Source: Gemmatimonadota bacterium (GTDB lineage Bacteria > Gemmatimonadota > Gemmatimonadetes > Gemmatimonadales > Gemmatimonadaceae). From it: a stretch of 64,000 nt of DNA. The stretch covers positions 1-64,000 of the forward strand of contig JAQBQB010000027.1 in the NCBI GenBank assembly GCA_028287235.1, given 5' to 3'. Numbering within the stretch: position 1 is the first letter of the stretch; every line of letters begins with the position of its first letter. Positions 1 to 64,000 of this stretch are shown piece after piece. The translations under genes and the position numbers were made by a program. Below the pieces are notes generated by a model. That model did no database searches. It was given only the letters and a program-made list of their open reading frames with translations, and was not told where the DNA came from.

Positions 1-76
1 CTAATTTCGCCATGCGTCGCTCCGCGCCGGGGATCGGCAGCGGAGGATGCCCGCCCGGCGGGCATCGTCAAGCGAC

Positions 77-119
77 TGCGGGAATTTGGGTGTTCACACG
101 TGCGGGAATTTGGGTGTTC
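77..119. repeat. Two direct copies of a 19-bp sequence
   Basis: The 19-bp sequence TGCGGGAATTTGGGTGTTC occurs at 77-95 and again at 101-119, with five bases between the copies. It lies between decayed fragments at the left end of the accessory region, close to an IS3-type remnant. Short repeated blocks like this are found at the ends of some insertion sequences, so it may mark a lost IS terminus; that origin is inferred. Confidence 0.6.
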
Positions 120-147
120 TTCTACACCACGCCGTACTTCGAAGCCG

Positions 148-279
148 GAAGAGCTGGATCCGCGCTTTCTGCCCACGGTGCACCGCCGGCTCGGCGAGCT
201 TTACCGCCACCGGGGTGCCGCGCGGCGCGCCGCGGAGCACAAAGCCGCGTTCAGCGCGCTATGGACGCCGGAGGCGTAG
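148..279 (+). pseudogene. C-terminal fragment of a TPR/kinase-type protein
   Basis: An open frame from 148 to the TAG at 277 encodes a peptide with the pattern LDPRFLPTVHRRLGELY followed by RHRGAARRAAEHKAAFSALW. This resembles the last TPR-like helices of large Ser/Thr protein kinases common in Gemmatimonadota and Acidobacteriota, where a helix-turn-helix unit precedes the C-terminus. No start codon, kinase domain or upstream TPR units are present, because the preceding bases are repeat-like and out of frame. It is best read as the stump of a gene cut by the rearrangement that created the left edge of the island. The family assignment rests on one short motif. Confidence 0.45.
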
Positions 280-469
280 GGGCGGCGATCCCGAGCCTAG
301 AATAAGAACGTGCGTACTCTACGTTGTGGCAGGACCGCAACATTCCGGGACAGATTACGCCGCGGTCGTGTCAGCGAGCGGGCGGCTTGGCCGGCGGATC
401 GAGGCGTAGGACGCCTCCGGCATCGATCGAACCATCGCGCACGCGGTAGAACGCGCTCGCCTTCTCGCT

Positions 470-690
470 CAGTTTACGACTGAGGCGCTGTTCGCCGACG
501 TTGGGAACGAACGGACCATCGCCGAGTTGGCGAAGCAGTTTGACATGCATCCCGGCTAGATCACCGAGTGAAAGGGCACCGGTACGACTCGGTGCCGGCC
601 GCGACCACTGGCATCGCTCGCTACCTCACCCTCTACAACACGCTCCGGCCGCAGTCGCGCTTGAACGACCGTAGCCCCCGACGGCGCGTA
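470..690 (+). mobile_element. IS3-family transposase remnant (OrfA head joined to OrfB tail)
   Basis: At 470-559 the plus strand reads EALFADVGNERTIAELAKQFDMHP and then a stop. This is the helix-turn-helix start of an IS3 OrfA (family pattern ALEA..GEKTIAELA..F.VHP..I..WK). From about 568 the frame reads YLTLYNTLRPQSRLNDRSP, the C-terminal signature of IS3 OrfB (family pattern YN..RPHS.LGYRSP). The catalytic DDE core between them is missing. The element is therefore an internally deleted, inactive IS3-family relic. No intact inverted repeats could be assigned. Confidence 0.65.
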
Positions 691-785
691 CGTTGGCTCA
701 CTTCTGGAGACCGCCGCATCCTAGTCCCGCTCGCCGATCCACTTAGCCAACCGGCTCAGGCGGTACAGAGAACCGGAGCCACTTC

Positions 786-1094
786 TCATTGTAGAACACG
801 GGTGCGCCGTGTGAGCGTCATGCACGGGGGCGGTGCATTAGAGTTATTTAACTGCGCTACAAGCGCTTGGAGTCGATCGGCAGCTTCGTCAATCGTCAAT
901 GCGGTCGTGTCGATGATGGGTAGGCCGAGGAGGTTGGCCCGCTCGCGCAGGCGCGCGGCCCAGTTCTCCATACGGGCAGTCGCCAACTCGGGCTGGCCTC
1001 GCGATCCACGCAGGCGGGCCGCGCGCACGTCATCGGCGCAGTCGAAGAGAATCGCATGTGGATGCCACGACGTGCCGGCGCCGAGGCGAACACG
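786..1094 (-). pseudogene. C-terminal fragment of a P-loop nucleotide-kinase-like protein
   Basis: Reading the minus strand, an open frame begins just after an in-frame stop near 1097 and runs to 786. It contains SWHPHAILFDCADDVRAARL, then an RGQPEL segment, then WAARLRERANLLGLPIIDTT and a final amphipathic helix. This matches the C-terminal half of small AAA/P-loop kinases (the LDC...R..RL...RGQPEL lid region and the LGLPVIDTS strand). The Walker A N-terminal half is absent and the reading frames further upstream do not restore it. It is a truncated relic. Substrate cannot be inferred. Confidence 0.5.
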
Positions 1095-1183
1095 CTACTC
1101 GGGCGCGTTCGAGCGTCGAGGACTGCGACTCGGACGTCGCCGTCGAGAGAGCGAGTGTCCACAAAAACGGGTCAAGCGCGGCC

Positions 1184-2089
1184 TCAGCCTTCGCGAGCTG
1201 CCGGCGGCGGTGGCGTATGCGCCGCAAAATGCGACGCGAGTGACAAGAGTGACTCGGTGACCCGAATGATGAATTGGGCCTCCGAGCGCGAGTAGGTCAG
1301 ATGGCTTCCGAAGTCGTGGTGAACAAAACTGGCAAGCTGTTTCACCTTGGAAAGCACACCCGCGTATTCACCCCCCCGTTTATCACCGGCGGCACGAATA
1401 AAGAGATCCTTCAACGCTGAATCGGACCTCCCCGGGCTGAGATCGTGTCCCGCGGCCTCGAGGACTTTTCTGCAGAGTGAGACTGCCTCATCGTACTCGC
1501 CTTCGGTAATCTTCAGACGAGCCTCTCTCACGCGCTCAATGCCGCGACGAAAGTATTCTCGCTCAGCAGGGCCGTATTGAATTTCTACGATTTCATATTC
1601 GCCAACACCCGTTGCCTTCAAGAAATCGAGCCAGGTCTGTTGCTGGACGTGAAGTTCGATGACGGGAACGCTGAGAACTAACTCGGCCGCAGCTGCGACT
1701 GTAGTCGGCCATATTTGAAGCCAAAATAGCGGAGGGGCGCCGCCCCGCCGGCGTTCAATAAGCTCGAGGCGATAGGGATCCAGCTCGCACGCCAGCTCAA
1801 CCTGCGTGTCAAAGCCTTCCGGCGACGAACGAAGCGCTCTTCGTTCGCCCATCCGCGTAAGAATCGCCAAACCGTCACTATGCTGCCCGAGGCGGAGCTC
1901 TCCGTGAACATCGGGGATCTCGATGGGTCTCGGCGCTTCAGAAATGCCCGACGGTTGATGTCGCAGCGAGATGCTGATGCGGAAACAGAGCCGCGGATAG
2001 ACCGCAGAGCCGGCGTAGAGCGTGTGAACACGAACGGTTCCTACCACCCACGATCCCGCCGAAATATCAGATTCGCCGATGCTAGGCAT
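1184..2089 (-). CDS. Unrecognised protein of ~301 aa
   Basis: I do not recognise the family. The ATG at 2089 (MPSIGESDI) is preferred over an upstream start at 2167 because the extra 26 residues look like translated spacer. The N-terminal two thirds look beta-rich, with an aromatic WLQIWPTT segment near the middle. The C-terminal ~120 residues are helical: the run from YFRRGIERVREARLKITEGEYDEAV through a final YSRSEAQFIIRVTESLLSLA resembles helical C-terminal domains of abortive-infection-like proteins, although no HEPN catalytic R-x4-6-H motif is evident. It sits at the distal end of a minus-strand series that includes TIR and Hachiman genes, so an accessory or defence role is only a contextual guess. 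Confidence 0.7.
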   Translation of the reverse strand: MPSIGESDISAGSWVVGTVRVHTLYAGSAVYPRLCFRISISLRHQPSGISEAPRPIEIPDVHGELRLGQHSDGLAILTRMGERRALRSSPEGFDTQVELACELDPYRLELIERRRGGAPPLFWLQIWPTTVAAAAELVLSVPVIELHVQQQTWLDFLKATGVGEYEIVEIQYGPAEREYFRRGIERVREARLKITEGEYDEAVSLCRKVLEAAGHDLSPGRSDSALKDLFIRAAGDKRGGEYAGVLSKVKQLASFVHHDFGSHLTYSRSEAQFIIRVTESLLSLASHFAAHTPPPPAAREG

Positions 2090-2224
2090 TGTTGAGTAGT
2101 TGGTCGTCAGCTCCGACTGACTCAGCTGCGGCCAAGCCAAGTAGGAGCGCGCGCGGAGCCGGCCCATTCAGAAAATTGACTATCAGTCGCAGCATTCCCT
2201 AGCGGGGGTTCGTGATCTCGAACG

Positions 2225-2662
2225 TCAGTCTGGAACGTGCTGAACACGCTCGGAGTCGAACTGCGACTTGCACGCATGACACACCTGCGCGTTCCAGTTG
2301 CTCGTGTCTTGCACTAGTGGACGTTGACGGTGCTCGACTTCCCAGCACCTGAGACATAATGGTGGGCCCGATGGTTGGCCTTGGGCGTTCACGCGATACA
2401 CTGCGTCGAACCTCCGCACAACCGAATCCTTACTCTCAAAAGCCTCTTGAAGTGCGCTTATCGCTGCGTCCTTTTCCGCTAGAACGTCCTGCGCCTCTAC
2501 CAACTGAGTCTTTGCATCCGCTAATGCCAGAAGAAGGTCCGCCAGCCTGTTCTTAGTCTCTGCTTTGTCGAGAGCCGAATCCGACTCGCGTACGAGTTTC
2601 ACGATCTCAATGGCTGTCTTCACGCTGCCTATGGCAGCTGACAGGCTCGCAACATCAGGCAT
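2225..2662 (-). CDS. Coiled-coil protein with C-terminal zinc ribbon
   Basis: The start at 2662 gives MPDVASLSAAIGSVKTAIEI. Residues 1-45 are amphipathic helix, followed by a long heptad-rich coiled coil to about residue 85 (QLVEAQDVLAEKDAAISALQ). The C-terminus holds two CxxC pairs about 28 residues apart (CLRC and CHAC), which form a probable zinc ribbon. Short proteins of this layout recur as hypothetical genes in prophages, islands and plasmids. Their function is unknown to me. Upstream, between this gene and the TIR gene, are an IS3 remnant and a repeat copy. A role in defence is possible from location only. Confidence 0.75.
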   Translation of the reverse strand: MPDVASLSAAIGSVKTAIEIVKLVRESDSALDKAETKNRLADLLLALADAKTQLVEAQDVLAEKDAAISALQEAFESKDSVVRRFDAVYRVNAQGQPSGPPLCLRCWEVEHRQRPLVQDTSNWNAQVCHACKSQFDSERVQHVPD

Positions 2663-2772
2663 TTTCGACTGAGGAAGAGGTTGAACGACTACAATCTTGA
2701 GAATGCACGCGTCCAACTAACGCCTTAGATCAGCCGCAGCCGAGTCAAACAACAGCGTTGCACCAAGCGCAA

Positions 2773-2850
2773 CGCAACTCCCCAGATCGGCTGCGATCTT
2801 GCACCGGTTTCGCGCATATTAGAGTTCTATGCTACGCGACGTTCGAACGC
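2773..2850 (-). repeat. Copy 2 of a ~78-bp degenerate repeat (attC-like?)
   Basis: Read on the minus strand, this stretch shares about three quarters of its bases with 4178-4255, including CGGTGCAAG, TCGC and CCGATCTG at the same spacing. The symmetry visible in the other copy is largely lost here. It overlaps the tail of an IS3 remnant. It is noncoding, which also argues that the matching bases upstream of the TIR gene are noncoding. Confidence 0.55.
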
Positions 2851-2984
2851 AATAGGCGCCCGATAGCCGAATGCAGGTGCTAGTGGTTATACAGCGCCGA
2901 TGTCATAGATCGCCGTCGGACCGCGGCGCGTGAATACGGGAACCCACGCGTGAGCGGGGCCTTGAGCGAGTGAAAGAACAACTC
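2838..2984 (-). mobile_element. IS3-family OrfB C-terminal remnant
   Basis: On the minus strand from 2984 the translation reads ELFFHSLKAPLTRGFPYSRA, then SALYNH, a stop, and HLHSAIG. After a frame change it continues FGYRAPIAFE. This is the end of IS3 OrfB (family pattern ESFF.SLKAEL.....YNR.RLHS.LGY.SP..FE), including the last glutamate region of the DDE domain. It carries a nonsense codon and a frameshift, and everything upstream is missing. It is a different fragment from the remnant at 470-690 and lies in the opposite orientation. Confidence 0.65.
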
Positions 2985-3069
2985 GGAGTGAATGTATGCA
3001 CAACTTTGGTGCAACTTCCCGCGCGGGCTTCCTAAGTCGTTTTTACGGTTCAGCGATCGTTACTAGGCG

Positions 3070-4143
3070 CTACGTGAGATACTTGCGACCGGGCTCGATG
3101 CGCTCCAACCGCGCCGAGCACAAGGTGCGGACGCAGGAGCGTATGCGTGCTGTGTCCGATTCTCGGCAGTCGATGTAATTTATGCTCCGCATGTAGAGCG
3201 GCACATTCGCCGAACGGAGGTAAATCGGCACGAGAACAGAATCATTGCTCTCGCGGTGACGTATTCGTGCAAGATTGAATTCTTCCTTACACATTCGCGA
3301 CTGCACATAGGATGGAGAATACAGCGCGATAATCTTCCGACTGCACTCAATTGCTTCATCAATTCGCGACTGCCACGACGCACCGGCGCTAATGCTGATT
3401 CTGTCGCGAAAAACGCGAACCCGAGGCGCAGCCTCGACAAGGGCATTCATCAGCTGATCAACCGCGTTAGTATCGTCGTGCGAGTAACTGATGAAGTAGT
3501 CGAACTCAGCATCCCGGCGGTCCGAAATATTGGAAGGTCGGCCCGTCACGCCAGCGATCTCGTCTTGGAGCGTGTGAAAGACCGCCTCAAGTCGATGCGC
3601 CATCGTCTCCGAATGAACGACGATCTTAACCGTGTCGAGAGGCATGCCATTTCCTAGCCACCAAACTGCGGCCCGGAAAAGCGACTCGAACATCGCTACT
3701 TGATCAAATTTTTGATCTCCGGAGGCCACAACGGGCATAGCCACGGACCTTATCGGCGTATCACCAAGGACGAATGGCATGAGAGCGGAGAAAATATCCA
3801 TAGTCAGCTCAGCCGGATTGCCACGGACAAGGCGTTCGAAGCAAAGTAGACGACGGAAGCCGACAGTTGGAAATTCTGGACCCAAGTCTTTTGAAATCCA
3901 GCAGGAGAAGGACTCGCGAAGATCCTGCTCCTTCTCTGACGCAAGGCGTTGAACAGACATGCCCCTGCGGACAAGTGCTCCGATCAGCGACGTCGGTGTG
4001 GGTGCGTAGTCACCGGGGAAAGCCGAAACAACAAGGCAATCAACGGCGTCAGCAACTGCGAGTGATGCGAGATCACCATGAAGAAGTTGTAGCGACTTTG
4101 TCGTAGCGCCGTAGGCGATAGAACATTCTGCGAGAAGTTGCAT
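3070..4143 (-). CDS. Macro-like domain fused to a TIR domain
   Basis: The protein has about 357 residues. Residues ~35-185 have a macro-domain-like layout: DAVDCLVVSAF as the first strand, then SVAMPVVASGDQKF followed by a helix (MFESLFRAAVWWL) and the strand VKIVVHS. From ~213 a TIR domain begins with EFDYFISYSHDD, continues with VRVFRDRISI and SRKIIALYSPSYV, and has a CKEEF segment near 285, where NAD-cleaving TIR domains carry the catalytic glutamate. TIR enzymes of defence systems cleave NAD or make ADP-ribose-type signals, and macro domains bind such ligands; both together suggest a self-contained sensor-effector, which is inference. The start at 4143 is chosen because the upstream alternative would translate a repeat that is noncoding elsewhere. 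Confidence 0.85.
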   Translation of the reverse strand: MQLLAECSIAYGATTKSLQLLHGDLASLAVADAVDCLVVSAFPGDYAPTPTSLIGALVRRGMSVQRLASEKEQDLRESFSCWISKDLGPEFPTVGFRRLLCFERLVRGNPAELTMDIFSALMPFVLGDTPIRSVAMPVVASGDQKFDQVAMFESLFRAAVWWLGNGMPLDTVKIVVHSETMAHRLEAVFHTLQDEIAGVTGRPSNISDRRDAEFDYFISYSHDDTNAVDQLMNALVEAAPRVRVFRDRISISAGASWQSRIDEAIECSRKIIALYSPSYVQSRMCKEEFNLARIRHRESNDSVLVPIYLRSANVPLYMRSINYIDCRESDTARIRSCVRTLCSARLERIEPGRKYLT

Positions 4144-4177
4144 CGTGGTTTTCGAGAGGCATGCACTAGGGCGCGCG

Positions 4178-4255
4178 TAACCCTCAGATCGGTCGCGAGC
4201 TTGCACCGGATTCGCGGACATTGAAGTTCAAGCTTCGCGACGGTCTGAGGCAATA
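4178..4255 (-). repeat. Copy 1 of the ~78-bp repeat, with imperfect stem-loop
   Basis: On the minus strand the left arm CCTCAGACCGTCGCGAAGCTTG pairs with CAAGCTCGCGACCGATCTGAGG, leaving single unpaired bases and a loop of about 30 nt. GGTTAC follows directly. A degenerate second copy lies at 2773-2850. An imperfect palindrome with bulged bases between genes resembles an integron attC site, but the outer boxes do not match RYYYAAC/GTTRRRY. Confidence 0.55.
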
Positions 4256-4377
4256 AAACGATTGCTAGCCGACGGCCAAACGAATCACAGCTATTGTGGG
4301 TACCGCAGATAGTTGGACGAATGCCCGTTCAGTGCGCACGCGCAATAGCTGGGTCCTCTATGCGGCCGCCGGAAGAC

Positions 4378-4938
4378 TTACGCTAGTCCAATCGTACCGA
4401 CCATTACGCGAAGCTGCCTTGTAGTAACGCGCACGAGCGCGACTACCTCACTCTTCTCGCGTACCGGCTCAAGGAGACGATCCGTTCTGATCGTTAGATG
4501 TGTCACGAGACTGTCATCCTCAAGTAGGCAAAACAGTGGCTCCTCCTCAAGGGCGACTGGATGAGCTTCCTTGGGCAACGCGTTCGGCTCAGATGGGATC
4601 TTCAACGCATCGAGCAGAGTCTTGATGCGGTTGTCGATGTCGCCACTTTGGTTCAGCAATGAACCGGGGGGTTCCGGTCGCAAGAGCAAGATGTCCAACT
4701 CAGCAACGAGCTGGAGTTGTTCAGTAACTAGCGGCGCGAACCGAAAATCTCGTACGGGCTTAATAAGCCAGAAGTTCTGCCCGATTCTCTCCGGGCCAAT
4801 CATCTGCTCGAACGATTTCAGAGGGTACTGAGTCCACAGCTTTTTGAGCTGCACGTGAAAGTGCTTCCGAAGTGCGTGTTTTTCGGTCGGGCCGCGGTTG
4901 GCGCGCAACGGGCCACGATAGTGGAGGACAAACTCCAT
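4378..4938 (-). CDS. RusA-like Holliday-junction endonuclease family protein
   Basis: From the ATG at 4938 (MEFVLHYRGPLRAN) the protein is about 186 aa. Its centre carries GDIDNRIKTLLDAL (residues ~99-112) and later LLEDDSLVTHLTI (~138-150). RusA resolvases have the order D-x-D-N-x2-K-x3-DAL, then a DD pair that completes the metal site, so both catalytic segments are present. RusA cuts four-way DNA junctions as a homodimer. The N-terminal ~80 residues are longer than in phage RusA, so this is a divergent relative. Similar proteins occur as orphan genes in genomic islands, and nearby genes suggest defence or mobile-element context. Confidence 0.65.
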   Translation of the reverse strand: MEFVLHYRGPLRANRGPTEKHALRKHFHVQLKKLWTQYPLKSFEQMIGPERIGQNFWLIKPVRDFRFAPLVTEQLQLVAELDILLLRPEPPGSLLNQSGDIDNRIKTLLDALKIPSEPNALPKEAHPVALEEEPLFCLLEDDSLVTHLTIRTDRLLEPVREKSEVVALVRVTTRQLRVMVGTIGLA

Positions 4939-5050
4939 GGCTGGCGAAGTCGATGATTGTTTGACAGCCTCAGGAAGCGGACAAATGTGAGCTACCAACG
5001 CCGAGGCATTCGAGATCGTTAGGCAAATTGTTTGTCAAATTAGGCGTACG

Positions 5051-5574
5051 TTATACCGCCTGACTGAACGCAACGAACTCACCGAACATACGCGTAACCA
5101 AATCGTCGAAGTTGGCCAGCTCCTCAAACTGCGCTCTTCGAATCCGTCGTTGATTTGGACGTTCCTTCTTTACACCCTCCGCGTTAGCACGCGTGAATTT
5201 CGCCACTGCGAAGGACGAGATGTCAGGAAGCGGCTCGCCTGGCTTTCCGCCGAACCAGAGAAATGGGCCGCGTTGCATGGTGAGGCGGTCGAAATGGACC
5301 CCAGTACGCAGGCACTGGGCTTCGAAAGGAGCTTGAGACTCGCTCTCACCGATCCCGTGGCAGCTCCCTCAAATGAGGACTTGAGCTGGACGTGCCTCAC
5401 AATTCCGTTTGCCTCCAACACGATGTCGTATCCGCTGTCATCCACTTGAGGCTTAAGCACCTCGAACTGAGGAATACCCCGAAGCCAGAGTCGACGCATA
5501 ATCTCTCCCACTAGGAGATGCTCGATTAACATCTCCCGATACGACGAGAAAAGTGTGTCCTTGGTCGATGTCAC
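5051..5574 (-). pseudogene. Frameshifted PD-(D/E)xK-like nuclease-fold gene
   Basis: The frame from the ATG at 5574 begins TKDTLFSSYREMLIEHLLVG and includes VDDSGYDIVLEANGIVRHVQLKSS. The D...hQLK arrangement is typical of PD-(D/E)xK nuclease folds. Near 5303-5308 the coding signal moves to another frame: after ...KPSACVL the continuation is WVHFDRLTMQRGPFLWFGG, ending at 5051. Loss of one base in CTGGGGTCC explains the shift; CTGTGGGTCC would restore it. In the unshifted frame, translation runs as unrelated residues to 5170. A family of ~170-aa proteins with this architecture is familiar to me from genomic islands. Whether this is a real mutation or a sequencing error cannot be told from the sequence. 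Confidence 0.7.
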
Positions 5575-6098
5575 AGTCGAGTGGCTGATTGGTTATCCAA
5601 CGCCGGAGCAAGTCTGCAGACGCGTCACGTCAAAGCGGTGAAGGTCGTTCGTAGGAGGATGCTATTGCGACACTAGATATGAAACGCCTGGTTGTCTAGC
5701 GCCGCAGCTAGGGTGTAATGGGCCACGGCCACAGTGACCTAAGGTACGACAATTCAATCAGCCCGTTCTCAGCTTCAGCGTCCGTTAAGCCAACCGCTCC
5801 GCGATGTCGGGGATCGCGGGATTGATAGCCGTCCAACAAAGGCGAGAACTGCTCGCCGTCGGACAGGACTTAGTGCCGTTCAGACAGCGGAAAGCCGCCT
5901 CTCGATCGCTCGGATGGTGTGTGGCGGTGCAAAAAACGAACTGCGACCGGAGTTCAAGAACCGCGACGTCAGTGCCAGACCTTCAAAAACTAGTGCGGTG
6001 TGGTAGGCCATGCTCTCGTGACTGTTCTCTGAGTGAGACTAGCAGGCGACATTGTGGCAATTGGGGCCGGCCGGATGGTACGGCGGTGGGATCCTTCT
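5575..6098. other. Intergenic stretch with GTTRRRY-like motifs, no gene seen
   Basis: About 520 bp separate the helicase gene from the frameshifted nuclease gene. No coding frame with family-like features was recognised on either strand. On the minus strand it contains GCTTAAC (5784-5790), which fits the integron R'' pattern RYYYAAC, and GTTGGAT (5595-5601), which fits GTTRRRY and lies 21 bp before the next gene's start. The spacing of ~200 bp is long for an attC site. Confidence 0.4.
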
Positions 6099-8669
6099 CT
6101 AAGCAGCTACAACGCGTGCTCGCTGAATCTCCGCCAGCATTACCGGCGACAAATCAAGCGTGTCCAACTTGGCCGCTGAGATCCAATTCGAGGCTGCATC
6201 CATGTCCAGATCGTCTGCCGCAATAATTTCCGACAGGCGTATCGCGGTGGTGCGCGACAGTCCAAGGCCCATTAAGGCGATCTGCGTTCCTTGGGATGCA
6301 CCAAATTCAAGCCACATGCTGAGGCGGGGAATTTCGGCGGCGCGGTTGGCTTCGCCGAGTTCCCGAAGATGGTACCGGAGAACATCCACGTAGCAAGACG
6401 AATACTTGGCGAACCGGAATCGCGCGTACTCCTCCACATCGCGCATGGTGTCGCGGATGACTGCCGCGAGAGTCTTGCCGCGCGGAACCCAATAGTCCGC
6501 TGCCTCGGAAATGATCCGCGCCAGCGGATGACCTCGCATCCAGTTGACCACAAGGATCGCATGAGGCCAATTGAGTCGCTGGTGGTCGCCCGACAGGTAA
6601 GTGCTGATGCGTCCAACGACTCTTACGTAGCGTTGTGCCGCTGCCGGGTCCTCCGGAAATGCCGGAATCAATTCCTCAACTTCGGAACCCTTTTCCCGGA
6701 AGTACTCAAGAAGGCGTTGCTGCGCGATCGGACTGACACCCGGATTTCGAAAGACAATATCCGCGGGGAGTTCGGAACGTGCAAAAACGCGGGCACAAAG
6801 CCCGGTGAGTCGGTTTATGAAGGCGGCGGAGTACCGTGCGGCCTTTGGGGAAGCATCGAGCGATCCATGACGAAGATGCTCACCGTAGAAGTAGACGAAC
6901 GCGTGCTCCAGCGGAGCGGGATCATAAGCACTGCGGGGCGTGTCGTCCTCGATGTATTTGAGAAGTTCATCGCCTCGCTGCGAAACCACGGTATCAACGG
7001 TGCGAGTTATGGGGTAACGCTGTCTGATGCGCGGCGGGCGCGATTTCCAAACATGCTCATCTTCCGGGTCTACACAAACGACGTTCCCCTGGAACTCCTT
7101 CCCTAAGCGGCCCGCTCGGCCAGCGAGATTCCAAAAGTCCATCTCCCCCATGGGCGTGTTGCGCCCTTTCGTCGGACCTCTTACAAAGATCGACTTCGCG
7201 GGGAGGTTGACTCCCTCGACGAGGGTAGAGGTGCAGACTAAGAAACGAATCTTGCCGCTCTTAAAAAGGCGCTCGACCTCCGCCCGGATTATCAAGGGCA
7301 TGTTGCCGTAATGGAACGCAACCCTACGTGTCAACGTCTCTGCGAGCGCATACTTTCCATGAATGACATTTTTTGTCAGGTCGATTAGGGCCTGAACCTC
7401 TGGGTCAACCTCCCCGTTTGGTCTCCCCTGCATATCCCACAGAAGCTGTGCAGCCTTTTCGGCGGCGGCCGCACCCTCAACGTATACCAGCGACCCCCCG
7501 CCATCGGCGTCGGTGAGATTGTGGGCAAGCATAGGAAGACGCTTGCCGACAGTGGTGGGTCTGCTGGGCAATGTGAGTTGACCAAGCTCTATGGTTGATT
7601 CACCGATACACTGTGAGAGTGTCCAATCGCGAGTATCGTAACCCGTTTGTGACACCCACAAGAGATTCTGGTTTACTGCGATTTGCTCTGATGCAATGGT
7701 TTGGGTGGTCGTACCGACTGGAGCGTCCTCTAGAAGCAATTCAGCGTTTGAGGTCATCGGGCTGGCGAATATGACTCGAACTCGAGGCGAACGCCGTATC
7801 ACAGCATCGAGCACATCTTGTAGCAACACGCCGCGAGCCCCGTCTCCTACCTTCTGCGCTTCATCAACGACTACGATATCGGGCGTGAATTCCGCCGGCG
7901 CCTCAGACTGGAGCAGATGGAATCGCTCCTGGGTAAAGACAAAGACCATACGTCGATTGCGCCATTCATTTGGGAGTTGGGGCACTGAACTGACTAGCAC
8001 CCCTGGCAAGTTACCAAGTACAGATCGCAAGTCGCCTTCCATCTGCTGAATCAGCGCGCGCGTTGGTACTATGAAAACCACGACCGAGTGCGTTCGTGAC
8101 GCAACGAATGCGCGAACCAGTTGAAGAATCGCGTAGGTCTTACCCGCAGATGTCGGCGCAGAAATGCTCAGCCACTCCGCTTCGCGTTCGGCCTCAAAAA
8201 CCTCCTTTTGGAACCGATTGACTCGCCGTACGGTCACCCCGTCCGCATCAAGCTCGGAATAGCGAGCGGCGCGTTGCAGTGCGTCGAGTCGCAAGGGCAG
8301 CGGAAGACGTGCGATGGTATCCCTGCCGACGAGTTCTCTGTCCTCGGCCAGTCGTAGAGTGGGTGTGTTCGTTAGTTCATCAAGTACAACGACCGCACCT
8401 GCCCTTTGGATCTCGGTAGATTCTGGTTGGGCGAGGACGTAGTGAGCGACTCGGAGTGCGGCATCCTGGCAAGCAGCGTCATCGGACAGGGCAAGAACGC
8501 TTGCACACGTCAGCAGGTAATTCGTGTCCGCCGGCGGTCGAGCAAATACGTGCGTGGCTTTCGACAAGAGCGGAAACTGCGCCGCTGTTGTCCACAACGT
8601 GATTAATTCGAGCGCTTGGCGAAACGCGGGAACTTTGAGTAGCCGAACCGAAAGGTCGCTGTCAGCCAT
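6099..8669 (-). CDS. hamB: HamB: SF2 helicase of a Hachiman defence system
   Basis: This ~856-aa protein is a superfamily 2 helicase of Ski2-like type. Walker A is APTSAGKT (~171-178), motif Ib region PTRALIQQ, motif II DEAQ (~269-272), motif III FASPM, and motif VI LAGRAGRLG near ~515, preceded by STLVEGVNLP. About 300 further residues follow without a recognised domain. The gene starts inside the end of hamA (overlap 8662-8669), so the two are translationally coupled. In Hachiman, HamB is the sensor helicase that holds the HamA nuclease and releases it when it meets aberrant DNA. That mechanism is known for the family; here only the gene pair and motifs are seen. Confidence 0.88.
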   Translation of the reverse strand: MADSDLSVRLLKVPAFRQALELITLWTTAAQFPLLSKATHVFARPPADTNYLLTCASVLALSDDAACQDAALRVAHYVLAQPESTEIQRAGAVVVLDELTNTPTLRLAEDRELVGRDTIARLPLPLRLDALQRAARYSELDADGVTVRRVNRFQKEVFEAEREAEWLSISAPTSAGKTYAILQLVRAFVASRTHSVVVFIVPTRALIQQMEGDLRSVLGNLPGVLVSSVPQLPNEWRNRRMVFVFTQERFHLLQSEAPAEFTPDIVVVDEAQKVGDGARGVLLQDVLDAVIRRSPRVRVIFASPMTSNAELLLEDAPVGTTTQTIASEQIAVNQNLLWVSQTGYDTRDWTLSQCIGESTIELGQLTLPSRPTTVGKRLPMLAHNLTDADGGGSLVYVEGAAAAEKAAQLLWDMQGRPNGEVDPEVQALIDLTKNVIHGKYALAETLTRRVAFHYGNMPLIIRAEVERLFKSGKIRFLVCTSTLVEGVNLPAKSIFVRGPTKGRNTPMGEMDFWNLAGRAGRLGKEFQGNVVCVDPEDEHVWKSRPPRIRQRYPITRTVDTVVSQRGDELLKYIEDDTPRSAYDPAPLEHAFVYFYGEHLRHGSLDASPKAARYSAAFINRLTGLCARVFARSELPADIVFRNPGVSPIAQQRLLEYFREKGSEVEELIPAFPEDPAAAQRYVRVVGRISTYLSGDHQRLNWPHAILVVNWMRGHPLARIISEAADYWVPRGKTLAAVIRDTMRDVEEYARFRFAKYSSCYVDVLRYHLRELGEANRAAEIPRLSMWLEFGASQGTQIALMGLGLSRTTAIRLSEIIAADDLDMDAASNWISAAKLDTLDLSPVMLAEIQRARVVAA

Positions 8670-9621
8670 GACCAAGCTCCCTCAGAAACGCGATGCGGAA
8701 GTCCTGAACGGACGGAAACGGTAGGAGAAACATTTCTATCTCGATGCCATCGAGGGGACTTGCCTGCGTCAATAAGTCTTCGAGGGTCCCAATCCAGCTG
8801 TCCAGCTCCGCCGACATCTCGTTGAGCAAAGTGGTAACATCTTTTTGGTTCGGCGACGTGGGGTACGCGATATGGTCGAAACCGACGAGGCAAACGCCGC
8901 GAAAGGTAACAGAGCGATAGGACGCGTCGTCCGGATCGAGAAACCGCAGAATCGCGTCGTTCAATTCCTCATCCGCTAGGTCGAGGCCGTCGCGTACGAG
9001 CTGCAGGTCTCGCTCGAACGGCGATTCGGAGCCACCGTCGGAGCAGAGAAATGGCTTGATATCTGTAAGGCACTTGCGAAGAGCTTGGCGGAAGTCGCCG
9101 TACAATTTCGACTCTCCCCAATACAGTGCCAGCCGATCAGAGGCCTGGTCAACTCCGACATGGATGCCGTCGATTCCATGGACGTGCATCTCCGTACTTG
9201 TCTTCAATGACATCTTGCAGAAGAGCTGCGGCAGGCGAAGGAAGGTCTGAACCAGGACATACAGAAGTAGCTCGCCACCTTCCCCGGTTGTCGTCGCTTC
9301 GACGAAGAGTGTCTCAGCTCGTTTCCGAAGCGCTGCCACATTGGCGGCGGTATTGCCGCGTCGATCACGGTCTTGCGCCTTCAGCAGTTCCGTGCGCGGG
9401 ATTGCGAAATCCACGACGCGATTCGCGATGAATCGGGCCAAATCACCGGCGCGAGGTAGTGACCGGCCATCCAGTGCGAGAAGCTTGCAATGGACTCGGG
9501 CGCGCGAATTGGGAACACCGATTATTTCGCCTACCGGTATCACATAAGCGTTTAGGTCGCTGGCTTCGCCGCGAAGCAGAGCATCAATGCGCTCCGTGAG
9601 CGGGTTAGGGATTCGACTCAC
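8662..9621 (-). CDS. hamA: HamA: DUF1837 nuclease of a Hachiman defence system
   Basis: The protein has 319 aa. Its centre is a DUF1837-type core: GEGGELLLYVL (~113-123), PQLFCKMSLKTS (~131-142), HGIDGIHV (~148-155) and YWGESKLY (~167-174). Glu117, Asp151, and Glu170 and Lys172 of the ESK motif are placed as in a PD-(D/E)xK active site. HamA proteins are the DNA-cleaving effector of Hachiman. The gene immediately precedes and overlaps the helicase gene, the standard hamA-hamB order. N- and C-terminal flanks are variable in the family. The combination with the helicase makes the assignment much stronger than either gene alone. Confidence 0.88.
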   Translation of the reverse strand: MSRIPNPLTERIDALLRGEASDLNAYVIPVGEIIGVPNSRARVHCKLLALDGRSLPRAGDLARFIANRVVDFAIPRTELLKAQDRDRRGNTAANVAALRKRAETLFVEATTTGEGGELLLYVLVQTFLRLPQLFCKMSLKTSTEMHVHGIDGIHVGVDQASDRLALYWGESKLYGDFRQALRKCLTDIKPFLCSDGGSESPFERDLQLVRDGLDLADEELNDAILRFLDPDDASYRSVTFRGVCLVGFDHIAYPTSPNQKDVTTLLNEMSAELDSWIGTLEDLLTQASPLDGIEIEMFLLPFPSVQDFRIAFLRELGHG

Positions 9622-9907
9622 GCTCTAAGGCTGTGGATTGAAGTGAACGCGCACCACCCGGTTCGCGCGCCTGCTGCGACTCCGCGCTAAGTTCGCCGTC
9701 TTCACACGCGTCTCGAATCGCCCATTGAACGCAATAGCAGCTGCCCTCGCCAGAAAAGACAACTTGCCAACTTCGATGTGCTTTGCAACGAACCCGGCCC
9801 ATGACAGTTGTGTCGTGCGCTGTGCCTAAGCTCAGGTGCGCGGCGAACCAGATGAGAGCGCGCGCGGAGCCGCGTGCAACTCCGCAGAGTCCGAAGATTC
9901 TCAGCAC
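9605..9907 (-). CDS. Possible small unrecognised protein before hamA
   Basis: A 100-codon minus-strand frame starts at 9907, four bases after the previous gene, and ends 17 bp inside hamA. Its middle (VMGRVRCKAHRSWQVVFSGE followed by GSCYCVQWAIRDACEDGEL) looks more protein-like than its ends. An internal ATG at VMGRV could be the true start. The tight spacing would suit an operon. It matches no family I know and could equally be spacer sequence that happens to be open. Confidence 0.3.
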   Translation of the reverse strand: MLRIFGLCGVARGSARALIWFAAHLSLGTAHDTTVMGRVRCKAHRSWQVVFSGEGSCYCVQWAIRDACEDGELSAESQQAREPGGARSLQSTALERESNP

Positions 9908-9910
9908 TCA

Positions 9911-10504
9911 CTACATACCCTTCCGGTTGAGGCCGTGTCCTGGACGAATGTCCCGACGAATGGCGCCGCGGAGATCATCCAAGATCGTTGAGTAGTGCTC
10001 TCGTAGGCGCCCATTTTCTTCGATACGTGCTTCGATCGCGGCGAGGTTTGCCGGATTTGTAGCACGCAATTCCAAGAGGCCCTCTTTTCCACGATAGAAT
10101 TGTTCGAAGTCCCCGATGGCGTCACGAAGCCCTAGAAGATGACGTGTGTCGATGACTAGTTGATTGCCATAGAGAGCAGTCTGAGCGGCTTCGAGCCGCC
10201 GGCCAAATTCATCGACCCGTTGCCGAGTCGCTCGGTCCCAGAGTCGATCGGCCGCAACCCGCAAATCGGCTAGCGCTTCCCAAATCTCCTGAAAGGCCCC
10301 GAACTGTGCTTCTTCAAAACGGCTAGCCCGCGCGGCGCTCGCTTCGAGGTCTGACTTGAATTCCTCAAGCGCCTCGGATTGGGACCGCTTAAATCGTTCT
10401 ATAGTCGCGTCTATCGTCAATTTCCAAAGCGCTGCAAACACTGCGGCACAGACCGCGGTCGCCCCTCCTGCCGCTATCAGAATGGCAAACACATTGTCGC
10501 TCAC
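9911..10504 (-). CDS. Membrane-anchored coiled-coil protein, unrecognised
   Basis: The protein has 197 aa. Residues ~5-28 (VFAILIAAGGATAVCAAVFAALW) form one transmembrane helix. A long charged coiled coil follows (IERFKRSQSEALEEFKSDLE and onward), then a helical bundle with no cysteines or obvious catalytic motif. The N-terminus is most likely outside the cytoplasm, with the bulk cytoplasmic, as in many small membrane-tethered accessory proteins. It lies between the PIN-FKBP gene and the Hachiman genes on the same strand. Whether it works with either is unknown. Confidence 0.7.
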   Translation of the reverse strand: MSDNVFAILIAAGGATAVCAAVFAALWKLTIDATIERFKRSQSEALEEFKSDLEASAARASRFEEAQFGAFQEIWEALADLRVAADRLWDRATRQRVDEFGRRLEAAQTALYGNQLVIDTRHLLGLRDAIGDFEQFYRGKEGLLELRATNPANLAAIEARIEENGRLREHYSTILDDLRGAIRRDIRPGHGLNRKGM

Positions 10505-10897
10505 GAGTGGTATCCTGTCCCACCCATGGTGGGGTAGCGCCGTTGCCTCGAAGAAGTGCGGAGCGGCGCCGCCAGAGCGCGGCGTAGTCGATCCGGTTGT
10601 GGACGAGAGAAACGTTCGCCCAATCGCCGGTCGTTTGTGATCAGATCTCGGCGTGTGACAAACTGATACTCTTGTCAGCTTCGGTGTTCCGTTCTATGAA
10701 ATACTCACTCTCCCGACACTCGCCCATGCCTGATGCAGAATCAAGACTGGCTATTTCCGTATTTCGTTCACTAGCAGGCCTGAGTGATGTCTAACCCCCA
10801 ATTCTAGCTCGGAATATCATCCCAACTGCTCAAGCCGACAAGAAGGTCGCCGTCGGCATCGGCATAGCGCACCACGCCGTGTGAACAAAGTCCAATG
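10505..10897. other. Intergenic stretch with a core-site-like motif and possible PIN relic
   Basis: About 390 bp lie between the PIN-FKBP gene and the membrane coiled-coil gene. On the minus strand GTTAGAC (10789-10795) fits the GTTRRRY core-site pattern. Around 10610-10663 the minus strand encodes FVTRRDLITNDRRLGERF, which resembles the end of a PIN-domain toxin (xLVTNDRxL), but no start or catalytic residues precede it. It may be a decayed cassette. No intact gene was recognised. Confidence 0.35.
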
Positions 10898-12196
10898 CTA
10901 CGATACTGATGGCGGAGACTTGATCGACGCCAACAATTTGACCGAGAACTGTCCAACACCAGGTTTCGGGCCTTCAGCCATAGACGATGGGACTTCGATT
11001 TCGAAAGTGCCCTCCTCGCCGACGTTAAGGGCACGAATGGATGCTTCCAGCCCGTCGAGAGTATCGCCTCGCCCGAGAACGATGTCGTACTCCGAGCCGT
11101 TGCTGGCGACGTCCCGCCTTTGGATGAAAACCCGGACGCGATCGCCACTTTGAGGTTTGCCGAGACTGTCGTCGAGGATTGGGTGCTGGAACGACTTCAG
11201 ATCGACGCCGCCACCGACATCGCGGCTTCGCTCATTGAAGCGACGCAACACTTCGACGATTCGCTTTGAAAGTTCGGAAGCGGCGAAACTCGTGCCGGAA
11301 GCCGAGGTCTTACTCTCATCGGCGCCCAGTCGCAGCTCTCGGACCTCTTCGATCGCACTATCGGCCGGCTTCCTGTCGAGGTACTGAAGGCCGAACTGCA
11401 TAAATCGATCTGCGGAATACAAGTGCAGATCCACGTCAGCTCGGTCGCGGATTTCGCGCAACAGCTCAGGTCTAGCGCCAAGAGTGCGGCCCTTCACCCG
11501 CCACCACCAATCGTCTTTCACGTCGTCTGTAACAAAGACGATTGGTCGCTTGGATTCACACGCGTGGGCAATGATTTCCTCCCAGATGATGTAGTCACCG
11601 AACTGCTCGTCGCCGGGTTTCTTCGAGTCTTTGTAGCCCGGAGGAATCTGTTTGTCGTATCTGTCTCGACCACGCTTGAGTAACTCTGGCAGCGCATCTA
11701 CCGCGAAGCCTTGACCAACGCGGCCGTCAAATAGCTTATCGAGTTGGTCTCTCACCGCATCGTTCTGCAGCAAGTCGGGGTGAGCGTGTTCTGCCTCTTC
11801 TAGCTCGCCTACAATCGTACCGGCTGTGTGGCCGATCCGGTCGAGAAAAGATTTCAGGTCTACTGTGGGATGTTGCCCACGTGAAAGGAACTCACGAAGG
11901 TCTTCAGACAATCGCGGCCGAACGGCCGCAAACGCCTCTCGGGCGGCTCTATAGATACGCAGCTGATCAAGAATCACATCGGCGCGTCGACGATGGTACT
12001 CGGCTGCGACGTGCTTCGGTAACCACAACTGGTTCTTGAATCCGTTGAGAACCGAGAGCAGCTCGTCGCGCGTTGCTGCTGAATATCGATACAGATTCAA
12101 GAGGACGTTGGTATCGACGACGATGTCGGCATTCGACCAGAGCTCGTCAATCTCTTTGCCGGTCGGAAGGTAAAACTCGCTAAACGACTGTCGCAT
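10898..12196 (-). CDS. PIN-like nuclease with C-terminal FKBP-like domain
   Basis: The protein has 432 aa. Residues ~22-260 form a PIN-like domain (PIN_8/DUF4935 type): VVDTNVLLNLYRYS with Asp28, HVAAEYH with Glu66, QFGDYIIWEE with Asp201, and FVTDDVKDDWWW with Asp224/225. These acidic residues are those that bind metal in PIN RNases. After a variable linker, residues ~340-425 read GDRVRVFIQRRD, YDIVLGRG, LDGLEASIRALNVGEEGTFEI, the pattern of an FKBP/SlyD-type peptidyl-prolyl isomerase domain, where the LGxG...GxExALxGMxxGE core recurs. Such a fusion is unusual to me. The domain may serve binding rather than catalysis. It is the first gene of the minus-strand series. Confidence 0.8.
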   Translation of the reverse strand: MRQSFSEFYLPTGKEIDELWSNADIVVDTNVLLNLYRYSAATRDELLSVLNGFKNQLWLPKHVAAEYHRRRADVILDQLRIYRAAREAFAAVRPRLSEDLREFLSRGQHPTVDLKSFLDRIGHTAGTIVGELEEAEHAHPDLLQNDAVRDQLDKLFDGRVGQGFAVDALPELLKRGRDRYDKQIPPGYKDSKKPGDEQFGDYIIWEEIIAHACESKRPIVFVTDDVKDDWWWRVKGRTLGARPELLREIRDRADVDLHLYSADRFMQFGLQYLDRKPADSAIEEVRELRLGADESKTSASGTSFAASELSKRIVEVLRRFNERSRDVGGGVDLKSFQHPILDDSLGKPQSGDRVRVFIQRRDVASNGSEYDIVLGRGDTLDGLEASIRALNVGEEGTFEIEVPSSMAEGPKPGVGQFSVKLLASIKSPPSVS

Positions 12197-12545
12197 TTAT
12201 CTGCCGCAAATGTGAGAACGCGTCGCGAGCTTCATCCGAGCTGCAGCACTTGGCCGTGTTCGGATGACTGTTGCGCCTAACGCAGCCTAGGCAGCGATCT
12301 TACGCGACTTCCGTAGAGAACACAATACGCAATCACATACCAGTTTTATGAACCACGGCTTGGCCCAGGATCTCGTAACTACCGATACAGTGCAGCATTT
12401 CATCCAAAGCTTACGCCATTTCTCGCGTGGAGACTGTCACGCGAATTCCCAACATTTCTCTGAGCCCGCCAGCTCCACATACAGCAGCGCCGCCGCAAGC
12501 CTTCAGCTCGCGGCGGCGCTCTGTTTTCCTGTTCCCTCCAACATC
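12197..12545. other. Right boundary of the accessory island
   Basis: About 350 bp separate the first accessory gene from the end of the M14-type peptidase gene, with no gene seen. On the minus strand GTTAGGC (12275-12281) lies 79 bp before the PIN-FKBP start and is a perfect GTTRRRY integron core motif. Next to it are an inverted repeat (TCATCCGA...TCGGATGA) and AAGATCGCTGCC, which resembles part of the ~78-bp repeats further left. Base composition rises sharply to the right, consistent with an island edge. Confidence 0.45.
12486..12527 (+). terminator. Strong hairpin followed by T-rich tract
   Basis: AGCGCCGCCGC (12486-12496) pairs perfectly with GCGGCGGCGCT (12510-12520) over 11 bp with a 13-nt loop, and CTGTTTTCC follows on the plus strand. 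It lies 19 bp past the end of the minus-strand peptidase gene, so it probably ends that transcript as a stem and could also stop plus-strand readthrough from the island side. Confidence 0.6.
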
Positions 12546-15500
12546 CTACCGCAGATCCAACTTCCTCCCCGCATTCAAATTATCAAAGTTCAAAAGCGTA
12601 TTCCAAACCATCGGATACGTCCCAATGGTCTCCCCTCGATAGATAGGATTGATCGAAAACATCACAACATGCCCCTTGTCGAGCGGCGAATCCACAACGG
12701 CCGCGCGCTGCGCGATGTCCGCTCCCCCACTCAACAGTCCGGACACCAACAGCTCATTCTGGTTTGCATATCGCAACGCCACTCTGGGTCGCTGATCCAC
12801 AGGAATGATATTCAAAGGATTCCGCAACGCATCTTCCGTCGGAATCGCATACGCCCATGCAGCGACAGGCGCGACCACCGGCGCCATGAACCGCGGCTCC
12901 AACGCCGGCCGACCCTGCACCTCGTCGCGATCATCGGCCTGACCTCGGCCCGTCTCGCGCGCGCCGTTACCACCGCCGAAACGGCCACCACCACCCCCAC
13001 GCCCACCCTTGGTGGCACTGACGTTGAACGATTCGCCGTCGTTCGTATACGCGGCGATGCCGTCGGCAATGCCATACACGATCGGCGACGCATCGTCGAC
13101 GATCCGCGTTTTCAAGAACGATCCCGTCACCGTCCCACGCGCCGCGGTGTTCATCGACACGCCATTCGACAGCCCCATCTGCACCGCGAAGTCACTCGCG
13201 CCAACGGCCGTGAGGAACACGCCGCCGTTCTTCACGAATTTCTCGATGTTCTCGAGGCCCTCCCAGCCCATGCCCGGACGCATGTCGTCGGTCGACGCGA
13301 TCTTGCCGATGTTCGGCGTCAGCTCCGTCGTCTTCCACGGAATCGGATTGCGCCACATCGGCATTCCCTGAATCACGCTCTGTGGGTTGCCGCCGCCTGG
13401 TCCAAAGATGATGACGTCGTACTTGCTGTTCAGATTCGCGTCATGCGTCACGTCCTGCGTGCTGATGTACGTGTACGGCACCTGATTCGCGTCGAACGCG
13501 TAGCGCCACCAGCCCTCGGTCTGCGTGCTCTGCCACGTGTGCATGATAGCCACACGCGCCGCGCGCGCGGGATGCATCTTCACGCTCGGCGCCGCACCCG
13601 TCGCGATGACCTTGACGCCGAGCAGCTTCGCGGCGGCGTCGACGTCGGACTGCGACGCGTTCTTGATGACGTACGAGCCGCGGTTGAACTTCTGACCGTC
13701 GGCGTCGAACGACTCTTCCGTCGCCTGCCAGTCGGCATCCTTCAACTTGTAGCGCAGCGTGACGAGCGCGTTGTCGCCGTTGTTGTTGACGAGGAACGTG
13801 CTGCCGCTGCCGGTTACGCCGCCCGGCGACTTGATCTCACCCTTCACGAGATCCATCGCGACGGTCAGCACCTTGGGATCGGTGACGCGCACGGCCTGTA
13901 CGTTGAATCCTTCCGGGAACGTCCAGCCGGTGTCGTCGTACGGGGTCTTCTGCGGATCGTTCGGGCTCCAGAACTGGTAGTCGAGCAGCGCGTCGGCGAT
14001 GCGCGAGTACGGCTGGTCCATGCGAATGATGTACGAGCCGGCCGGGAATTCTCGAGATTCCATCACCGGCGGCGCGGCGGCCGCCGACGCTCCCGGAGCA
14101 CCACCTCTGCCACCGCCACGACCACCTCGGCCACCACCATCGGCCGCCGCTGCCGCGGCGCGCTTCACCGGAACCATCGCGCTGAACGCCGACGTCGCGC
14201 GCGACACTTCCACCTTCTGCATCTGCAGAATGCGCAGCAGCTCCGCCTGCGCGCCCGGACGCGGATCGCTCGCCGTCAGGATGTACGCGGCCGGACCTTC
14301 CGTCTTCGCCTTCAAGATCGACCGCTTGCTCTTCTCGTAGAAGTTCTCGAGCAGCTGCCGGCGGTTGTTGGCCACATAGTTCAACGAAACTAGAAGACCA
14401 GTTTGCTCATAATTGTTGTTGTTGCGCAGCGACCACATCACGCGCGGGAGCGCGGGGTTCTGCTTGAACCACGTCCGCTGCGTGTCGTTGGGGCCGAGGA
14501 TGCGCTCCTGGGTGTCCGCCGAACCGCCGTTGCCGAACGTCTCGTAGAGGCGGCTGATGCCGTTGTGCGTTGCGGCGATAAACATCAGATACCCGGGCGA
14601 CCACGTATCGAAGTTGCCGTGGGCGAACACGCCCGGCATGCCGTAGCGGGTCATCTCCTGGACGTTGTTCCAGCCGATCATCTGCCACTCGTTGGTCACG
14701 AGGGGGTCGAGCCAGGAGTTATAGGGGCCGTCGCCGATTGTGTTGTCATACAGATAGGCGACCGACTCGTGCAGATCATGCAGGATGGTCGCCTTCCAGT
14801 CCACGTACGCATTCAACACGTTCTGCGAGAGCTTGAGGGTCATGCCCATCGCGTCCCGGTTATTGTCATGCGCCACATAGTGGCCCCAGTAGATCGCGCT
14901 CGGCGGCGTGTCGCCCGGGTGCGCGAGCTTCCACTTGTACAGGTCGACGATGCGGTCGCGTCCGTCGACTTCGACGATCGGCGTGATCAGGGTGATCACG
15001 TGGTCGCGGATGTTCTTGACGTACGGGCTCTCGTCCACCGCAAGGCGGTACGCGAGCTCCATGAGGGCCGTGGGCGCGCCGGCTTCGGTCGAGTGAATCG
15101 TGCCGGTGATGTAGTAGACCGGCGTCGACTGCTCGACGAGGGTCGCGGCGGTCGCGTCGTTCATGCCGATGGTGCGCGGGTCGGCGAGCTTCGCCAGGCG
15201 CGCCTTGTTCTCGTCCAGGTGCGACATCAGCGCTTCGCTGCCGATCGCCACGGCGATGTGCTCGCGTCCTTCTTCGGTCGTGCCGATCGAGTAGACCTTC
15301 ACGCGGCCCGGCAGTGCCTTCGCCAGCATGCGCATGTACTCGTACACTTCCTTCGAGTACGGCAGCTTGCCCGGCGCGCCGGCAATGTCGCCGAGTACGG
15401 CTTTCGGGGTCGGCACGCCGGCGCGGGCCGGCATGTAGTCGACGAGCGGCGACAGGAAGAACGACTCCGTCGTATACTCCTTGATCTTCTTGGTGTAGTC

Positions 15501-15632
15501 CTCGTCGATCGGTTGATTCGGAGCGCGGCCGGGCTTGGCAGCCGCGGCGTCGCTGCCCTGCGCGCGCGCAGTCGCGGGACTGATGGACCCAAGAGCGAGT
15601 AAAGCAAAGAGCGTGGCGGGGATACGCCGCAT
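12546..15632 (-). CDS. Secreted M14-type zinc carboxypeptidase, ~1028 aa
   Basis: The start at 15632 (MRRIPATLFALLALGS) opens a signal peptide ending near ATARAQ; the longer frame upstream is antisense to the neighbouring permease. The N-terminal ~450 residues contain the M14 signature YYITGTIHSTEAGAP with zinc ligands His180 and Glu183, an AHDNNRDAMG stretch (DNNRD is typical of M14) and HDLHES. The C-terminal half resembles a glutamine-amidotransferase-like/Rossmann domain used by large secreted peptidases (VIIFGPGGGN, FVKNGGVFLTAVG). Two Gly/Arg-rich insertions sit near residues ~505 and ~905. Expected to act in the periplasm or outside on peptides. It is read divergently from the permease at 15790. 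Confidence 0.85.
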   Translation of the reverse strand: MRRIPATLFALLALGSISPATARAQGSDAAAAKPGRAPNQPIDEDYTKKIKEYTTESFFLSPLVDYMPARAGVPTPKAVLGDIAGAPGKLPYSKEVYEYMRMLAKALPGRVKVYSIGTTEEGREHIAVAIGSEALMSHLDENKARLAKLADPRTIGMNDATAATLVEQSTPVYYITGTIHSTEAGAPTALMELAYRLAVDESPYVKNIRDHVITLITPIVEVDGRDRIVDLYKWKLAHPGDTPPSAIYWGHYVAHDNNRDAMGMTLKLSQNVLNAYVDWKATILHDLHESVAYLYDNTIGDGPYNSWLDPLVTNEWQMIGWNNVQEMTRYGMPGVFAHGNFDTWSPGYLMFIAATHNGISRLYETFGNGGSADTQERILGPNDTQRTWFKQNPALPRVMWSLRNNNNYEQTGLLVSLNYVANNRRQLLENFYEKSKRSILKAKTEGPAAYILTASDPRPGAQAELLRILQMQKVEVSRATSAFSAMVPVKRAAAAAADGGGRGGRGGGRGGAPGASAAAAPPVMESREFPAGSYIIRMDQPYSRIADALLDYQFWSPNDPQKTPYDDTGWTFPEGFNVQAVRVTDPKVLTVAMDLVKGEIKSPGGVTGSGSTFLVNNNGDNALVTLRYKLKDADWQATEESFDADGQKFNRGSYVIKNASQSDVDAAAKLLGVKVIATGAAPSVKMHPARAARVAIMHTWQSTQTEGWWRYAFDANQVPYTYISTQDVTHDANLNSKYDVIIFGPGGGNPQSVIQGMPMWRNPIPWKTTELTPNIGKIASTDDMRPGMGWEGLENIEKFVKNGGVFLTAVGASDFAVQMGLSNGVSMNTAARGTVTGSFLKTRIVDDASPIVYGIADGIAAYTNDGESFNVSATKGGRGGGGGRFGGGNGARETGRGQADDRDEVQGRPALEPRFMAPVVAPVAAWAYAIPTEDALRNPLNIIPVDQRPRVALRYANQNELLVSGLLSGGADIAQRAAVVDSPLDKGHVVMFSINPIYRGETIGTYPMVWNTLLNFDNLNAGRKLDLR

Positions 15633-15789
15633 GACAAACCTCGTCGAAGTGCGAAAAAAGAGCTCGGCGCGGGTAGGACAAGTGTTGCTGCGGCCGAGTT
15701 TTGGAGGAGTTCTACGCTCGTGAAAACTGTTCGATGAACCCGGTGGGCGCCAGATTGTATGCAGAATGCTTTCAGTCATGGAGAACTGA

Positions 15790-18192
15790 ATGAAACAGGA
15801 CGCTTTGTTCGCGCTCCGCGGCTTCCGCCGCACTCCGGGATTCGCCATTGCCACGACGCTCATTCTGGCGATCGGAATTGGCATGGCCGCGGCCACGGTC
15901 ACCATATATGACGCGGTGCTGCTGCGCCGGCTGCCGGTCGTCGCGCAGGACCGCGTCATCCTCCCGCGCGTGTTCGACCGCGTCGGCGTCGCGGTCGACC
16001 TTTTTCCGCCGCAGGTGACGGCGCTCGGCCGCGACGCGCAGTCCATGCACGGCGTGGCGGGCGTCATGCACGCCGGCGCCGTCGACAATCCGCTCCTCGA
16101 CGCCGGCCGGCCGGTGGCCGTCCGCTGGACCACGGTGACGGGAAACTTCTTCGACGTCCTCGGCACGCGCCCCTACCTCGGCCGGCTCATCGCCATGAGC
16201 GACGACGCGGCCGGCGCGCGCTACGTCATGGTGCTCAGCTACGCGGCGTGGACGCGGCATTTCGGCGCCGACTCGTCGATCGTCGGCCATCAACTCACGT
16301 CGCCCTCGTACGACATGCCGATCACGATCATCGGCGTCGCGCCCCCGGGGCTCGATTATCCGATCGGCGTCGGCGGATGGGTCGCGAACGGCGCGTTCCC
16401 GGGCGTGCGGATGATGAACATCGTGGCGCGCCTCTCACCCTCGGCAACGCCGGCGGGCGCCGCGGCCGAGCTGCTCGAGTTCATGCGGCACACCGATGCG
16501 GTGACCGCGACGTACGTCGCCACCGCGAAGTCGGTGAGCGAGACGCTCCCGCAGGCGATCGTCGGCGACGTACGGCCCGCGCTCCGCATGCTCGGGATCT
16601 CGGTGGCGCTCCTGCTACTCATCGTCTGCGTCAACGTCGGCAACCTGCTCCTCTCGCGGATGGCCGGCCGAGCGCGCGAGCTCACGGTGCGCCGCGCACT
16701 CGGCGCTACGGCTACCGACATCGCCCGGCAGCTGATCGTCGAAAGCGCGCTGCTCGCCGTCGCCGGCGGCGTCCTCGGCTTCGCCTGCGCCGAGGGATTG
16801 CTGCGCCTCGTCGTTGCGGCCGCGCCGCCGGAGCTGCCGCGGCTCGACATGATCGGCCTTGGTTGGGCACCGCTCGCCTGGTGCGCGGCGACGACGTTGA
16901 TCACGCTCGCGGTGTTCGGGGTGGTGCCGGCGCTTCTCGCGACACATGGCGATCTCGCGACGCCACTGCGATCGGACTCGCGCTCGGGCGGCGAGAGCCG
17001 CGGACGACGGCGCTTCCGCCACGGGCTCGTCGCGTCGCAGGTCGCGCTCGCGATGGTCGTGCTCACGGGCGGCGGCTTGCTCGCGCGCAGCTTCATTCGC
17101 CTCGAGCGCATGCGGCTCGGCTACGAGCCGGAGCATCTGTCGTTCGTTCAGGTGTCGTTGCCGTGGGGTAAGATCGGAGGTTCGTACGCGCGTATGAACG
17201 CCATCTACGACGGAATCGAGCGACAGCTGCGCGCGGTGCCCGGCGTGATCTCGGTGACGCCGTCGCTCGCCGCGCCGTACTCGCTGCCCGACCTGTTCCT
17301 CATGAAGGTGACCGCCGAGAACGGCGTGGCCGCGACCCGAGACGAGCATCCGCTGCTGCCGCTGACGATCGGTGGACCGGAGCTCTTCCGCACGCTCGGC
17401 ATTTCGCTCGTGCGCGGGCGAGGGTTTCAGGCCGGTGAAGGCAGCGAGACGTCGCCGCGAGTGGTGGTCGTGAGCGAGGCCACGGCGCGGCTTCTGTGGC
17501 CGGGAGAGAACCCCATAGGCAAGCGACTGCGTGCGGCATACGACACCACCGCGCGCGCATGGGCGACGGTGGTCGGCGTCGCGGCCGACGTGCGCTATCG
17601 GCGGCTCAAGGACATTCAGCCGGTCCTCTACACTCCCTGGCGGCAGTACGTCTGGCAGGGCAACATCGCGATTCGCACCGCGCGCCCGCTCGCGTCCATG
17701 CAGCGCGAGATCGAGCGCGCGATTCACGATTCGAACTCCGACACCGAGCTTGGCTACGCGCACCCGGCGTCGGACTATCTCGGTACGGTGCTCGCGCAGC
17801 CGCGCATGACGGCGGCGCTGTTGTCGTCGCTCGGTCTGGTGGCGACGCTGCTTGCGGCGATCGGATTGTACGCGATCATGGCCGCCGCCGTGCGCGAGCA
17901 AACGCGCGAGATCGGCGTGCGCATGGCGCTCGGCGCGACGCCGGAGCGGGTGCGCGGCGAAGTGTTGACGACGGCGCTGCGGGTGATCGGGACCGGCGGC
18001 GTTGCGGGGTTGATCCTCGCGCTGGCCGGCGGGCGATTGCTGTCGAAGCTGTTGTTCGAGGTCAGTCCGGTGGATCCGATCAGCTTTGGCGGTGCGATCG
18101 TGGTGCTCGGGGGAACAGCGTTCGTCGCGGCGTATCTGCCGGCGCGGCGGGCGACGCGGATCGATCCGGTGCGGGCGTTGCGGGCGGAGTAG
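15790..18192 (+). CDS. ADOP-family orphan ABC permease (MacB/FtsX type)
   Basis: The protein has 800 aa. An N-terminal transmembrane helix (FAIATTLILAIGIGMAAAT) is followed by a MacB-type periplasmic core, then two FtsX modules. The first begins LGISVALLLLIVCVNVGNLLL with VRRALGATATDIARQLIVES, and the second is REIGVRMALGATPERVR near the C-terminus. It ends LPARRATRIDPVRALRAE, the standard ADOP tail. These proteins duplicate the FtsX module and usually lack a neighbouring ATPase, as here; their partner ATPase and substrate are unknown. It runs divergently from the M14-type gene and converges on another ADOP permease across a repeat cluster. Confidence 0.85.
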   Translation: MKQDALFALRGFRRTPGFAIATTLILAIGIGMAAATVTIYDAVLLRRLPVVAQDRVILPRVFDRVGVAVDLFPPQVTALGRDAQSMHGVAGVMHAGAVDNPLLDAGRPVAVRWTTVTGNFFDVLGTRPYLGRLIAMSDDAAGARYVMVLSYAAWTRHFGADSSIVGHQLTSPSYDMPITIIGVAPPGLDYPIGVGGWVANGAFPGVRMMNIVARLSPSATPAGAAAELLEFMRHTDAVTATYVATAKSVSETLPQAIVGDVRPALRMLGISVALLLLIVCVNVGNLLLSRMAGRARELTVRRALGATATDIARQLIVESALLAVAGGVLGFACAEGLLRLVVAAAPPELPRLDMIGLGWAPLAWCAATTLITLAVFGVVPALLATHGDLATPLRSDSRSGGESRGRRRFRHGLVASQVALAMVVLTGGGLLARSFIRLERMRLGYEPEHLSFVQVSLPWGKIGGSYARMNAIYDGIERQLRAVPGVISVTPSLAAPYSLPDLFLMKVTAENGVAATRDEHPLLPLTIGGPELFRTLGISLVRGRGFQAGEGSETSPRVVVVSEATARLLWPGENPIGKRLRAAYDTTARAWATVVGVAADVRYRRLKDIQPVLYTPWRQYVWQGNIAIRTARPLASMQREIERAIHDSNSDTELGYAHPASDYLGTVLAQPRMTAALLSSLGLVATLLAAIGLYAIMAAAVREQTREIGVRMALGATPERVRGEVLTTALRVIGTGGVAGLILALAGGRLLSKLLFEVSPVDPISFGGAIVVLGGTAFVAAYLPARRATRIDPVRALRAE

Positions 18193-18221
18193 ACGTTCCG
18201 GGGGGGGGTATCCCGAGCGTA

Positions 18222-18428
18222 CCCATGTCATCCTGAGCGTACCCATGTCATCCTGAGCGCAGCGAAGGATCGCTCGGCTGGAGAGCGATCCTTCGGTCGC
18301 TGCGCTCCCTCAGGATGACAAGCCTCTAATCCACTCAGGATGACAAGCCTCTAATCCACTCAGGATGGCAAGCCTCTAATCCACTCAGGATGACAAGGCT
18401 CTAATCCACTCAGGATGACTGCCTCTAG
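18222..18428. repeat. TGTCATCCTGAGCG palindromic repeat plus 25-bp tandem units
   Basis: The left part (18222-18320) is a large inverted repeat: TGTCATCCTGAGCGCAGCGAAGGATCG, a short centre, then the reverse complement ending CTCAGGATGACA. From 18311 a 25-bp unit (AGGATGACAAGCCTCTAATCCACTC) repeats about four and a half times head to tail with few changes and no spacers. It separates two convergent permease genes and reaches the stop codon of the minus-strand one. The hairpin could act as a terminator for both. Confidence 0.85.
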
Positions 18429-20827
18429 TCCGGGGACATCGCCACCAGCGGGCTCACTCGACTCGCGCGCAGAGTCGGCGCGAGCATCGCGACCATCGCC
18501 GCGACAATGAGTACACCCGACACGATCGCCAACACCAACGGATCCGTGGGCGCCACACCAAATAGAAGCGAAGTCGCCAAACGCCCGGTCAATAACGCCC
18601 CCGTAAGTCCAATCGCCGTGCCGGCGCCCGCGATCATCGCACCTTCGCGGAACATCGACGACACGATGTCGGCCGAGTGCGCGCCGAGTGCCATGCGAAT
18701 GCCGATCTCGCGCGTACGCTGGGCGACGGAGTAAGAGAGAACACCGTAAACGCCGATCACCGCGAGCACGAGCGCCAGACCGGCGAACGCGCTCATCAAG
18801 ACGAGAATGAACTTCGGCGTGACATTGCGGCCGGCGAATTCCGCCGCGGCGGCGCCAAGGTCCATCACAGGCAGATCCGCACTCACCGAGCGGATCGCGC
18901 GTCGTACGCCGGCGATGCTGGCCGCGGGATCGCCGACTGTGGCGACGGCGATCGGGACGTATTGCGTGGCGTGTGCGCCGAGCGGAAAGAACATCGAGTA
19001 TGGGCTGTCCCGGTCGTCGGCCCCGCGGAGCTTCACGGTTCCCGCGACGCCGACCACGGTGGTCCATTTCTGCTCGTCGAGACGGAAGCGCTTGCCGATC
19101 GGATCGTCTGACGGCCACAGCGCATGCGCGAGGCGCGGGTCGATGATCGCGATTCCTTCGTGGTCGTCGCCGTGGTCCTGCATGTCGGCCGCCGTAAAGG
19201 CACGCCCGCGGAGCAGCGGCACGCGCATCGTCGAAAAGAACGCCGTATCGATGTCCGAGAACGGGATGACTACGCCACCGGTTTTCGCCGGTGCGGAGCT
19301 TCCCTCCGCCTCGAGCCGGGTGCCGAACATGATGTTGGTGTAGGGCGGAAGACCGCTGGCGACGGTCACGCCGCGCACGCCGGGTACGCCGCGCACCGCG
19401 CGCACCACGTCGGCGAGCACGGCATCTCGCTGCGCGGGAGTAGTGTAGCGCACGGAAGGAATGCGAAAAGTCGCAAGCAGTGTGTGCGCTGCGTCAAAGC
19501 CCGGATCCACCGACAGCAGATTCGACAGACTGCGCATGAACAGCCCCGCGCCGGCGAGCAGCATCAGCGACAGCGCGAGCTCGCCGATCACGAGTCCGTT
19601 GCGGAGTCGTCGCGTCCCGCGGGCTGCGGTACCCATCCTCTGTCCCGACACGAGCGACGCGCGGGCACCGGATGCCTGGAGCGCGGGTCCAACCCCGCAC
19701 AACAGCCATGTCAGCACGCCGGCGAGAATGGAAAAGCCGAGGACGCGTGCGTCAACCCGAATGGGATTGGCGCTGAACTGCGTCAAATCGATCGGCACGA
19801 TGCCAATGAGCGAATGCACCGCGCCGTACGCGATCGAAACGCCGACACCAATAGCCGGCAATGCGAGCAAGGCCGCCTCGAGCAAGAGCTGTCGCACCAA
19901 CCGCGCGCGCGTGGCGCCGAGCGCTCCGCGAATCGCCAGTTCACGCTGCCGCGCGGTACCCTGCACGAGCAGGAGATTCGCCGTGTTCACGCACGCCACG
20001 AGGAGCACGCACAATACCGCGCCGGCGATGACCCACAATCCCATGCGCACGTCCTTGTTCACCCGCGGCTCGGCGAGGAATATCGGTGACACGGCCCAGC
20101 CTTCCTTGCGTGGCGTCGCCGCCGTCAGCTGCTCGGAATACACCGCGAAGCGCCGCACGGCTTCGTCATGGGTAAGTCCCGGGACGAGGCGCGCGTCGTA
20201 GTTGAAGTTCTGCGGCTTCGTTGCGTCGCCATTGCGCAAGGGGAGGTACGCCGACACGACCCCGCGCGGGTACCGAAAGGTCGCCGGCATGACGCCGACG
20301 ATTGCATACGGCCGGTCGTCTAGATGAACGACGGGATGTCGCTCCAGCGGCACGGCGCCGAGGTAGCGGCGGTAGAACTCGTCGCTGACGATCACGACGT
20401 TGGGCGCGTCGGCCGCGGCGTCTTCGCGCGTGAACCCGCGGCCGCGGCGCGGCTGAACGCCGAGCATCGGCAACAGCCCGGGCGAGACGACGACCGCTCG
20501 AATCTCCTCGGGCTCGGCGCCACCGGTCACGAGCATCGATTTGTCCGCGAAGCGCTCGACTCGCGCAAACAGTGCCGGCTGCGAGGTCCAGGCCTGTACG
20601 CGCTCCGCGTCCAAGCGCGGGTGTGAGAAGCCATCCGGCTCGAGTGTCCAGAGGTCCACCAGTTCTTCGCCCTTGGCGAACTGGGTGCCGTGAAGCACCG
20701 TGGCGTCGAGGACGCTGAACACCGCGGTCGTCGCCCCGATGCCTAGCGCCATGGTGAGCACCAGCGACGCCGACATGGCGGGGCGGCGGAGGACGGAACG
20801 GATGGCGGGACGTAGCTCGGTCGTCAT
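18425..20827 (-). CDS. ADOP-family orphan ABC permease (MacB/FtsX type)
   Basis: Starting at the ATG at 20827 (MTTELRPAIRSVLRRP) the protein has about 800 aa. The first helix is MSASLVLTMALGIGATTAVFSVL. The periplasmic core carries the ADOP pattern VIVSDEFYRRYLG and YAIVGVMPATFRYP. The first FtsX module is CVLLVACVNTANLLLVQG with LAIRGALGATRARLV, and the second is REIGIRMALGAHSADIV, ending RASRVSPLVAMSPD. The start further upstream would read into a pseudogene and is rejected. No ATP-binding subunit adjoins it. Confidence 0.85.
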   Translation of the reverse strand: MTTELRPAIRSVLRRPAMSASLVLTMALGIGATTAVFSVLDATVLHGTQFAKGEELVDLWTLEPDGFSHPRLDAERVQAWTSQPALFARVERFADKSMLVTGGAEPEEIRAVVVSPGLLPMLGVQPRRGRGFTREDAAADAPNVVIVSDEFYRRYLGAVPLERHPVVHLDDRPYAIVGVMPATFRYPRGVVSAYLPLRNGDATKPQNFNYDARLVPGLTHDEAVRRFAVYSEQLTAATPRKEGWAVSPIFLAEPRVNKDVRMGLWVIAGAVLCVLLVACVNTANLLLVQGTARQRELAIRGALGATRARLVRQLLLEAALLALPAIGVGVSIAYGAVHSLIGIVPIDLTQFSANPIRVDARVLGFSILAGVLTWLLCGVGPALQASGARASLVSGQRMGTAARGTRRLRNGLVIGELALSLMLLAGAGLFMRSLSNLLSVDPGFDAAHTLLATFRIPSVRYTTPAQRDAVLADVVRAVRGVPGVRGVTVASGLPPYTNIMFGTRLEAEGSSAPAKTGGVVIPFSDIDTAFFSTMRVPLLRGRAFTAADMQDHGDDHEGIAIIDPRLAHALWPSDDPIGKRFRLDEQKWTTVVGVAGTVKLRGADDRDSPYSMFFPLGAHATQYVPIAVATVGDPAASIAGVRRAIRSVSADLPVMDLGAAAAEFAGRNVTPKFILVLMSAFAGLALVLAVIGVYGVLSYSVAQRTREIGIRMALGAHSADIVSSMFREGAMIAGAGTAIGLTGALLTGRLATSLLFGVAPTDPLVLAIVSGVLIVAAMVAMLAPTLRASRVSPLVAMSPD

Positions 20828-20876
20828 GACGACTCCGTGAGGGCTGGGTGCTTTGACGCAATGATACTGGGAACCG

Positions 20877-21155
20877 TTGCCGAACGCACCAAAGGTCATC
20901 CTCGCGTCGCCTCTACGCCTGGACGCACGATCGGGAAATGCGACGAGGAGACTGCGAGCCGTGCGGCAGGTTCTCGTCGCGTCTCGAGTGGCGCTCGCGA
21001 TGATCATGCGCGGCGGCGCGGGCCTGCTGGCGCGAACGCGCGCGCGACTCGAGCAGCAGGACCTCGGAGTACTGTTCCTGTTCGGTGCGGTGGCTGCCTT
21101 CCTGCCGGCGCGAAGGGCGACGCGAATCGATCCGGTGCAGGCGCTGCGGGCGTGA
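20877..21155 (+). pseudogene. Internally deleted ADOP permease relic
   Basis: A 92-codon plus-strand frame reads VRQVLVASRVALAMIMRGGAGLLARTRARLE and, a few residues later, LFGAVAAFLPARRATRIDPVQALRA. The first part is the mid-protein region after the first FtsX module (compare RHGLVASQVALAMVVLTGGGLLARS in the 15790 permease); the second is the C-terminal tail. About 350 residues that should separate them are gone, as are all upstream domains. It is a degraded paralogue left between the intact permease and the sortilin-like gene. Confidence 0.75.
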
Positions 21156-21159
21156 CTCC

Positions 21160-21240
21160 CATGTCATCCTGAGCGCAGCGAAGGATCGCTCGGCCGGAGA
21201 GCGATCCTTCGGTCGCTGCGCTCCCTCAGGATGACAAGCA
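21160..21240. repeat. TGTCATCCTGAGCG palindromic repeat
   Basis: A single complete copy: TGTCATCCTGAGCGCAGCGAAGGATCG at 21162 onward, a centre of ~10 bp, and the reverse complement ending CTCAGGATGACA. It lies between convergent ends of the permease relic and the sortilin-like gene. Confidence 0.85.
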
Positions 21241-21249
21241 AGCGCGCGG

Positions 21250-24200
21250 CTACGGAATGACCGGACGCACCGTTTCCGTCACGACCGCCTTCCCCGCCAT
21301 CTGCTTGTTGAACTCCACGAGATCCGACTCGACGAGCGACTTGTACGCCGACTTCGCCGCATCGAGCTGTCGTTCGATGTCGGCCAGCCACGCCAGCGAC
21401 GCATCGGTCGGCGCGAAGTCCGCGCCGCCGGCCACGTCGCCCGCGCCGGTCGCGAGCTCGCCCGAGAGCCAGATGAGACTCAAGTACACCTTGAACGGCT
21501 CCGTGTAGTACTTGTCGTCGCTGTTCAGGTCCTCGCGCGACAAGAGACGCAGCTCCACGTCCATCATCTTCTTCTCGAGCTGGGCCAGCGCCGCGACGAC
21601 GTCGGGCTTCTCGAGGTTCGCCTTGGCCTGATCGGCGATCTGCTTCCGCATCACCTCGAGCTTGTTCGCCATGTCCGCCGCCGCATTCATGTCGTTGCGG
21701 ATGCGCACCTGCGCCTGCGTCGACGCTACGAGGTCGGCGTCGGTGGTCTTGATCTCCGCGTCGCGCAGCACGGTGAGCGGCTGCGACACCGTGGTGCCGT
21801 TCGCGACGAGACGCACGGTGTAGCGGCCGGGGAGGCCGAGCGGACCGGAGGTCTGCGCGCCCTGGATGCCCCAGTGGGTGATGGGCCGCACGGTCTTTCC
21901 CTTGAAGCGCGGCTCGTCGAAGATGTTCGGGTTGTCGGGTGCGACGGTGCGCAGGTCGACGCGCTTGGGACCGTCGTACCGCAGATCCCAGACGACGCGA
22001 TTCAGGCCGGCGCGCGTGGGGGTCGTGAGCGTTCTCACGAGCGTGCCCGCCGAGTCGAGGATTTCCATTCGAGCCGGCCGCGCAGACGCGGCCTTCAACG
22101 CGAAGGTGATGTCGGCGTGGCCCGAGCGCGCCTGACGATAGCCCGGATGCGGCGCGTAGAGCTGCACGTCGGCGTCGGCGACGCGGCCGAGCTGCTCGAG
22201 CGGCGCGATGTCGCGGAGGATGAACACACCGCGGCCGTACGTCGATATCACGACGTCATGCCACAGCTTGGGCACCACGATCCACGACACCGCGGTGTGC
22301 GGCAGGCCGGCGTTGAACTGCGTCCAGTGCGTGCCGTCGTCGAGCGAATAGTAGAAGCCGTGGCCCGTGCCGGCGAAGAGCATGCCCTGCCGATTGGGAT
22401 TCTCCGTCACCGCCATCACGTAGTCGAGCGGGCTGTTCGCCGGGAGGTCGCCGGTGACGTTCTTCCACGTCGCGCCAAAGTCGGTCGTCTTGTAAATGAA
22501 CGGTTTACGATTGTCCATCATGTGGAAATCGATCGCGACGTACGCCGTGGCCGCGTCGAAGTGCGACGGCTCGATCTTGCGAACCGTGCCCCACGCCGGC
22601 AACCCGGTCATGCTCTTCGAGACGTTCGTCCAGCTCGTGCCGCCGTCCTTGGTGTTCCAGATTTGCCCGTCGTTCGTGCCGGCCCAGATGAGCCCGCGCT
22701 GAATCTCCGACGGCGCGATCGCGAACACCACTTCGCCGTAGAACTGGCCGAGGTTGTCGGGCACGATGCCGCCCGACGACACGATGCGCGACCGATCGTT
22801 CGTCGACAGGTCGGGGCTGATGACGCTCCAGCTCTGGCCTTGATTAGAAGTCTTGAATATGACCTGGCAACCGTAGTACACGGTGTTGTGATCGAACGGG
22901 TCGATCGCCAGCGGCGGCGTCCAGTGGCAGCGGTAGTCGAGCTTGTCGGGCGGCGAATCGAGGGTGTGGACCCAGGGACTCACCGACCGCGCGCGCTTGG
23001 TTCGGTGATCGTAGCGCGTGACCTCGTCGCCGTAACACGACGCCCAGACGATGTTCGGATCGGTGAGATCGGGTAGCGTGAATCCGGATTCACATCCGCC
23101 GAGGTTGTGATCCCAGGTGGACGTACCGCCGCCGCCGCCGCGGCCGCCGCCGCCGCCCTGCGCGGCGGCGGTATCCTGGGCCGCGGCGTTCGGCGGAAGT
23201 GCGCCGCGCCCTCCACGACCAGCGATCCGGCGCGTCGTGTCGCGCGTCGTGTCGCGCGCCGGTGCAGCCCCGCGACCACCGCCGCGTCCAGTCCCGGCCG
23301 CGATGCCGCGCGTCGCCGTACCCGCCTCCGGCGCGGTGCTCGGCCCGCGCATCGTGCCGTTGTCCTGGCGGTTGCCGTAGACCCAATACGGAATCTGGTT
23401 GTCGACCGCCACGTGATACATCTGCGCGATCGGCAGCACGACCTGTTGGAACGTCTTGCCGTGATCGGTCGTCAGGCGCGCCGAGAGATCGTTGGTGAGC
23501 CCGAAGTGGTTGGGATTCTTGGGGTCGATCCAGATGTCGTGGTTGTCGCCGCCCCAGTTCACTTCCTCGAAATTCTTGCCGCCGTCGGTGGAGCGGAAGA
23601 AGCTGCTGTTGGCGATGAGGATCTCGTCGGCGTTGCCGCTCGAGACCTTGATGTTGATGTAATAGCCGGCGCGTCCGATGAGCGCGCGCTGACGGTTGAT
23701 CACCTTCCACGTGACGCCCGCGTCGTCGGAGCGCCACACGGAGCCCTGATCCGGCGTTTGAATCAGCGCGTACACACGCTTGGAGCTCGTCGGCGCCACG
23801 GCGACGTCGATCTTGCCGAGCGGGCCGGTGGGAAGTCCGGCGTCCGTCGCCTTCTTCCATGTGTTGCCCGCGTCGCGCGTGACGTACACGCCACTGCCGG
23901 CGCCGCCGCTGAACATAGCCCACGTGTGCATCACCACTTCCCACGTTCCGGCGTACAGCACGCTCGGGTTCTTCTGGTCGATCGTGAGCCCCGAACAGCC
24001 GGTGTTCTCGTTCACGAACAGCACGAGCTTCCACGTCTTGCCGCCGTCCATCGTGCGGTAGACGCCGCGCTCCTGCTGCGGTCCCGTCGCGCGGCCGAGC
24101 GCGCAGACGTAGACGACGTCGGGATTCGTGGGGTGCACGAGAATGCGCTGAATGCGCCCCGTCTCGGCGAGTCCCATATTGTGCCAGGTGGTGCCGGAGT

Positions 24201-24597
24201 CCGTCGACTTGTAGACGCCGTCGCCAAAGAGATCGGCGTCGCGGATGGCCCACGCTTCGCCCGTGCCCGCCCACACCGTCGACGGCTTGGACGGTGCGAC
24301 GGCCAGCGCGCCGATCGCCTGCACACCCACGCTGTCGAACACCGGCCGAAACGTGGCGCCGCTGTCGATCGACTTCCATACACCGCCCGATGCGGCGCCG
24401 AGGTACCAGACCTTCGCGTCGCCGGGCACGCCGGTGATCGCGGAGAAGCGCCCGCCCTCGGCGGGGCCCATCATCTGAAAGCGGAATGGATCGGCCGGCG
24501 GCGCGGCAGGCGGCGGAGTGGCGCCGCGCTGCTGGGCGGTCAGAAGGCTCGAGACCGCAAAGGACGAGAGGATGACCAGCGCACGTGCACGACGCAT
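21250..24597 (-). CDS. Secreted VPS10/sortilin-like beta-propeller protein
   Basis: This 1115-aa protein opens with a signal peptide (ARALVILSSFAVSSLLTAQQ). It then repeats the BNR/Asp-box pattern S-x-D-x-G-x-T-W many times (GGVWKSIDSGATF, GVYKSTDSGTTW, GVYRTMDGGKTW, GVYVTRDAGNTW, SVWRSDDAGVTW, FRSTDGGKNF and more), which builds two VPS10-type propellers. The C-terminal third has a fibronectin-like segment and a helical coiled region. A Gly/Arg-rich, Thr/Asp-rich insertion sits near residues ~425-490. Such proteins are frequent in Gemmatimonadota and Bacteroidota and are sometimes called glycosyl hydrolases, but Asp boxes alone do not prove an enzyme. The function is unproven. Confidence 0.85.
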   Translation of the reverse strand: MRRARALVILSSFAVSSLLTAQQRGATPPPAAPPADPFRFQMMGPAEGGRFSAITGVPGDAKVWYLGAASGGVWKSIDSGATFRPVFDSVGVQAIGALAVAPSKPSTVWAGTGEAWAIRDADLFGDGVYKSTDSGTTWHNMGLAETGRIQRILVHPTNPDVVYVCALGRATGPQQERGVYRTMDGGKTWKLVLFVNENTGCSGLTIDQKNPSVLYAGTWEVVMHTWAMFSGGAGSGVYVTRDAGNTWKKATDAGLPTGPLGKIDVAVAPTSSKRVYALIQTPDQGSVWRSDDAGVTWKVINRQRALIGRAGYYINIKVSSGNADEILIANSSFFRSTDGGKNFEEVNWGGDNHDIWIDPKNPNHFGLTNDLSARLTTDHGKTFQQVVLPIAQMYHVAVDNQIPYWVYGNRQDNGTMRGPSTAPEAGTATRGIAAGTGRGGGRGAAPARDTTRDTTRRIAGRGGRGALPPNAAAQDTAAAQGGGGGRGGGGGTSTWDHNLGGCESGFTLPDLTDPNIVWASCYGDEVTRYDHRTKRARSVSPWVHTLDSPPDKLDYRCHWTPPLAIDPFDHNTVYYGCQVIFKTSNQGQSWSVISPDLSTNDRSRIVSSGGIVPDNLGQFYGEVVFAIAPSEIQRGLIWAGTNDGQIWNTKDGGTSWTNVSKSMTGLPAWGTVRKIEPSHFDAATAYVAIDFHMMDNRKPFIYKTTDFGATWKNVTGDLPANSPLDYVMAVTENPNRQGMLFAGTGHGFYYSLDDGTHWTQFNAGLPHTAVSWIVVPKLWHDVVISTYGRGVFILRDIAPLEQLGRVADADVQLYAPHPGYRQARSGHADITFALKAASARPARMEILDSAGTLVRTLTTPTRAGLNRVVWDLRYDGPKRVDLRTVAPDNPNIFDEPRFKGKTVRPITHWGIQGAQTSGPLGLPGRYTVRLVANGTTVSQPLTVLRDAEIKTTDADLVASTQAQVRIRNDMNAAADMANKLEVMRKQIADQAKANLEKPDVVAALAQLEKKMMDVELRLLSREDLNSDDKYYTEPFKVYLSLIWLSGELATGAGDVAGGADFAPTDASLAWLADIERQLDAAKSAYKSLVESDLVEFNKQMAGKAVVTETVRPVIP

Positions 24598-24689
24598 TGC
24601 GAGAATCTCCGAATGGTGGGAGCCGCACGAATGCTACTCGGCGGGGGCGGTGGCGGACAGGCGTTGCGGCTGGGGACAGAGTCGCGGCG

Positions 24690-25045
24690 ACCGTGTCATC
24701 CTCCGTGTCATCCTGAGGGTGCGTCGCGACCCATGTCATCCTGAGGGAGCGTCGCGACCCATGTCATCCTGAGGGAGCGTAGCGACCGAAGGATCCCCGT
24801 CCCCGCAAAACGATCCTTCGCTTCGCTCAGGATGACATGGTCGCTGCGCTCAGGATGACACGGGCACGCGTGTCATCCTGAGGGAGCGTAGCGACCGAAG
24901 GATCTCCTTGCCCGCAACGCGATCCTTCGCTTCGCTCAGGATGACATGGTCGCTTCGCTCCGGATGACACGGTCGCCTCCCTCAGGATGACACGGTCGCC
25001 TCCCTCAGGATGACATGGTCGCCGCGCTCAGGATGACACGGACAA
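24690..25045. repeat. Cluster of TGTCATCCTGAGCG palindromic repeats
   Basis: At least four forward half-sites (TGTCATCCTGAGGGAGCGTAGCGACCGAAGGATC) and about six reverse half-sites (GATCCTTCGCTTCGCTCAGGATGACA) fill the divergent gap between the sortilin-like gene and the DUF5916 gene. Small ORFs here are translations of the repeat. Unlike most copies, this cluster lies upstream of both genes, so transcription of the pair probably starts in or beside it. Confidence 0.85.
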
Positions 25046-25122
25046 CGGACAACTCACAACGGACAACAGCGGCCTGCACCCGGCCGGGGCTATATTCTTC
25101 CCTCCCCCCGTATCCCCGCCCA

Positions 25123-27435
25123 GTGCTTCTGCCCCTCCTCGCCAGCTTTCAGCTCGCGGCCGCAACGCCGCGGGTGTACAACGGCCGCGACGGCCAGACT
25201 GCCATTGCCACTCCGCGCATCGAAGCCGACGTCACCGTCGACGGGCGGCTCGACGAGCCGGTGTGGCGGCAGGCCGCGCTGCTCACGGGCTTCTCGCTAT
25301 ACCAACCCGTCGACAAGCGCCCGGCGCCAGATTCGACCGAGGTGCTCGTCTGGTATTCGTCGAGCGCGATCTACTTCGGCATTCGCGCCTTCGAGCCCGG
25401 CGGCACCGTGGCCGCAACGCTCGCCGATCGCGACCGCATCAGCTCCGACGACTACGTCGAGATCCATCTCGACACCTTCAACGAGCTGAATCGCGCATTC
25501 GTGTTCGGCGTCAACCCGCTCGGCGTGCAGGCCGACGGGACCAAGAGCGAAGGAGGCGGCTTCATTCCAGGCTCGAACGTCTCGCCCGGGCAGGTCGATC
25601 TCAGCGCCGACTACGTCTGGCAGTCGCGCGGCCACGTGACCGACTGGGGCTACGAGGTCGAAGTCCGCATTCCGTTCAGCAGCCTGCGCTATCGCGCCGC
25701 CGCCGTGCAGCAATGGGGCATTCAGATCGACCGTCGCGTGCAGCACAGCGGCTACGAGGAGACGTGGACGGCGACGAAGCGCGCGTCGGCGTCGTTCATC
25801 GGACAGGAAGGATTCCTCACCGGCCTCACGGGCATGCACCACGGCACGGTCGTCGAGCTGAATCCCGAGCTCACGAACACCGCAACGGGCTCCGCATGCT
25901 GCGATACGCACACGCGCGACTGGCGCTACAAGTCGAACCCGCAGCTCGGCGGCAACGTGCGCTGGGCGCTCGGCAGCAACTTCGTGCTCAACGGCACGGT
26001 GAAGCCCGACTTCTCGCAGGTCGAGGCCGACGCGACGCAGATCGCCGCCGACGAACGCTTCGCGCTGTTCTATGCGGAGAAGCGCCCATTCTTCGTGGAA
26101 GCGCTCGATCAGTTCAACGTGCCCAACACGCTCGTCTACACACGCACGATCGTTCGGCCCGACGCCGCCGCGAAGTTCACCGGCAAGGTCGGACGCGCCG
26201 ACGTCGCGGTGCTGTCGGCCGTGGACGAGGGACAGACGAGCTTCAACGGCGAGCGGCCGTTGGTCGACATCGTGCGGCTGCGGCAGAACTTCGGTCTGCA
26301 GTCGGTCGCCGGCATTCTGTACAGCGATCGCGTCGCGAACGGCCGCACGAATCGCGTCTTCGGCGGCGACACCAAGATCGTGTTCGGCGAGAAATATTTC
26401 GCGCAGTTCCAGCTCGCCGAGAGCATGACGCGCCAGAATGGTGTGACGCGCGACGGCCCGCTTTGGGAGGCGGTGCTCGACGGGACCGGCCGGTCGTTCG
26501 GATTCCATTACAACGTGCTCGGCGTGAGTCCGGATTTCCGCGCCGACAACGGCTTCGTGGCGCGCGTGGGTTACGTGCAGCCGAGCATCTCGAATCGGTA
26601 CACGTGGTACGGCAAGCAGGGCGCGGCGGCGGAGCGGTTCAATCTGTTCGCGACGGTCGCCGGGCTGTGGCAGTACGACGATTTCTTCTCGGCCAAGAGT
26701 GTGCTCGAGGATCGCGCGTCGCTCCAGATGCAGCTCACGCTGCGCGGCGGGTGGAGCATCGGCGTCACGCCGAAGATCGCGGCGTTCGCGTTCGATCCCG
26801 CGGCCTACCGCAGTCTGTTCGTGACGGGCGCGGCGCCGTTCACGCCCTCGGACCGCATCACGACCGCGCTGACGAGCTTCAGCGTCTCGACGCCGCAGTT
26901 CCAGAAGTTCGCGGCGTCCGCCGGCACGACGATCGGGAACGACGTGGACTTCCTCGAGACGTCGCGCGTGAACCGCCTCGACTACAACGCGTCGCTCGAC
27001 TTGCGTCCGAGCTCGCGGCTGCGCGTGAGCGCGACGTACGTCAGCAGTGCCTTCACCCGCCGCGCGACCGGCGAGCAGTCGGCGATCACGCGCATTCCAC
27101 GGCTGAAGGTCGAATACCAGCTCGCGCGCCCGATCTTCGTGCGTGTCGTGTCACAGTACGCGGCGACCGACCGGCAGCCACTGCGCGATCCGAACTCTGG
27201 AACGATCCTGCTGGTCGGCGCACCGGGCACGCTGTCGCCGTCGGCCGCGAGCGCGTCGAACACGTTGCGCACCGACTGGCTCTTCTCCTACCGTCCGACG
27301 CCCGGCACCGTGTTTTTCCTCGGGTACGGCGGCAGCCTGAGCGAGCCGGATCCACTGGCGTTCCAGCGCCTTCGCCGCACCGGGGATTCGTTCTTCGTGA
27401 AGGGGAGCTATGTCTTCCGCCTCGGCGGGGCGTAG
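25123..27435 (+). CDS. CBM9-like / DUF5916 secreted beta-barrel protein
   Basis: GTG at 25123 (LLPLLASFQLAAATPRV) is the preferred start because it gives a short signal peptide; an earlier start at 25015 would translate repeat DNA. Residues ~20-190 form a CBM9-like sugar-binding domain (VDGRLDEPVWRQAALLTGF, YFGIRAFEPGG, DDYVEIHLDTFNELNRAFVF). The remainder is DUF5916: FILN.TVKPDFSQVEADATQI near ~310, ERFALFYAEKRPFFVEA, then alternating beta strands to a C-terminal FVKGSYVFRLGG, resembling an outer-membrane barrel. The family is widespread in Gemmatimonadota and Bacteroidota; the substrate is not known. Confidence 0.8.
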   Translation: MLLPLLASFQLAAATPRVYNGRDGQTAIATPRIEADVTVDGRLDEPVWRQAALLTGFSLYQPVDKRPAPDSTEVLVWYSSSAIYFGIRAFEPGGTVAATLADRDRISSDDYVEIHLDTFNELNRAFVFGVNPLGVQADGTKSEGGGFIPGSNVSPGQVDLSADYVWQSRGHVTDWGYEVEVRIPFSSLRYRAAAVQQWGIQIDRRVQHSGYEETWTATKRASASFIGQEGFLTGLTGMHHGTVVELNPELTNTATGSACCDTHTRDWRYKSNPQLGGNVRWALGSNFVLNGTVKPDFSQVEADATQIAADERFALFYAEKRPFFVEALDQFNVPNTLVYTRTIVRPDAAAKFTGKVGRADVAVLSAVDEGQTSFNGERPLVDIVRLRQNFGLQSVAGILYSDRVANGRTNRVFGGDTKIVFGEKYFAQFQLAESMTRQNGVTRDGPLWEAVLDGTGRSFGFHYNVLGVSPDFRADNGFVARVGYVQPSISNRYTWYGKQGAAAERFNLFATVAGLWQYDDFFSAKSVLEDRASLQMQLTLRGGWSIGVTPKIAAFAFDPAAYRSLFVTGAAPFTPSDRITTALTSFSVSTPQFQKFAASAGTTIGNDVDFLETSRVNRLDYNASLDLRPSSRLRVSATYVSSAFTRRATGEQSAITRIPRLKVEYQLARPIFVRVVSQYAATDRQPLRDPNSGTILLVGAPGTLSPSAASASNTLRTDWLFSYRPTPGTVFFLGYGGSLSEPDPLAFQRLRRTGDSFFVKGSYVFRLGGA

Positions 27436-27439
27436 GCTC

Positions 27440-27545
27440 GTGTTATCCTGAGCGAACCTTGTCATCCTGAGCGAACCGTGTCATCCTGAGCGAACCTTGT
27501 CATCCTGAGCGAACCGTGTCATCCTGAGCGAAGCGAAGGATCTCT
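27440..27545. repeat. Tandem TGTCATCCTGAGCGAACC half-sites
   Basis: Five forward half-sites (TGTCATCCTGAGCGAACC with slight variation) follow each other every ~18 bp, with a final AGCGAAGCGAAGGATC arm and no reverse arm. It directly follows the DUF5916 stop codon. This shows that half-sites can duplicate without the palindrome partner. Confidence 0.8.
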
Positions 27546-27622
27546 CGGCCCCGACAATTGGAACAAGAATGGAAAAACAATGATCGCGAATGAAGTGCAA
27601 TTGCTTCAATCCGCGAGGCGAG

Positions 27623-27682
27623 ATCTCTGACCGCCGCAGTGGAGCAAATTGCTGTTCAGTTGTTTTTCAATTGCGGTTAGAT
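27623..27682 (-). other. attC-like site downstream of higA (degenerate)
   Basis: On the minus strand this 60-bp stretch begins ATCTAAC, a perfect RYYYAAC box, and ends with GGTCAGAGAT, one base off GTTRRRY. Between them CGCAATTG pairs with CAATTTGC and CCGC with GCGG, leaving bulges. Length and layout fit a minimal integron attC site. It lies just past the higA terminator. Confidence 0.4.
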
Positions 27683-27702
27683 GAGAGCCGAGCCGCCAGA
27701 AA

Positions 27703-27735
27703 GTGAAAGGGGTGCCGATTGTTGGCACCCCTTCT
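27703..27735 (-). terminator. Intrinsic terminator of higBA
   Basis: On the minus strand AAGGGGTGCC and GGCACCCCTT pair over ten bases around the loop AACAATC, followed by TCACTTTC. It starts five bases after the higA stop codon, as expected for a compact operon that ends here. Confidence 0.7.
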
Positions 27736-27739
27736 GACA

Positions 27740-28057
27740 TCAGACAGTTGCGGCGATAGCCGGGTGTCGCTGAATACGCTTTATCTCGGCGGCCATCTTC
27801 GAGTGCTTCGCCTGGTAGAGTTCCCAAGCGATCTCGAGGTTCAACCAGAACTGCGCATCCACCCCGAACGCCTGCTCTAGGCGCAAAGCCGTATCTGGCG
27901 TCACACCACGCTTGCCATTTACGATTTCGTTCAACCGCGGATACGACACCCCGATCCACTCCGCGAGCTCCGTCTGTGAAAGTCCAAGCGGCTTGATGAA
28001 CTCCTCAAGGAGCATTTCCCCGGGACGCGTGGGAGGTCGTTTCGAAGGAATGCGCAT
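27740..28057 (-). CDS. higA: HigA-family antitoxin (XRE helix-turn-helix)
   Basis: From the ATG at 28057 (MRIPSKRPPTRPGEMLLEEF) the protein has 105 aa. It has the HigA pattern HPGE.L.E.F..PLG.S...LA, here PTRPGEMLLEEFIKPLGLSQ, and an XRE HTH (TELAEWIGVSYPRLNEIVNG) followed by TPDTALRLEQAFGVDAQFWLNL. HigA binds and neutralises HigB and represses the operon. The longer upstream frame would overlap the toxin, so 28057 is preferred. The gap to the toxin stop is 11 bp, and toxin precedes antitoxin, the usual higBA order. The palindrome at 28415-28433 is its likely operator. Confidence 0.92.
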   Translation of the reverse strand: MRIPSKRPPTRPGEMLLEEFIKPLGLSQTELAEWIGVSYPRLNEIVNGKRGVTPDTALRLEQAFGVDAQFWLNLEIAWELYQAKHSKMAAEIKRIQRHPAIAATV

Positions 28058-28068
28058 GTCAGTCCTGC

Positions 28069-28365
28069 TCAGTGATAGTCGACAATCTCGACGCCTGCCG
28101 GGCCATTCTCCGTCCACTCAAAGCAGAGGCGGTACTGCTGATTGATGCGAATACTGTGCTGCCCCTTTCGGTCGCCTTTCATGGATTCCAGATGATTGCT
28201 CGGCGGAAGTCGCAGGTCGGATAGGCGGACCGCTGCGTTCAGTTGATCGAGCTTCCGTCGAGCCACATCCCATAGTGACGCCGGACAAGCATGTCGCGCC
28301 TTCCGAGAGTCCTTCCCCTCGAAAACGTCCTCTGTTCCCGTATCTGCGAATGAAACGATACCCAC
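28069..28365 (-). CDS. higB: HigB-family toxin (RelE-like mRNA interferase)
   Basis: The protein has 98 aa and begins at GTG 28365 (GIVSFADTGTEDVFEG). It shows the HigB/RelE signature: F...E..F.G..S..A, here FADTGTEDVFEGKDSRKAR, then ARRKLDQLNAA, LPPSNHLESMKGDRKGQHSI, and RINQQYRLCFEW, ending VEIVDYH. RelE-fold toxins cut mRNA on the ribosome. The GDRKGQHSIRINQQYRLCF block carries the basic and aromatic residues expected at the active site. Paired with higA downstream and bordered by attC-like sequences, it looks like a mobile TA cassette. Confidence 0.92.
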   Translation of the reverse strand: MGIVSFADTGTEDVFEGKDSRKARHACPASLWDVARRKLDQLNAAVRLSDLRLPPSNHLESMKGDRKGQHSIRINQQYRLCFEWTENGPAGVEIVDYH

Positions 28366-28414
28366 GCGTGCATTCCGCTACCTGCCAGTGAGACCTAGAA
28401 GAGACACAGAGAAA

Positions 28415-28433
28415 TATAACGGATACCGTTATA
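28415..28433. promoter_or_regulatory. Palindromic operator upstream of higBA
   Basis: TATAACGG-ATA-CCGTTATA is a perfect inverted repeat with 8-bp arms, about 50 bp before the higB start. It embeds TATA-type sequences suited to a -10 element, so binding would block transcription. HigA proteins repress through palindromes of this kind. Binding is inferred. Confidence 0.75.
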
Positions 28434-28450
28434 CATGGCAAGGCCCTGTC

Positions 28451-28547
28451 ATCTAACGGGCGTTGCAGCGGACAAGGCGCCGAGGACGGCGGCGGCTGCG
28501 CCGCCGCTGTCTATTTGATGCCTTGCCGCTGAACTTGGGCGTTCATT
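28451..28547 (-). other. attC-like site upstream of higB
   Basis: On the minus strand the site ends CCCGTTAGATG, where GTTAGAT is a perfect GTTRRRY core box; the far end reads AATGAAC, an imperfect R'' box. The inner arms GTTCAGCGGCAAGGC and GCCTTGTCCGCTGCAAC pair except for two unpaired extra bases, and an unpaired spacer separates them from the outer boxes. The centre is a GC-rich hairpin. Box order, unpaired spacer and bulged bases are what define integron attC sites. The higB start lies ~86 bp downstream of the core. Confidence 0.55.
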
Positions 28548-28707
28548 GCTTTTCATCCTGTTCCAACCATCCACGCAACGACGCCGGCACAAACACGCTT
28601 ACACATCGCTGTCACCTTCCTGACCAGATCTCCTATCGACGCGCGCGGCCGGGCACTATAAAAAGGGAACACCCGAATCGGCCTCCCTTTCACACACCCA
28701 CGCCGAC

Positions 28708-29817
28708 ATGCCGAGCCGTCGCGATTTCCTGAGGACCACCGCAGCCACCGGTGGCGTCGTGCTCGCCGGCGGCCTTCCTGCCCTCGCTCGCGCGGCGAGC
28801 GTGCGCGCGCCGCGGGTCGCGTCGATGAACATCCTCGTACTCGGCGGCACGGGCTTCATCGGACCGCACCTCGTGCGCCACGCCGTGAGCCGCGGCCACA
28901 AGGTCACGATCTTCACGCGCGGCCGGCACGACGCCGAGCTGCCGGCCGACGTCGTGCGGCTGCAGGGCGACCGGGCCACGGGAAATCTCGCCGCGCTCGC
29001 TGGAAAGGAGTGGGACGCCGTCGTCGACGACTCGGCGACGAATCCCGAATGGGTGCGCCAGTCCGCGCGCATGCTCGAGGGTTCGGCCGGCGCGTATCTG
29101 TTCACGTCGTCGACGGGCGTCTACTACCCGTACCTCCGCCGCGGCGTGGACGAGACGACGCCAATTCTCTACGCCGCCGCCGACCCCAAGGACGGCTCGG
29201 CGACGTATGGCGTGGCCAAGGCGCTGTGCGAGCGCGAGACGCAGCAGGCGTTCGGCGACCGCGCCATCGTCGTGCGGCCCACGTACATCGTCGGACCGGG
29301 CGACACGAGCGACCGCTTTCCCTACTGGCCGCAGCGGCTGGCACGCGGTGGCGAAGTGCTGGCGCCGGGGCGGAAGAATGATCCGGTGCAGCTCGTCGAC
29401 GTGCGCGATCTCGCCGAGTTCATGGTGCATCTGCTCGAGCAGAAGCGCGCGGGTATCTACAACGTCGCGGGCCCCACGACACCGCTCACGGCATATGAGT
29501 TCTATGATGCCGCCGCGAAGGCCATCAACGCGCAGGCGACGTTCACGCACGTAGACGACTACGACTTCCTCGCCGCGCACAAGATCGACGAGGCGATTCC
29601 CTGGGCCATGCTGCGCGGCAATGACGACGGCATGATGTCGGTGCGGAACGACAAGGCCATCGCGGCGGGGCTTGGGTTTCGTCCGCTGGCCACGACAGTG
29701 CGCGATACGCTCGGCTGGTGGGCCACCGTTCCCGAAGCGCGCCGCGCCAAACCACACTTCACCATCACGCTGGAGCAGGAAGCTCGAGCGTTGGCCGACT
29801 GGCACGCGCGGAAATAG
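28708..29817 (+). CDS. Tat-exported NAD-dependent epimerase/dehydratase-like protein
   Basis: The protein has 369 aa. It starts with a twin-arginine signal (MPSRRDFLRTTAATGG) and an Ala-rich hydrophobic stretch. The Rossmann motif NILVLGGTGFIGPHL follows, then VDDSATNPEWV, the SSTGVYYPY segment in place of the usual S...YxxxK core, and a later TYGVAKALCE where Tyr and Lys spaced by three residues could serve. It ends in the SDR sugar-epimerase pattern (FRPLATTVRDTLGWW). Exported NAD-dependent epimerase homologues are known from Gemmatimonadota and Acidobacteriota, where the cofactor would bind before export. The substrate is unknown. Confidence 0.8.
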   Translation: MPSRRDFLRTTAATGGVVLAGGLPALARAASVRAPRVASMNILVLGGTGFIGPHLVRHAVSRGHKVTIFTRGRHDAELPADVVRLQGDRATGNLAALAGKEWDAVVDDSATNPEWVRQSARMLEGSAGAYLFTSSTGVYYPYLRRGVDETTPILYAAADPKDGSATYGVAKALCERETQQAFGDRAIVVRPTYIVGPGDTSDRFPYWPQRLARGGEVLAPGRKNDPVQLVDVRDLAEFMVHLLEQKRAGIYNVAGPTTPLTAYEFYDAAAKAINAQATFTHVDDYDFLAAHKIDEAIPWAMLRGNDDGMMSVRNDKAIAAGLGFRPLATTVRDTLGWWATVPEARRAKPHFTITLEQEARALADWHARK

Positions 29818-29818
29818 C

Positions 29819-29992
29819 CAGTGTCATCCTGAGCGTCCAGTGTCATCCTGAGCGAAGCGAAGGATCTCCTTCCACGGACGGCGATCCTTCGCTTCGCTCA
29901 GGATGACAATCACTCGCTCAGGATGACAATCACTCGCTCAGAATGACAATCGTTTCGCTCAGGATGACAAGCACTGCGCTCAGGACGACAAT
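29819..29992. repeat. TGTCATCCTGAGCG palindromic repeat cluster
   Basis: Two forward half-sites and five reverse half-sites (CTCAGGATGACAATCACT with variants) fill the convergent gap between the epimerase-like gene and the next permease. The last half-site abuts the permease stop codon. Confidence 0.85.
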
Positions 29993-29993
29993 C

Positions 29994-32414
29994 TCAGTCG
30001 TTCCGGAGCGATTCGGTTGGATCCACCCGAGTGGCGCGCATCGCGGGAATCATCGCCGCCGCGACGGCCGCGAGACCGAGCGCCAGCGCCACGGAGGCAA
30101 ACAGCGTGGCGCTATAGAGGTCGTCGTCACGGGCGATGCTCGTCATGTACGCTTTCGCCGTGAACTTCACCGCCAGCAGGCCGCCCGCGATTCCAGCGAG
30201 GGCAACGACCGTGCTTTCGCGCAACACCGCGTGCAGAATGTCTCGCGCCGTCGCGCCGAGCGCGATGCGCACGCCAAGCTCGCGCCGGCGCTCGGCGACG
30301 GAGTGTGCGACGACGCCGTACACGCCGAACGCCGCCAGCCCCACACCGATGGCGGCGAAAAGCGTGAAGATCATCGACAGGAATCGGGTACTCTGCCTCG
30401 CCTGCGTCATGCCGACGTAGTCATCGACACTCTGGACGCGGGTAATGTGCATCCCGTCGGTCCCGTCGAGAACGCGGCGCAGCGTGATCGGAAGGGCTGC
30501 CGCGTCGCGGCCACCGCGAGCCGTGAACGTGATGCCTGAATTGCTCAAGCCCGGCATCGAATCGGACGGTCCGGGTAGATACAGGATCTGTCCCAGCTGG
30601 TTCACGTGGCGCAGCATCGATTTGACTTCGGGACTGCTCTCGAATCCGCGCTGCTGCCCCACGACGCCGACCACGCGCACGTACGGCAGATTCGATTGCC
30701 GGTCTCCAAATTTGATTTGTGCGCCAACAGGGTTGGCATTCGGCCAGAGCAGGTGAGCGGTCTGGTCGTCGATGATGACCGCGCCCGCATCCCGTTCTCC
30801 CTCGAAGAAGTCGCGGCCGCGAAGTACCGGCAGCTGAAACGTGCGGAGATACGACGGCGACACCGTGGTCACTGCCCAATTGGGCGTCGGAAATTCGCGA
30901 ACGCCGCCGGCGTCCTCGATCGTGATCGCGCCTTTCTGAACGAGAATCGACGCTTGCGCCGTCGCATCGACGACGCCGGGAACGGCGCGGACGCGCGTCG
31001 TGATGTCCTGCAGCCTCTCCGAGTACGTCCGCGGCTTCGCCCCCTGTCCACTGGCGAACCATGCATAGCCCGTCGAAAGCGGCCGGGTGTCGTACCCGGT
31101 GCCGAACTCATTGATCAGCAGCGCCGAGCGAATCGCGAGCGCCGCGGCACTGGCCAGCACGAGCGCGAGCGCGATCTCGACGCCCACGAGCACGCCGTAC
31201 CGTCGCCGGTTGCGTTTCGTCGCTCCCGTTCCGGCGCCGGACTTCAACAGCTCGTTCGGATCTGTGCGCGAAACATAGACGGACGGCGCCACGCCGATGA
31301 GCACCAGACAGGCCACCGTCGCGATCAATGCGAACGCAAGCACGCGCCAGCTCATGTGCGGCTCGGCCACGAACGCGCCCATCGCCGGCGGAATGGACGC
31401 GGTCAAGAGCCGGCCGCCGAGATAAGCAAACAGTAAACCCGTCACCAGCCCGACCGCGGCCAACAGCAGGCTCTCGCTCATGAGGTGCCGCACGATGCGA
31501 CCGCGCGTCGCCCCAAGCGCCGATCGCAGCGCGAGGTCGCGCCGGCGGCTGATGCCGCGAGCGAGCTGGAGGTTCGCGAGATTCGCGCACGCCACGAGCA
31601 ACACCGCGACGACAGAGAGGATGAGCGCGTAGTGGAAGCCGCGCACCTGGAACTCGGGATCGGCCGCGGCCTCGAACCGAAACGCGTCGTCCTTCGGACT
31701 ATCGCCGGCCTGCGCGGCGATGCGATTCGACACGACGCTCAGCTCGCGTTCCGCGTCGGCGCGCGAGACGCCGTCGCGCAGGCGAATGAGGCGGGTGAAA
31801 CCTCCGCGCTCGGGGTACGGACCGATCATCCAGACCGCCGTGCGCTCATGCGGGAAGTTCGATGCCGACGAGACAACGCCGACGACGAGATGCGCGACGC
31901 GGTCGATCTGAATCGTGCCGCCAACCGCAGAGGCGCTTCCGGGAAAGAGCCGTGTCGCCAGATCTTCGCTGATGACCGCCGGCGAGACCGACGCCTCGGA
32001 GTCTGCCGGAATGAACGCGCGGCCGGCGAGCACGCGTGGGCCGAGCACGTCGAAGTAGTTCTCGCCGACGAACTGGCTTTCGGCCTCTCGATTGTTCTGG
32101 CCGTACTCGATCACCGACGATCGCCCATATCCGAGGGACTGGCGCGTGATCGCCTCGTAGCTGTGCATGCCCGCCGTGAGCGCGGCGTCACGCTCCCGAT
32201 TCGGAACGCGCCCGTGATAGTCGCCGAAGAACTTCACCCAGTAAAGGTGTCCCGGCGACCGCATGTCGAGCCGCGGATGCGCCAGGGCGTCGAGCACGCT
32301 GTACATCGTCGTGTTCAGCGCGATCGCCAGCGCGAGCGAAAGAATGACGACCGTCGAGAAGACGGGCTGTTTGCGCAACGTGCGCACGGTAACGCGAAAC
32401 CCGTCGAGGGACAT
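29994..32414 (-). CDS. ADOP-family orphan ABC permease (MacB/FtsX type)
   Basis: Starting at ATG 32414 (MSLDGFRVTVRTLRKQP) gives about 806 aa. The first helix is FSTVVILSLALAIALNTTMYSVLDAL. The core holds VISEDLATRLFPGSASAVGG and the first FtsX module LILSVVAVLLVACANLANLQLARGI with LALRSALGATRGRIVRHLMSES. The second module ends RRRELGVRIALGATARDIL and the tail is MRATRVDPTESLRND. The central domain is less similar to the other permeases in this window than they are to each other, so it belongs to a separate ADOP subgroup. No ATPase adjoins it. Confidence 0.85.
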   Translation of the reverse strand: MSLDGFRVTVRTLRKQPVFSTVVILSLALAIALNTTMYSVLDALAHPRLDMRSPGHLYWVKFFGDYHGRVPNRERDAALTAGMHSYEAITRQSLGYGRSSVIEYGQNNREAESQFVGENYFDVLGPRVLAGRAFIPADSEASVSPAVISEDLATRLFPGSASAVGGTIQIDRVAHLVVGVVSSASNFPHERTAVWMIGPYPERGGFTRLIRLRDGVSRADAERELSVVSNRIAAQAGDSPKDDAFRFEAAADPEFQVRGFHYALILSVVAVLLVACANLANLQLARGISRRRDLALRSALGATRGRIVRHLMSESLLLAAVGLVTGLLFAYLGGRLLTASIPPAMGAFVAEPHMSWRVLAFALIATVACLVLIGVAPSVYVSRTDPNELLKSGAGTGATKRNRRRYGVLVGVEIALALVLASAAALAIRSALLINEFGTGYDTRPLSTGYAWFASGQGAKPRTYSERLQDITTRVRAVPGVVDATAQASILVQKGAITIEDAGGVREFPTPNWAVTTVSPSYLRTFQLPVLRGRDFFEGERDAGAVIIDDQTAHLLWPNANPVGAQIKFGDRQSNLPYVRVVGVVGQQRGFESSPEVKSMLRHVNQLGQILYLPGPSDSMPGLSNSGITFTARGGRDAAALPITLRRVLDGTDGMHITRVQSVDDYVGMTQARQSTRFLSMIFTLFAAIGVGLAAFGVYGVVAHSVAERRRELGVRIALGATARDILHAVLRESTVVALAGIAGGLLAVKFTAKAYMTSIARDDDLYSATLFASVALALGLAAVAAAMIPAMRATRVDPTESLRND

Positions 32415-32429
32415 GAGGTCTCTCCAAAG

Positions 32430-32572
32430 CCATGTCATCCTGAGCGCAGCGAAGGATCTCCTTCCACGGACGAAGATCCTTCGCTGCGCTCAGGATGACG
32501 AACGAGGCGCCCTCCTGCGCTCAGGATGACGAACGAGAAGCCTTCGCTGCGCTCAGGATGACGAACGTGCAT
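32430..32572. repeat. TGTCATCCTGAGCG palindromic repeat cluster
   Basis: One forward and three reverse half-sites occur upstream of the preceding permease gene and after the 3' end of the next small gene. Confidence 0.85.
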
Positions 32573-32584
32573 GACGAGCGGTGA

Positions 32585-32848
32585 TTACCGATCAGTCTTC
32601 AGCTTCTCCGCGAACCCGCCGAACGTCAACACCCACCGAAACGCCTGCTGCATTCCCTTCACCGCTCCATCGAGCGCCGTCACCCCGATGCGCTTCGCCA
32701 GCCAATCCATGCCGCGTATGAGAACTAGTATGAAGCCCAACACCCCCAACGCGAGCGCCCACAACGGAAAGACGACGACGAAGAAGATGAGGATGAACGG
32801 CAGCAACAGGATCGGAACGATCGGCAGCAACCCCATTCCGGCGACCAC
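32585..32848 (-). CDS. Small two-helix membrane protein, unrecognised
   Basis: The protein has 87 aa. Two hydrophobic stretches (GLLPIVPILLLPFILIFFVVVF and ALALGVLGFILVLI) are followed by an amphipathic helix and a basic tail. The sequence VAGMGLLPIVPILLLP runs straight into the first helix, so the N-terminus is near the membrane. It is bracketed by repeat clusters. I do not recognise a family; the hydrophobic pattern and a start codon with upstream spacing support that it is real. Confidence 0.6.
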   Translation of the reverse strand: MVAGMGLLPIVPILLLPFILIFFVVVFPLWALALGVLGFILVLIRGMDWLAKRIGVTALDGAVKGMQQAFRWVLTFGGFAEKLKTDR

Positions 32849-32904
32849 GGAACCTCTCAGGTCGATTGTATGGGGGCTAATCTAACATCATTCGCACAAG
32901 AAAC

Positions 32905-33042
32905 CGATCCTTCGCTTCGCTCAGGATGACACGCCGAGTGAAACCGATCCTTCGCTTCGCTCAGGATGACACGTGACCTCGCTCAGGATGACACATGGCT
33001 TCGCTCACGATGACACATGGCTTCGCTCAGGATGACACGCCG
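32905..33042. repeat. Reverse half-sites of the TGTCATCCTGAGCG repeat
   Basis: Five reverse half-sites (CGATCCTTCGCTTCGCTCAGGATGACAC and shortened forms) follow each other. There is no forward arm, so these half-sites are not palindromic here. They lie between the small membrane gene and the end of the next gene. Confidence 0.8.
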
Positions 33043-33044
33043 AG

Positions 33045-33542
33045 TTATGGCACCATGCCGATCCCCAGGACACGCGACTCCATGACGAGCCCGGCTATCC
33101 CGCTCTGCGTATCGAGATCGATCATCATGACGTCGAACGGATTGCCGGTCGCATTCTCGACCACCACGAACGCGTACTTCGAGTCAGGGCTCATGGCGAT
33201 GCCGCGTGCGGCGCCCTTTCCCACTCGAAGGAGAATCACCGGCGGCTTTCGTCCGACCAGCGATTTGATCCGGATCTTGCCGTCCTCGACGGTCACCGAG
33301 TCGTGCCCGTTCGGCGAGACCGCGCGCATGGCGAGTCCGAGCACGCGGTTGCCCGACTCGTTCGTGTGATCGACCCACGCGCCGCAGTCGCTCCCCTCCG
33401 CCGGAATGCACGGACGAAACTCGGCGACGGCCACCTTTCCATCCGGCACCGCCAACTCCACCCGATACCGCTGCGCCTGCGCGACCGACGCGCACGCCAC
33501 CAACCCTATCGCCAGAGCGACCGAACGTCCGATGTAGCTCAC
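33045..33542 (-). CDS. Secreted protein of unknown function, ~165 aa
   Basis: GTG at 33542 gives a signal peptide (SYIGRSVALAIGLVACASVAQAQR) and overlaps the TGA of the gene upstream by four bases, so the two are translationally coupled. The mature protein is beta-rich: YRVELAVPDGKVAVAEF, then a CIPAEGSDCGAW segment with two cysteines, and PDSKYAFVVVENATGNPFDVMMIDL near the end, similar to a propeller blade. An earlier start at 33641 would read in a shifted frame of the upstream gene. No family is recognised. Confidence 0.65.
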   Translation of the reverse strand: MSYIGRSVALAIGLVACASVAQAQRYRVELAVPDGKVAVAEFRPCIPAEGSDCGAWVDHTNESGNRVLGLAMRAVSPNGHDSVTVEDGKIRIKSLVGRKPPVILLRVGKGAARGIAMSPDSKYAFVVVENATGNPFDVMMIDLDTQSGIAGLVMESRVLGIGMVP

Positions 33543-34132
33543 ATGTATTTCCAGTTGCGCGGCTTTCCTTCGGCCATCCACTCCACCGCTTGTGTCACAC
33601 GCCGCATGCGCGTGTCCTCGCCCTTCGCGTCCGTGATCCATTCAATGTATTCGCGCTGCTGGCTCGGGCTGAACTTCTCGTAGCCCGCGAGCGCCTTCTT
33701 GTTCTTCTTGATCGCCGCGATGAAGTAGTCGGGCATCGCGAGCGCCTTCTTCGGCTTGGGCGTTCGCTTCGGGACGGTCGTGCCGGTCGCGTTGAGCTCG
33801 ACGGCCTTCTTGATGTAACCCACGAGCTTCTTTTTCGGCGGGAGATCGGCGACCGATCGCAGCTTCCCAAATTGTCCCGCCGTGCCCTCGACCCGGACGC
33901 CGTCCTCGAGAATCAGCGCGCCCTTCCAGAAGCTGACCGCCGCGTGCTCCTTGAACGCCCCCATCACCAACACGATGCCGTTGTGCATGAACGCCGGCGC
34001 GCTCCACTTGAGCGTTTCCTCACAGTCGGGGCACGCCTCGTGGACGGTCTCGCGAATCGTCGTGAGGATCGGCTTGGCGAAGTCGGGCGCCTTGGCGATG
34101 TAGGCGTCGACGCGTTTATCGGTCTTGGGCAT
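33539..34132 (-). CDS. YdeI/DUF1801-like protein with OmpD-associated tail
   Basis: From ATG 34132 (MPKTDKRVDAYIAKAPDFAK) the protein has 197 aa. Residues ~6-115 have the DUF1801/YdhG fold pattern (ETLKWSAPAFMHNGIVLVMGAFKEHAAVSFWKG). The C-terminal part PDYFIAAIKKNKKALAGYEKFSPSQQREYIEWITDAKGEDTR has the bacteriocin-protection (YdeI) motif F...S.SQ..EY..WI..AK...TR. The extended frame reaching 35158 is antisense to the M13 gene and was rejected. YdeI-family proteins are linked to stress responses in enterobacteria; the role here is unclear. It is read away from the M13 peptidase gene. Confidence 0.8.
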   Translation of the reverse strand: MPKTDKRVDAYIAKAPDFAKPILTTIRETVHEACPDCEETLKWSAPAFMHNGIVLVMGAFKEHAAVSFWKGALILEDGVRVEGTAGQFGKLRSVADLPPKKKLVGYIKKAVELNATGTTVPKRTPKPKKALAMPDYFIAAIKKNKKALAGYEKFSPSQQREYIEWITDAKGEDTRMRRVTQAVEWMAEGKPRNWKYM

Positions 34133-34152
34133 CGGTCGTGACGAAGGGTGGG

Positions 34153-36216
34153 TTACCAGATGTGTGGAATCAGCGCCGCGCTGCGCACCATCGGATCGCC
34201 GGGCTTGCACCCGAACGCCGCCGCGAAGCTCGGCATGTTCGACAGCGGGCCGTTCGTGCGCCAGCGCTCGGGCGCGTGCTCGTCCACCGTCACGCGATTG
34301 CGCAAAGCCTCCGGGCGCGAGTGGCCGCGCCAACTCTGCGCGTAGCCGAGGAAGAAGCGCTGCTCCGGCGTGAATCCGTCGATGAGGCCCGGCCGTCCAT
34401 TGCGTTTGAGCGCGCGCTGCAAGGCATCGTACGCCGTGAGCAGGCCGCCGTAGTCCGCGATGTTCTCGCCGAGCGTGAGCTTGCCGTTCACGTGGAAGGT
34501 GTCGACCTGGATGAAGCCGTTGAACTGGTCGACGACCTTCTGCGTCTCGCGCGCGAACTGCGTCGAGTCGTTGGGCGTCCACCAGTCGCGGAGATTGCCT
34601 TTCGCGTCGAAGTGCCGGCCCTGGTCGTCGAAGCCATGGGTGAGCTCGTGCCCCGCCCAACTGCCGCCCAACGATCCGTAGTTCGCGGCGTCGTCGGCTT
34701 TCGCGTCGAAGGTCTGCGGCGCGAGCGCGCCCGACGGAAAGACCATCTCGTTCTTCGCCGGGTTGTAGTAGGCGTTCACCGTGGGCACGGTCATCTCCCA
34801 CTCGGTGAGATCGACGTTCGTGCCGGGGCGGTTCACCGTACGCTTCCACTCGAACTCGTTGGCGCGGGCGAGATTCAGCACGAACGGCCCCTCGACGGTC
34901 TCCAGCTTGGAGTAGTCGCGCCACTTGTCGGGGTAGCCCACCTTCTCGCCCATGAGCGCGAGCTTGTTCATGGCCTGCTTCTTGGTCGCCGCCGACATCC
35001 AGTCGAGCGCCTGCACACGCTGGCCGAACGACGCGCGGATGTCGTCGATCAGCGCCTTGGCCCGGGCCCGCGCCGAAGGCGGGAAGGTCTTGGCGACGTA
35101 CGCCTGGCCGAGCGCTTCGCCGATCGTGCCGTCGGTCACCTGGAGGCAGCGCTTCCATCGCGGCAGCAGCGCCTTCGCTCCGGAGAAGCGCGAGGTGAAC
35201 TTGAAGTTCTCGTCGACGAACGGCGTGCTCAACCAGGGCGACGCTTCGGACAGCGCGTGATACCGAAGGTACGCCCGCCAGTCGGCGACGGGCGTCTTTA
35301 CGATCAACTCATTCAACTTCTTGAAATATACCGGCTCCGCGACGTTGAGCTTCTGGAACGGCGCCGTGACGCCGACGTCGTGGAAGTAGGCCGTCCAGTC
35401 GATGTCGGGCGCGGTGGCGTGGAGCTGGGCGAGCGTCATCTGGTGGTCGATCGCCGACGGATCGCGCCGGGCCACGCGCTCGAGCGACGACTTCGCCAGC
35501 TCCGTCTCGAGGGCCAGCACTCTGCCCGCCTCGGCGTTCGCCTGCGCGGCGTTCTCGCCGGCGAGCGTGAGCATCTTCGCGATGTGGTCGACGTAGGCTT
35601 TGCGCAGAGAGTCGGACGACGCGTCGGGCTTCGTGTAGTAGTCGCGATCGGGCAGTCCGAGGCCGCCGCGATCGACGCCGGCGAGATAGTGCACCGCGTC
35701 GTGGATGTTGACGTCGGCGCCGTAGTTGAACGCCACCGTCGCACCCGAGGTCTCCAGCTTGGCGATCTCCTTCAGCAGCGACGCCTTCGAGCTCACGGCG
35801 TCGATGTCCGCGAGCGTCGGCGCGAGCGGCGCGAGGCCGGCCCGCTCCGTGCCCGCCGAATCCATGCACGACGCGTAGAAGGTGCCGAGCTTCCGCGCGG
35901 TGCTCTGCGCCGGGAGCTTGGAGCGCTGTGCCATCGCGTCGTCGAGGACCGACCGCACGACGAGCTGATTGCGGTCGTTCATGTCGCGTCCCACACCCGA
36001 CGACGGGTAGGCGGCGGGAATGGTGTCGTGCATGAGCCAGCCGCCGTTGGCGAACTGGAAGAAGTCGACACAGGCCTTCGCCGAGCGATCGATGTAGCCG
36101 GCGTCGACCACCTTGAGGGGCGGAAGGGACGACGCGTCTGCCTTCTGGGCGACGGCGCGCCGGGCTGATGCGAGCACGCACAGGGCAACGAGCGACGAGC
36201 GAATGCTGGGTCTCAT
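34153..36216 (-). CDS. Secreted M13-family (neprilysin/PepO-like) zinc endopeptidase
   Basis: Starting at 36216 (MRPSIRSSLVALCVLASARRAVAQ) the protein has ~687 aa with a signal peptide. It has the M13 architecture: an N-terminal helical domain beginning DRSAKACVDFFQFANGGWL, and a C-terminal catalytic domain with HELTHGFDDQGRHFD, in which HELTH is the HExxH zinc site, followed by the ENIADYGG zinc-ligand glutamate. The NAYYNPAKNEMVFPSGAL substrate-binding stretch and the C-terminal CKPGDPMV motif are also present. The start was chosen because it gives a proper signal peptide. It is divergent from the M1 peptidase at 36370, so both may share a control region. Confidence 0.92.
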   Translation of the reverse strand: MRPSIRSSLVALCVLASARRAVAQKADASSLPPLKVVDAGYIDRSAKACVDFFQFANGGWLMHDTIPAAYPSSGVGRDMNDRNQLVVRSVLDDAMAQRSKLPAQSTARKLGTFYASCMDSAGTERAGLAPLAPTLADIDAVSSKASLLKEIAKLETSGATVAFNYGADVNIHDAVHYLAGVDRGGLGLPDRDYYTKPDASSDSLRKAYVDHIAKMLTLAGENAAQANAEAGRVLALETELAKSSLERVARRDPSAIDHQMTLAQLHATAPDIDWTAYFHDVGVTAPFQKLNVAEPVYFKKLNELIVKTPVADWRAYLRYHALSEASPWLSTPFVDENFKFTSRFSGAKALLPRWKRCLQVTDGTIGEALGQAYVAKTFPPSARARAKALIDDIRASFGQRVQALDWMSAATKKQAMNKLALMGEKVGYPDKWRDYSKLETVEGPFVLNLARANEFEWKRTVNRPGTNVDLTEWEMTVPTVNAYYNPAKNEMVFPSGALAPQTFDAKADDAANYGSLGGSWAGHELTHGFDDQGRHFDAKGNLRDWWTPNDSTQFARETQKVVDQFNGFIQVDTFHVNGKLTLGENIADYGGLLTAYDALQRALKRNGRPGLIDGFTPEQRFFLGYAQSWRGHSRPEALRNRVTVDEHAPERWRTNGPLSNMPSFAAAFGCKPGDPMVRSAALIPHIW

Positions 36217-36369
36217 GATGGGTCCTAGAGCGTGGATGGCGCGTCGTGGCCGGGACATGCCCAACAATTTGAGTCCGGAGCGTCGCGCACGCCACACCGA
36301 TAGCATTCGTATATGGACGCGGGCGCTGGGGTCTCGCACCCTCGCCGGGTACCGCGATAGCTTCTAAAG

Positions 36370-38010
36370 ATGCGCCGACTCCTCGCCATGTTCGCCCTGC
36401 TCCTCCCCGCCGCGGCCACTGCCCAACGCGCGCCCGCGGTGTTCACGCACGCCGACACGCTACGCGGCAGCAACGGGCCGGGCCGCTCGTGGTGGGACGC
36501 CGCGTTCTACGACCTGCACGTCGCCGTCATGCCGGCCGACAGCAGTATCCGCGGCTGGAACGCGATCACCTACCGGGTGCTCGTGCCGGCCACGGAGATG
36601 CAGATCGACCTCCAGACTCCGCTCGAAGTGGACAGCATGGTGCAGGACGCGAAGCGTCTCACCTACCGCCGCGACGGCGACGCATTCTTCGTGTCGCTCA
36701 TCTCCCCGCAGCGGCCGGCCGCGCGGAAGAAGATCACCGTCTACTACCACGGCCAGCCCAAGGCGGCGAAGCGTCCGCCCTGGGACGGAGGCTTCATCTG
36801 GCAGCACGACAGCCTCGGCAACCTCTGGGTCGCGACGGCGAACGAAGGGCTGGGCGCCAGCGTCTGGTGGCCGAACAAGGACATTCCCAGCGACGAGCCC
36901 GATAGCCAGCGCGTCGCCATCACGGTGCCCAACCCGATGATCGACGTGTCGAACGGCCGCCTGCGCAATACGACGACGAACGGCGACGGTACCACGACCT
37001 ACGAGTGGTTCGTGTTGGAGCCGATCAACAACTACAGCATCGAAGTGAACGCCGGACAATACGCGCATTTCGGCGACATCTACAACGGCGAGCGCGGCAA
37101 GCTGACGATGGACTTCTGGCCGCTCGCCTACCATCTCGACACGGCGAAGGTGCAATTCCAGCAGGCGAAGCCGATGATGAAGTGCTTCGAGCACTGGTTC
37201 GGGCCGTACCCCTGGTACAAGGACGGCTACAAGCTCATCGAGGCGCCGCACCTGGGCATGGAGCACCAGAGCGGCGTGGCATACGGCAACAAGTACAAGA
37301 ACGGCTACTCGGGACGCGACCTCTCCGGCACCGGCTGGGGAATGAAGTGGGACTTCATCATCGTGCACGAGAGCGCGCACGAGTGGTGGGGAAACAGCGT
37401 CACGGCCGCGGACCAGGCCGACATGTGGATCCACGAGAGCTTCGCGAACTACGCTGAAGGTCTCTACGCGGAATGCCGCGACGGCAAGCAGGCGGGCGCC
37501 GAGTACATCATCGGGAGCCGGCGGAACATCAAGAACGACGCGCCGATCATCGCGCCGTACGGGGTGAACGCCGAGGGCTCGGGCGACATGTACTACAAGG
37601 GCGGGAGCATGCTGCACATGCTCCGCCAGATCATCGACGACGACGAGAAGTGGCGCGGCATCCTGCGCGGCATCCAGTCCACCTACCGGCACCAGACGGT
37701 GACGACGCCGCAGATCGAGACGTACATCGACACGCACGCCGGGATCGACTTCAGCAAGGTCTTCCGGCAGTATCTGACGACGACGCAAATACCAGTACTG
37801 GAATACAAGAGCGCGAATGGCCATACGGCGTACCGCTGGACGAACGTCGTTCCGGGGTTCGCGATGCCGGTGAAGGTATTCGCCGGCGGCGTCACCACCT
37901 CGTCCTGGCTCCGGCCGACCGAGGCGTGGAAGACGATGTCCGGACCGTTCGTGCCCCTCGAGATCGATCCAAACTTCTACGTCACGGCCAAAGACGTGAC
38001 CACACCATGA
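36370..38010 (+). CDS. Secreted M1-family zinc aminopeptidase
   Basis: The protein has 546 aa and opens with a signal peptide (RRLLAMFALLLPAAATAQR). The M1 zinc site is IVHESAHEWWGNSVTAAD with His333, Glu334 and His337, and the third ligand lies in WIHESFANYAEG about 20 residues later. The beta-rich N-terminal domain (AFYDLHVAVMPADSSIRGWN) and an exopeptidase motif-like GMEHQSGVAYGN, equivalent to the GAMEN loop, are visible. It acts on N-terminal residues of peptides, probably in the periplasm. The stop overlaps the start of the following gene by four bases, so they are likely co-transcribed. Confidence 0.92.
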   Translation: MRRLLAMFALLLPAAATAQRAPAVFTHADTLRGSNGPGRSWWDAAFYDLHVAVMPADSSIRGWNAITYRVLVPATEMQIDLQTPLEVDSMVQDAKRLTYRRDGDAFFVSLISPQRPAARKKITVYYHGQPKAAKRPPWDGGFIWQHDSLGNLWVATANEGLGASVWWPNKDIPSDEPDSQRVAITVPNPMIDVSNGRLRNTTTNGDGTTTYEWFVLEPINNYSIEVNAGQYAHFGDIYNGERGKLTMDFWPLAYHLDTAKVQFQQAKPMMKCFEHWFGPYPWYKDGYKLIEAPHLGMEHQSGVAYGNKYKNGYSGRDLSGTGWGMKWDFIIVHESAHEWWGNSVTAADQADMWIHESFANYAEGLYAECRDGKQAGAEYIIGSRRNIKNDAPIIAPYGVNAEGSGDMYYKGGSMLHMLRQIIDDDEKWRGILRGIQSTYRHQTVTTPQIETYIDTHAGIDFSKVFRQYLTTTQIPVLEYKSANGHTAYRWTNVVPGFAMPVKVFAGGVTTSSWLRPTEAWKTMSGPFVPLEIDPNFYVTAKDVTTP

Positions 38011-39041
38011 TGCTCCGGCGCCTCGGCTGCGCCGCCGCGCTCTCGCTCTTCGCCGCACGGCCGGCCGCCGCGCAGAAGCTCGAGGTGCTCTGGTATTCGG
38101 TGGCCGGCGAGGAGAGCGTGCAGAGCTTTCTCGCGCACGCCGGCCAGATCTCGATCGTCTCGCCGCAAGTGTTCGCCTTCGATCGCAACGGCGCCATCCA
38201 CGGCAAGGTCGATCCGCGCATGGTCGCGCGCGCGCACGAGGCGGGCGTGAAGCTCGTGCCGCTGGTGATGAATCCCGGCTTCGACCAGCCGATGATGCAC
38301 AGAATCCTCACGGTGGCAAACGTCCGGCAACGGGCGATCAGGAATCTCGCCGCGCTGTGCCGCGACAATCACTTCGACGGCATTCAGTTCGACGTCGAGA
38401 ACGTGCACGTGAAGGATCGCGACCGGCTCACGAGCTTCATGCGCGAGTCGGCGGTGGCGCTGCACGCGGTGAGCTGCACCGTATCCGCCGCCGTCGTGCC
38501 CCGCACGAGCGACACGCCCGGCGCGTCGAGCTATGACCGTTGGATCTTCGACAACTGGCGCGGCGTGTACGACTACAAGGCGCTCGCCGAGTCGCTCGAC
38601 TTCATCTCGTACATGACGTACGCACAGCACACCGGCGGCACGACGCCCGGCCCGGTGGCGGGCTACACCTGGATGCAGGCGTCGCTCACCTACGTGCTGT
38701 CGCTCGGCGTGCCGCCGGAGAAGATCTCACTCGGCATTCCGTCCTACTCCGACTGGTGGTATCCGACCTACGACGCCAAGGCGGGCGCGCGCGTACGCGG
38801 CACGGACATCGGATTCGCCAAGGTCACGTCGCTCGTCGCCCAGGCCGGCGTGACTCCGACTTGGGACGACCGCGAAAAGGCCGCGTACGCATACTGGCCG
38901 GTGGACGACGTCTATCGGTGGGCGTGGATCGAGAACGCTCGCGCGTTCGCGGCGAAGGTCGCGTTGGTGCACGAGCACAAGCTGCGCGGGTATTCCGTGT
39001 GGGTGCTTGGGCTCGAGGATCCGAGCGTATGGGCCAGGTAG
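38007..39041 (+). CDS. GH18-like secreted glycosidase
   Basis: ATG at 38007 overlaps the TGA of the M1 gene (ATGA). The protein has 344 aa, with a signal peptide (RRLGCAAALSLFAARPAAAQK). The GH18 motif DGIQFDVEN places the catalytic glutamate at 131, preceded by aspartates as required for DxxDxDxE. Other GH18 features are VLWYSVAGEESV as strand 1, SLDFISYMTYAQH as strand 6, and a C-terminal GYSVWVLGLEDPS. These enzymes cleave chitin- or peptidoglycan-type beta-glycans; the substrate here is not determined, and some such proteins (spore/lytic types) act on cell walls. Confidence 0.85.
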   Translation: MMLRRLGCAAALSLFAARPAAAQKLEVLWYSVAGEESVQSFLAHAGQISIVSPQVFAFDRNGAIHGKVDPRMVARAHEAGVKLVPLVMNPGFDQPMMHRILTVANVRQRAIRNLAALCRDNHFDGIQFDVENVHVKDRDRLTSFMRESAVALHAVSCTVSAAVVPRTSDTPGASSYDRWIFDNWRGVYDYKALAESLDFISYMTYAQHTGGTTPGPVAGYTWMQASLTYVLSLGVPPEKISLGIPSYSDWWYPTYDAKAGARVRGTDIGFAKVTSLVAQAGVTPTWDDREKAAYAYWPVDDVYRWAWIENARAFAAKVALVHEHKLRGYSVWVLGLEDPSVWAR

Positions 39042-39066
39042 CGCGGTTCAATCGTTTCGAGAGCCG

Positions 39067-39987
39067 TCAACTCTGAGGGACGATGCCGGTGAGCGACTCG
39101 ATCTCCTCGTCGCTCAGCTCCAACTCGGCCGCGCGCACATTCTCCTCCAGGTGCGCCACCTTGGACGTTCCCGGAATGACGAGCATCGCCGGCGATCGCG
39201 CGAGCAGCCACGCAAGCGCCACTTGCATCGGGTTGGCTCCGTGCCGCTTCGCGATCGCCTCGATGCGGCGCGCGGTGATCGCCGCCTGGTCGGCGTCCTC
39301 GAGCTTGCCGGCGACGAGCGGGAACCAAGGAATGAACGCGAGTCCCTCGGCGGCGCAGTAGTCGACCTCGGCATCCCACTCACGGTCGACGATGTTGTAC
39401 CGGTTCTGCACGGATACGATCGGCACCACCTTGCGCGCCGCGTTGATCTGCTCGGTGTCGGCCTCCGACAATCCGACGTTCCGCACCTTTCCTTCGCGAA
39501 TGAAGTCGGCGAGCACGCCGAACTGTTCGCCCTGCGGCACTTTGTCGTCGATCCGATGCAGCTGCCACAGATCGATGCGCTCCAGCTTGAGGCGCTTCAG
39601 ACTTCCGTCGAGCGCCTTGCGTAGATACTCCGGCCGGCCGTTCGGCGTCCACTTGTCCGGGCCCGGACGCTCCAACCCACCCTTTGTCGCGATCACCAGC
39701 CCCGACGGATATGGATGCAGCGCCTCGGCGATGATCTCCTCGGAGACGTGCGGCCCATATGAGTCCGCCGTGTCGATGAAGTCCACGCCCAGCTCGACGG
39801 CGCGGCGCAACACGCGAATAGCTTCGGCGCGATCCGCCGGCGGTCCCCAGATTCCCGGCCCGGTGATGCGCATGGATCCATAGCCCATGCGATTGACCCG
39901 CAGGTCGCCACCGATGGCGATCGTGCCAGCTTGCGCGGCCGGTTTCGGCGAGCTTTCGCGCGCCGGCGCGCTATTGTTTGCAGTCAT
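39067..39987 (-). CDS. Aldo/keto reductase
   Basis: From ATG 39987 (MTANNSAPARESSPKPAAQAG) the protein has ~306 aa. The catalytic tetrad is visible: Asp and Tyr in DFIDTADSYG, Lys in LVIATKGGL, and His in DLWQLHRID. NADPH-binding residues are expected in WFPLVAGKLED and the IPGTSK segment near the C-terminus, both present. The subgroup resembles YdjG/Tas-type oxidoreductases. The substrate is an unknown aldehyde or ketone. The long frame reaching 41211 is antisense to the next gene and is not used. Confidence 0.9.
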   Translation of the reverse strand: MTANNSAPARESSPKPAAQAGTIAIGGDLRVNRMGYGSMRITGPGIWGPPADRAEAIRVLRRAVELGVDFIDTADSYGPHVSEEIIAEALHPYPSGLVIATKGGLERPGPDKWTPNGRPEYLRKALDGSLKRLKLERIDLWQLHRIDDKVPQGEQFGVLADFIREGKVRNVGLSEADTEQINAARKVVPIVSVQNRYNIVDREWDAEVDYCAAEGLAFIPWFPLVAGKLEDADQAAITARRIEAIAKRHGANPMQVALAWLLARSPAMLVIPGTSKVAHLEENVRAAELELSDEEIESLTGIVPQS

Positions 39988-40053
39988 GTGTCCTCTGTCC
40001 TCTCGACAACGTGAACGCGAGACGCGTGCAAGAACCATCCCTTCCGAAAGATC

Positions 40054-40884
40054 ATGACTGATGCAATCGCGGCCGCCGACCGCGACTACGTCCTCGGCAC
40101 GCACGACGACGAGATCGCGCGACTCGGCCTCCAACACACCGTGTGGCGCCCGCGCGCACTCGGCGCGTGGCAGCGCGCAGGGTTCAACGTAGGGCAGACG
40201 ATCATCGACGTCGGCTCCGGCCCTGGCTACGCGACGCTCGACCTCGCCGAGCTGGTGGGCGCGGGCGGTCGCGTGATCGCCGTCGATCGTTCGCGGCGCT
40301 TTCTCGACACCCTCGAGGCCGGCCGCCGCGCGCGCGGCATCGACAACGTCACCGTGGTCGAGTCGGATCTGGACGACGCAACGTTCGACGCGTCCGTCGC
40401 GAACGGCGCGTGGTGCCGCTGGGTGCTGGCGTTCGTGCAGCGCCCGCGCGATCTCCTCGCGCGCATCGCCGGCGCGCTCAAGCCCGGCGGCGTCTTCGTG
40501 TCGCACGAGTACTTCGAGTATGCATCGTGGCGGGCCGTCCCTCGCTCGCCGCTGTTCGAGGAGTTCGTGAGCGCGACGATCGCCAACTGGCGCGCGAGCG
40601 GCGGCGAGCCCGACATTGGCCTCGAGGTGCCGCGCTGGCTCGAGGAGCTCGGCTTCGAGATCGAGTCGACGCGCACGCTGATCGACGTGATCTCCCCGCG
40701 CGACTACATGTGGCAGTGGCCCAAGTCGTTCATGGAAATTGGGCTCAAGCGGCTCGTGACGCTCGGCGCGATCGAGGTGGGGAAAGCGCGCATTATCGAG
40801 GAGGAGCTCGAGCGCGTCGGCAACTCTCCGGACATGCGGATGATCACGCCCGGCGTGCTCGAGGTGATTGCGCGGAAGCGGTAG
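40054..40884 (+). CDS. Class I SAM-dependent methyltransferase
   Basis: The protein has 276 aa. SAM-binding motif I is TIIDVGSGPGYATLD (about residues 50-64), followed by GGRVIAVDRSRRFLDTL (motif II acidic residue), DNVTVVESDLDDATFD (motif III), and a post-motif FVQRPRDLLARIAGALKPGGVFVSHEYF. It is divergent from the aldo/keto reductase. The substrate cannot be read from the sequence; methylation of a small molecule is most likely from the fold. Confidence 0.9.
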   Translation: MTDAIAAADRDYVLGTHDDEIARLGLQHTVWRPRALGAWQRAGFNVGQTIIDVGSGPGYATLDLAELVGAGGRVIAVDRSRRFLDTLEAGRRARGIDNVTVVESDLDDATFDASVANGAWCRWVLAFVQRPRDLLARIAGALKPGGVFVSHEYFEYASWRAVPRSPLFEEFVSATIANWRASGGEPDIGLEVPRWLEELGFEIESTRTLIDVISPRDYMWQWPKSFMEIGLKRLVTLGAIEVGKARIIEEELERVGNSPDMRMITPGVLEVIARKR

Positions 40885-40886
40885 CG

Positions 40887-42428
40887 CTACGCCGGCGGCA
40901 CCGCGTCCAGCATCTGCTGCAGGTCGCGCGCTCGCTTCGCCGACTGATCGGCGAAACACTGCGCCCTGTCGCGCGCCCAGAGCGCTCCGCTTCCAACCGT
41001 ATGACACGCCTGATCTCGGTCGTCGAGCCAGCGCCGCTGCGTGGAGCGCAAGCGTTCGACGGCATCCGGATCCGGGTCGTCGCCCGTCACGTTCGCCTGA
41101 CGGCGCATCGCGGCGATGAGCCGCTGATACACGCCGTTCAACTCGGCGTCGTTCCGGTCGATCGAATTCGAGAGACAGCGCCGCTGATCCGAGGCGCTCG
41201 GCGAGCTGCACACGTCGGCCGGCGCGCTGGCCGCGACGCTGGTGTCGATGCGCGTGCTGTCCGCCGGAATCGGCATCGTGAGCACGGGCGCGGTGCGCGG
41301 CGGCTCGTGACGGCGAGTTTCGGGAGGTGTGAATCCGGAGCGCACGGCCGGCGCTCGCATCGTGGTCTCCGGAACGACCGGCACCGGGATCGGGACAGGT
41401 GTGGGAGTCACGACGGTCGGCTGCTGCGCAATCGGCGCCGGGATCACCGCCGGCGGGATCGACGTGTCGGGCTGTCCGCGCATTGCCACATCGCCAGCCG
41501 CCTCGCCCGCCGGCGCGACGCGGTCGCTATTCGCCGTGCGGTCGACGACTGCTTTGTCGCGTCTGCTCATGAAGAACAGCGCGACGATGACCGCCAACGC
41601 GCCCACGGCGACGGCCGTCGCCAGACGCGCGTTGAAGCTCCACTTCGGTTTCACGGCGACCACCGCGCCGCGCGACGAGCTCACCGCCTCGGAGTAGAGC
41701 GGAGTCGGCTCGGCGAGCGTGCCGCCGAGCATGGCGATGTACGCGCCGACGTCGCGCGGCGCGTTGCGGTCGCAGCGCACGAGCGCCTCCGTTTCCGCAA
41801 CGACCGCCGGCGAGAGCTCGGGGCGAAGCATGGCGAGCGAGGTCGTCGCCATCGTATCGATGCGCTGCCCCGACAGCATCTCCCAACCAAGCCGTCCGAT
41901 GGTGCGCGCATCTTCACACGGGTCGATGCTCGACGCCGCAGGCGCCGGCTCGAGCGACAGCAGCACGCGGCCGCTGCCCTGCTGGAAGATCAAGCTGTCT
42001 TGCGCGACCTCACGGTTCGCGATGCCGTTGGAGCGCGCCCAGTCGAGCGCGGCGCGCACCTGGCCCAGCGTGCCCGCCACCCGCGGAAGAGGCACCGGAC
42101 CCACGGCGCTGAGCAACTGGTCGAGCGTCGAGCCGCGCACTCGCGCGCGCGCCACGGCGAACACGCCGTCGCCGAGCCAGCGTCCTTCGATGACGGGAAT
42201 GACGTTGGGATGCCGCGACGTCTTGAGCCGCGCAACGTCGCCGGCGAAGCTCGACAGCGACTGTTTGTCGCCGGTGGCCGCGCGAAACACCGTGATGGTG
42301 ACGTCGCGATTCAGCTCCAGATGCCGCGCGAGATACGTGCGCGAATCGGGCGTGCGATGCAGCTCGGTGAGGATCTGATAATCCTTGTCGAGCTTGCTGA
42401 GATCGGCGGTGAAATCATCTGTGGGCAT
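40887..42428 (-). CDS. Pseudokinase-membrane protein with LprI-like domain
   Basis: From ATG 42428 (MPTDDFTADLSKLD) the protein has ~513 aa. Residues ~15-260 have a eukaryotic-type kinase fold pattern (YQILTELHRTPDSRTYLARHLEL, then HPNVIPVIEGRWLGDGVFAV), but the catalytic HRDxxxxN is replaced by NREVAQDSLIF and the DFG motif is absent, so it should be inactive. A transmembrane helix follows (TAVAVGALAVIVALFFMS). The extracytoplasmic part is Pro-rich and ends in an LprI/DUF1311-type domain: CSSPSASDQRRCLSNSIDRN, LNGVYQRLIAAM, RRWLDDRDQAC. LprI homologues inhibit lysozyme in other bacteria. This combination is not one I know. It is convergent with the methyltransferase gene. Confidence 0.75.
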   Translation of the reverse strand: MPTDDFTADLSKLDKDYQILTELHRTPDSRTYLARHLELNRDVTITVFRAATGDKQSLSSFAGDVARLKTSRHPNVIPVIEGRWLGDGVFAVARARVRGSTLDQLLSAVGPVPLPRVAGTLGQVRAALDWARSNGIANREVAQDSLIFQQGSGRVLLSLEPAPAASSIDPCEDARTIGRLGWEMLSGQRIDTMATTSLAMLRPELSPAVVAETEALVRCDRNAPRDVGAYIAMLGGTLAEPTPLYSEAVSSSRGAVVAVKPKWSFNARLATAVAVGALAVIVALFFMSRRDKAVVDRTANSDRVAPAGEAAGDVAMRGQPDTSIPPAVIPAPIAQQPTVVTPTPVPIPVPVVPETTMRAPAVRSGFTPPETRRHEPPRTAPVLTMPIPADSTRIDTSVAASAPADVCSSPSASDQRRCLSNSIDRNDAELNGVYQRLIAAMRRQANVTGDDPDPDAVERLRSTQRRWLDDRDQACHTVGSGALWARDRAQCFADQSAKRARDLQQMLDAVPPA

Positions 42429-42467
42429 GCCGCATTGATGTGCGCGAAACATGCCCACAGATCCAGC

Positions 42468-43421
42468 TCAGGCTGACTGCTTTGCCGCCTTCTCCGCCCG
42501 TACGTGGGTCAGCCAGCCGTAGGTGTCTTCGCCAGCACCCTGCACGAGATCCATGAAGCGCTGCTGGATCTGCGTGGTGATCGGACCGCGGCGGCCGTTG
42601 CCGATGTCGACGCGATCGACGCTGCGGACCGGCGTCACTTCGGAGGCGGTGCCGGTGAGGAAGATCTCGTCGGCAATGTAGAGCATCTCACGCGGCAGCT
42701 CCTGTTCGCGGACCGGAAAGCCCATGTCGCCAGCAAGCTGAAGGATGCTGTGGCGCGTGATGCCGTGGAGGAGCGTGCCGTTGATCGTCGGCGTGTAGAT
42801 CGTGCCTTTGTGGATGACGAACAGATTCTGTCCGGAGCCTTCGCTGACCATGCCGTCGGGGCTGAGCGCGATGCCTTCGGCGTAACCGTTGCGCAGCGCT
42901 TCCATCTTGACGAGCTGGCCGCTCAGGTAATTGCCCGCGACCTTCGCCATGGCCGGAATGGTGTTCGGCGCCACGCGGTTCCAGGTCGAGACGCAGGCGT
43001 CGATGCCGTTCTCCAGAGCGCCGTCGCCGAGGTACGCGCCCCACGGCCAACAGGGGAGGTAGACCTCGACCGGGCTGTCCATCGGAACCATGCCCGACGC
43101 GCCGTAGCCGCGGAGCACCATGGGCCGGAGGTAGCAGGCGTCGAGGTTGTTCCGATCGACCAGCTCGCAGCACGCGGCGACGAGCTCGTCGAGGGAGTAC
43201 TTCACCTCCATGCGGTAGATCTTGCACGAGTCGAGCAGCCGCTGGAGGTGGTCCTCGAGGCGGAAGATCGCCGGGCCGCGCGGGGTGTTGTAGCAGCGAA
43301 TCCCCTCGAAGGCCGAGGATCCGAATTGCAGCGAATGGGAGAGCACGTGAACGGTGGCATCGGCCCAACGGACGAACTCTCCGTCGCGCCAGATCCACTC
43401 GGTCTCGTTGATTTTGGCCAT
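42468..43421 (-). CDS. ilvE: Branched-chain amino acid aminotransferase
   Basis: The protein has 317 aa, the usual length for IlvE. It is a class IV PLP aminotransferase: VLSHSLQFGSSAFEGIRCYN near the N-terminus, Lys160 in AMAKVAGNYLSG binding PLP, EGIALSPDGMVSEGSGQNLF with the phosphate/carboxylate glutamate, and IFLTGTASEVTPVRSVD at the end. IlvE converts leucine, isoleucine and valine to and from their 2-oxo acids. It has no other biosynthetic genes beside it here, and is read on the minus strand toward the pseudokinase gene. Confidence 0.93.
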   Translation of the reverse strand: MAKINETEWIWRDGEFVRWADATVHVLSHSLQFGSSAFEGIRCYNTPRGPAIFRLEDHLQRLLDSCKIYRMEVKYSLDELVAACCELVDRNNLDACYLRPMVLRGYGASGMVPMDSPVEVYLPCWPWGAYLGDGALENGIDACVSTWNRVAPNTIPAMAKVAGNYLSGQLVKMEALRNGYAEGIALSPDGMVSEGSGQNLFVIHKGTIYTPTINGTLLHGITRHSILQLAGDMGFPVREQELPREMLYIADEIFLTGTASEVTPVRSVDRVDIGNGRRGPITTQIQQRFMDLVQGAGEDTYGWLTHVRAEKAAKQSA

Positions 43422-43610
43422 GAAACTCCTCGATGGTCGGGTGCGCCGCCGGCGGCGTGCCCGAAATATGGTTGGATGCAGGGCGGGATGCGAATGGCGG
43501 GAACCCGCGCCCGCGCTCGTCGCCGTTCGTCCGCGTTAGTGCAGTTCCAAACGATATGACCCGCAACGACTTAGGAATTATCCCCCAGGATCAAACGCTT
43601 TCCGTTATCG

Positions 43611-43632
43611 TAGTGTCTAAGGGTAGACACTA
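43611..43632. promoter_or_regulatory. PadR operator-type inverted repeat
   Basis: TAGTGTCTA-AGGG-TAGACACTA is a perfect palindrome with 9-bp arms ending 13 bp before the PadR start codon. The AGGAGG ribosome binding site begins at 43632, directly beyond the palindrome. PadR-family repressors of this pair type are known to bind inverted repeats of TAGTGTCTA form in their own promoters, so autorepression is likely. Binding is not shown by sequence. Confidence 0.8.
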
Positions 43633-43645
43633 GGAGGAAGCGCGA

Positions 43646-43969
43646 ATGGCTCTGCTCAAAGGCACGCTCGACGTGCTCGTATTGAAAACTTTGTCCTGGA
43701 CGCCGATGCACGCGTTCGAGATCACCACCTGGCTCGAGGAGCGGTCGACCGGCCGGCTCGTCGTCGACGACGCCGCGCTGCTGCAGGCGTTGCACCGAAT
43801 GGAGGAGCGCAAGCTCATCGTGGCCGAGTGGGGCGTGACGAAGAATGGGCGCCGCGCGCGATACTACCGGCTCACCACCATGGGGCGCGCGCACCTGCGC
43901 GCCGAGTCGGAGCGGCTCGTCGATCACTTCGACGCGCTCACGACCGTGCTCGCGATCCGCAAGGCGTAG
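43646..43969 (+). CDS. PadR-family transcriptional repressor
   Basis: The protein has 107 aa. It begins MALLKGTLDVLVLKTLSWTPMHAFEI, the standard PadR start (LLKGTLDLLVLKTL...HGY.I), followed by a winged helix (LLQALHRMEERKLIVAEWG) and the wing GRRARYYRLTTMGRAHL. It ends with a short helical tail, so it is a subfamily-2 type PadR. An AGGAGG site lies ahead of the start. The downstream permease starts two bases after the stop, so the repressor and permease are one operon, a pairing typical of ADOP permeases. Confidence 0.92.
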   Translation: MALLKGTLDVLVLKTLSWTPMHAFEITTWLEERSTGRLVVDDAALLQALHRMEERKLIVAEWGVTKNGRRARYYRLTTMGRAHLRAESERLVDHFDALTTVLAIRKA

Positions 43970-43970
43970 C

Positions 43971-46694
43971 GTGCTTCGACCCGGCATCCGGCGGCTGTTT
44001 CGCCTGCCTCTACGCACGTCGGCGTCGATCCACGCCGACGTCGACGAGGAGCTCGAGTCGCTGCTCGCGGCGCGCATCGATGCGTACGTCGCACACGGCA
44101 TGTCGCCCGCCGCGGCGCGCGACGAAGCGCTGCGGCGGCTCGGCACCACCATCGAGAGCGCACGCTATCAACTTCACCAGTCGGCCGACCTCCGGGAGCG
44201 ACGCATGCGATTGCACGAGCACGTCGAGAATCTGTTGCAGGACCTGCGCTACGCCGCGCGCGGGTTGGCGCGACGGCCGGCGTTCACCGCCGTCGCCGTG
44301 CTCACCCTGGCGATCGGCATCGGTGCGACGACGGCGATCTTCAGCGCCGTGAACGTGCTCCTGCTGCGGCCGCTGCCTTACGCGAAACCCGACGAGCTGA
44401 TGAAGGTCACGCTCGTGGCGCCCGCGTTCGGAGAACGCAAAGGCACCGACCAGATGGTCTGGTCGTATCCGAAGTATCTCGTCTTCCGCGACGCGCAGCG
44501 CGTGTTCCAGGAAAATGCGCTCTACTCCGGACAACAGCTCACCGTGACGAGCGGCGACATCGAGCGCATTCGCGGTGAGTTCGTGGGCGCGACGTACTTC
44601 CGCACGCTGGGCATCGTACCGGTGCGCGGCCGCGACTTCGATCGCTCCGTCGACGCCCATGCCGGCGCGCCAAAGGAAGTGATTCTCTCCTACGCGATGT
44701 GGGAGCGGCGCTTCAACGCCGACCCCGCGGTCGTCGGGCGCGTGCTCGACCTCGACCGTGAGCCGTACACGATCATCGGCGTGGCGCCGCGCGGATTCCT
44801 CGGGCTCACGGGTACGGGCGAGGTCTTCCTTCCGATCACCACGCGGCCGGCCGACGACCTCGATCAGCCGTTCTCACACGAGTTCTGGCTGGTGGCGCGC
44901 CGCGGCGCCGGCGTGTCGACGCAGCAGGCCGCGACTGCCGTCGCCGTGCTCGGCGGCCGAGTGGCCGAAGCATTTCCGGACAGGGTCCTCGGCAACGCGC
45001 GAATGGGCGCAAAGGCGCAGCCGCTCGATGCCGTGCGCATATCACCGCTCATCAAGCGCTCGCTGCTCATTCTCTTCGGCGCGGTCAGCTTCGTGCTGCT
45101 CATCGCCTGCGTCAACGTGGCCAACCTGCTCCTCGGCCGCGCGAGCGCTCGGCGGCGCGAGATTGCCGTGCGTCTCGCGATCGGCGCCGGCCGCCTGCGG
45201 CTCGTGGGGCTGCTGCTCACCGAGAGCGTGTTGCTCGCGCTCGTCGGCGGCGCGGCGAGCATCGTAGTCGCGTGGCTCGGCGTGCACGCGCTGAGCGCGG
45301 TGAATCCGGCGACGACGCTGCGCGTGAATCGCGACACGAGTCTCGGCGCGGTCGCGTTCTCGTCGATCTCGCTCGACTGGACCGCGCTCGCGTTCACGTT
45401 GGCGCTCACGCTCGTCGTGGGCGTGCTGTTCGGCCTCGTGCCCGCCATCGGCGCGACACGCGCGTCGCTCACGGACGCGCTCAAGGACGGACGCCCGCGC
45501 GCGCGGCGCGGCATGGGGAGCGCGTCGGCGGGACGACATACGCTCGTCGTCGCGGAGGTGGCGTTGGCGGTCGTGTTGCTCGCGGGGTCGGGATTGATGA
45601 TTCGCAGTCTGTCGAAGCTCATGTCGGTCGACACCGGGTTCGACGCGCGCAACGTGCTGACCGTACGCCTTACGGTTCCCCCGGGCGGATTGGCGCGCGA
45701 CTCGCTGCCCGCGTTCTATACGCAGCTCCTCGAGCGAATCCGCGCCGTGCCGGGCGTGCTCGATGCCGGCCTCAATAACTGCGCGCCGTTGGGCGGCAGT
45801 TGCAACGGCACGTCGATTCGCTTGCTCGACCGGCCAAAGCTCGCGTTGGAGCTGTCGCCGCCGATCGGCATCGACTGGGTGACGCCGACCTGGTTCTCGA
45901 CGATGCGCGTTCCACTCGAGGCAGGACGCTTGTTCACCGACGCCGATCGCGCCAACACGCCGAAGGTGACGGTCATCAACGAGAGCGCGGCGAAGAAGTT
46001 CTGGCCGAACGAGAGTCCGATCGGCAAGCACGTCGAGATTGGCCAGGGCGGCTTGGACGACGCGGAAGTGATCGGCGTCGTCGGCGATGTGCGGCAGACT
46101 CCGGACTCGGTGTCGCATCCGGTGTCGTATGCGTCGTACTATCAGTCGCCGCGCGCCGGCGTGATCCTCTTCATCCGCACGGGCGCGAATCCGGCCGCGC
46201 TCGGCGCCGACGTCCGTCGCGCGATCCACGACGCGGCGCCGCAGTATCCCGTGTACGACATGCAGACGATGACCGACCGCGCGGCGGCGGCCACGGCACA
46301 AGCGCGCTTCAGCGCCGCGCTGCTGGTGCTGTTCGCGGCGACCGCGCTCTCGCTCGCGGCGATCGGCATCTACGGCGTGATGTCGCTCGCCGTCGCGGCG
46401 CGCACGCGCGAGATCGGCATCCGCATCGCGCTTGGCGCCGATCGGGCGCGCGTGCAACGCCTGGTCGTGGGCGAGGGGCTCGCGCTGGTCGCGGCGGGCG
46501 CCGTGATCGGATTGGGTGGCGCGCTCGTCGCGACGCGGCTGTTGCGAAGCCTGCTGTTCGATCTCACCCCGTCGGATCCCATCACCTACGTGACGATCGT
46601 CGCGCTGCTCGGAGTGGCGGCGGTCGTGGCGAGCTGGATTCCGGCGAGGAGGGCGGCGCGGGTGGATCCGGTGGTGGCGCTACGAACGGAGTAG
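43971..46694 (+). CDS. ADOP-family orphan ABC permease with N-terminal prefix
   Basis: GTG at 43971 (LRPGIRRLFRLPLRTS) lies just after the PadR stop and gives 907 aa. Unlike the others here it has a prefix domain: residues ~10-80 include DVDEELESLLAARIDAYVAHG and the helix ARDEALRRLGTTIESARYQL. The first membrane helix follows (VLTLAIGIGATTAIFSAVNVLLLRPL), then the periplasmic core, a first FtsX module SFVLLIACVNVANLLLGRASARRREIAVRLAIGA, and a second module REIGIRIALGADRARVQ, ending ARRAARVDPVVALRTE. It is co-transcribed with PadR, which suggests induction by a ligand, possibly a drug-like compound; that is inference. Confidence 0.88.
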   Translation: MLRPGIRRLFRLPLRTSASIHADVDEELESLLAARIDAYVAHGMSPAAARDEALRRLGTTIESARYQLHQSADLRERRMRLHEHVENLLQDLRYAARGLARRPAFTAVAVLTLAIGIGATTAIFSAVNVLLLRPLPYAKPDELMKVTLVAPAFGERKGTDQMVWSYPKYLVFRDAQRVFQENALYSGQQLTVTSGDIERIRGEFVGATYFRTLGIVPVRGRDFDRSVDAHAGAPKEVILSYAMWERRFNADPAVVGRVLDLDREPYTIIGVAPRGFLGLTGTGEVFLPITTRPADDLDQPFSHEFWLVARRGAGVSTQQAATAVAVLGGRVAEAFPDRVLGNARMGAKAQPLDAVRISPLIKRSLLILFGAVSFVLLIACVNVANLLLGRASARRREIAVRLAIGAGRLRLVGLLLTESVLLALVGGAASIVVAWLGVHALSAVNPATTLRVNRDTSLGAVAFSSISLDWTALAFTLALTLVVGVLFGLVPAIGATRASLTDALKDGRPRARRGMGSASAGRHTLVVAEVALAVVLLAGSGLMIRSLSKLMSVDTGFDARNVLTVRLTVPPGGLARDSLPAFYTQLLERIRAVPGVLDAGLNNCAPLGGSCNGTSIRLLDRPKLALELSPPIGIDWVTPTWFSTMRVPLEAGRLFTDADRANTPKVTVINESAAKKFWPNESPIGKHVEIGQGGLDDAEVIGVVGDVRQTPDSVSHPVSYASYYQSPRAGVILFIRTGANPAALGADVRRAIHDAAPQYPVYDMQTMTDRAAAATAQARFSAALLVLFAATALSLAAIGIYGVMSLAVAARTREIGIRIALGADRARVQRLVVGEGLALVAAGAVIGLGGALVATRLLRSLLFDLTPSDPITYVTIVALLGVAAVVASWIPARRAARVDPVVALRTE

Positions 46695-46729
46695 CGCGGG
46701 GAAAGTAGTTCGACGCGCTGTGAGTTTAC

Positions 46730-46845
46730 GGTTTTGAGCCATCGGCGATCGGTGGGAGCCGGACCTCGACAGTCCTCTTTTTGGGCAGGACTGTCGGGGT
46801 CCATCAGTCACTCGAGACCGATCGCCGACGGCCGTGAACCGACAG
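46730..46845. repeat. Long imperfect palindrome
   Basis: The inner arms GGACCTCGACAGTCCT and AGGACTGTCGGGGTCC pair over 16 bp around CTTTTTGGGC. The outer arms CCATCGGCGATCGGT and ACCGATCGCCGACGG pair around them. It lies after the permease gene end and could form a long hairpin, so a terminator or a small inverted-repeat element is plausible. Confidence 0.6.
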
Positions 46846-46904
46846 CGCGTTGGGAAACCGTCCATGCGGCAATCGCCTACGGCCGCGCGCCTTGCGCAGC
46901 GAAG

Positions 46905-47290
46905 GATCGCCGTGCGATGGGCCGGTTGTCATCCTGAGCGCAGCGAAGGATCGCTGTGCGAGGGGGCGGTTGTCATCCTGAGCGCAGCGAAGGATCGCTG
47001 TGCGAGGGGGCGGTTGTCATCCTGAGCGCAGCGAAGGATCGCCGTGCGAGGGGCCGGTTGTCATCCTGAGCGCAGTGAAGGATCGCCGTGCGAGGAAAGC
47101 GATCCTTCGACTCGCTTCGCTCGCTCAGGATGACTGCGCTCGCTTCGCTCGCTCAGGACGACCGCGCTCGCGCCGCGCTCGTACTGCGCCCTGATTCGCT
47201 CGCCCCTCGCCCCTCGCCGGTCGGAGCGATCCTTCGCTGCGCTCAGGATGACAACGCGCGAAGGATGACAACGCGCGAAGGATGACAAGT
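46905..47290. repeat. Large cluster of TGTCATCCTGAGCG repeats
   Basis: Four near-identical forward units of ~58 bp (GTTGTCATCCTGAGCGCAGCGAAGGATCGC followed by a GTGCGAGGGG spacer) are followed by reverse half-sites and AGGATGACAACGCGCGA repeated three times. Small open frames on both strands are translations of the repeat. No gene is seen. Confidence 0.85.
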
Positions 47291-47308
47291 TCCTTCGCCC
47301 CTCGCCCC

Positions 47309-48634
47309 CTACGTCCCCGCCACCACCGACACGATCGCCCATCCCACTTCATCGTGCCCCAGATCCGAATGGCCCCCGATCACCGCGTTCGCATCGAGAC
47401 TGTACACGCCGCGGGCCGCGAACCAGTACGGCGTGCCGGCTTGGCCGAGCGTCACCACCTGCGACTCCGGCGTTTTCTGCGCGCCGTTGCGGCCGAGTCC
47501 ACCGTACGGATCGTCCGCGTCGCCGAGCGCGGAGGCCACCTGCCGAGCAAGGCGCGAGGCGATCGGGTAGGCGACGCCGACCGCCTTGTCCTTCGACGTG
47601 AACGTGATGATGAGCGGACCGCGGATCCGCGCGGGATCCGTCACCACTCGGCGGAAGAAGCCGTCGCGCGTGCCGTCGTACGACTGCGCGAAGCCGTAGT
47701 GCGAGAAGGCGGCTTGGAGCAGCGACATCGAGTTGACCGGAAGCGGGTCGGTGCCCGTGGGGCCGGCAACCGCGGCGGTGACGAGCCGGCAGCCGAAGCT
47801 GTGGCCCATCATGTGGAGACGCAGCGCGTTGTCGCCGTCGGCGGGCCGAATGTCGCGAATGCGGCGCAGCACGTCGTACACGCCGGACTGCCCGACGACG
47901 CCGGCGCGGTTTTTCATCTGGTAGTACGTGACGAGGTTGACGAGGCTTTTCGCGCCGTCGACCGCCTTGCCGATCCAGTCGGTGAAGCCCGCCGCGCCGC
48001 CGCCGGCGGGTTGCTCGCCATGCGCGGGCCTGCTCAACCGCTGGAGCAATTGGTCGCCGTTAAGGGTGAACAGGTCGTCGGAGACGGCCGGCTCTTCGTC
48101 GTTCGCGTCGTGCGGCATGAAAGCGCGCACGATGCGCACGAACTCGTCGCGCGCATCCATCGACGCGGCCAGGGTGGGCGCCAAGGCCTTGGCTCGCGCC
48201 AACGACGCCGTTGCGTCGCCCGAATCGACGAGCGCCGACAGCGTGTCGAGCGAGCCGCCGAGTCCGGCGGTTCGATCTCCGGGCATCGCCGCGGCGCCGC
48301 CGGGAATGAGCTCCGCGTCGTCGAACTTCTTCGACGGCCAGAGAATGCCGACGACACCCACGCGACGCGCGTTGACGTTGTCGCATGCGGCGTTTTTCTG
48401 CTGCAGCACAGAGCCCACGTGGCTGAAGATGGTCTCGTACAGCCGCTCGGCTTCCGGCATGTCGTCGTTCCAGCCGTGCGAGATCACGAAAAGATCGGTG
48501 AGCCCACCTTGTGCCGGCGGCGCGGACACGGCGTTCATCGTGGCGTTCACCTGCGCCGGCGTGACGGGCGCGCCGTTCTTGTCGAACTCCACCGGGTAGT
48601 ACGGGTACGGACCGACCGTCGTGGGATGGGCCAT
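47309..48634 (-). CDS. Alpha/beta-hydrolase-like serine hydrolase
   Basis: From ATG 48634 (AHPTTVGPYPYYPVEFDKNG) the protein has ~441 aa. The nucleophile elbow LHMMGHSFGCRLV contains Ser in GHSFG, and LTDLFVISHGWNDD carries the oxyanion-hole strand seen in lipase/esterase-like proteins. A possible catalytic His lies in the final VIGGHSDLGHDE. There is no signal peptide, so it probably stays in the cytoplasm. The start follows the subtilisin stop by five bases, so the two form an operon. The substrate is unknown. Confidence 0.7.
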   Translation of the reverse strand: MAHPTTVGPYPYYPVEFDKNGAPVTPAQVNATMNAVSAPPAQGGLTDLFVISHGWNDDMPEAERLYETIFSHVGSVLQQKNAACDNVNARRVGVVGILWPSKKFDDAELIPGGAAAMPGDRTAGLGGSLDTLSALVDSGDATASLARAKALAPTLAASMDARDEFVRIVRAFMPHDANDEEPAVSDDLFTLNGDQLLQRLSRPAHGEQPAGGGAAGFTDWIGKAVDGAKSLVNLVTYYQMKNRAGVVGQSGVYDVLRRIRDIRPADGDNALRLHMMGHSFGCRLVTAAVAGPTGTDPLPVNSMSLLQAAFSHYGFAQSYDGTRDGFFRRVVTDPARIRGPLIITFTSKDKAVGVAYPIASRLARQVASALGDADDPYGGLGRNGAQKTPESQVVTLGQAGTPYWFAARGVYSLDANAVIGGHSDLGHDEVGWAIVSVVAGT

Positions 48635-48639
48635 GGAGG

Positions 48640-50160
48640 TCACACCGATTGAATGGCGCGCATGACGTCCACGAGACCCGCGCCCTGGAAGTAGCGCTCG
48701 CGCTTGAGATCCGTGGCCGACGCGAGGAAGATTCGCTTCACTTCGTCGGCTTGTCCGATGAACTCGCGGCGAATCGAGAGAAATGCCGCGATCGCGCCCG
48801 ACACGTGCGGCGCCGCCATGCTCGTGCCGCTGTCCTCGACGTAGAGCGCGTCACTCTGCGTGGCCTGCCGCGCCTTGTCGAGCGTGGCGCCCGCGCCACA
48901 AGACAAAATTTTCTCTCCTGGCGCGACGAGATCGGGCTTCGGCCGGCCGTCGCCGGTCGGTCCCTTCGACGAGAAGTACGACACGCCGTAGACGTGCGGC
49001 GAGTCACGATGCGTCGACCCCACCGTGATCGCCCGATCGGCGTTCCCCGGATCGTTGATGCTGAGCGTGAGCCCCGCGGCCACCGAGCCGCGCGCCACGG
49101 TGTCGGTGTAGCCGTAGCCCGTGTTCCCCGCCGCGACGACGACGATCACACCCGAGCGCACGAGCCGGTCCACGACGGTGCACAACGGGCTCTGGCCGCA
49201 CGCGAACCACTCGGGATCGAAATCGTAGCCGACGCTCAGGTTCACGCCGTGGATACGAATGTCCTTCCCGTAGCCATTGATGCGCCCGATGTCCTCGAGC
49301 GCCGTTATGAGATTGCTCACCTGCCCACTGCCATCGCGGTCGAGCACCTTGACGCTCACGATCTTGCACTCGGGCGCCACGCCGCGAATTTTTCCGACGG
49401 GCACGAGCTCGTGCACCACCTCGCCGGCGTCGTCTCGGTGGCGGGCGATCGCGCTGATCACGGGCGGCGCACCGTTCGGCGCGGCGGGGTCGATCAGGTC
49501 CTCGGGCGCGAGCTCGCCGGCAACGATGCCGGCGACGTGCGTCCCGTGCCCGAAGTCGTCGACGAGCGGCGTCTCCGGCGCGCCGGGGGCCGCGGTGAAG
49601 TCGCGATGTCTGAGCGGCGCCTCGAGCTGGAGCGTCTTGTACTTTCGAAAGTGCGGATGATCGCCCTGCACGCCGGAGTCGAGCACCGCCCAGACGATGT
49701 TCCGCCCCGCCGCGGCGAACGACGTGAACGCCGCATCCGACTTTACCGTGCTCACCGACTTCGTGAGCAGCGCGCGGATCTCGAAGTCGGGCCAGATGCG
49801 GTAGATCACGCGGTAGGGCGCCGTCGATGCACCGCCCACCGACTGTGCGTCGAGCCGCACCAGAGCGCGAATGGCGCGTCCGCTCAACCGCGCGAAGACG
49901 TACTGGTCGCTGAGCTCCGTCTTGCGCTCGTTGACGCCGGTGCCGGGCTGCGCGGCGCCCGCCGCCGCCATCGCCGCGGCGGCGAGGTCGCGAACCCGTT
50001 CGCGCGCTCGCTCTCGTCCGCCGGGGAAATTGAGATTGAGGTCGATCACGACGTCGAACACCGCGTCGTCGCCCTGCGCCTTCATCGCCTTGTCGAGCGG
50101 CAGCGCGATGACCGTGCGGTCGAGGATGCGTGGATCGAACGACGGCTTCGTGTCGGGCAC
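48640..50160 (-). CDS. Subtilisin-like S8 serine peptidase
   Basis: GTG at 50160 (PDTKPSFDPRILDRTVIALP) gives 506 aa. The catalytic triad is clear: Asp in IVWAVLDSGVQGDHP, His in DDFGHGTHVAGIVAGE, Ser in VEDSGTSMAAPHVSGAI; the oxyanion Asn is in VVVAAGNTG. The N-terminal ~125 residues form a small alpha/beta domain (DDAVFDVVIDLNLNFPGG, YVFARLSGRAIRALV) that may be a propeptide. No signal peptide is apparent, so it is probably intracellular or exported by another route. The ORF from 50493 reads into the permease gene and is rejected. Confidence 0.88.
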   Translation of the reverse strand: MPDTKPSFDPRILDRTVIALPLDKAMKAQGDDAVFDVVIDLNLNFPGGRERARERVRDLAAAAMAAAGAAQPGTGVNERKTELSDQYVFARLSGRAIRALVRLDAQSVGGASTAPYRVIYRIWPDFEIRALLTKSVSTVKSDAAFTSFAAAGRNIVWAVLDSGVQGDHPHFRKYKTLQLEAPLRHRDFTAAPGAPETPLVDDFGHGTHVAGIVAGELAPEDLIDPAAPNGAPPVISAIARHRDDAGEVVHELVPVGKIRGVAPECKIVSVKVLDRDGSGQVSNLITALEDIGRINGYGKDIRIHGVNLSVGYDFDPEWFACGQSPLCTVVDRLVRSGVIVVVAAGNTGYGYTDTVARGSVAAGLTLSINDPGNADRAITVGSTHRDSPHVYGVSYFSSKGPTGDGRPKPDLVAPGEKILSCGAGATLDKARQATQSDALYVEDSGTSMAAPHVSGAIAAFLSIRREFIGQADEVKRIFLASATDLKRERYFQGAGLVDVMRAIQSV

Positions 50161-50189
50161 GGAGTTACCCCTTCGTGCAGGTGGTCGAA

Positions 50190-52652
50190 CTAAGCGCGCA
50201 ACACCTCGGCCGGGCTGGTCTTCGTCGCACGCCGCGACGGGAGATACGCGGCGACCGCCGTGACCACTCCCAACACGACGAGCACCGCCAGCACCGACAC
50301 CGCGTCGAGCGACACCGACGGTCCCCACCACACGCTCTCGATGCGCACCAAGCCAACGACCGCAGCGAGCCCGATCACCGCGCCAACGACGAGCAGCCGC
50401 GCCACGTCGGTCAACAACAGCCGATGGATGTGCGCGATCGGCGCCCCCAGCGCCAGCCGAATGCCGAGCTCCTTCCGCCGCTCGGCGCTCCACGCGGCGA
50501 CGAGACCATAGAGTCCCATGGCCGTGAGCAGCAAGCCGATGCTCGCGAAAATGCCGAGTCCAATGCCGCCCAGTCGCGACGTCGACAGGTTGCCGTCGAT
50601 CCAGCTCTGCATCGTGACGGGCGTCGGCGGCTGCTGCGCGCCCGTCGCCGCGCCGATCGCGGTACGCAGCGCGCCGGTGATCTGCTCCGGATCCCGATCG
50701 GTCGTGGCGACGAGCGAGAAGTCGCCGGCCGGTGACTCGAGCAACGGGAAGTAGACACGCGGGTGAGTGGCGGAGATCGTAACGTCATAGATGTCCGGCA
50801 CGACGCCGACGACCACCGCGTGCGTTTTGCGCCGCATGAGCGTGAGCTGCTGGCCGAGCGGATCGCGTCCCGGCCAAAGCAGCTTCGCCTCCGACTCGTT
50901 CACGATCGCGACGTCGAAGCCGTTTCGTTTCGCTTCGGCGGTGAGGCGATCGCTCGTAGTGAACTCGCGGCCGCGCAGCAGCCGCGCGCCGATTGCGCTG
51001 AAGTAGCCGGGTCCGACGAGCGCGAGACTCTGCATGGGCGCCGCGCCGGCGGGACGGTCGTCGCCAGGCAGGCGCACCTCGTCCATCAACGATCCGGGCC
51101 TGAGCGGCGGCGACTGCGTGGCGACGACGCGCCGAACGCCCGGCACCGCGGCCGCTCGGGCCATGACCGACTCGTAGAGCGACGTCCACTCGGTCTCCGT
51201 ACGCTTTCCGTCGAGCGTCACGCGGCCGACGACCATGCGTTGCGCGTCGTAGCCGAGTGGCGTGTTGCCGAGTTTTTGAAACGTGCGGCCGAGCACCGCC
51301 GCGTCGGCGATGAGCACGAGCGACATCGCGATCTGCGCGGCGACGAGATACGACGTCGCGCGTTCGCCACGCGAGCCGGCGCCGGCTGTTCCGCGCAACA
51401 CCACGAGCGGATCGCGTCGCGACGCTTGCAGTGCGGGGAGCAGACCGAACTCCAGCGCCGTGGCGACGGCAACTCCCGTGACAATCGCGACGATGCGCAG
51501 ATCGAGACCGGCGTCCATCGCCGAGAGGAACTGCACTTGGCAGATCAGCTGCGTGAGCCAGCGCGCGAACAACAAACCGCCCGCCGCACCGAGCGTGGCG
51601 AGGATGGCCGGCTCGGCCAACGCTTGCAACACGATGCGGCCGCGCGATGCGCCGAGGCAGAGGCGAATGCCGAGCTCCTGCCGTCGGGCCGCGGCGCGCG
51701 CGAGCATCAGCGTCGCCACGTTCGTGCACGCGACCATGTGCAGCAGCGCGACCATCGCCCACGCGAGCACGAAGGAAATGAAGGCGGAGATCGTTTGGCC
51801 GTTCGTCTCGGTCAGGCGGTCGCGGACGGCAACCTTGATCGTCAGGTATTTGTCCGCTTCGGGGTTGGCGGCGACCAGCGCGCTCGTCGCCTGGTCCACG
51901 CTTCCCTGTACCGCCGCGACCGACACGCCCGATTCGAGACGGCCCGCGATGCTGAACGTTCGCGCTGCACGGTCGTCGAGCGAGTATGCGCGGCCCGTCG
52001 CCTCCGAGTACATGGTGTACGGCAGCCAGAGATCGGTGCGGCCCTCGGGATGCAATCCGGTGAAGCCCTTCGGCGCGACCCCGACGATCGTGAACTTCGT
52101 CTTCCCAATCGTGAGTTGCCGGCCGACGATCTGCTCGTCGCCGGCGAACACCGTCTGCCACATCACATGGCTGATGACGACGACGGGATGCGCCCCGCGC
52201 GGCTCGTCCTCATCGGCGGCGATGACGCGTCCCCGCTCGGCGCCGATGCCGAGCACGGTGAAGTAGTTGCCGGAGACGAGCGCGCTGCGCACCGACTGAC
52301 CGGCGAGGGAATCGCCGAGTGTGAGGTCGTCGATCTTCCAGAGCGCGAGGCCGGTGACACCGCGAACGCGTGCGCGGAGATCGAGATAGTCGGGAACGGA
52401 GCTCCACGGCTGCCGCGCCGCGGGCCGCTCGCGCGTGTCGCCCGACGAGACACTGACGACGCGCGTGGGCTCGGGCACCGGCAACTTTCGAACGAACGCC
52501 GTGTCGATGATGCTGAGCACCGCCGCGTTCGCACCGATGCCGATTGCCAGCGTGAGCGTGACGACGACGGCGAAGACTGGTGAGCGGCGGAGGCCGCGCC
52601 AGGCATGGACGACGTCGCGCCGTGCGTGTTCGATCCAGGCGAATCGGGGCAC
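50190..52652 (-). CDS. ADOP-family orphan ABC permease (MacB/FtsX type)
   Basis: The protein has 820 aa. It opens with a short prefix (PRFAWIEHARRDVVHAWRGL) and a first helix (FAVVVTLTLAIGIGANAAVLSI). The core includes VVISHVMWQTVFAGDEQIVG and KFTIVGVAPKGFTGLHPEG. The first FtsX module is ARRQELGIRLCLGASRGRIV and the second is ERRKELGIRLALGAPIAHIH, ending LPSRRATKTSPAEVLRA. It precedes the subtilisin gene by 29 bp on the same strand, so the two may share a transcript. Compared with the other permeases here, its prefix is short and its membrane sequences slightly divergent. Confidence 0.88.
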   Translation of the reverse strand: MPRFAWIEHARRDVVHAWRGLRRSPVFAVVVTLTLAIGIGANAAVLSIIDTAFVRKLPVPEPTRVVSVSSGDTRERPAARQPWSSVPDYLDLRARVRGVTGLALWKIDDLTLGDSLAGQSVRSALVSGNYFTVLGIGAERGRVIAADEDEPRGAHPVVVISHVMWQTVFAGDEQIVGRQLTIGKTKFTIVGVAPKGFTGLHPEGRTDLWLPYTMYSEATGRAYSLDDRAARTFSIAGRLESGVSVAAVQGSVDQATSALVAANPEADKYLTIKVAVRDRLTETNGQTISAFISFVLAWAMVALLHMVACTNVATLMLARAAARRQELGIRLCLGASRGRIVLQALAEPAILATLGAAGGLLFARWLTQLICQVQFLSAMDAGLDLRIVAIVTGVAVATALEFGLLPALQASRRDPLVVLRGTAGAGSRGERATSYLVAAQIAMSLVLIADAAVLGRTFQKLGNTPLGYDAQRMVVGRVTLDGKRTETEWTSLYESVMARAAAVPGVRRVVATQSPPLRPGSLMDEVRLPGDDRPAGAAPMQSLALVGPGYFSAIGARLLRGREFTTSDRLTAEAKRNGFDVAIVNESEAKLLWPGRDPLGQQLTLMRRKTHAVVVGVVPDIYDVTISATHPRVYFPLLESPAGDFSLVATTDRDPEQITGALRTAIGAATGAQQPPTPVTMQSWIDGNLSTSRLGGIGLGIFASIGLLLTAMGLYGLVAAWSAERRKELGIRLALGAPIAHIHRLLLTDVARLLVVGAVIGLAAVVGLVRIESVWWGPSVSLDAVSVLAVLVVLGVVTAVAAYLPSRRATKTSPAEVLRA

Positions 52653-52689
52653 CGGCAGTCTCCGACGGGGGTGGATGCTAGACGTGCGC

Positions 52690-53148
52690 TCAGGACATCG
52701 GGTCGCGACGAACGCCCGCCGCGGTTCGTACGCGCACCGCGGGCTCGGGCATGGGCGCCGAGAGGAGCGAGCTCTGTCGATCGTGCATCATGGACCAGAT
52801 GAACAGCACGCGGGTGACGACGTTTTCCGTGACCGTGGTGCGCAGCACGTCGTAGCCGGCCGACGCGGCGACGAGCACGCCGAGGGCCATAGGCAGCGGC
52901 GTGACGCCGTAGGTGAGCAACGCGCCCACGGCGATCGTGCTCGTGCCGATCATTTTCAGCAGCGTGGCCCGCGTCCGCCCGACGACGCCGAAAAACGGCT
53001 CGCACTTGATGCGTCCATTGTCGTAGCGAATCTGGACGCTACACAGGTAGGGCAGCCGCACGCTCAGGTAGTCGGGCTCCTGCACGACGACCATGCCCGA
53101 TTCCTCGAGTCGCGCACGAAGCTCGAGCAGCGCGGGATCGATCGGCAT
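52690..53148 (-). CDS. Small membrane protein, unrecognised
   Basis: From ATG 53148 (PIDPALLELRARLEESGMVVV) the protein has 152 aa. An N-terminal beta-rich half (EPDYLSVRLPYLCSVQIRYDNGRIKCEPFFGVV) is followed by two hydrophobic segments near LLKMIGTSTIAVGALLTYGVTPLPMALGVLVAASAGYDVL. The earlier start at 53211 gives a Pro/Arg-rich lead that looks like noncoding sequence. It sits between the permease and response regulator genes, all on the minus strand. No family was identified. Confidence 0.6.
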   Translation of the reverse strand: MPIDPALLELRARLEESGMVVVQEPDYLSVRLPYLCSVQIRYDNGRIKCEPFFGVVGRTRATLLKMIGTSTIAVGALLTYGVTPLPMALGVLVAASAGYDVLRTTVTENVVTRVLFIWSMMHDRQSSLLSAPMPEPAVRVRTAAGVRRDPMS

Positions 53149-53247
53149 GGCCACGAGGATTCTCCGATGGGTTGGGTGCTCGAAGATGGGACGCCGCGGG
53201 CGGAGGGGCAATGCCGGTGTGGCGGCGGGCCGTCCGTTGCGAATGAC

Positions 53248-53691
53248 TCAGTCGCTCTCGGGCCGCGTGGAGCGGCGACCGGCCAGCCACTCGATGGCGG
53301 CGATGAGGCGCGGGATTGGAATCGGCTTCTGCATCACCAGCCAGCGGCCGGGCGCGTTGGACAGGTTCCAGAACTCGTCCGTCCAGCCGCTCACGTACAG
53401 CGTGGGCCGCTCGCCGATCTTCGCGACGATCTCGTGCGCCAGGTCGGCCCCGTCGGCGTCGGGGAGCGCGATGTCGAGCACGAGCACGTCGACGGACCCG
53501 TCGAGCCGCTCGATCTCCGACAGCGCGGCCGCGCGGCTGCCTGCGGTCGCCACGTCGAACCCTTCGGCACGAAGGATCTCGACGTACGATTCGCAGATCG
53601 ACGGATCATCGTCGACCACGAGCACGTGGGAGGCAGTGCTGGGGGCAGATGCGGCAGGAGAGGCGGGTGCAGTCACTCGAAGGGTGAGCAA
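53248..53691 (-). CDS. Single-domain response regulator
   Basis: The protein has 147 aa. After a short Ala/Pro-rich lead, the receiver domain has acidic pocket residues in HVLVVDDDPSIC, phospho-acceptor Asp73 in DVLVLDIALPDADG, the conserved Ser/Thr switch region in TLYVSGWTD, and Lys122 in LVMQKPIPI. No output domain follows, so it works by binding a partner protein, or feeds a separate histidine kinase not visible here. It is separate from the upstream genes. Confidence 0.9.
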   Translation of the reverse strand: MLTLRVTAPASPAASAPSTASHVLVVDDDPSICESYVEILRAEGFDVATAGSRAAALSEIERLDGSVDVLVLDIALPDADGADLAHEIVAKIGERPTLYVSGWTDEFWNLSNAPGRWLVMQKPIPIPRLIAAIEWLAGRRSTRPESD

Positions 53692-53801
53692 GTCGGAACG
53701 GCGGCGTTCGGCGTACAGGGAGTCTAGTCAGTATCGACCTCACTCTGCCAGGACTCGAGCGTTCGAGGCTGAACGTTCCACCCCCGCGCAGCGTAATATC
53801 A

Positions 53802-54917
53802 GTGGATCCGTCACCAATATTTGGAGCTCGATCGTCCTTGGAAATTTCGTCGTCGCTGCGTCGCACCGTCCGCGCCGCGCTCGCTCTCACCGTGACCACC
53901 GGCCTCATCGGACTGGTTGCCGCGGCAACTCCCGCAACCGCGGGCCGCTTCGTACCCGGGCTAGCCTTTCGCATCTCGTCGTCCCTGCGCGTCTATGGCG
54001 GCGACACGCCGGGCGGGCAGGACGACGAGGTGATGCGCGGCCGCGGCATCGCCGCGAACAATCACGCGCGCATCGAGTTCCTCGCGTTCACGCCCGCGCC
54101 TCAGGGCGTCACGACTGACGACTATCTGATCGCGGTGGACTCGGGCAAAGCGTTCGTTCAGCACACGAGTCCCCTGCGCTACACGCCGGCGACCGACATG
54201 TTCGGCGGTCCGGCGGTGATCGCGCTCGGACGCGTCATGGGCGGCGGTGCGGGACGAGGCGCCGGCGGTGATTCGACGGGCGGCGGCGCGGCGCGCGGCG
54301 GTGCCGGTCGCGGCGGTCGTGGCTTCGGCGGTGGGGGAGGCGGCGGTCCGCCGGGCGGCGCGCGCGGAGGTCGGGGTGGTCGAGCCGGTCGTGGCGGCGG
54401 CACCGGATTCCTGAATCAGCTCGAGCTGCTCGACGTCAACTTCAAGATCGAGAAGCTCGGCGCGGGCGACGCGATGGACGGCCGGCCGACACAGCACTAT
54501 CGGATCACGACCGACTATCGCGTCGTGTGGGGCGGCCAGGGCTTCCCCGCGCACGCCGTGACGGAGATCTGGTCGACGCAACTGCCGACGAACATTCCGA
54601 ATCCGTTCGAACCGTTGATCGTCGGCGACCAGTCGACGGACGGTCCGCTCATCGAGTACGCGCTCAAGCTGCGCGCCGTCCGCTCGCAGATCGAGGGAAC
54701 GCCGATCAAGGTCGTGACGACGACGACGTTCACCGGCATTCACGACATCGTCGGATTCAGCGGCTACGTCGCCGGCGATCCGTCGCTCGACAAGGTGACG
54801 GTCGTGCAGCAGACGCAGATCACGGGCATCGCGCCGGCGGAGGTGGATCCGAAGTTGGTGACGGTGCCCGACAACGCCGGCATGGAACCGCCGCCGCCGG
54901 ATCCGTCGTCGCGCTAA
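53802..54917 (+). CDS. Secreted Gly/Arg-rich protein, unrecognised
   Basis: The start is uncertain; GTG at 53802 (DPSPIFGARSSLEISSS) or TTG near 53838 would both precede a signal peptide (LALTVTTGLIGLVAAATPATA). The protein has up to ~371 aa. A domain of beta strands (FLAFTPAPQGVTTDDYLIAVDSG) is interrupted near residues ~145-205 by a very Gly/Arg-rich stretch with little else. The C-terminal part is again beta-rich (HYRITTDYRVVWGGQGFPAHAVTEIW, KVVTTTTFTGIHDIV). I know no family. The Gly/Arg insertion is the same type seen in other exported proteins in this window. Confidence 0.65.
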   Translation: MDPSPIFGARSSLEISSSLRRTVRAALALTVTTGLIGLVAAATPATAGRFVPGLAFRISSSLRVYGGDTPGGQDDEVMRGRGIAANNHARIEFLAFTPAPQGVTTDDYLIAVDSGKAFVQHTSPLRYTPATDMFGGPAVIALGRVMGGGAGRGAGGDSTGGGAARGGAGRGGRGFGGGGGGGPPGGARGGRGGRAGRGGGTGFLNQLELLDVNFKIEKLGAGDAMDGRPTQHYRITTDYRVVWGGQGFPAHAVTEIWSTQLPTNIPNPFEPLIVGDQSTDGPLIEYALKLRAVRSQIEGTPIKVVTTTTFTGIHDIVGFSGYVAGDPSLDKVTVVQQTQITGIAPAEVDPKLVTVPDNAGMEPPPPDPSSR

Positions 54918-54959
54918 CGCTGCCGTAGCAAAACGCAGACACCGGTGCAAATTTCATCG

Positions 54960-55403
54960 ATGAAGAAACTCGTCGCATTCGCCCTGACCGCCGGCTCGAT
55001 TGCCGTGCTCTGCTACCCCACGCGCGGCGAAGGGTCGCGCACCGAGCCGACGCATACGGTGTGGGACAGCGTCTACACCGACTCGCAGACGGTGCGCGGC
55101 GATTCGATCTACAAGGCCACGTGCACCAGGTGTCACGGGCCGGAGCTCAAGGGCGGTGACGACGGATCACCGCTCGCCGGCGACCCGTTCTTCGTGGGCT
55201 GGGAAGGCAAGCCGCTCGCCGGGCTCTATGATCAAATTCGCAATTCGATGCCGCCCGAGAACCCGAAATCGCTGTCGCGCTCGCAAGTCGCCGATCTCGT
55301 GGCATACCTGCTCGCGCAGAATCACTTCCCGGCGGGCCATGCCGCGCTGTCCGACGACAGCGGCCGGTTGAACGACATCAAGATCGTACAGAAGAAGCCC
55401 TGA
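54960..55403 (+). CDS. Small secreted cytochrome c
   Basis: From ATG 54960 (KKLVAFALTAGSIAVL) the protein has 147 aa with a signal peptide. It binds heme through CTRCH in YKATCTRCHGPELKGG, and Met of the pair likely lies in NSMPPENPKSLSR, which then continues LVAYLLAQN, the standard class I pattern. Similar proteins are encoded at 57517 and 61716, so a set of related electron carriers is present here. The neighbouring Gly-rich gene lies 42 bp upstream. Confidence 0.88.
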   Translation: MKKLVAFALTAGSIAVLCYPTRGEGSRTEPTHTVWDSVYTDSQTVRGDSIYKATCTRCHGPELKGGDDGSPLAGDPFFVGWEGKPLAGLYDQIRNSMPPENPKSLSRSQVADLVAYLLAQNHFPAGHAALSDDSGRLNDIKIVQKKP

Positions 55404-55404
55404 G

Positions 55405-55560
55405 CCAGTTGTCATCCTGACCCGGTTGTCATCCTGAGCGCAGCATTGTCATCCTGAGCCGGTTGTCATCCTGAGCCGACTGTCATCCTGAGCGCAGCGA
55501 AGGATCTCTTTCCATAGCGGAGGGATCCTTCGTCGCTTCGCTCCTCAGGATGACATGCTG
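55405..55560. repeat. TGTCATCCTGAGCG repeat cluster
   Basis: Five forward half-sites precede a palindrome with centre CTTTCCATAGCGGA and a reverse arm with an extra CGT (CCTTCGTCGCTTCGCTCCTCAGGATGACA). It lies in the convergent gap between the cytochrome c and the FAD oxidoreductase genes. Confidence 0.85.
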
Positions 55561-55651
55561 CGATGACACGCGTCGATGACACGCGTCGATGACACGCATC
55601 GATGACACGCTTCGATGACATGCTTCGATGACACGCTTCGATTGACACGCC
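55561..55651. repeat. 13-bp tandem repeat, about seven copies
   Basis: The unit CGATGACACGCTT (variants GCGT, GCAT, and one ATGACATG) repeats head to tail about seven times. The sequence GATGACA is part of the reverse half-site, so the tandem may have grown from the neighbouring palindrome by slippage. No reading frame uses it. Confidence 0.85.
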
Positions 55652-55683
55652 TGACACTCCTCAGGACGACACTACCCGCCGTT

Positions 55684-57348
55684 TCACCCAGGCGGCTTCT
55701 TCGTCGAATCCGCGGGCGTGGGCGGCGGTGTGGGCTCGTACTCCTTCTCGGGAATCCGGAAGACCTTCGCGATCGCCGGATCGCCCTCGTCGCCCAACAC
55801 GCGCGTCGCCACGTAGTTGCCGATCTTCGGCGCGAACTTGAAGCCCTCGGCGTTGCCGCCGGCGGCGATCCAGACGTTGCCCCACTGCGGATGCTTGTCG
55901 ATGATGAAGTTGCCGCTCGACGTCGACTCGTAGTGACAGGCGTGCGTCTGCGCGATCGGCGCGTCCTTGAGCAGCGGAAAGCGATGCGCGATGAAGCGAC
56001 GCGATCCGTCGATGCGCGTCTGGTCCGCCCAACGATCGCTCGTATCCGGATCCTGCTGCGCGAGTGGAACATCCTGCTGCTGGTTGCCGCCGCCACCGCC
56101 GCCGCCCGCACCACCGCGCCCACCGGCGGCGCCACGACCGCCGGCGCCCGCCGCGTTCGAGAGGTTCGAGCCGGTGTCGGTGTTCGGCCGGCCCGGAACG
56201 GGGGCAGTCGGAGGCGCGCTCGGCGGCGCGCCCGCCGCGCCATTCGCCACCGTCTGCCCCGGCGGTGTCGGCGCACGCTCGGCGCCGCGCACGCGGAAGC
56301 CGCGGTTGTCCACCGGCAGCGCCGGCCAGCCCGTCACGCCGGGAAAGTTGTAGCTCGGGAGGTTCGGGAAGGTGAAGCGATGGTCGCCCGCCGGGGTGGC
56401 GAAGTAGCAGACGTAGCCGATCGGCACACGCGTCTTCTTCGCGAACAACTCGGGGAAAGTCTTTCCGAGCCACGGCCCCACGCAGTACACGAAGGTGTCG
56501 GCCCGCAGCGTGGCGCCGGTGTCGAGCGTGATCTCCTCCAGCCGGCCATTAGAGATCTTTGACGGCGTCGCCCGGCCAATCACGAGCTTGCCGCCGAGCT
56601 TCTCGAACACCGCCGACGCGGCCTGCGTCGCCCGCCGCGCGCGCACCACGCCGGCGTCGGGCTCGTAGAGCACCGCGGTGATGTCGTCCATGCCGATCAC
56701 CGGGAAGGACTTGCGGACGTCGTCGGGATTCAGGATCTGATACGGGATCTTGTTCTTGTCCCACCACACCTTGCAGCGGAGCTGGAAGTTGTCCCACTCG
56801 CTGCGCATGATCAGGTCGCCGGTGACGTGAAACAGATTGAGGCGGAGATACTTGCCCCACTCGTCGTCGAAGGCGATCCAGCGTTTCATCGATTCGCGCG
56901 CCCACAACATCCAGAGCTCGCCGAGCTGGCCCGTCTTGTCGCCGTAAGAGGAGCGCACGCCGCGCGTCTCGTCGCCCGACGTCGACCGTGCGTTGCCCGG
57001 TCCATACGCGTCGACGACGGTCACCTTCGCGCCCATCTTCTGCAAGTTCATCGCGGTGAAGCTTCCCCACGCGCCCGCGCCGATGACGACGATCTCCGGC
57101 GACGCACTGGCCGAGCGCACCGAGCGTGTGGCCGTGGCCGAGAGCAGCGGTGCGGCATCGGCGCGTGAGGCGCCGCCGACCAACAGCGCGCCGGCGCCCG
57201 CACCGGCCACCTTGATGAAATCGCGGCGCTGCAGGGCGCTTGGCTCGGTTGACGCGATCGGCGCGGCGGCCGCGTCGATCGAATCGGGTGCCGAAGCCTT
57301 CAGGGGTTTCAGCGGCGAAGAATCGGGCGGCGTCGAATCGTTCGTCAT
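55684..57348 (-). CDS. Tat-exported FAD-dependent oxidoreductase (DAO family)
   Basis: The protein has 554 aa. It has a long N-terminal lead with a Tat motif in ALQRRDFIKVAGAGAGALLV, giving export of a folded flavoprotein. The FAD-binding Rossmann motif is IVVIGAGAWGSFTAMNLQK, followed by DETRGVRSSYG, a DAO-type pattern. C-terminal residues GNFIIDKHPQWGNVWIAAGGNAEGFKFAP form the usual FAD-capping end. An insertion with Gly, Pro and Arg repeats sits near residues ~385-450. Substrate (an amino or N-methyl compound) is unknown. It is convergent with the cytochrome c gene. Confidence 0.85.
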   Translation of the reverse strand: MTNDSTPPDSSPLKPLKASAPDSIDAAAAPIASTEPSALQRRDFIKVAGAGAGALLVGGASRADAAPLLSATATRSVRSASASPEIVVIGAGAWGSFTAMNLQKMGAKVTVVDAYGPGNARSTSGDETRGVRSSYGDKTGQLGELWMLWARESMKRWIAFDDEWGKYLRLNLFHVTGDLIMRSEWDNFQLRCKVWWDKNKIPYQILNPDDVRKSFPVIGMDDITAVLYEPDAGVVRARRATQAASAVFEKLGGKLVIGRATPSKISNGRLEEITLDTGATLRADTFVYCVGPWLGKTFPELFAKKTRVPIGYVCYFATPAGDHRFTFPNLPSYNFPGVTGWPALPVDNRGFRVRGAERAPTPPGQTVANGAAGAPPSAPPTAPVPGRPNTDTGSNLSNAAGAGGRGAAGGRGGAGGGGGGGNQQQDVPLAQQDPDTSDRWADQTRIDGSRRFIAHRFPLLKDAPIAQTHACHYESTSSGNFIIDKHPQWGNVWIAAGGNAEGFKFAPKIGNYVATRVLGDEGDPAIAKVFRIPEKEYEPTPPPTPADSTKKPPG

Positions 57349-57516
57349 GAGGCGGGTCGTCGGTGGGAGGGGTTGGTCGCGAGAAGATGGCCCCCGCGCG
57401 GCGCGAAATCAAACCGCCGGGTGGTCGCCAAACGCCGAACGGGCGATATAATTGGCGGGTACCAATTGGCGAGGGCCGCGCGACAGCGGCCGAACCGACA
57501 CGCGTGGAGGGAGTCG

Positions 57517-58020
57517 ATGCGGGTGAGCCGCTGGAGTACGCTCGGGTGGGCCGCGATGATCGTGGGGTGCGCGAGCGCCGCCGCGACCAACGTGCGCGCA
57601 CCGCTCGGTGCGCGTCTCACGCCGGGCGCGAAGACGGGCGCGCCGGTGCCGCTGCGCAGCGATCCGACCGCGCGCGTGATTCTTTCCAGCGCGCCGGGCC
57701 TGCCGCCGGCATCGTACGCACCGTCGCAGGCCGCGCGCGGCGAGAAGGTCTACGTCGAGACGTGCGGGCAGTGTCACCAGCCGGCGCAGTTCGTGGGACA
57801 GAACTTCGTCGAGTCGTGGAACGACCGGCGAGTGTACGACTTCTACGCGCTCGTGCGCGGCACGATGCCGCTCGACAATCCCGGCGGCTTGAAGGAACAG
57901 GAATACATCGACGTCGTGGCGTATCTGCTCAAGGCGAACAACGCCGCGCCCGGCCTCGACTCGCTGCGCGCCGACACCACCGCGCTGCGCGCGCACAAGA
58001 TCGCCGTCCGAGCACCGTAG
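57517..58020 (+). CDS. Small secreted cytochrome c
   Basis: ATG at 57517 follows GGAGGGA at 57507-57513, a strong ribosome binding site, and is followed by a lipoprotein-like signal (VSRWSTLGWAAMIVGCASAAA), where the cysteine could be lipidated. The protein has 167 aa with CGQCH in VYVETCGQCHQPAQF and Met in RGTMPLDNPGGL. The spacing to the next gene is 33 bp, so the cytochrome and the following propeller protein form an operon, read away from the FAD oxidoreductase gene. Confidence 0.87.
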   Translation: MRVSRWSTLGWAAMIVGCASAAATNVRAPLGARLTPGAKTGAPVPLRSDPTARVILSSAPGLPPASYAPSQAARGEKVYVETCGQCHQPAQFVGQNFVESWNDRRVYDFYALVRGTMPLDNPGGLKEQEYIDVVAYLLKANNAAPGLDSLRADTTALRAHKIAVRAP

Positions 58021-58053
58021 CCGACGCAGCACTTTCCTCGAGGACAGGTTCGC

Positions 58054-59169
58054 ATGCAGCGCATTGCCCAGTCGCCGGTCCGGACACTCGCCGTCGCGCT
58101 GCTCGCGCACGCGACATTCGTCGCGACACTCGCCGCGCCGGCCGCCGCTCAGGCCAACGTCGCGCCGACGAACGACGCGCCGAATCCCTACACCACCATC
58201 GCCGGTTGGGCGAAGATGCCCGAGGGCCGCAGCTGGGGCTCGACGAGCGCGGTGGACATCGACCGCGACGGCACGAGCATCTGGGTGGCCGAGCGGTGCG
58301 GCGCGAACAACTGCGTGGGCTCGTCGCTCGATCCCGTGCTCAAGTTCGACGCGTCGGGCACCATGGTGGCGCACTTCGGCGCCGGGATGATTCTGTCGCC
58401 GCACGGCATCACCGTGGACCGGCAAGGCAACGTGTGGGTCGTGGACTGCGCGTGCACGATCGGCGGCGGCGGTCGCCGAGGTGCAGCCGCGCCACCGCCC
58501 TCGGGTCCGCCCGCCGGCCACCAGATCTTCAAGTTCAGCCCCGACGGCAAGCTGCTGATGACGCTCGGCAAAGCGGGCGGCGCCCGCGAGCCGGACTACT
58601 TCATGGAGCCGAACGCGGTGCTCGTGGCGCCGAACGGCGACATCTATGTGGCCGAAGGCCACTCGTCGCGCCCGGCCACCGATTCGACGCCGGCAAGCCC
58701 CGCGCGTGTGTTAAAGTTCTCGAATGATGGAAAGCTCATCGCCTCGTGGGGCAAGTGGGGCAAAGGTCCGGACGACTTCGACCAACCGCACGCGTTGGCG
58801 ATGGACTCCAAGGGCCGCCTGTTCGTCGGCGATCGCGGCAACAACCGAATCAAGATCTTCGATCAGAGCGGCAAGCTGCTCGACACCTGGTACCAGTTCA
58901 GCCGGCCGAGCGGAATCTTCATCGACGCGAAAGACAACATCTACGTGGCGGATTCGGAGTCGGGGTCGGTGAACAAGCCGCGGACGGACTGGAAGCGAGG
59001 TATTCGCGTCGGGAGAGTCGCGGATGGGAAAGTGACGGCGTTCATACCCGATCCGGCGGAGAATCCGCCGAGCACGAGCTCGGCGGAAGGTGTCGCCGTC
59101 GACAAGAACGGCGTGATCTACGGGGCGGAAGTAGGGCAGAAGGCGCTCAGGCGATACCAAAAGCAGTAA
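58054..59169 (+). CDS. Secreted NHL-repeat propeller protein
   Basis: The protein has 371 aa with a signal peptide (LAVALLAHATFVATLAAPAAAQ). It repeats the NHL pattern seven-fold or so: PHGITVDRQGNVWVVD, PNAVLVAPNGDIYVAEG, PHALAMDSKGRLFVGDRGNNRIKIFD, PSGIFIDAKDNIYVADSES, and a final VAVDKNGVIYGAE. A short Gly/Arg/Pro-rich loop lies after CACTIGGGG. NHL propellers usually bind ligands or proteins and are sometimes lyases; the role here is unknown. It is followed by tandem repeats and a terminator, and converges on the PQQ dehydrogenase gene. Confidence 0.85.
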   Translation: MQRIAQSPVRTLAVALLAHATFVATLAAPAAAQANVAPTNDAPNPYTTIAGWAKMPEGRSWGSTSAVDIDRDGTSIWVAERCGANNCVGSSLDPVLKFDASGTMVAHFGAGMILSPHGITVDRQGNVWVVDCACTIGGGGRRGAAAPPPSGPPAGHQIFKFSPDGKLLMTLGKAGGAREPDYFMEPNAVLVAPNGDIYVAEGHSSRPATDSTPASPARVLKFSNDGKLIASWGKWGKGPDDFDQPHALAMDSKGRLFVGDRGNNRIKIFDQSGKLLDTWYQFSRPSGIFIDAKDNIYVADSESGSVNKPRTDWKRGIRVGRVADGKVTAFIPDPAENPPSTSSAEGVAVDKNGVIYGAEVGQKALRRYQKQ

Positions 59170-59171
59170 AG

Positions 59172-59345
59172 AGCTCGAAGCTGGCAGCCAGCTCGAAGCT
59201 GGCAGCCAGCTCGAAGCTGGCAGCGGGACAGCTCACAGCTCGACGCTGGGGCTGGCCGTATTTCGCCGGTGGCCAGCATCGCGACCCGGAAAGCCAGCCC
59301 CAGCAGCGAGCTGCGAGCTCATGAGCTGCCAGCTCCGAGCTACGA
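59172..59345. repeat. 18-bp tandem repeat and hairpin arms
   Basis: GCTCGAAGCTGGCAGCCA occurs three times head to tail at 59172-59225. Downstream AGCTCGACGCTGGGGCTGGC pairs with GCCAGCCCCAGCAGCGAGCT about 60 bp further on, giving a stem-loop. The repeats lie directly after the NHL gene stop codon, before the terminator. Confidence 0.75.
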
Positions 59346-59360
59346 TCGCGGCGAATACGA

Positions 59361-59397
59361 CAAACGGCGCGGAGACTTTCGTCTCCGCGCCGTTTTT
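59361..59397. terminator. Bidirectional intrinsic terminator
   Basis: CGGCGCGGAGAC and GTCTCCGCGCCG pair over 12 bp around TTTC, with AAA before and TTTTT after. It sits between convergent genes, the NHL gene (plus) and the PQQ dehydrogenase gene (minus), with T-rich tracts suited to both directions. Confidence 0.85.
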
Positions 59398-59412
59398 CCG
59401 TTCCGGTGGCCC

Positions 59413-61719
59413 CTACTTCCTCGGCAACGTCAACGCGATCAGCGAGGTGTTATCGCCCGCTCCCGTCGCGAACACGATGTACTGTTTCCCCTGATGCAGG
59501 AACGTCATTGGGACCGCGCTGTTCACCGACGGAATCGGTACCGCGCCCACCTGCTTCCCCGTCGCCTTGTCGAACGCGTAGAGCTTCGGGCCAGCCGGAG
59601 CTCCGGCACCGCCGGCACCGCCGGCACGGCCTCCGCCTGCGCCGCCACGGCCCGCTCCTCGCCCTCCACCACCGCCGCCGCCGCGACCGGTGCCATGAAT
59701 GACGAGCGTCTTCGTCGTGATCACTTCCGGCTGCCCGCCGAGCGCGGGGATCTTCGGCAGCGTGACACCGGCGAAGAGCGGATCATTGCTCGTGACTTCG
59801 CGCCACTGATTGCCGTTCGGCACCCACCACTTCTTGATTCCGCTGTTCATGTCGTACGCCGTGATGCCGCCGTATTCTTTCGGCTTGATGATCGACACGT
59901 TGCCGATCGTCGTCGCGGCAGGCACTCGGCTAAAGCCGCTCCCGCGCCCGGCGCCGTCGGCAGGCGGGGTGTAGCCCGGCGGCGGAGCGGGTGCGCCGAT
60001 CAAGCCACAGCTATCGTGCGGCGACGTGTAGTTCAGCTCCGAGCACGGATCCTTCGCGACGGCGATGGTGCTCATGCCCGACTGGCCGCCGACGTAGATC
60101 ATGCCCGTCTCGGGATCGGCCGCGGTTCCGCCGTCGATGTTCACACCGCCGGCCGCGCCCGGCGCGTACCAGGAGCAGTTGGTCGCCGTTGGTCCGTTCT
60201 TTCCCTTGCTGTTCGCGGGCGACGCGGGAATGAAGTACGGGCCCATGCGGCACCGCTGCGCGAGCTTGAGCGCCGAGTCCTTGATCGCCGGCGTGTAGTC
60301 GATCAGGTCCGTCGCCAGCAGTCCCTGCTGCGAGTAGGGCTCGGGCTTGGTCGGGATCGGCTGCGTGGCCGACGTCTGTTCGCCGGGCACCTCACTCTGC
60401 AGCACGGGCGTCTCGACGATCGGCCAGATCGGCTGGCCCGTCACGCGATCGAGCACGTAGACGAAACCCTGCTTCGTGGTCTGCGCGAGAATTTTGCGCG
60501 GGCGGCCGTCGATGGTGACGTCGAGCAGGTTCGGCGCCATCGGCGTGTCGTAGTCCCAGATGTCGTGATGCACGAACTGGTAATGCCACTTGCGGAGGCC
60601 TGTCTTCGTGTCGATCGCGACGACGCTGTTGCCGAACAGGTTGTCGCCCGGACGATGGCCGCCGTATTCGTCGGTCAGCGGCATGCCGACCGGGATGTAG
60701 ACGAGCCCGAGCTCCGGATCGGCGGAGTACGTCGCCCACGGATCGTTCTTGCCCACGCCGTCGGTGCCGATCTTCGAGCCGTTCTTCCACGTGTCCGCGC
60801 CGAACTCGCCGGGCTGCGGAATGAGATTGAACTTCCAGAGCTGCTTGCCCGAGTGGATGTCGAACCCGCGGATGAAGCCCGGAATGTTGTGCTTGCGAAT
60901 GGGGTAGTAGCCGTGGATCGACGAATTGCCGACGATGATCACGTCGCCGACGACGATCGCCGGCGAGCTGTTCGCGATCTGGCCGTTCGACGGATCGATG
61001 CCCTTGGTGCCGTCGGCGCCCGTCTTCGTGACGGCGTTCCACTTCTCGCCCGGCTTCGCCTTCCGCAACGGCGCGGCTTCGCTCACCTGCAGCGGCCCCG
61101 AGTCGTCGACGGCGAGCGCGACGAACGGATAGCCGAGTCCGAGCTCGAGGTCGACGACGCCGTTCGTGCCGAACTTCGGGTCGCCGAGTCCAGTCTTCGC
61201 GTCGATCGACGCGAGATGATAGCCCGGCGTGATGACGACGACGCGTTCCTGGTTGCCGTCGGTCCAGTAGGCGAGGCCGCGGCCGGCGAACTGGCGCGGC
61301 GCCTTCTGCCAGCGGATGCCTTCGTCGAGGCTCCACTGCCAGAGCGTGGTGCCGTTGGTCGGGTCGACGGCGAACGCCCTGCGGCGCGTAGTCGCGACGG
61401 TGAAGATGCGGCCGTTCGCGAAGAGGGGCGTGGTGCGATAATACTCGTCCTCGCCGTACTTGCCGGCGTCCCACTTCCACGCCACCTGGAGCGAGTCGAA
61501 GTTGGCGGCGTTGATCTGGTCGAGCGCGGAGTAGCGCGTGCTATACGCGTCGGCTCCCCAGTAGCGCCACTCGCCGGGCTTGTTGCCGCGCACGAGCGCC
61601 GCGCCCTGCTTCGCGCTCGATGCGGGCGGGTGCACGAGCACCGCGATCGCGGTGGCGCCGAGCACGCCGGCGAGAGTGGCCATTCCAATCCTGCGCCGCC
61701 TGACCAATCGTGGCGTCAT
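59413..61719 (-). CDS. PQQ-dependent dehydrogenase (quinoprotein)
   Basis: The protein has 768 aa. It opens with an anchor or signal (IGMATLAGVLGATAIAVLV). It then has the repeated W motif of PQQ enzymes: EWRYWGADAYSTRYSALDQIN, LQVAWKWDAG, YRTTPLFANGRIFTVATT, RTVFALDP-like RRAFAVDPTNGTTLWQWSLDEG, TKTGLRKWHYQFVHHDIWDYDTPMAP with HHDIWDYD being the active-site signature, and GTTAYDMNSG. A Gly/Arg insertion lies near residue ~700. It is of the glucose dehydrogenase/alcohol dehydrogenase class, and gives electrons to the cytochrome c encoded four bases upstream. The substrate is not known. Confidence 0.9.
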   Translation of the reverse strand: MTPRLVRRRRIGMATLAGVLGATAIAVLVHPPASSAKQGAALVRGNKPGEWRYWGADAYSTRYSALDQINAANFDSLQVAWKWDAGKYGEDEYYRTTPLFANGRIFTVATTRRRAFAVDPTNGTTLWQWSLDEGIRWQKAPRQFAGRGLAYWTDGNQERVVVITPGYHLASIDAKTGLGDPKFGTNGVVDLELGLGYPFVALAVDDSGPLQVSEAAPLRKAKPGEKWNAVTKTGADGTKGIDPSNGQIANSSPAIVVGDVIIVGNSSIHGYYPIRKHNIPGFIRGFDIHSGKQLWKFNLIPQPGEFGADTWKNGSKIGTDGVGKNDPWATYSADPELGLVYIPVGMPLTDEYGGHRPGDNLFGNSVVAIDTKTGLRKWHYQFVHHDIWDYDTPMAPNLLDVTIDGRPRKILAQTTKQGFVYVLDRVTGQPIWPIVETPVLQSEVPGEQTSATQPIPTKPEPYSQQGLLATDLIDYTPAIKDSALKLAQRCRMGPYFIPASPANSKGKNGPTATNCSWYAPGAAGGVNIDGGTAADPETGMIYVGGQSGMSTIAVAKDPCSELNYTSPHDSCGLIGAPAPPPGYTPPADGAGRGSGFSRVPAATTIGNVSIIKPKEYGGITAYDMNSGIKKWWVPNGNQWREVTSNDPLFAGVTLPKIPALGGQPEVITTKTLVIHGTGRGGGGGGGRGAGRGGAGGGRAGGAGGAGAPAGPKLYAFDKATGKQVGAVPIPSVNSAVPMTFLHQGKQYIVFATGAGDNTSLIALTLPRK

Positions 61720-62240
61720 GGTTTCTTCCTCTTTGCGGTGGTGGAGCTGCTGGCAGAAGCCTTCTTGGTCTCGATGCGAAAGCGCTTCAACGAATCCGCA
61801 TCGGGGTACAGCTCGTCCTCGCCGGTCGGCAACGCGTTCATCTTGAGCAGATAGGCGACCACGTCGGCGACGTCCTCGGGCGCGAGACTTCCGGGATCAT
61901 TCTTCGGCATCCTGGTGCCAACGAACACGAACAGATCGGAGAGCGGTTTGCCGCGCCAGAACTTGGCGAACGTCGCGCCGGTGTGCGACTCCGCGGCGTG
62001 GCACGACTTGCAGCTCCCCGCGTACACGTTCTTTCCACGGCTCGCCTGCTCCGCGGTGTAGACACCGACCAACGTGGTCAGCCCGGCGGGCGCCGAGACG
62101 CCTTTCGTGGCTGCGTGTTGGGCGGTCGACGTACGCATCGGCGCGATAAGCATGCACGCGATGAGGGCGGGCGTCCACCTCCGGTGTCGCGGAAAGGGGC
62201 GCCGGTCAATTGGCGTGCGCGTTGAAGTCATTGCGGTCAA
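61716..62240 (-). CDS. Cytochrome c partner of the PQQ dehydrogenase
   Basis: The protein has 174 aa (ATG at 62240 or 62231), with a signal region (RRWTPALIACMLIAPMRTST). Heme binds at CKSCH in YAGSCKSCHAAESHTGA; the axial Met is probably in GTRMPKNDPGSLAPEDVADVVAYLLKMN. The stop overlaps the PQQ dehydrogenase start by four bases (ATGA), strong evidence of an operon and of direct electron transfer from the quinoprotein. The C-terminus is Lys/Ser-rich. The upstream HupE-like gene ends six bases earlier. Confidence 0.9.
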   Translation of the reverse strand: MTAMTSTRTPIDRRPFPRHRRWTPALIACMLIAPMRTSTAQHAATKGVSAPAGLTTLVGVYTAEQASRGKNVYAGSCKSCHAAESHTGATFAKFWRGKPLSDLFVFVGTRMPKNDPGSLAPEDVADVVAYLLKMNALPTGEDELYPDADSLKRFRIETKKASASSSTTAKRKKP

Positions 62241-62246
62241 TTGCTT

Positions 62247-63650
62247 CTAAACTGTTTCTTTGATCTGTTTCAACTCGAACAGGCGCGCCGTTTCGTTCTC
62301 GGCTTCGACTTTCGCCGTGCGACTCGGCCCAATGAGCCGCCCGTACAGCTCGAACATCGCCCAGGCCGCTCCCGCGATGACGAGCAGCAACATGAGCCCG
62401 CGCATGGCGCTCGCGGCCAGAGCGGCGTCGAAGACCGGTATTTGGAATCGGTACTCCCGCAACACCGCGCCGCGGCTGAGCATCCAATGCCACGCCGTGT
62501 GCGCCACGATCGCCGACAGGATGATCGTTCCCATACGCTCGGCCACGACGTGCTTGAACGCCCAGCTCAATGCCGGCACGGCGAGCGCGATGACGAGCAG
62601 CTGGCCGAGCTCCACCCCGACGTTGAACGAGACGAGCGACGTGAGCAGATGCGCGCCGGCGAACTGCATCGACTCGCGCAGCGCGAAGGAGAAGCCGAAG
62701 CCGTGCACCAGTCCGAAGCCGAAGGCGATGATCCACCGTCGCTCGAGCTTCGCGCCCACGATGTTCTCGAGCGCCATGTAGACGATCGACAGCGCGATCA
62801 GCACCTCGATGAGCGGGGGGAACCAGAGCGCGTCGGGCGCGAAGCCGTAGGCCGAGGCGAGCAGCGTGATCGAGTGCGCGACCGTGAACGACGTGATGAT
62901 CGCGACGAGCGGCCGAATCTTCCGGAAGGGGATGACCAGGCAGAAGATGAACAGCAGGTGATCGATGCCGTCGAGAATGTGCTCGAAGCCGAGCCGCACG
63001 AAGCGCAGCGCGGCTTGATGCCAGCGCGGGTCGAGGCGAATCAGCCCCGGATCGCCCACGTACTCGAACGCACGCTCGGCGCCGTTCGGCGGCACGAAGC
63101 GCAGCACCGTCGTGGTACGAACGCCCAGGCGCGCGAAGGCCGGGTCGATGGAGAAGCGCGAGCGGTCGGAGGCGATGGGGTACTCGAGCACCACGTCGAG
63201 CATCGCCTGCTTCCACATGAGCTGCGTCTCCGGCGGCAGCGGCAGGCCGGTCACGTGGGAAACGGCGCCCGCATAGTCCGCGAACGAGCGGTCGGAGGGC
63301 AGCGAGACCTGCGTCGCGACGATGCGCGGCGCGGGGAGCGGCGCGTCGTTCTCGTATAGCGTGACGTCGTCGGCCAGCCAGACCTTCGCGGCGTCGTGCA
63401 GGAGCGGCGCGGCGGCCTCGAAGTCGAGATAGCCCGGACCCCGAGCCGGGAAGTTGACGTCGCGCATCGCCTCGAGAGGCACGCGGAGCACCAGCCGGAG
63501 CGTGTGCCCTTCGGGCTTCACGAAGGCGAGGACGGTGACCCGGCTGGGGATGTCGTGCGCGAACGGCGTACCCGGCAGTGCGAGCACCAGCGCGAACGCG
63601 ATCGACAACGTCACACCTAGACGGATCAGACTCCGGCGGGATAGAATCAC
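62247..63650 (-). CDS. HupE/UreJ-like membrane protein with large periplasmic domain
   Basis: The protein has 467 aa. A signal peptide (GVTLSIAFALVLALPGTPFAHD) precedes ~200 residues of beta-rich periplasmic sequence (VLAFVKPEGHTLRLVLRVPLEAM). The C-terminal half holds about seven transmembrane helices in HupE/UreJ order, with conserved metal-site residues in FEHILDGIDHLLFIF, FTVAHSITLLA, VYMALENIVG and HGFGFSFALRE. HupE/UreJ proteins import nickel or cobalt in hydrogenase and urease systems. There is no hydrogenase or urease here; it leads an operon with a cytochrome c and PQQ dehydrogenase. Its cargo is therefore unclear. Confidence 0.85.
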   Translation of the reverse strand: MILSRRSLIRLGVTLSIAFALVLALPGTPFAHDIPSRVTVLAFVKPEGHTLRLVLRVPLEAMRDVNFPARGPGYLDFEAAAPLLHDAAKVWLADDVTLYENDAPLPAPRIVATQVSLPSDRSFADYAGAVSHVTGLPLPPETQLMWKQAMLDVVLEYPIASDRSRFSIDPAFARLGVRTTTVLRFVPPNGAERAFEYVGDPGLIRLDPRWHQAALRFVRLGFEHILDGIDHLLFIFCLVIPFRKIRPLVAIITSFTVAHSITLLASAYGFAPDALWFPPLIEVLIALSIVYMALENIVGAKLERRWIIAFGFGLVHGFGFSFALRESMQFAGAHLLTSLVSFNVGVELGQLLVIALAVPALSWAFKHVVAERMGTIILSAIVAHTAWHWMLSRGAVLREYRFQIPVFDAALAASAMRGLMLLLVIAGAAWAMFELYGRLIGPSRTAKVEAENETARLFELKQIKETV

Positions 63651-63746
63651 GCACGATAATACACCGCGGGATTGGCGTGCGCACGGTGGAACGGGTTCGT
63701 ACGGTTGGTCCGGGCTCGAAAGCGCCGCCGCCTCAAGGAGATCTCA

Positions 63747-64000
63747 ATGAAACGTCGCACCCTACTCGTCGGCGGCAGCCTCGTTCTGTCGGCCGGCGCT
63801 GTCGCACTCGCGCAGGTCCGCCCCGGCGCCGACCGCGGCAGAGCCAAGCCGCCCGGCTCCGCACAGGCGCCGACGTTCGAAGTCGAGATGCTCTGGCCCA
63901 AGCCGATGCCGAACCACTGGATCCTCGGCTCGGCCACCGGCGTCGCGGTCGATTCGCGCGACCACATCTACGTCGTGCATCTCACCGACAGCTTCAATGC
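63747..64000 (+). CDS. Secreted propeller-type protein, 5' part only (cut by window end)
   Basis: ATG at 63747 follows AAGGAG at 63735-63740, and the frame remains open to the window end. The N-terminus is a signal peptide (RRTLLVGGSLVLSAGAVALAQ), and the visible sequence reads FEVEMLWPKPMPNHWILGSATGVAVDSRDHIYVVHL, the opening strands of an NHL or six-bladed propeller. It is divergent from the HupE operon. The full length and function are not visible. Confidence 0.75.
   Translation, partial: MKRRTLLVGGSLVLSAGAVALAQVRPGADRGRAKPPGSAQAPTFEVEMLWPKPMPNHWILGSATGVAVDSRDHIYVVHLTDSFN

Follow-up and report, generated by a model that had tools for sequence, protein, structure and literature searches.

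Introduction

The HupE/UreJ-2 proteins known as anglerases, in which a HupE-type permease carries an exported metal-binding Ang domain, were described only in 2025, and as far as that report's account of them goes their physiological clients are not established (PMC12537917). The structure 9GCE is, by the same account, the copper-bound Ang-1 domain of a HupE/UreJ-2 protein, and section 8 of the report describes Ang-1 with Cu2+ in EPR and with Cu+ in the crystal. For the second metal ligand it names Asn41 in Ang-1 and proposes Asp33 in Ang-2, and in section 8 it predicts His194, His201 and His229 as the membrane histidines of Ang-2-HupE. The term 'PQQ' is absent from the main text of PMC12537917.

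Here we analyze a locus of a Gemmatimonadota bacterium in which a HupE-like gene precedes the genes of a cytochrome c and a PQQ dehydrogenase of the sugar/alcohol type. It lies in a stretch of 64,000 nucleotides, hereafter the window (contig JAQBQB010000027.1). The HupE-like membrane protein probably fishes metal ions from the environment, and the locus points to a link, so far unexplored, between the uptake of metals and extracellular oxidation chemistry.

Results

Organization of the locus

All three genes are located on the minus strand. The HupE-like frame (62247..63650) starts with GTG and encodes 467 residues, the exported mono-haem cytochrome c (61716..62240) has 174 residues counted from a TTG codon, and the PQQ quinoprotein dehydrogenase (59413..61719) starts with ATG and comprises 768 residues, including an insert rich in Gly and Arg around residues 675-710. 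The first gap is 6 bp with the TTG start at 62240 and 15 bp with the in-frame ATG at 62231, and the second junction is a 4 bp overlap. Given the TTG start, the frames confirm the spacings of 6 and -4 bp in the initial annotation. A promoter scan found no promoter-like site on the operon strand; it revealed one on the plus strand (63618-63647; shuffled sequences give an expectation of 0.3), a position that would suit a divergent NHL beta-propeller gene (63747..64000, plus strand) cut by the end of the window and contig. The single terminator-like site detected, also on the plus strand, is below the 2.7 expected. Further genes of the region encode a convergent NHL beta-propeller that is a frequent neighbor of the block (58054..59169, plus strand, PF01436), a second and a third cytochrome c assigned with Pfam (57373..58020 and 54945..55403, both plus strand), and a FAD-dependent oxidoreductase of the DAO type (55684..57348, minus strand, Pfam), which a neighborhood comparison found beside the block in part of the family.

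The HupE-like protein resembles anglerases

The HupE-like protein matches HupE_UreJ_2 (PF13795) with 150.6 bits (cut-off 24.5), and NCBIfam provides no name for it. It consists of a signal peptide, a predicted Ang-type beta-sandwich and a membrane domain. Judged by eye, the signal peptide is cleaved at PFA/HDIP, so that His32 (codon 63555..63557, minus strand) would become the mature His1. A His directly after the signal peptide is present in 60 of 61 aligned rows and in 76 of 78 rows of a second alignment; the exceptions are L160 and L168 in the named set and L094 in the other set. The named set contained 80 loci, 77 of which had enough HupE for the second alignment.

An AlphaFold2 model of the mature protein reached a mean pLDDT of 93.9. 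For the exported domain (mature residues 1-177; 63027..63557, minus strand) the best PDB match was 9GCE (Foldseek E 2.1e-5, Z 11.2, 3.0 A over 133 residues, 13% identity in the structural alignment), followed for the Ang fold by the zinc-binding ZrgA with Z 9.8. Neither phmmer nor a profile search of the PDB sequences gave a sequence match to any solved chain including Ang-1. Matches of the membrane part to a TIC-complex subunit and to MFS-type carriers had Z values below 10, within chance for helical bundles, and were not used. The membrane domain contains the motif HX5DH (62958..62981, minus strand) with H224, D230 and H231 (mature H193, D199 and H200), each conserved in 60/61 rows and in 77-78 of 78 rows in the second alignment. 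The mature residues H193, H200 and H228 (60/61 each) fit the histidines predicted for Ang-2-HupE. Mature Asp33 (D64), a candidate for the second ligand, occurs in 58/61. Because of the predicted N-terminal His and the modelled exported domain with Ang-1 fold we classify the protein as a putative "anglerase"-type HupE/UreJ-2 protein, more than a generic HupE. We know of no metal assay for any member of this clade.

Conservation of the neighboring genes

For comparison, 60 stretches were picked by hand, not at random, from 123 genomes with a close HupE; the window was assigned to the family Gemmatimonadaceae by way of those contigs for which names are also available. Records of the HupE clade are mostly from Gemmatimonadota and Acidobacteriota, with some from Pseudomonadota. 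The order HupE, cytochrome c, quinoprotein was kept in 31 of 35 loci of the same family, which bears out the operon proposed initially, and this order is retained while HupE identity to the window copy drops to about 48%. Downstream of HupE we found the cytochrome in 32 and the quinoprotein in 31 of these 35 loci. Outside the family the quinoprotein was downstream in 1/5 f2 loci and in 0/21 loci of f5-f7, where the cytochrome was not downstream either (0/21). Around the block (about 9 kb on each side) no other ORF family was found in more than 13/61 loci, in a clustering that under-counts and recovered HupE itself in only 48/61. Since the order recurs and the other families are rarely shared, the block is not due to chance.

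In 298 genomes, HupE and the close quinoprotein occurred together in 53, HupE only in 70, the quinoprotein only in 3 and neither in 172; Fisher tests on these counts ignore relatedness and are descriptive only. The two genes lie within 2 kb in 46 of the 53 genomes, so that the pairing proposed at the outset does recur in other genomes. However, the quinoprotein is a local partner of HupE and not its constant neighbor. As it is rarely downstream in f2 and f5-f7 it explains little of the general role of HupE, and because HupE occurs without this dehydrogenase in 70 of 123 genomes, the enzyme cannot be the client that HupE generally serves.

The neighbor that stays constant across several phyla is an NHL beta-propeller similar to the zinc enzyme PAL. 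A divergent propeller gene lies within 1 kb of HupE in 56/61 loci; it is missing at this distance in 5/61 and in 13/80 loci, and contig ends account for the window's own case and possibly for 7 of these 13. Both genes co-occur in 122 of the 298 genomes, HupE only in 1 and the propeller only in 18. The top PDB match of the propeller was PAL (3FVZ) with Z 32.8, and other NHL propellers scored nearly as high. PAL Arg533, His585 (Zn-His) and Tyr654, which we take to be active-site residues, are aligned in the propeller; two further histidines, H213 and H310 (L164), were assigned by motif match only. The truncated copy in the window is a PAL-like paralog without the His at the NHG position. A literature search in PMC found no paper joining HupE with the NHL repeat.

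Fusions of HupE with the cytochrome

The operon cytochrome matches PF13442/PF00034 and contains the haem-attachment motif CKSCH (61998..62012, minus strand). In 11 of 61 loci, all of them among the 35 of the same family, HupE and cytochrome form one open frame, and all 11 fused proteins keep His1 as HEIP or HEVP. On the tree the fusion state required four label changes, in a topology whose bootstrap had not settled. The five fusions examined (of 13) have a hydrophobic segment between HupE and CxxCH, which would place the fused haem on the periplasmic side together with the Ang domain. The linker resembles the old signal peptide of the cytochrome and may be cut.

The quinoprotein and its metal site

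The dehydrogenase matches PF01011 (PQQ) with 476.7 bits. Its WDYD motif (60547..60558, minus strand) contains the catalytic Asp389 and an 'extra' Asp391, both conserved in 33/33 close quinoproteins. The extra Asp had been suggested as a marker of lanthanide enzymes, in which WDYD is also found, but the same residue is found in E. coli Gcd (WDMD), and thus it is no lanthanide marker here. In XoxF-type quinoproteins an acidic metal ligand sits in the stretch after GN(G/S). In the 33 sequences no Asp or Glu is conserved at positions 265-280, between G264 and G281, where other quinoproteins have the acidic ligand. In this stretch, with its acidic residue in E. coli Gcd and in most paralogs examined, His269 (60913..60915, minus strand) is invariant (33/33) and is also present in L162, L194 and L195; the alignment contains an indel around 266-280. 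Glu or Asp adjoins this position in 12 of 17 aligned paralogs (GNSAEQGY and similar), and two paralogs from the genome of the window (L200, L201) keep an acidic residue within the stretch. The other 5/17 lack the acid without having gained the His, and among the distantly related quinoproteins encoded close to HupE in the named set 7/8 lack the His, the exception being L162. One of the 30 rows of the paralog comparison (L181) failed to align and was dropped; L080 and L193 denote a single gene, located about 8 kb away from HupE.

The curated cut-off of 650 for the acido-empty-quinoprotein A family (TIGR04528) was not reached (202 bits). In the genome of the window PqqC was not found and no PqqE scored over its cut-off; one PqqU-like importer was detected (35%, 290 bits; next match 18.7 bits), which weakens an 'empty' quinoprotein without PQQ and fits the scavenging of PQQ reported for Gemmatimonadetes (PMC12124388).

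Nickel enzymes

The initial annotation had stated that nickel and cobalt enzymes are absent. This holds for the two families searched genome-wide: for urease alpha there were two fragments scoring near 20 bits, against a cut-off of 680, and NiFe hydrogenase was not found. A reading with these enzymes as nickel clients was therefore rejected.

Discussion

What was computed comprises the gene order and how far it is kept, the in-frame fusions, the conserved His (with the cleavage site judged by eye), the Ang fold, the conserved motif of the membrane domain and the resemblance of the partner propeller to PAL in fold. To the explanation that we prefer, an anglerase-type permease that captures and imports a transition metal and is tied to an exported metal and redox module including the PAL-like propeller, we give about even chances. 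The periplasmic Ang domain with its free N-terminal His would capture an ion of the Cu, Ni or Zn class and pass it on to the membrane domain with HX5DH, which would import it. The general partner would be the exported PAL-like metallo-beta-propeller encoded alongside, usually divergently, and in Gemmatimonadaceae the locus also contains the genes of the exported cytochrome c and of the PQQ quinoprotein, which would donate electrons to the cytochrome; owing to the shared locus, permease, cytochrome and dehydrogenase would be made together. We infer metal binding, the identity of the metal and the direction of transport; a metal in the propeller, electron transfer from the dehydrogenase to the cytochrome and the reason for coupling uptake to this oxidation are presumed as well. 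Several points count against this explanation: it is not obvious how exported enzymes would benefit from a metal brought into the cytoplasm, sequence searches gave no match to the Ang-1 chain, the quinoprotein is rarely downstream in f2 and f5-f7, a few rows lack His1, and some loci have no propeller within 1 kb.

Several other readings have to be weighed against it. The genes could be neighbors by plain shared descent, held together by inertia with separate roles, which we consider unlikely. In its favor, the quinoprotein is seldom downstream of HupE except in one family (31/35 versus 1/26 in f2, f5, f6 and f7). Against it, the order in that family has outlasted a divergence of HupE to about 48% identity, few loci have further ORF families of the surroundings in common, and fusion occurred repeatedly. 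Eukaryotic surface reductases reduce iron and copper before uptake, and the chain could act similarly: the quinoprotein would pass electrons via the cytochrome to a metal such as Cu2+ at His1, and the reduced ion would be imported. The fusions, their four label changes and a haem placed beside the Ang domain speak for such a reductive capture, as do both copper states described for Ang-1 in section 8 of PMC12537917. Neither cytochrome nor quinoprotein is found downstream in f5-f7, however, and the linker of the fusions may be cut; we regard this reading as quite unlikely. An extended form seems a little more doubtful still: the quinoprotein would oxidize a substrate outside the cell, the cytochrome, which some species carry within the permease polypeptide, would reduce the metal at His1, and the imported metal would in part serve the PAL-like propeller and possibly the His-bearing quinoprotein. 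The fusions and the tight operon would also fit a HupE that is mainly a membrane anchor for the cytochrome and quinoprotein and not a working transporter; with the transport-type His and Asp conserved, His1 kept in every fused form and most HupE proteins outside the family having no chain to anchor, this is improbable.

Two further readings concern the metal of the quinoprotein. It could use a transition metal instead of calcium or a lanthanide, with HupE as part of the supply. Invariant His269 near an Asp of E. coli Gcd, the retained catalytic Asp, the acidic residue at the adjoining position in 12/17 paralogs and the acidic residue within the stretch in L200 and L201 point in this direction. 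However, the alignment has an indel there, H269 may not face the metal, 5/17 paralogs are without the acid and without the His, 7/8 of the distant quinoproteins are without the His, and HupE is expected to import, not export; we consider this highly improbable. The initial proposal, in which the dehydrogenase receives calcium or a lanthanide by way of HupE, we hardly credit at all. The operon and the presence of Asp391 had favored it, but Gcd shares this Asp, the acidic ligand stretch is lost, His1 on an Ang-type domain is a transition-metal chelator, and HupE is widespread without the dehydrogenase. The PMC search found no paper joining HupE with a lanthanide.

The locus offers a strong, testable neighborhood link between the permease and a PAL-like propeller, a cytochrome and a quinoprotein, and fusions of permease and cytochrome occur naturally. 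In Gemmatimonadota, the capture of trace metals would thereby be tied to oxidation in the periplasm. The quinoproteins form a clade with a His in the metal-ligand stretch where acidic residues are usual.

Compared with known systems, the protein shares HX5DH, which we take to be the motif of HupE/UreJ nickel permeases, but has an extra exported domain, in a genome without NiFe hydrogenase or a urease over cut-off. At 26% identity over 423 columns, the dehydrogenase shares HHDxWDxDxP with Gcd, the membrane-bound glucose dehydrogenase of E. coli, but differs in the metal-ligand stretch and reaches 283 bits with TIGR03074, below the cut-off of 832.65. The PQQ propeller and the catalytic Asp are common to XoxF/MxaF and quinohaemoprotein alcohol dehydrogenases, whereas here residues 264-281 hold no conserved acid and the cytochrome is separate. 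The propeller neighbor resembles PAL (3FVZ) in fold, with the putative active-site Arg, Zn-His and Tyr aligned, but at 24% identity and with other NHL propellers scoring nearly as high. The anglerases, as far as PMC12537917 describes them, resemble the HupE-like protein in signal peptide, His1, Ang fold, HupE/UreJ-2 membrane domain and membrane histidines; Ang-1 is reported there particularly from Pseudomonadota and Ang-2 only from Actinomycetota. The clade described here, in contrast, is mostly from Gemmatimonadota and Acidobacteriota, has no detectable sequence match to 9GCE, and is distinguished by its PAL-like, cytochrome and quinoprotein neighbors and by its fusions with the cytochrome.

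Gene block and co-occurrence across the phylum

As the initial annotation had described, genes for a HupE/UreJ-2-type protein (HupE, 62247..63650; PF13795), a cytochrome c (61716..62240; PF13442/PF00034) and a PQQ dehydrogenase (quinoprotein, 59413..61719; PF01011) are located on the minus strand at the end of the window. The reported gap of 6 bp between HupE and cytochrome holds if the cytochrome starts at TTG, but it becomes 15 bp with the in-frame ATG start. The window covers the first 64,000 of 64,320 contig bases of a genome of 5.73 Mb in 31 contigs, which contains one PF13795 copy. Several exported neighbours carry Gly/Arg-rich low-complexity (RGG-like) inserts (59413-61719, 55684-57348, 53802-54917 and 58054-59169). 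Between convergent genes an 18-bp unit is repeated about 2.9 times with 100% matches (59172-59224), and further short arrays are present at 55399-55493 and 55549-55650.

The co-occurrence of HupE and the dehydrogenase was surveyed in 298 genomes of the phylum, with counts uncorrected for relatedness. Using cut-offs of our own choice, a close HupE was found in 123 genomes (best E ≤1e-87; 175 match at 0.001) and a close quinoprotein in 56 (E ≤6e-231; 172 match at 1e-50). Both were present in 53 genomes, HupE only in 70, the quinoprotein only in 3 and neither in 172. The suspected pairing was borne out: the two genes are at most 2 kb apart in 46 of these 53 genomes and 11.6 kb apart in one, whereas the other six pairs are on separate contigs, some of them at contig ends. 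An NHL beta-propeller was detected in 140 genomes (E ≤1e-60); here the counts were 122 for both, 1 for HupE only, 18 for the propeller only and 157 for neither.

Gene neighbourhood and HupE-cytochrome fusions

For the analysis of the neighbourhood 60 stretches around HupE were picked by hand from the 123 genomes counted above as having a close HupE, disregarding the neighbours, and the window was added to give 61 loci. Family group f1, which includes the window, is taken as Gemmatimonadaceae because its contigs recur under Gemmatimonadaceae names (L050/L101, L075/L164). Within its 35 loci a cytochrome is located downstream in 32, a quinoprotein downstream in 31 and a divergent propeller within 1 kb in 34. 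The five f2 loci contain one quinoprotein downstream, one elsewhere within 2 kb, and four propellers, and the 21 loci of f5-f7 contain 18 propellers, no quinoprotein and no cytochrome. Altogether 56 of 61 loci have a divergent propeller; the window was scored negative because its contig ends there. Among 80 named loci the propeller is divergent in 60, upstream on the same strand in 6, elsewhere in 1 and missing in 13, 7 of which have less than 800 bases upstream. Hence, the usual partner of the HupE clade is an exported propeller resembling PAL, present at most loci, with cytochrome and quinoprotein added in one family.

With the block's own families set aside, ORF clustering, which recovered HupE itself in 48 stretches, detected no family shared by more than 13 of the 61 stretches, and therefore the general gene order around the block seems poorly conserved. 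Genes resembling molybdenum hydroxylases (a two-Fe-2S and a large subunit), as judged from sequence, are close to the block in several relatives (L037-L043). Any quinoprotein within 3 kb of HupE was found in 15 of the 80 named loci; distant ones (32-62%) occur on either side of HupE in Acidobacteria and other records (L100, L118-L120, L126, L141, L162, L167).

In 11 of the 61 loci, all in f1, a single stop-free frame runs from HupE through the CxxCH cytochrome (L063, L068, L070, L073, L076, L081, L083-L085, L092, L093), and two of 77 named loci checked show the same arrangement (L132, L150). On a 77-row HupE tree the fusion label (13 rows) requires 4 changes, which may be gains or losses; 3 are forced by supported branches, and the 5-95% bootstrap range is also 4, from a bootstrap that has not yet settled. 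All five fusions inspected contain a hydrophobic segment between HupE and the haem motif. Since this segment is similar to the cytochrome's own signal peptide, it may either be cleaved or persist as an additional membrane helix.

Quinoprotein and source of PQQ

The nearest PDB relatives of the quinoprotein are PQQ alcohol dehydrogenases; it shares 26% identity with E. coli Gcd, and its scores for TIGR03074, TIGR03075 and TIGR04528 do not reach the curated cut-offs. The extra Asp proposed as a mark of lanthanide enzymes is present, as D389 and D391 are both invariant (33/33), but Gcd has counterparts of both residues, including D391. No conserved Asp or Glu was found at positions 265-280 in the 33 rows, and the idea that HupE supplies calcium or a lanthanide is left unsupported. 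His269 is invariant (33/33) and also present in L162, L194 and L195; of the 8 distant quinoproteins near HupE in named loci, only that of L162 has the equivalent. In 17 aligned paralogs of the phylum (L176-L193 without L181), one about 8 kb from HupE and the rest farther away or in genomes without a close HupE, Glu or Asp directly precedes the His269 position, in the metal-ligand stretch, in 12, and the catalytic Asp is replaced by Asn (WD to WN) in 13, both counted by eye.

In the genome of the window neither PqqC nor, above the cut-off, PqqE was detected. PqqC occurs in 34 of the 298 genomes, in none of the 56 with a close quinoprotein and in 2 of the 123 with HupE (compared by eye). One clear homolog of the outer-membrane receptor PqqU (35%, 290 bits) is encoded in the window's genome (contig C4, 85458-87413), and PqqU is described as widespread in Gemmatimonadetes in PMC12124388. 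Thus, the quinoprotein probably works with imported PQQ.

The PAL-like propeller

The propeller model (L164; pLDDT 94.6) matched PAL (3FVZ) best (Foldseek E 4.4e-19; Z 32.8, 2.6 Å over 285 residues), with other NHL propellers within about 1 Z (31.7); no NCBIfam family was matched above its cut-off. In a profile alignment H36-R37, H93 and Y164 of the model correspond to PAL chain positions 41-42, 94 and 163, which we take to include Arg533, the zinc ligand His585 and Tyr654. H213 and H310 correspond to the other two zinc histidines of PAL by motif only. Each of the four histidine positions (H36, H93, H213, H310) is kept in 58 to 61 of 62 rows.

The gene at the window edge (from 63747) is a propeller paralog truncated by the contig end, and it has no His corresponding to H93. 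A matching remainder is located at the end of contig C27, followed by a His-bearing propeller (81% to the reference), as in locus L036. The assembly breaks within a propeller gene, whose part inside the window is 63747-64000, and contigs C3 and C27 appear adjacent. The L036 paralog has a similar Gly/Arg-rich insert near the point where the window's contig breaks.

HupE compared with Ang proteins

In HupE a signal peptide precedes an exported domain, which is followed by a membrane domain. A His directly follows the apparent signal peptide in 60 of 61 aligned rows (the window and 60 loci of other genomes in the phylum; exception L094) and in 76 of 78 rows of the named-genome set, window included (exceptions L160, L168); the two sets overlap, with at least six contigs of equal length in both (for example 55,916 and 203,915 bases). 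The membrane motif H224-x5-D230-H231 together with H259, H316, H384 and H388 is near-invariant in both alignments. Two peptide patterns of the window's HupE clade retrieved relatives from Gemmatimonadota, Acidobacteriota, Gamma-, Beta- and Alphaproteobacteria and Marinimicrobia among the best 80 of at least 567 confirmed stretches.

The reading we favour, at about even odds, is a role of HupE in the capture and import of a transition metal. The boldest scheme, in which quinoprotein electrons would pass through the cytochrome to a metal at the N-terminal His of HupE before import of the reduced ion, seems rather unlikely.

PDB sequence searches with HupE gave no match. The AlphaFold2 model of mature HupE (mean pLDDT 93.9, pTM 0.84) had as its top solved structure 9GCE, in which the Ang-1 domain of a HupE/UreJ-2 protein binds copper (Foldseek E 2.1e-5; Z 11.2, 3.0 Å over 133 residues, 13% identity), and the zinc-binding ZrgA was next within this fold (Z 9.8). 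According to PMC12537917, Ang-1 occurs especially in Pseudomonadota, and Ang-2 in Actinomycetota; mature H193, H200 and H228 of HupE agree with the membrane-histidine pattern predicted there for Ang-2-HupE.
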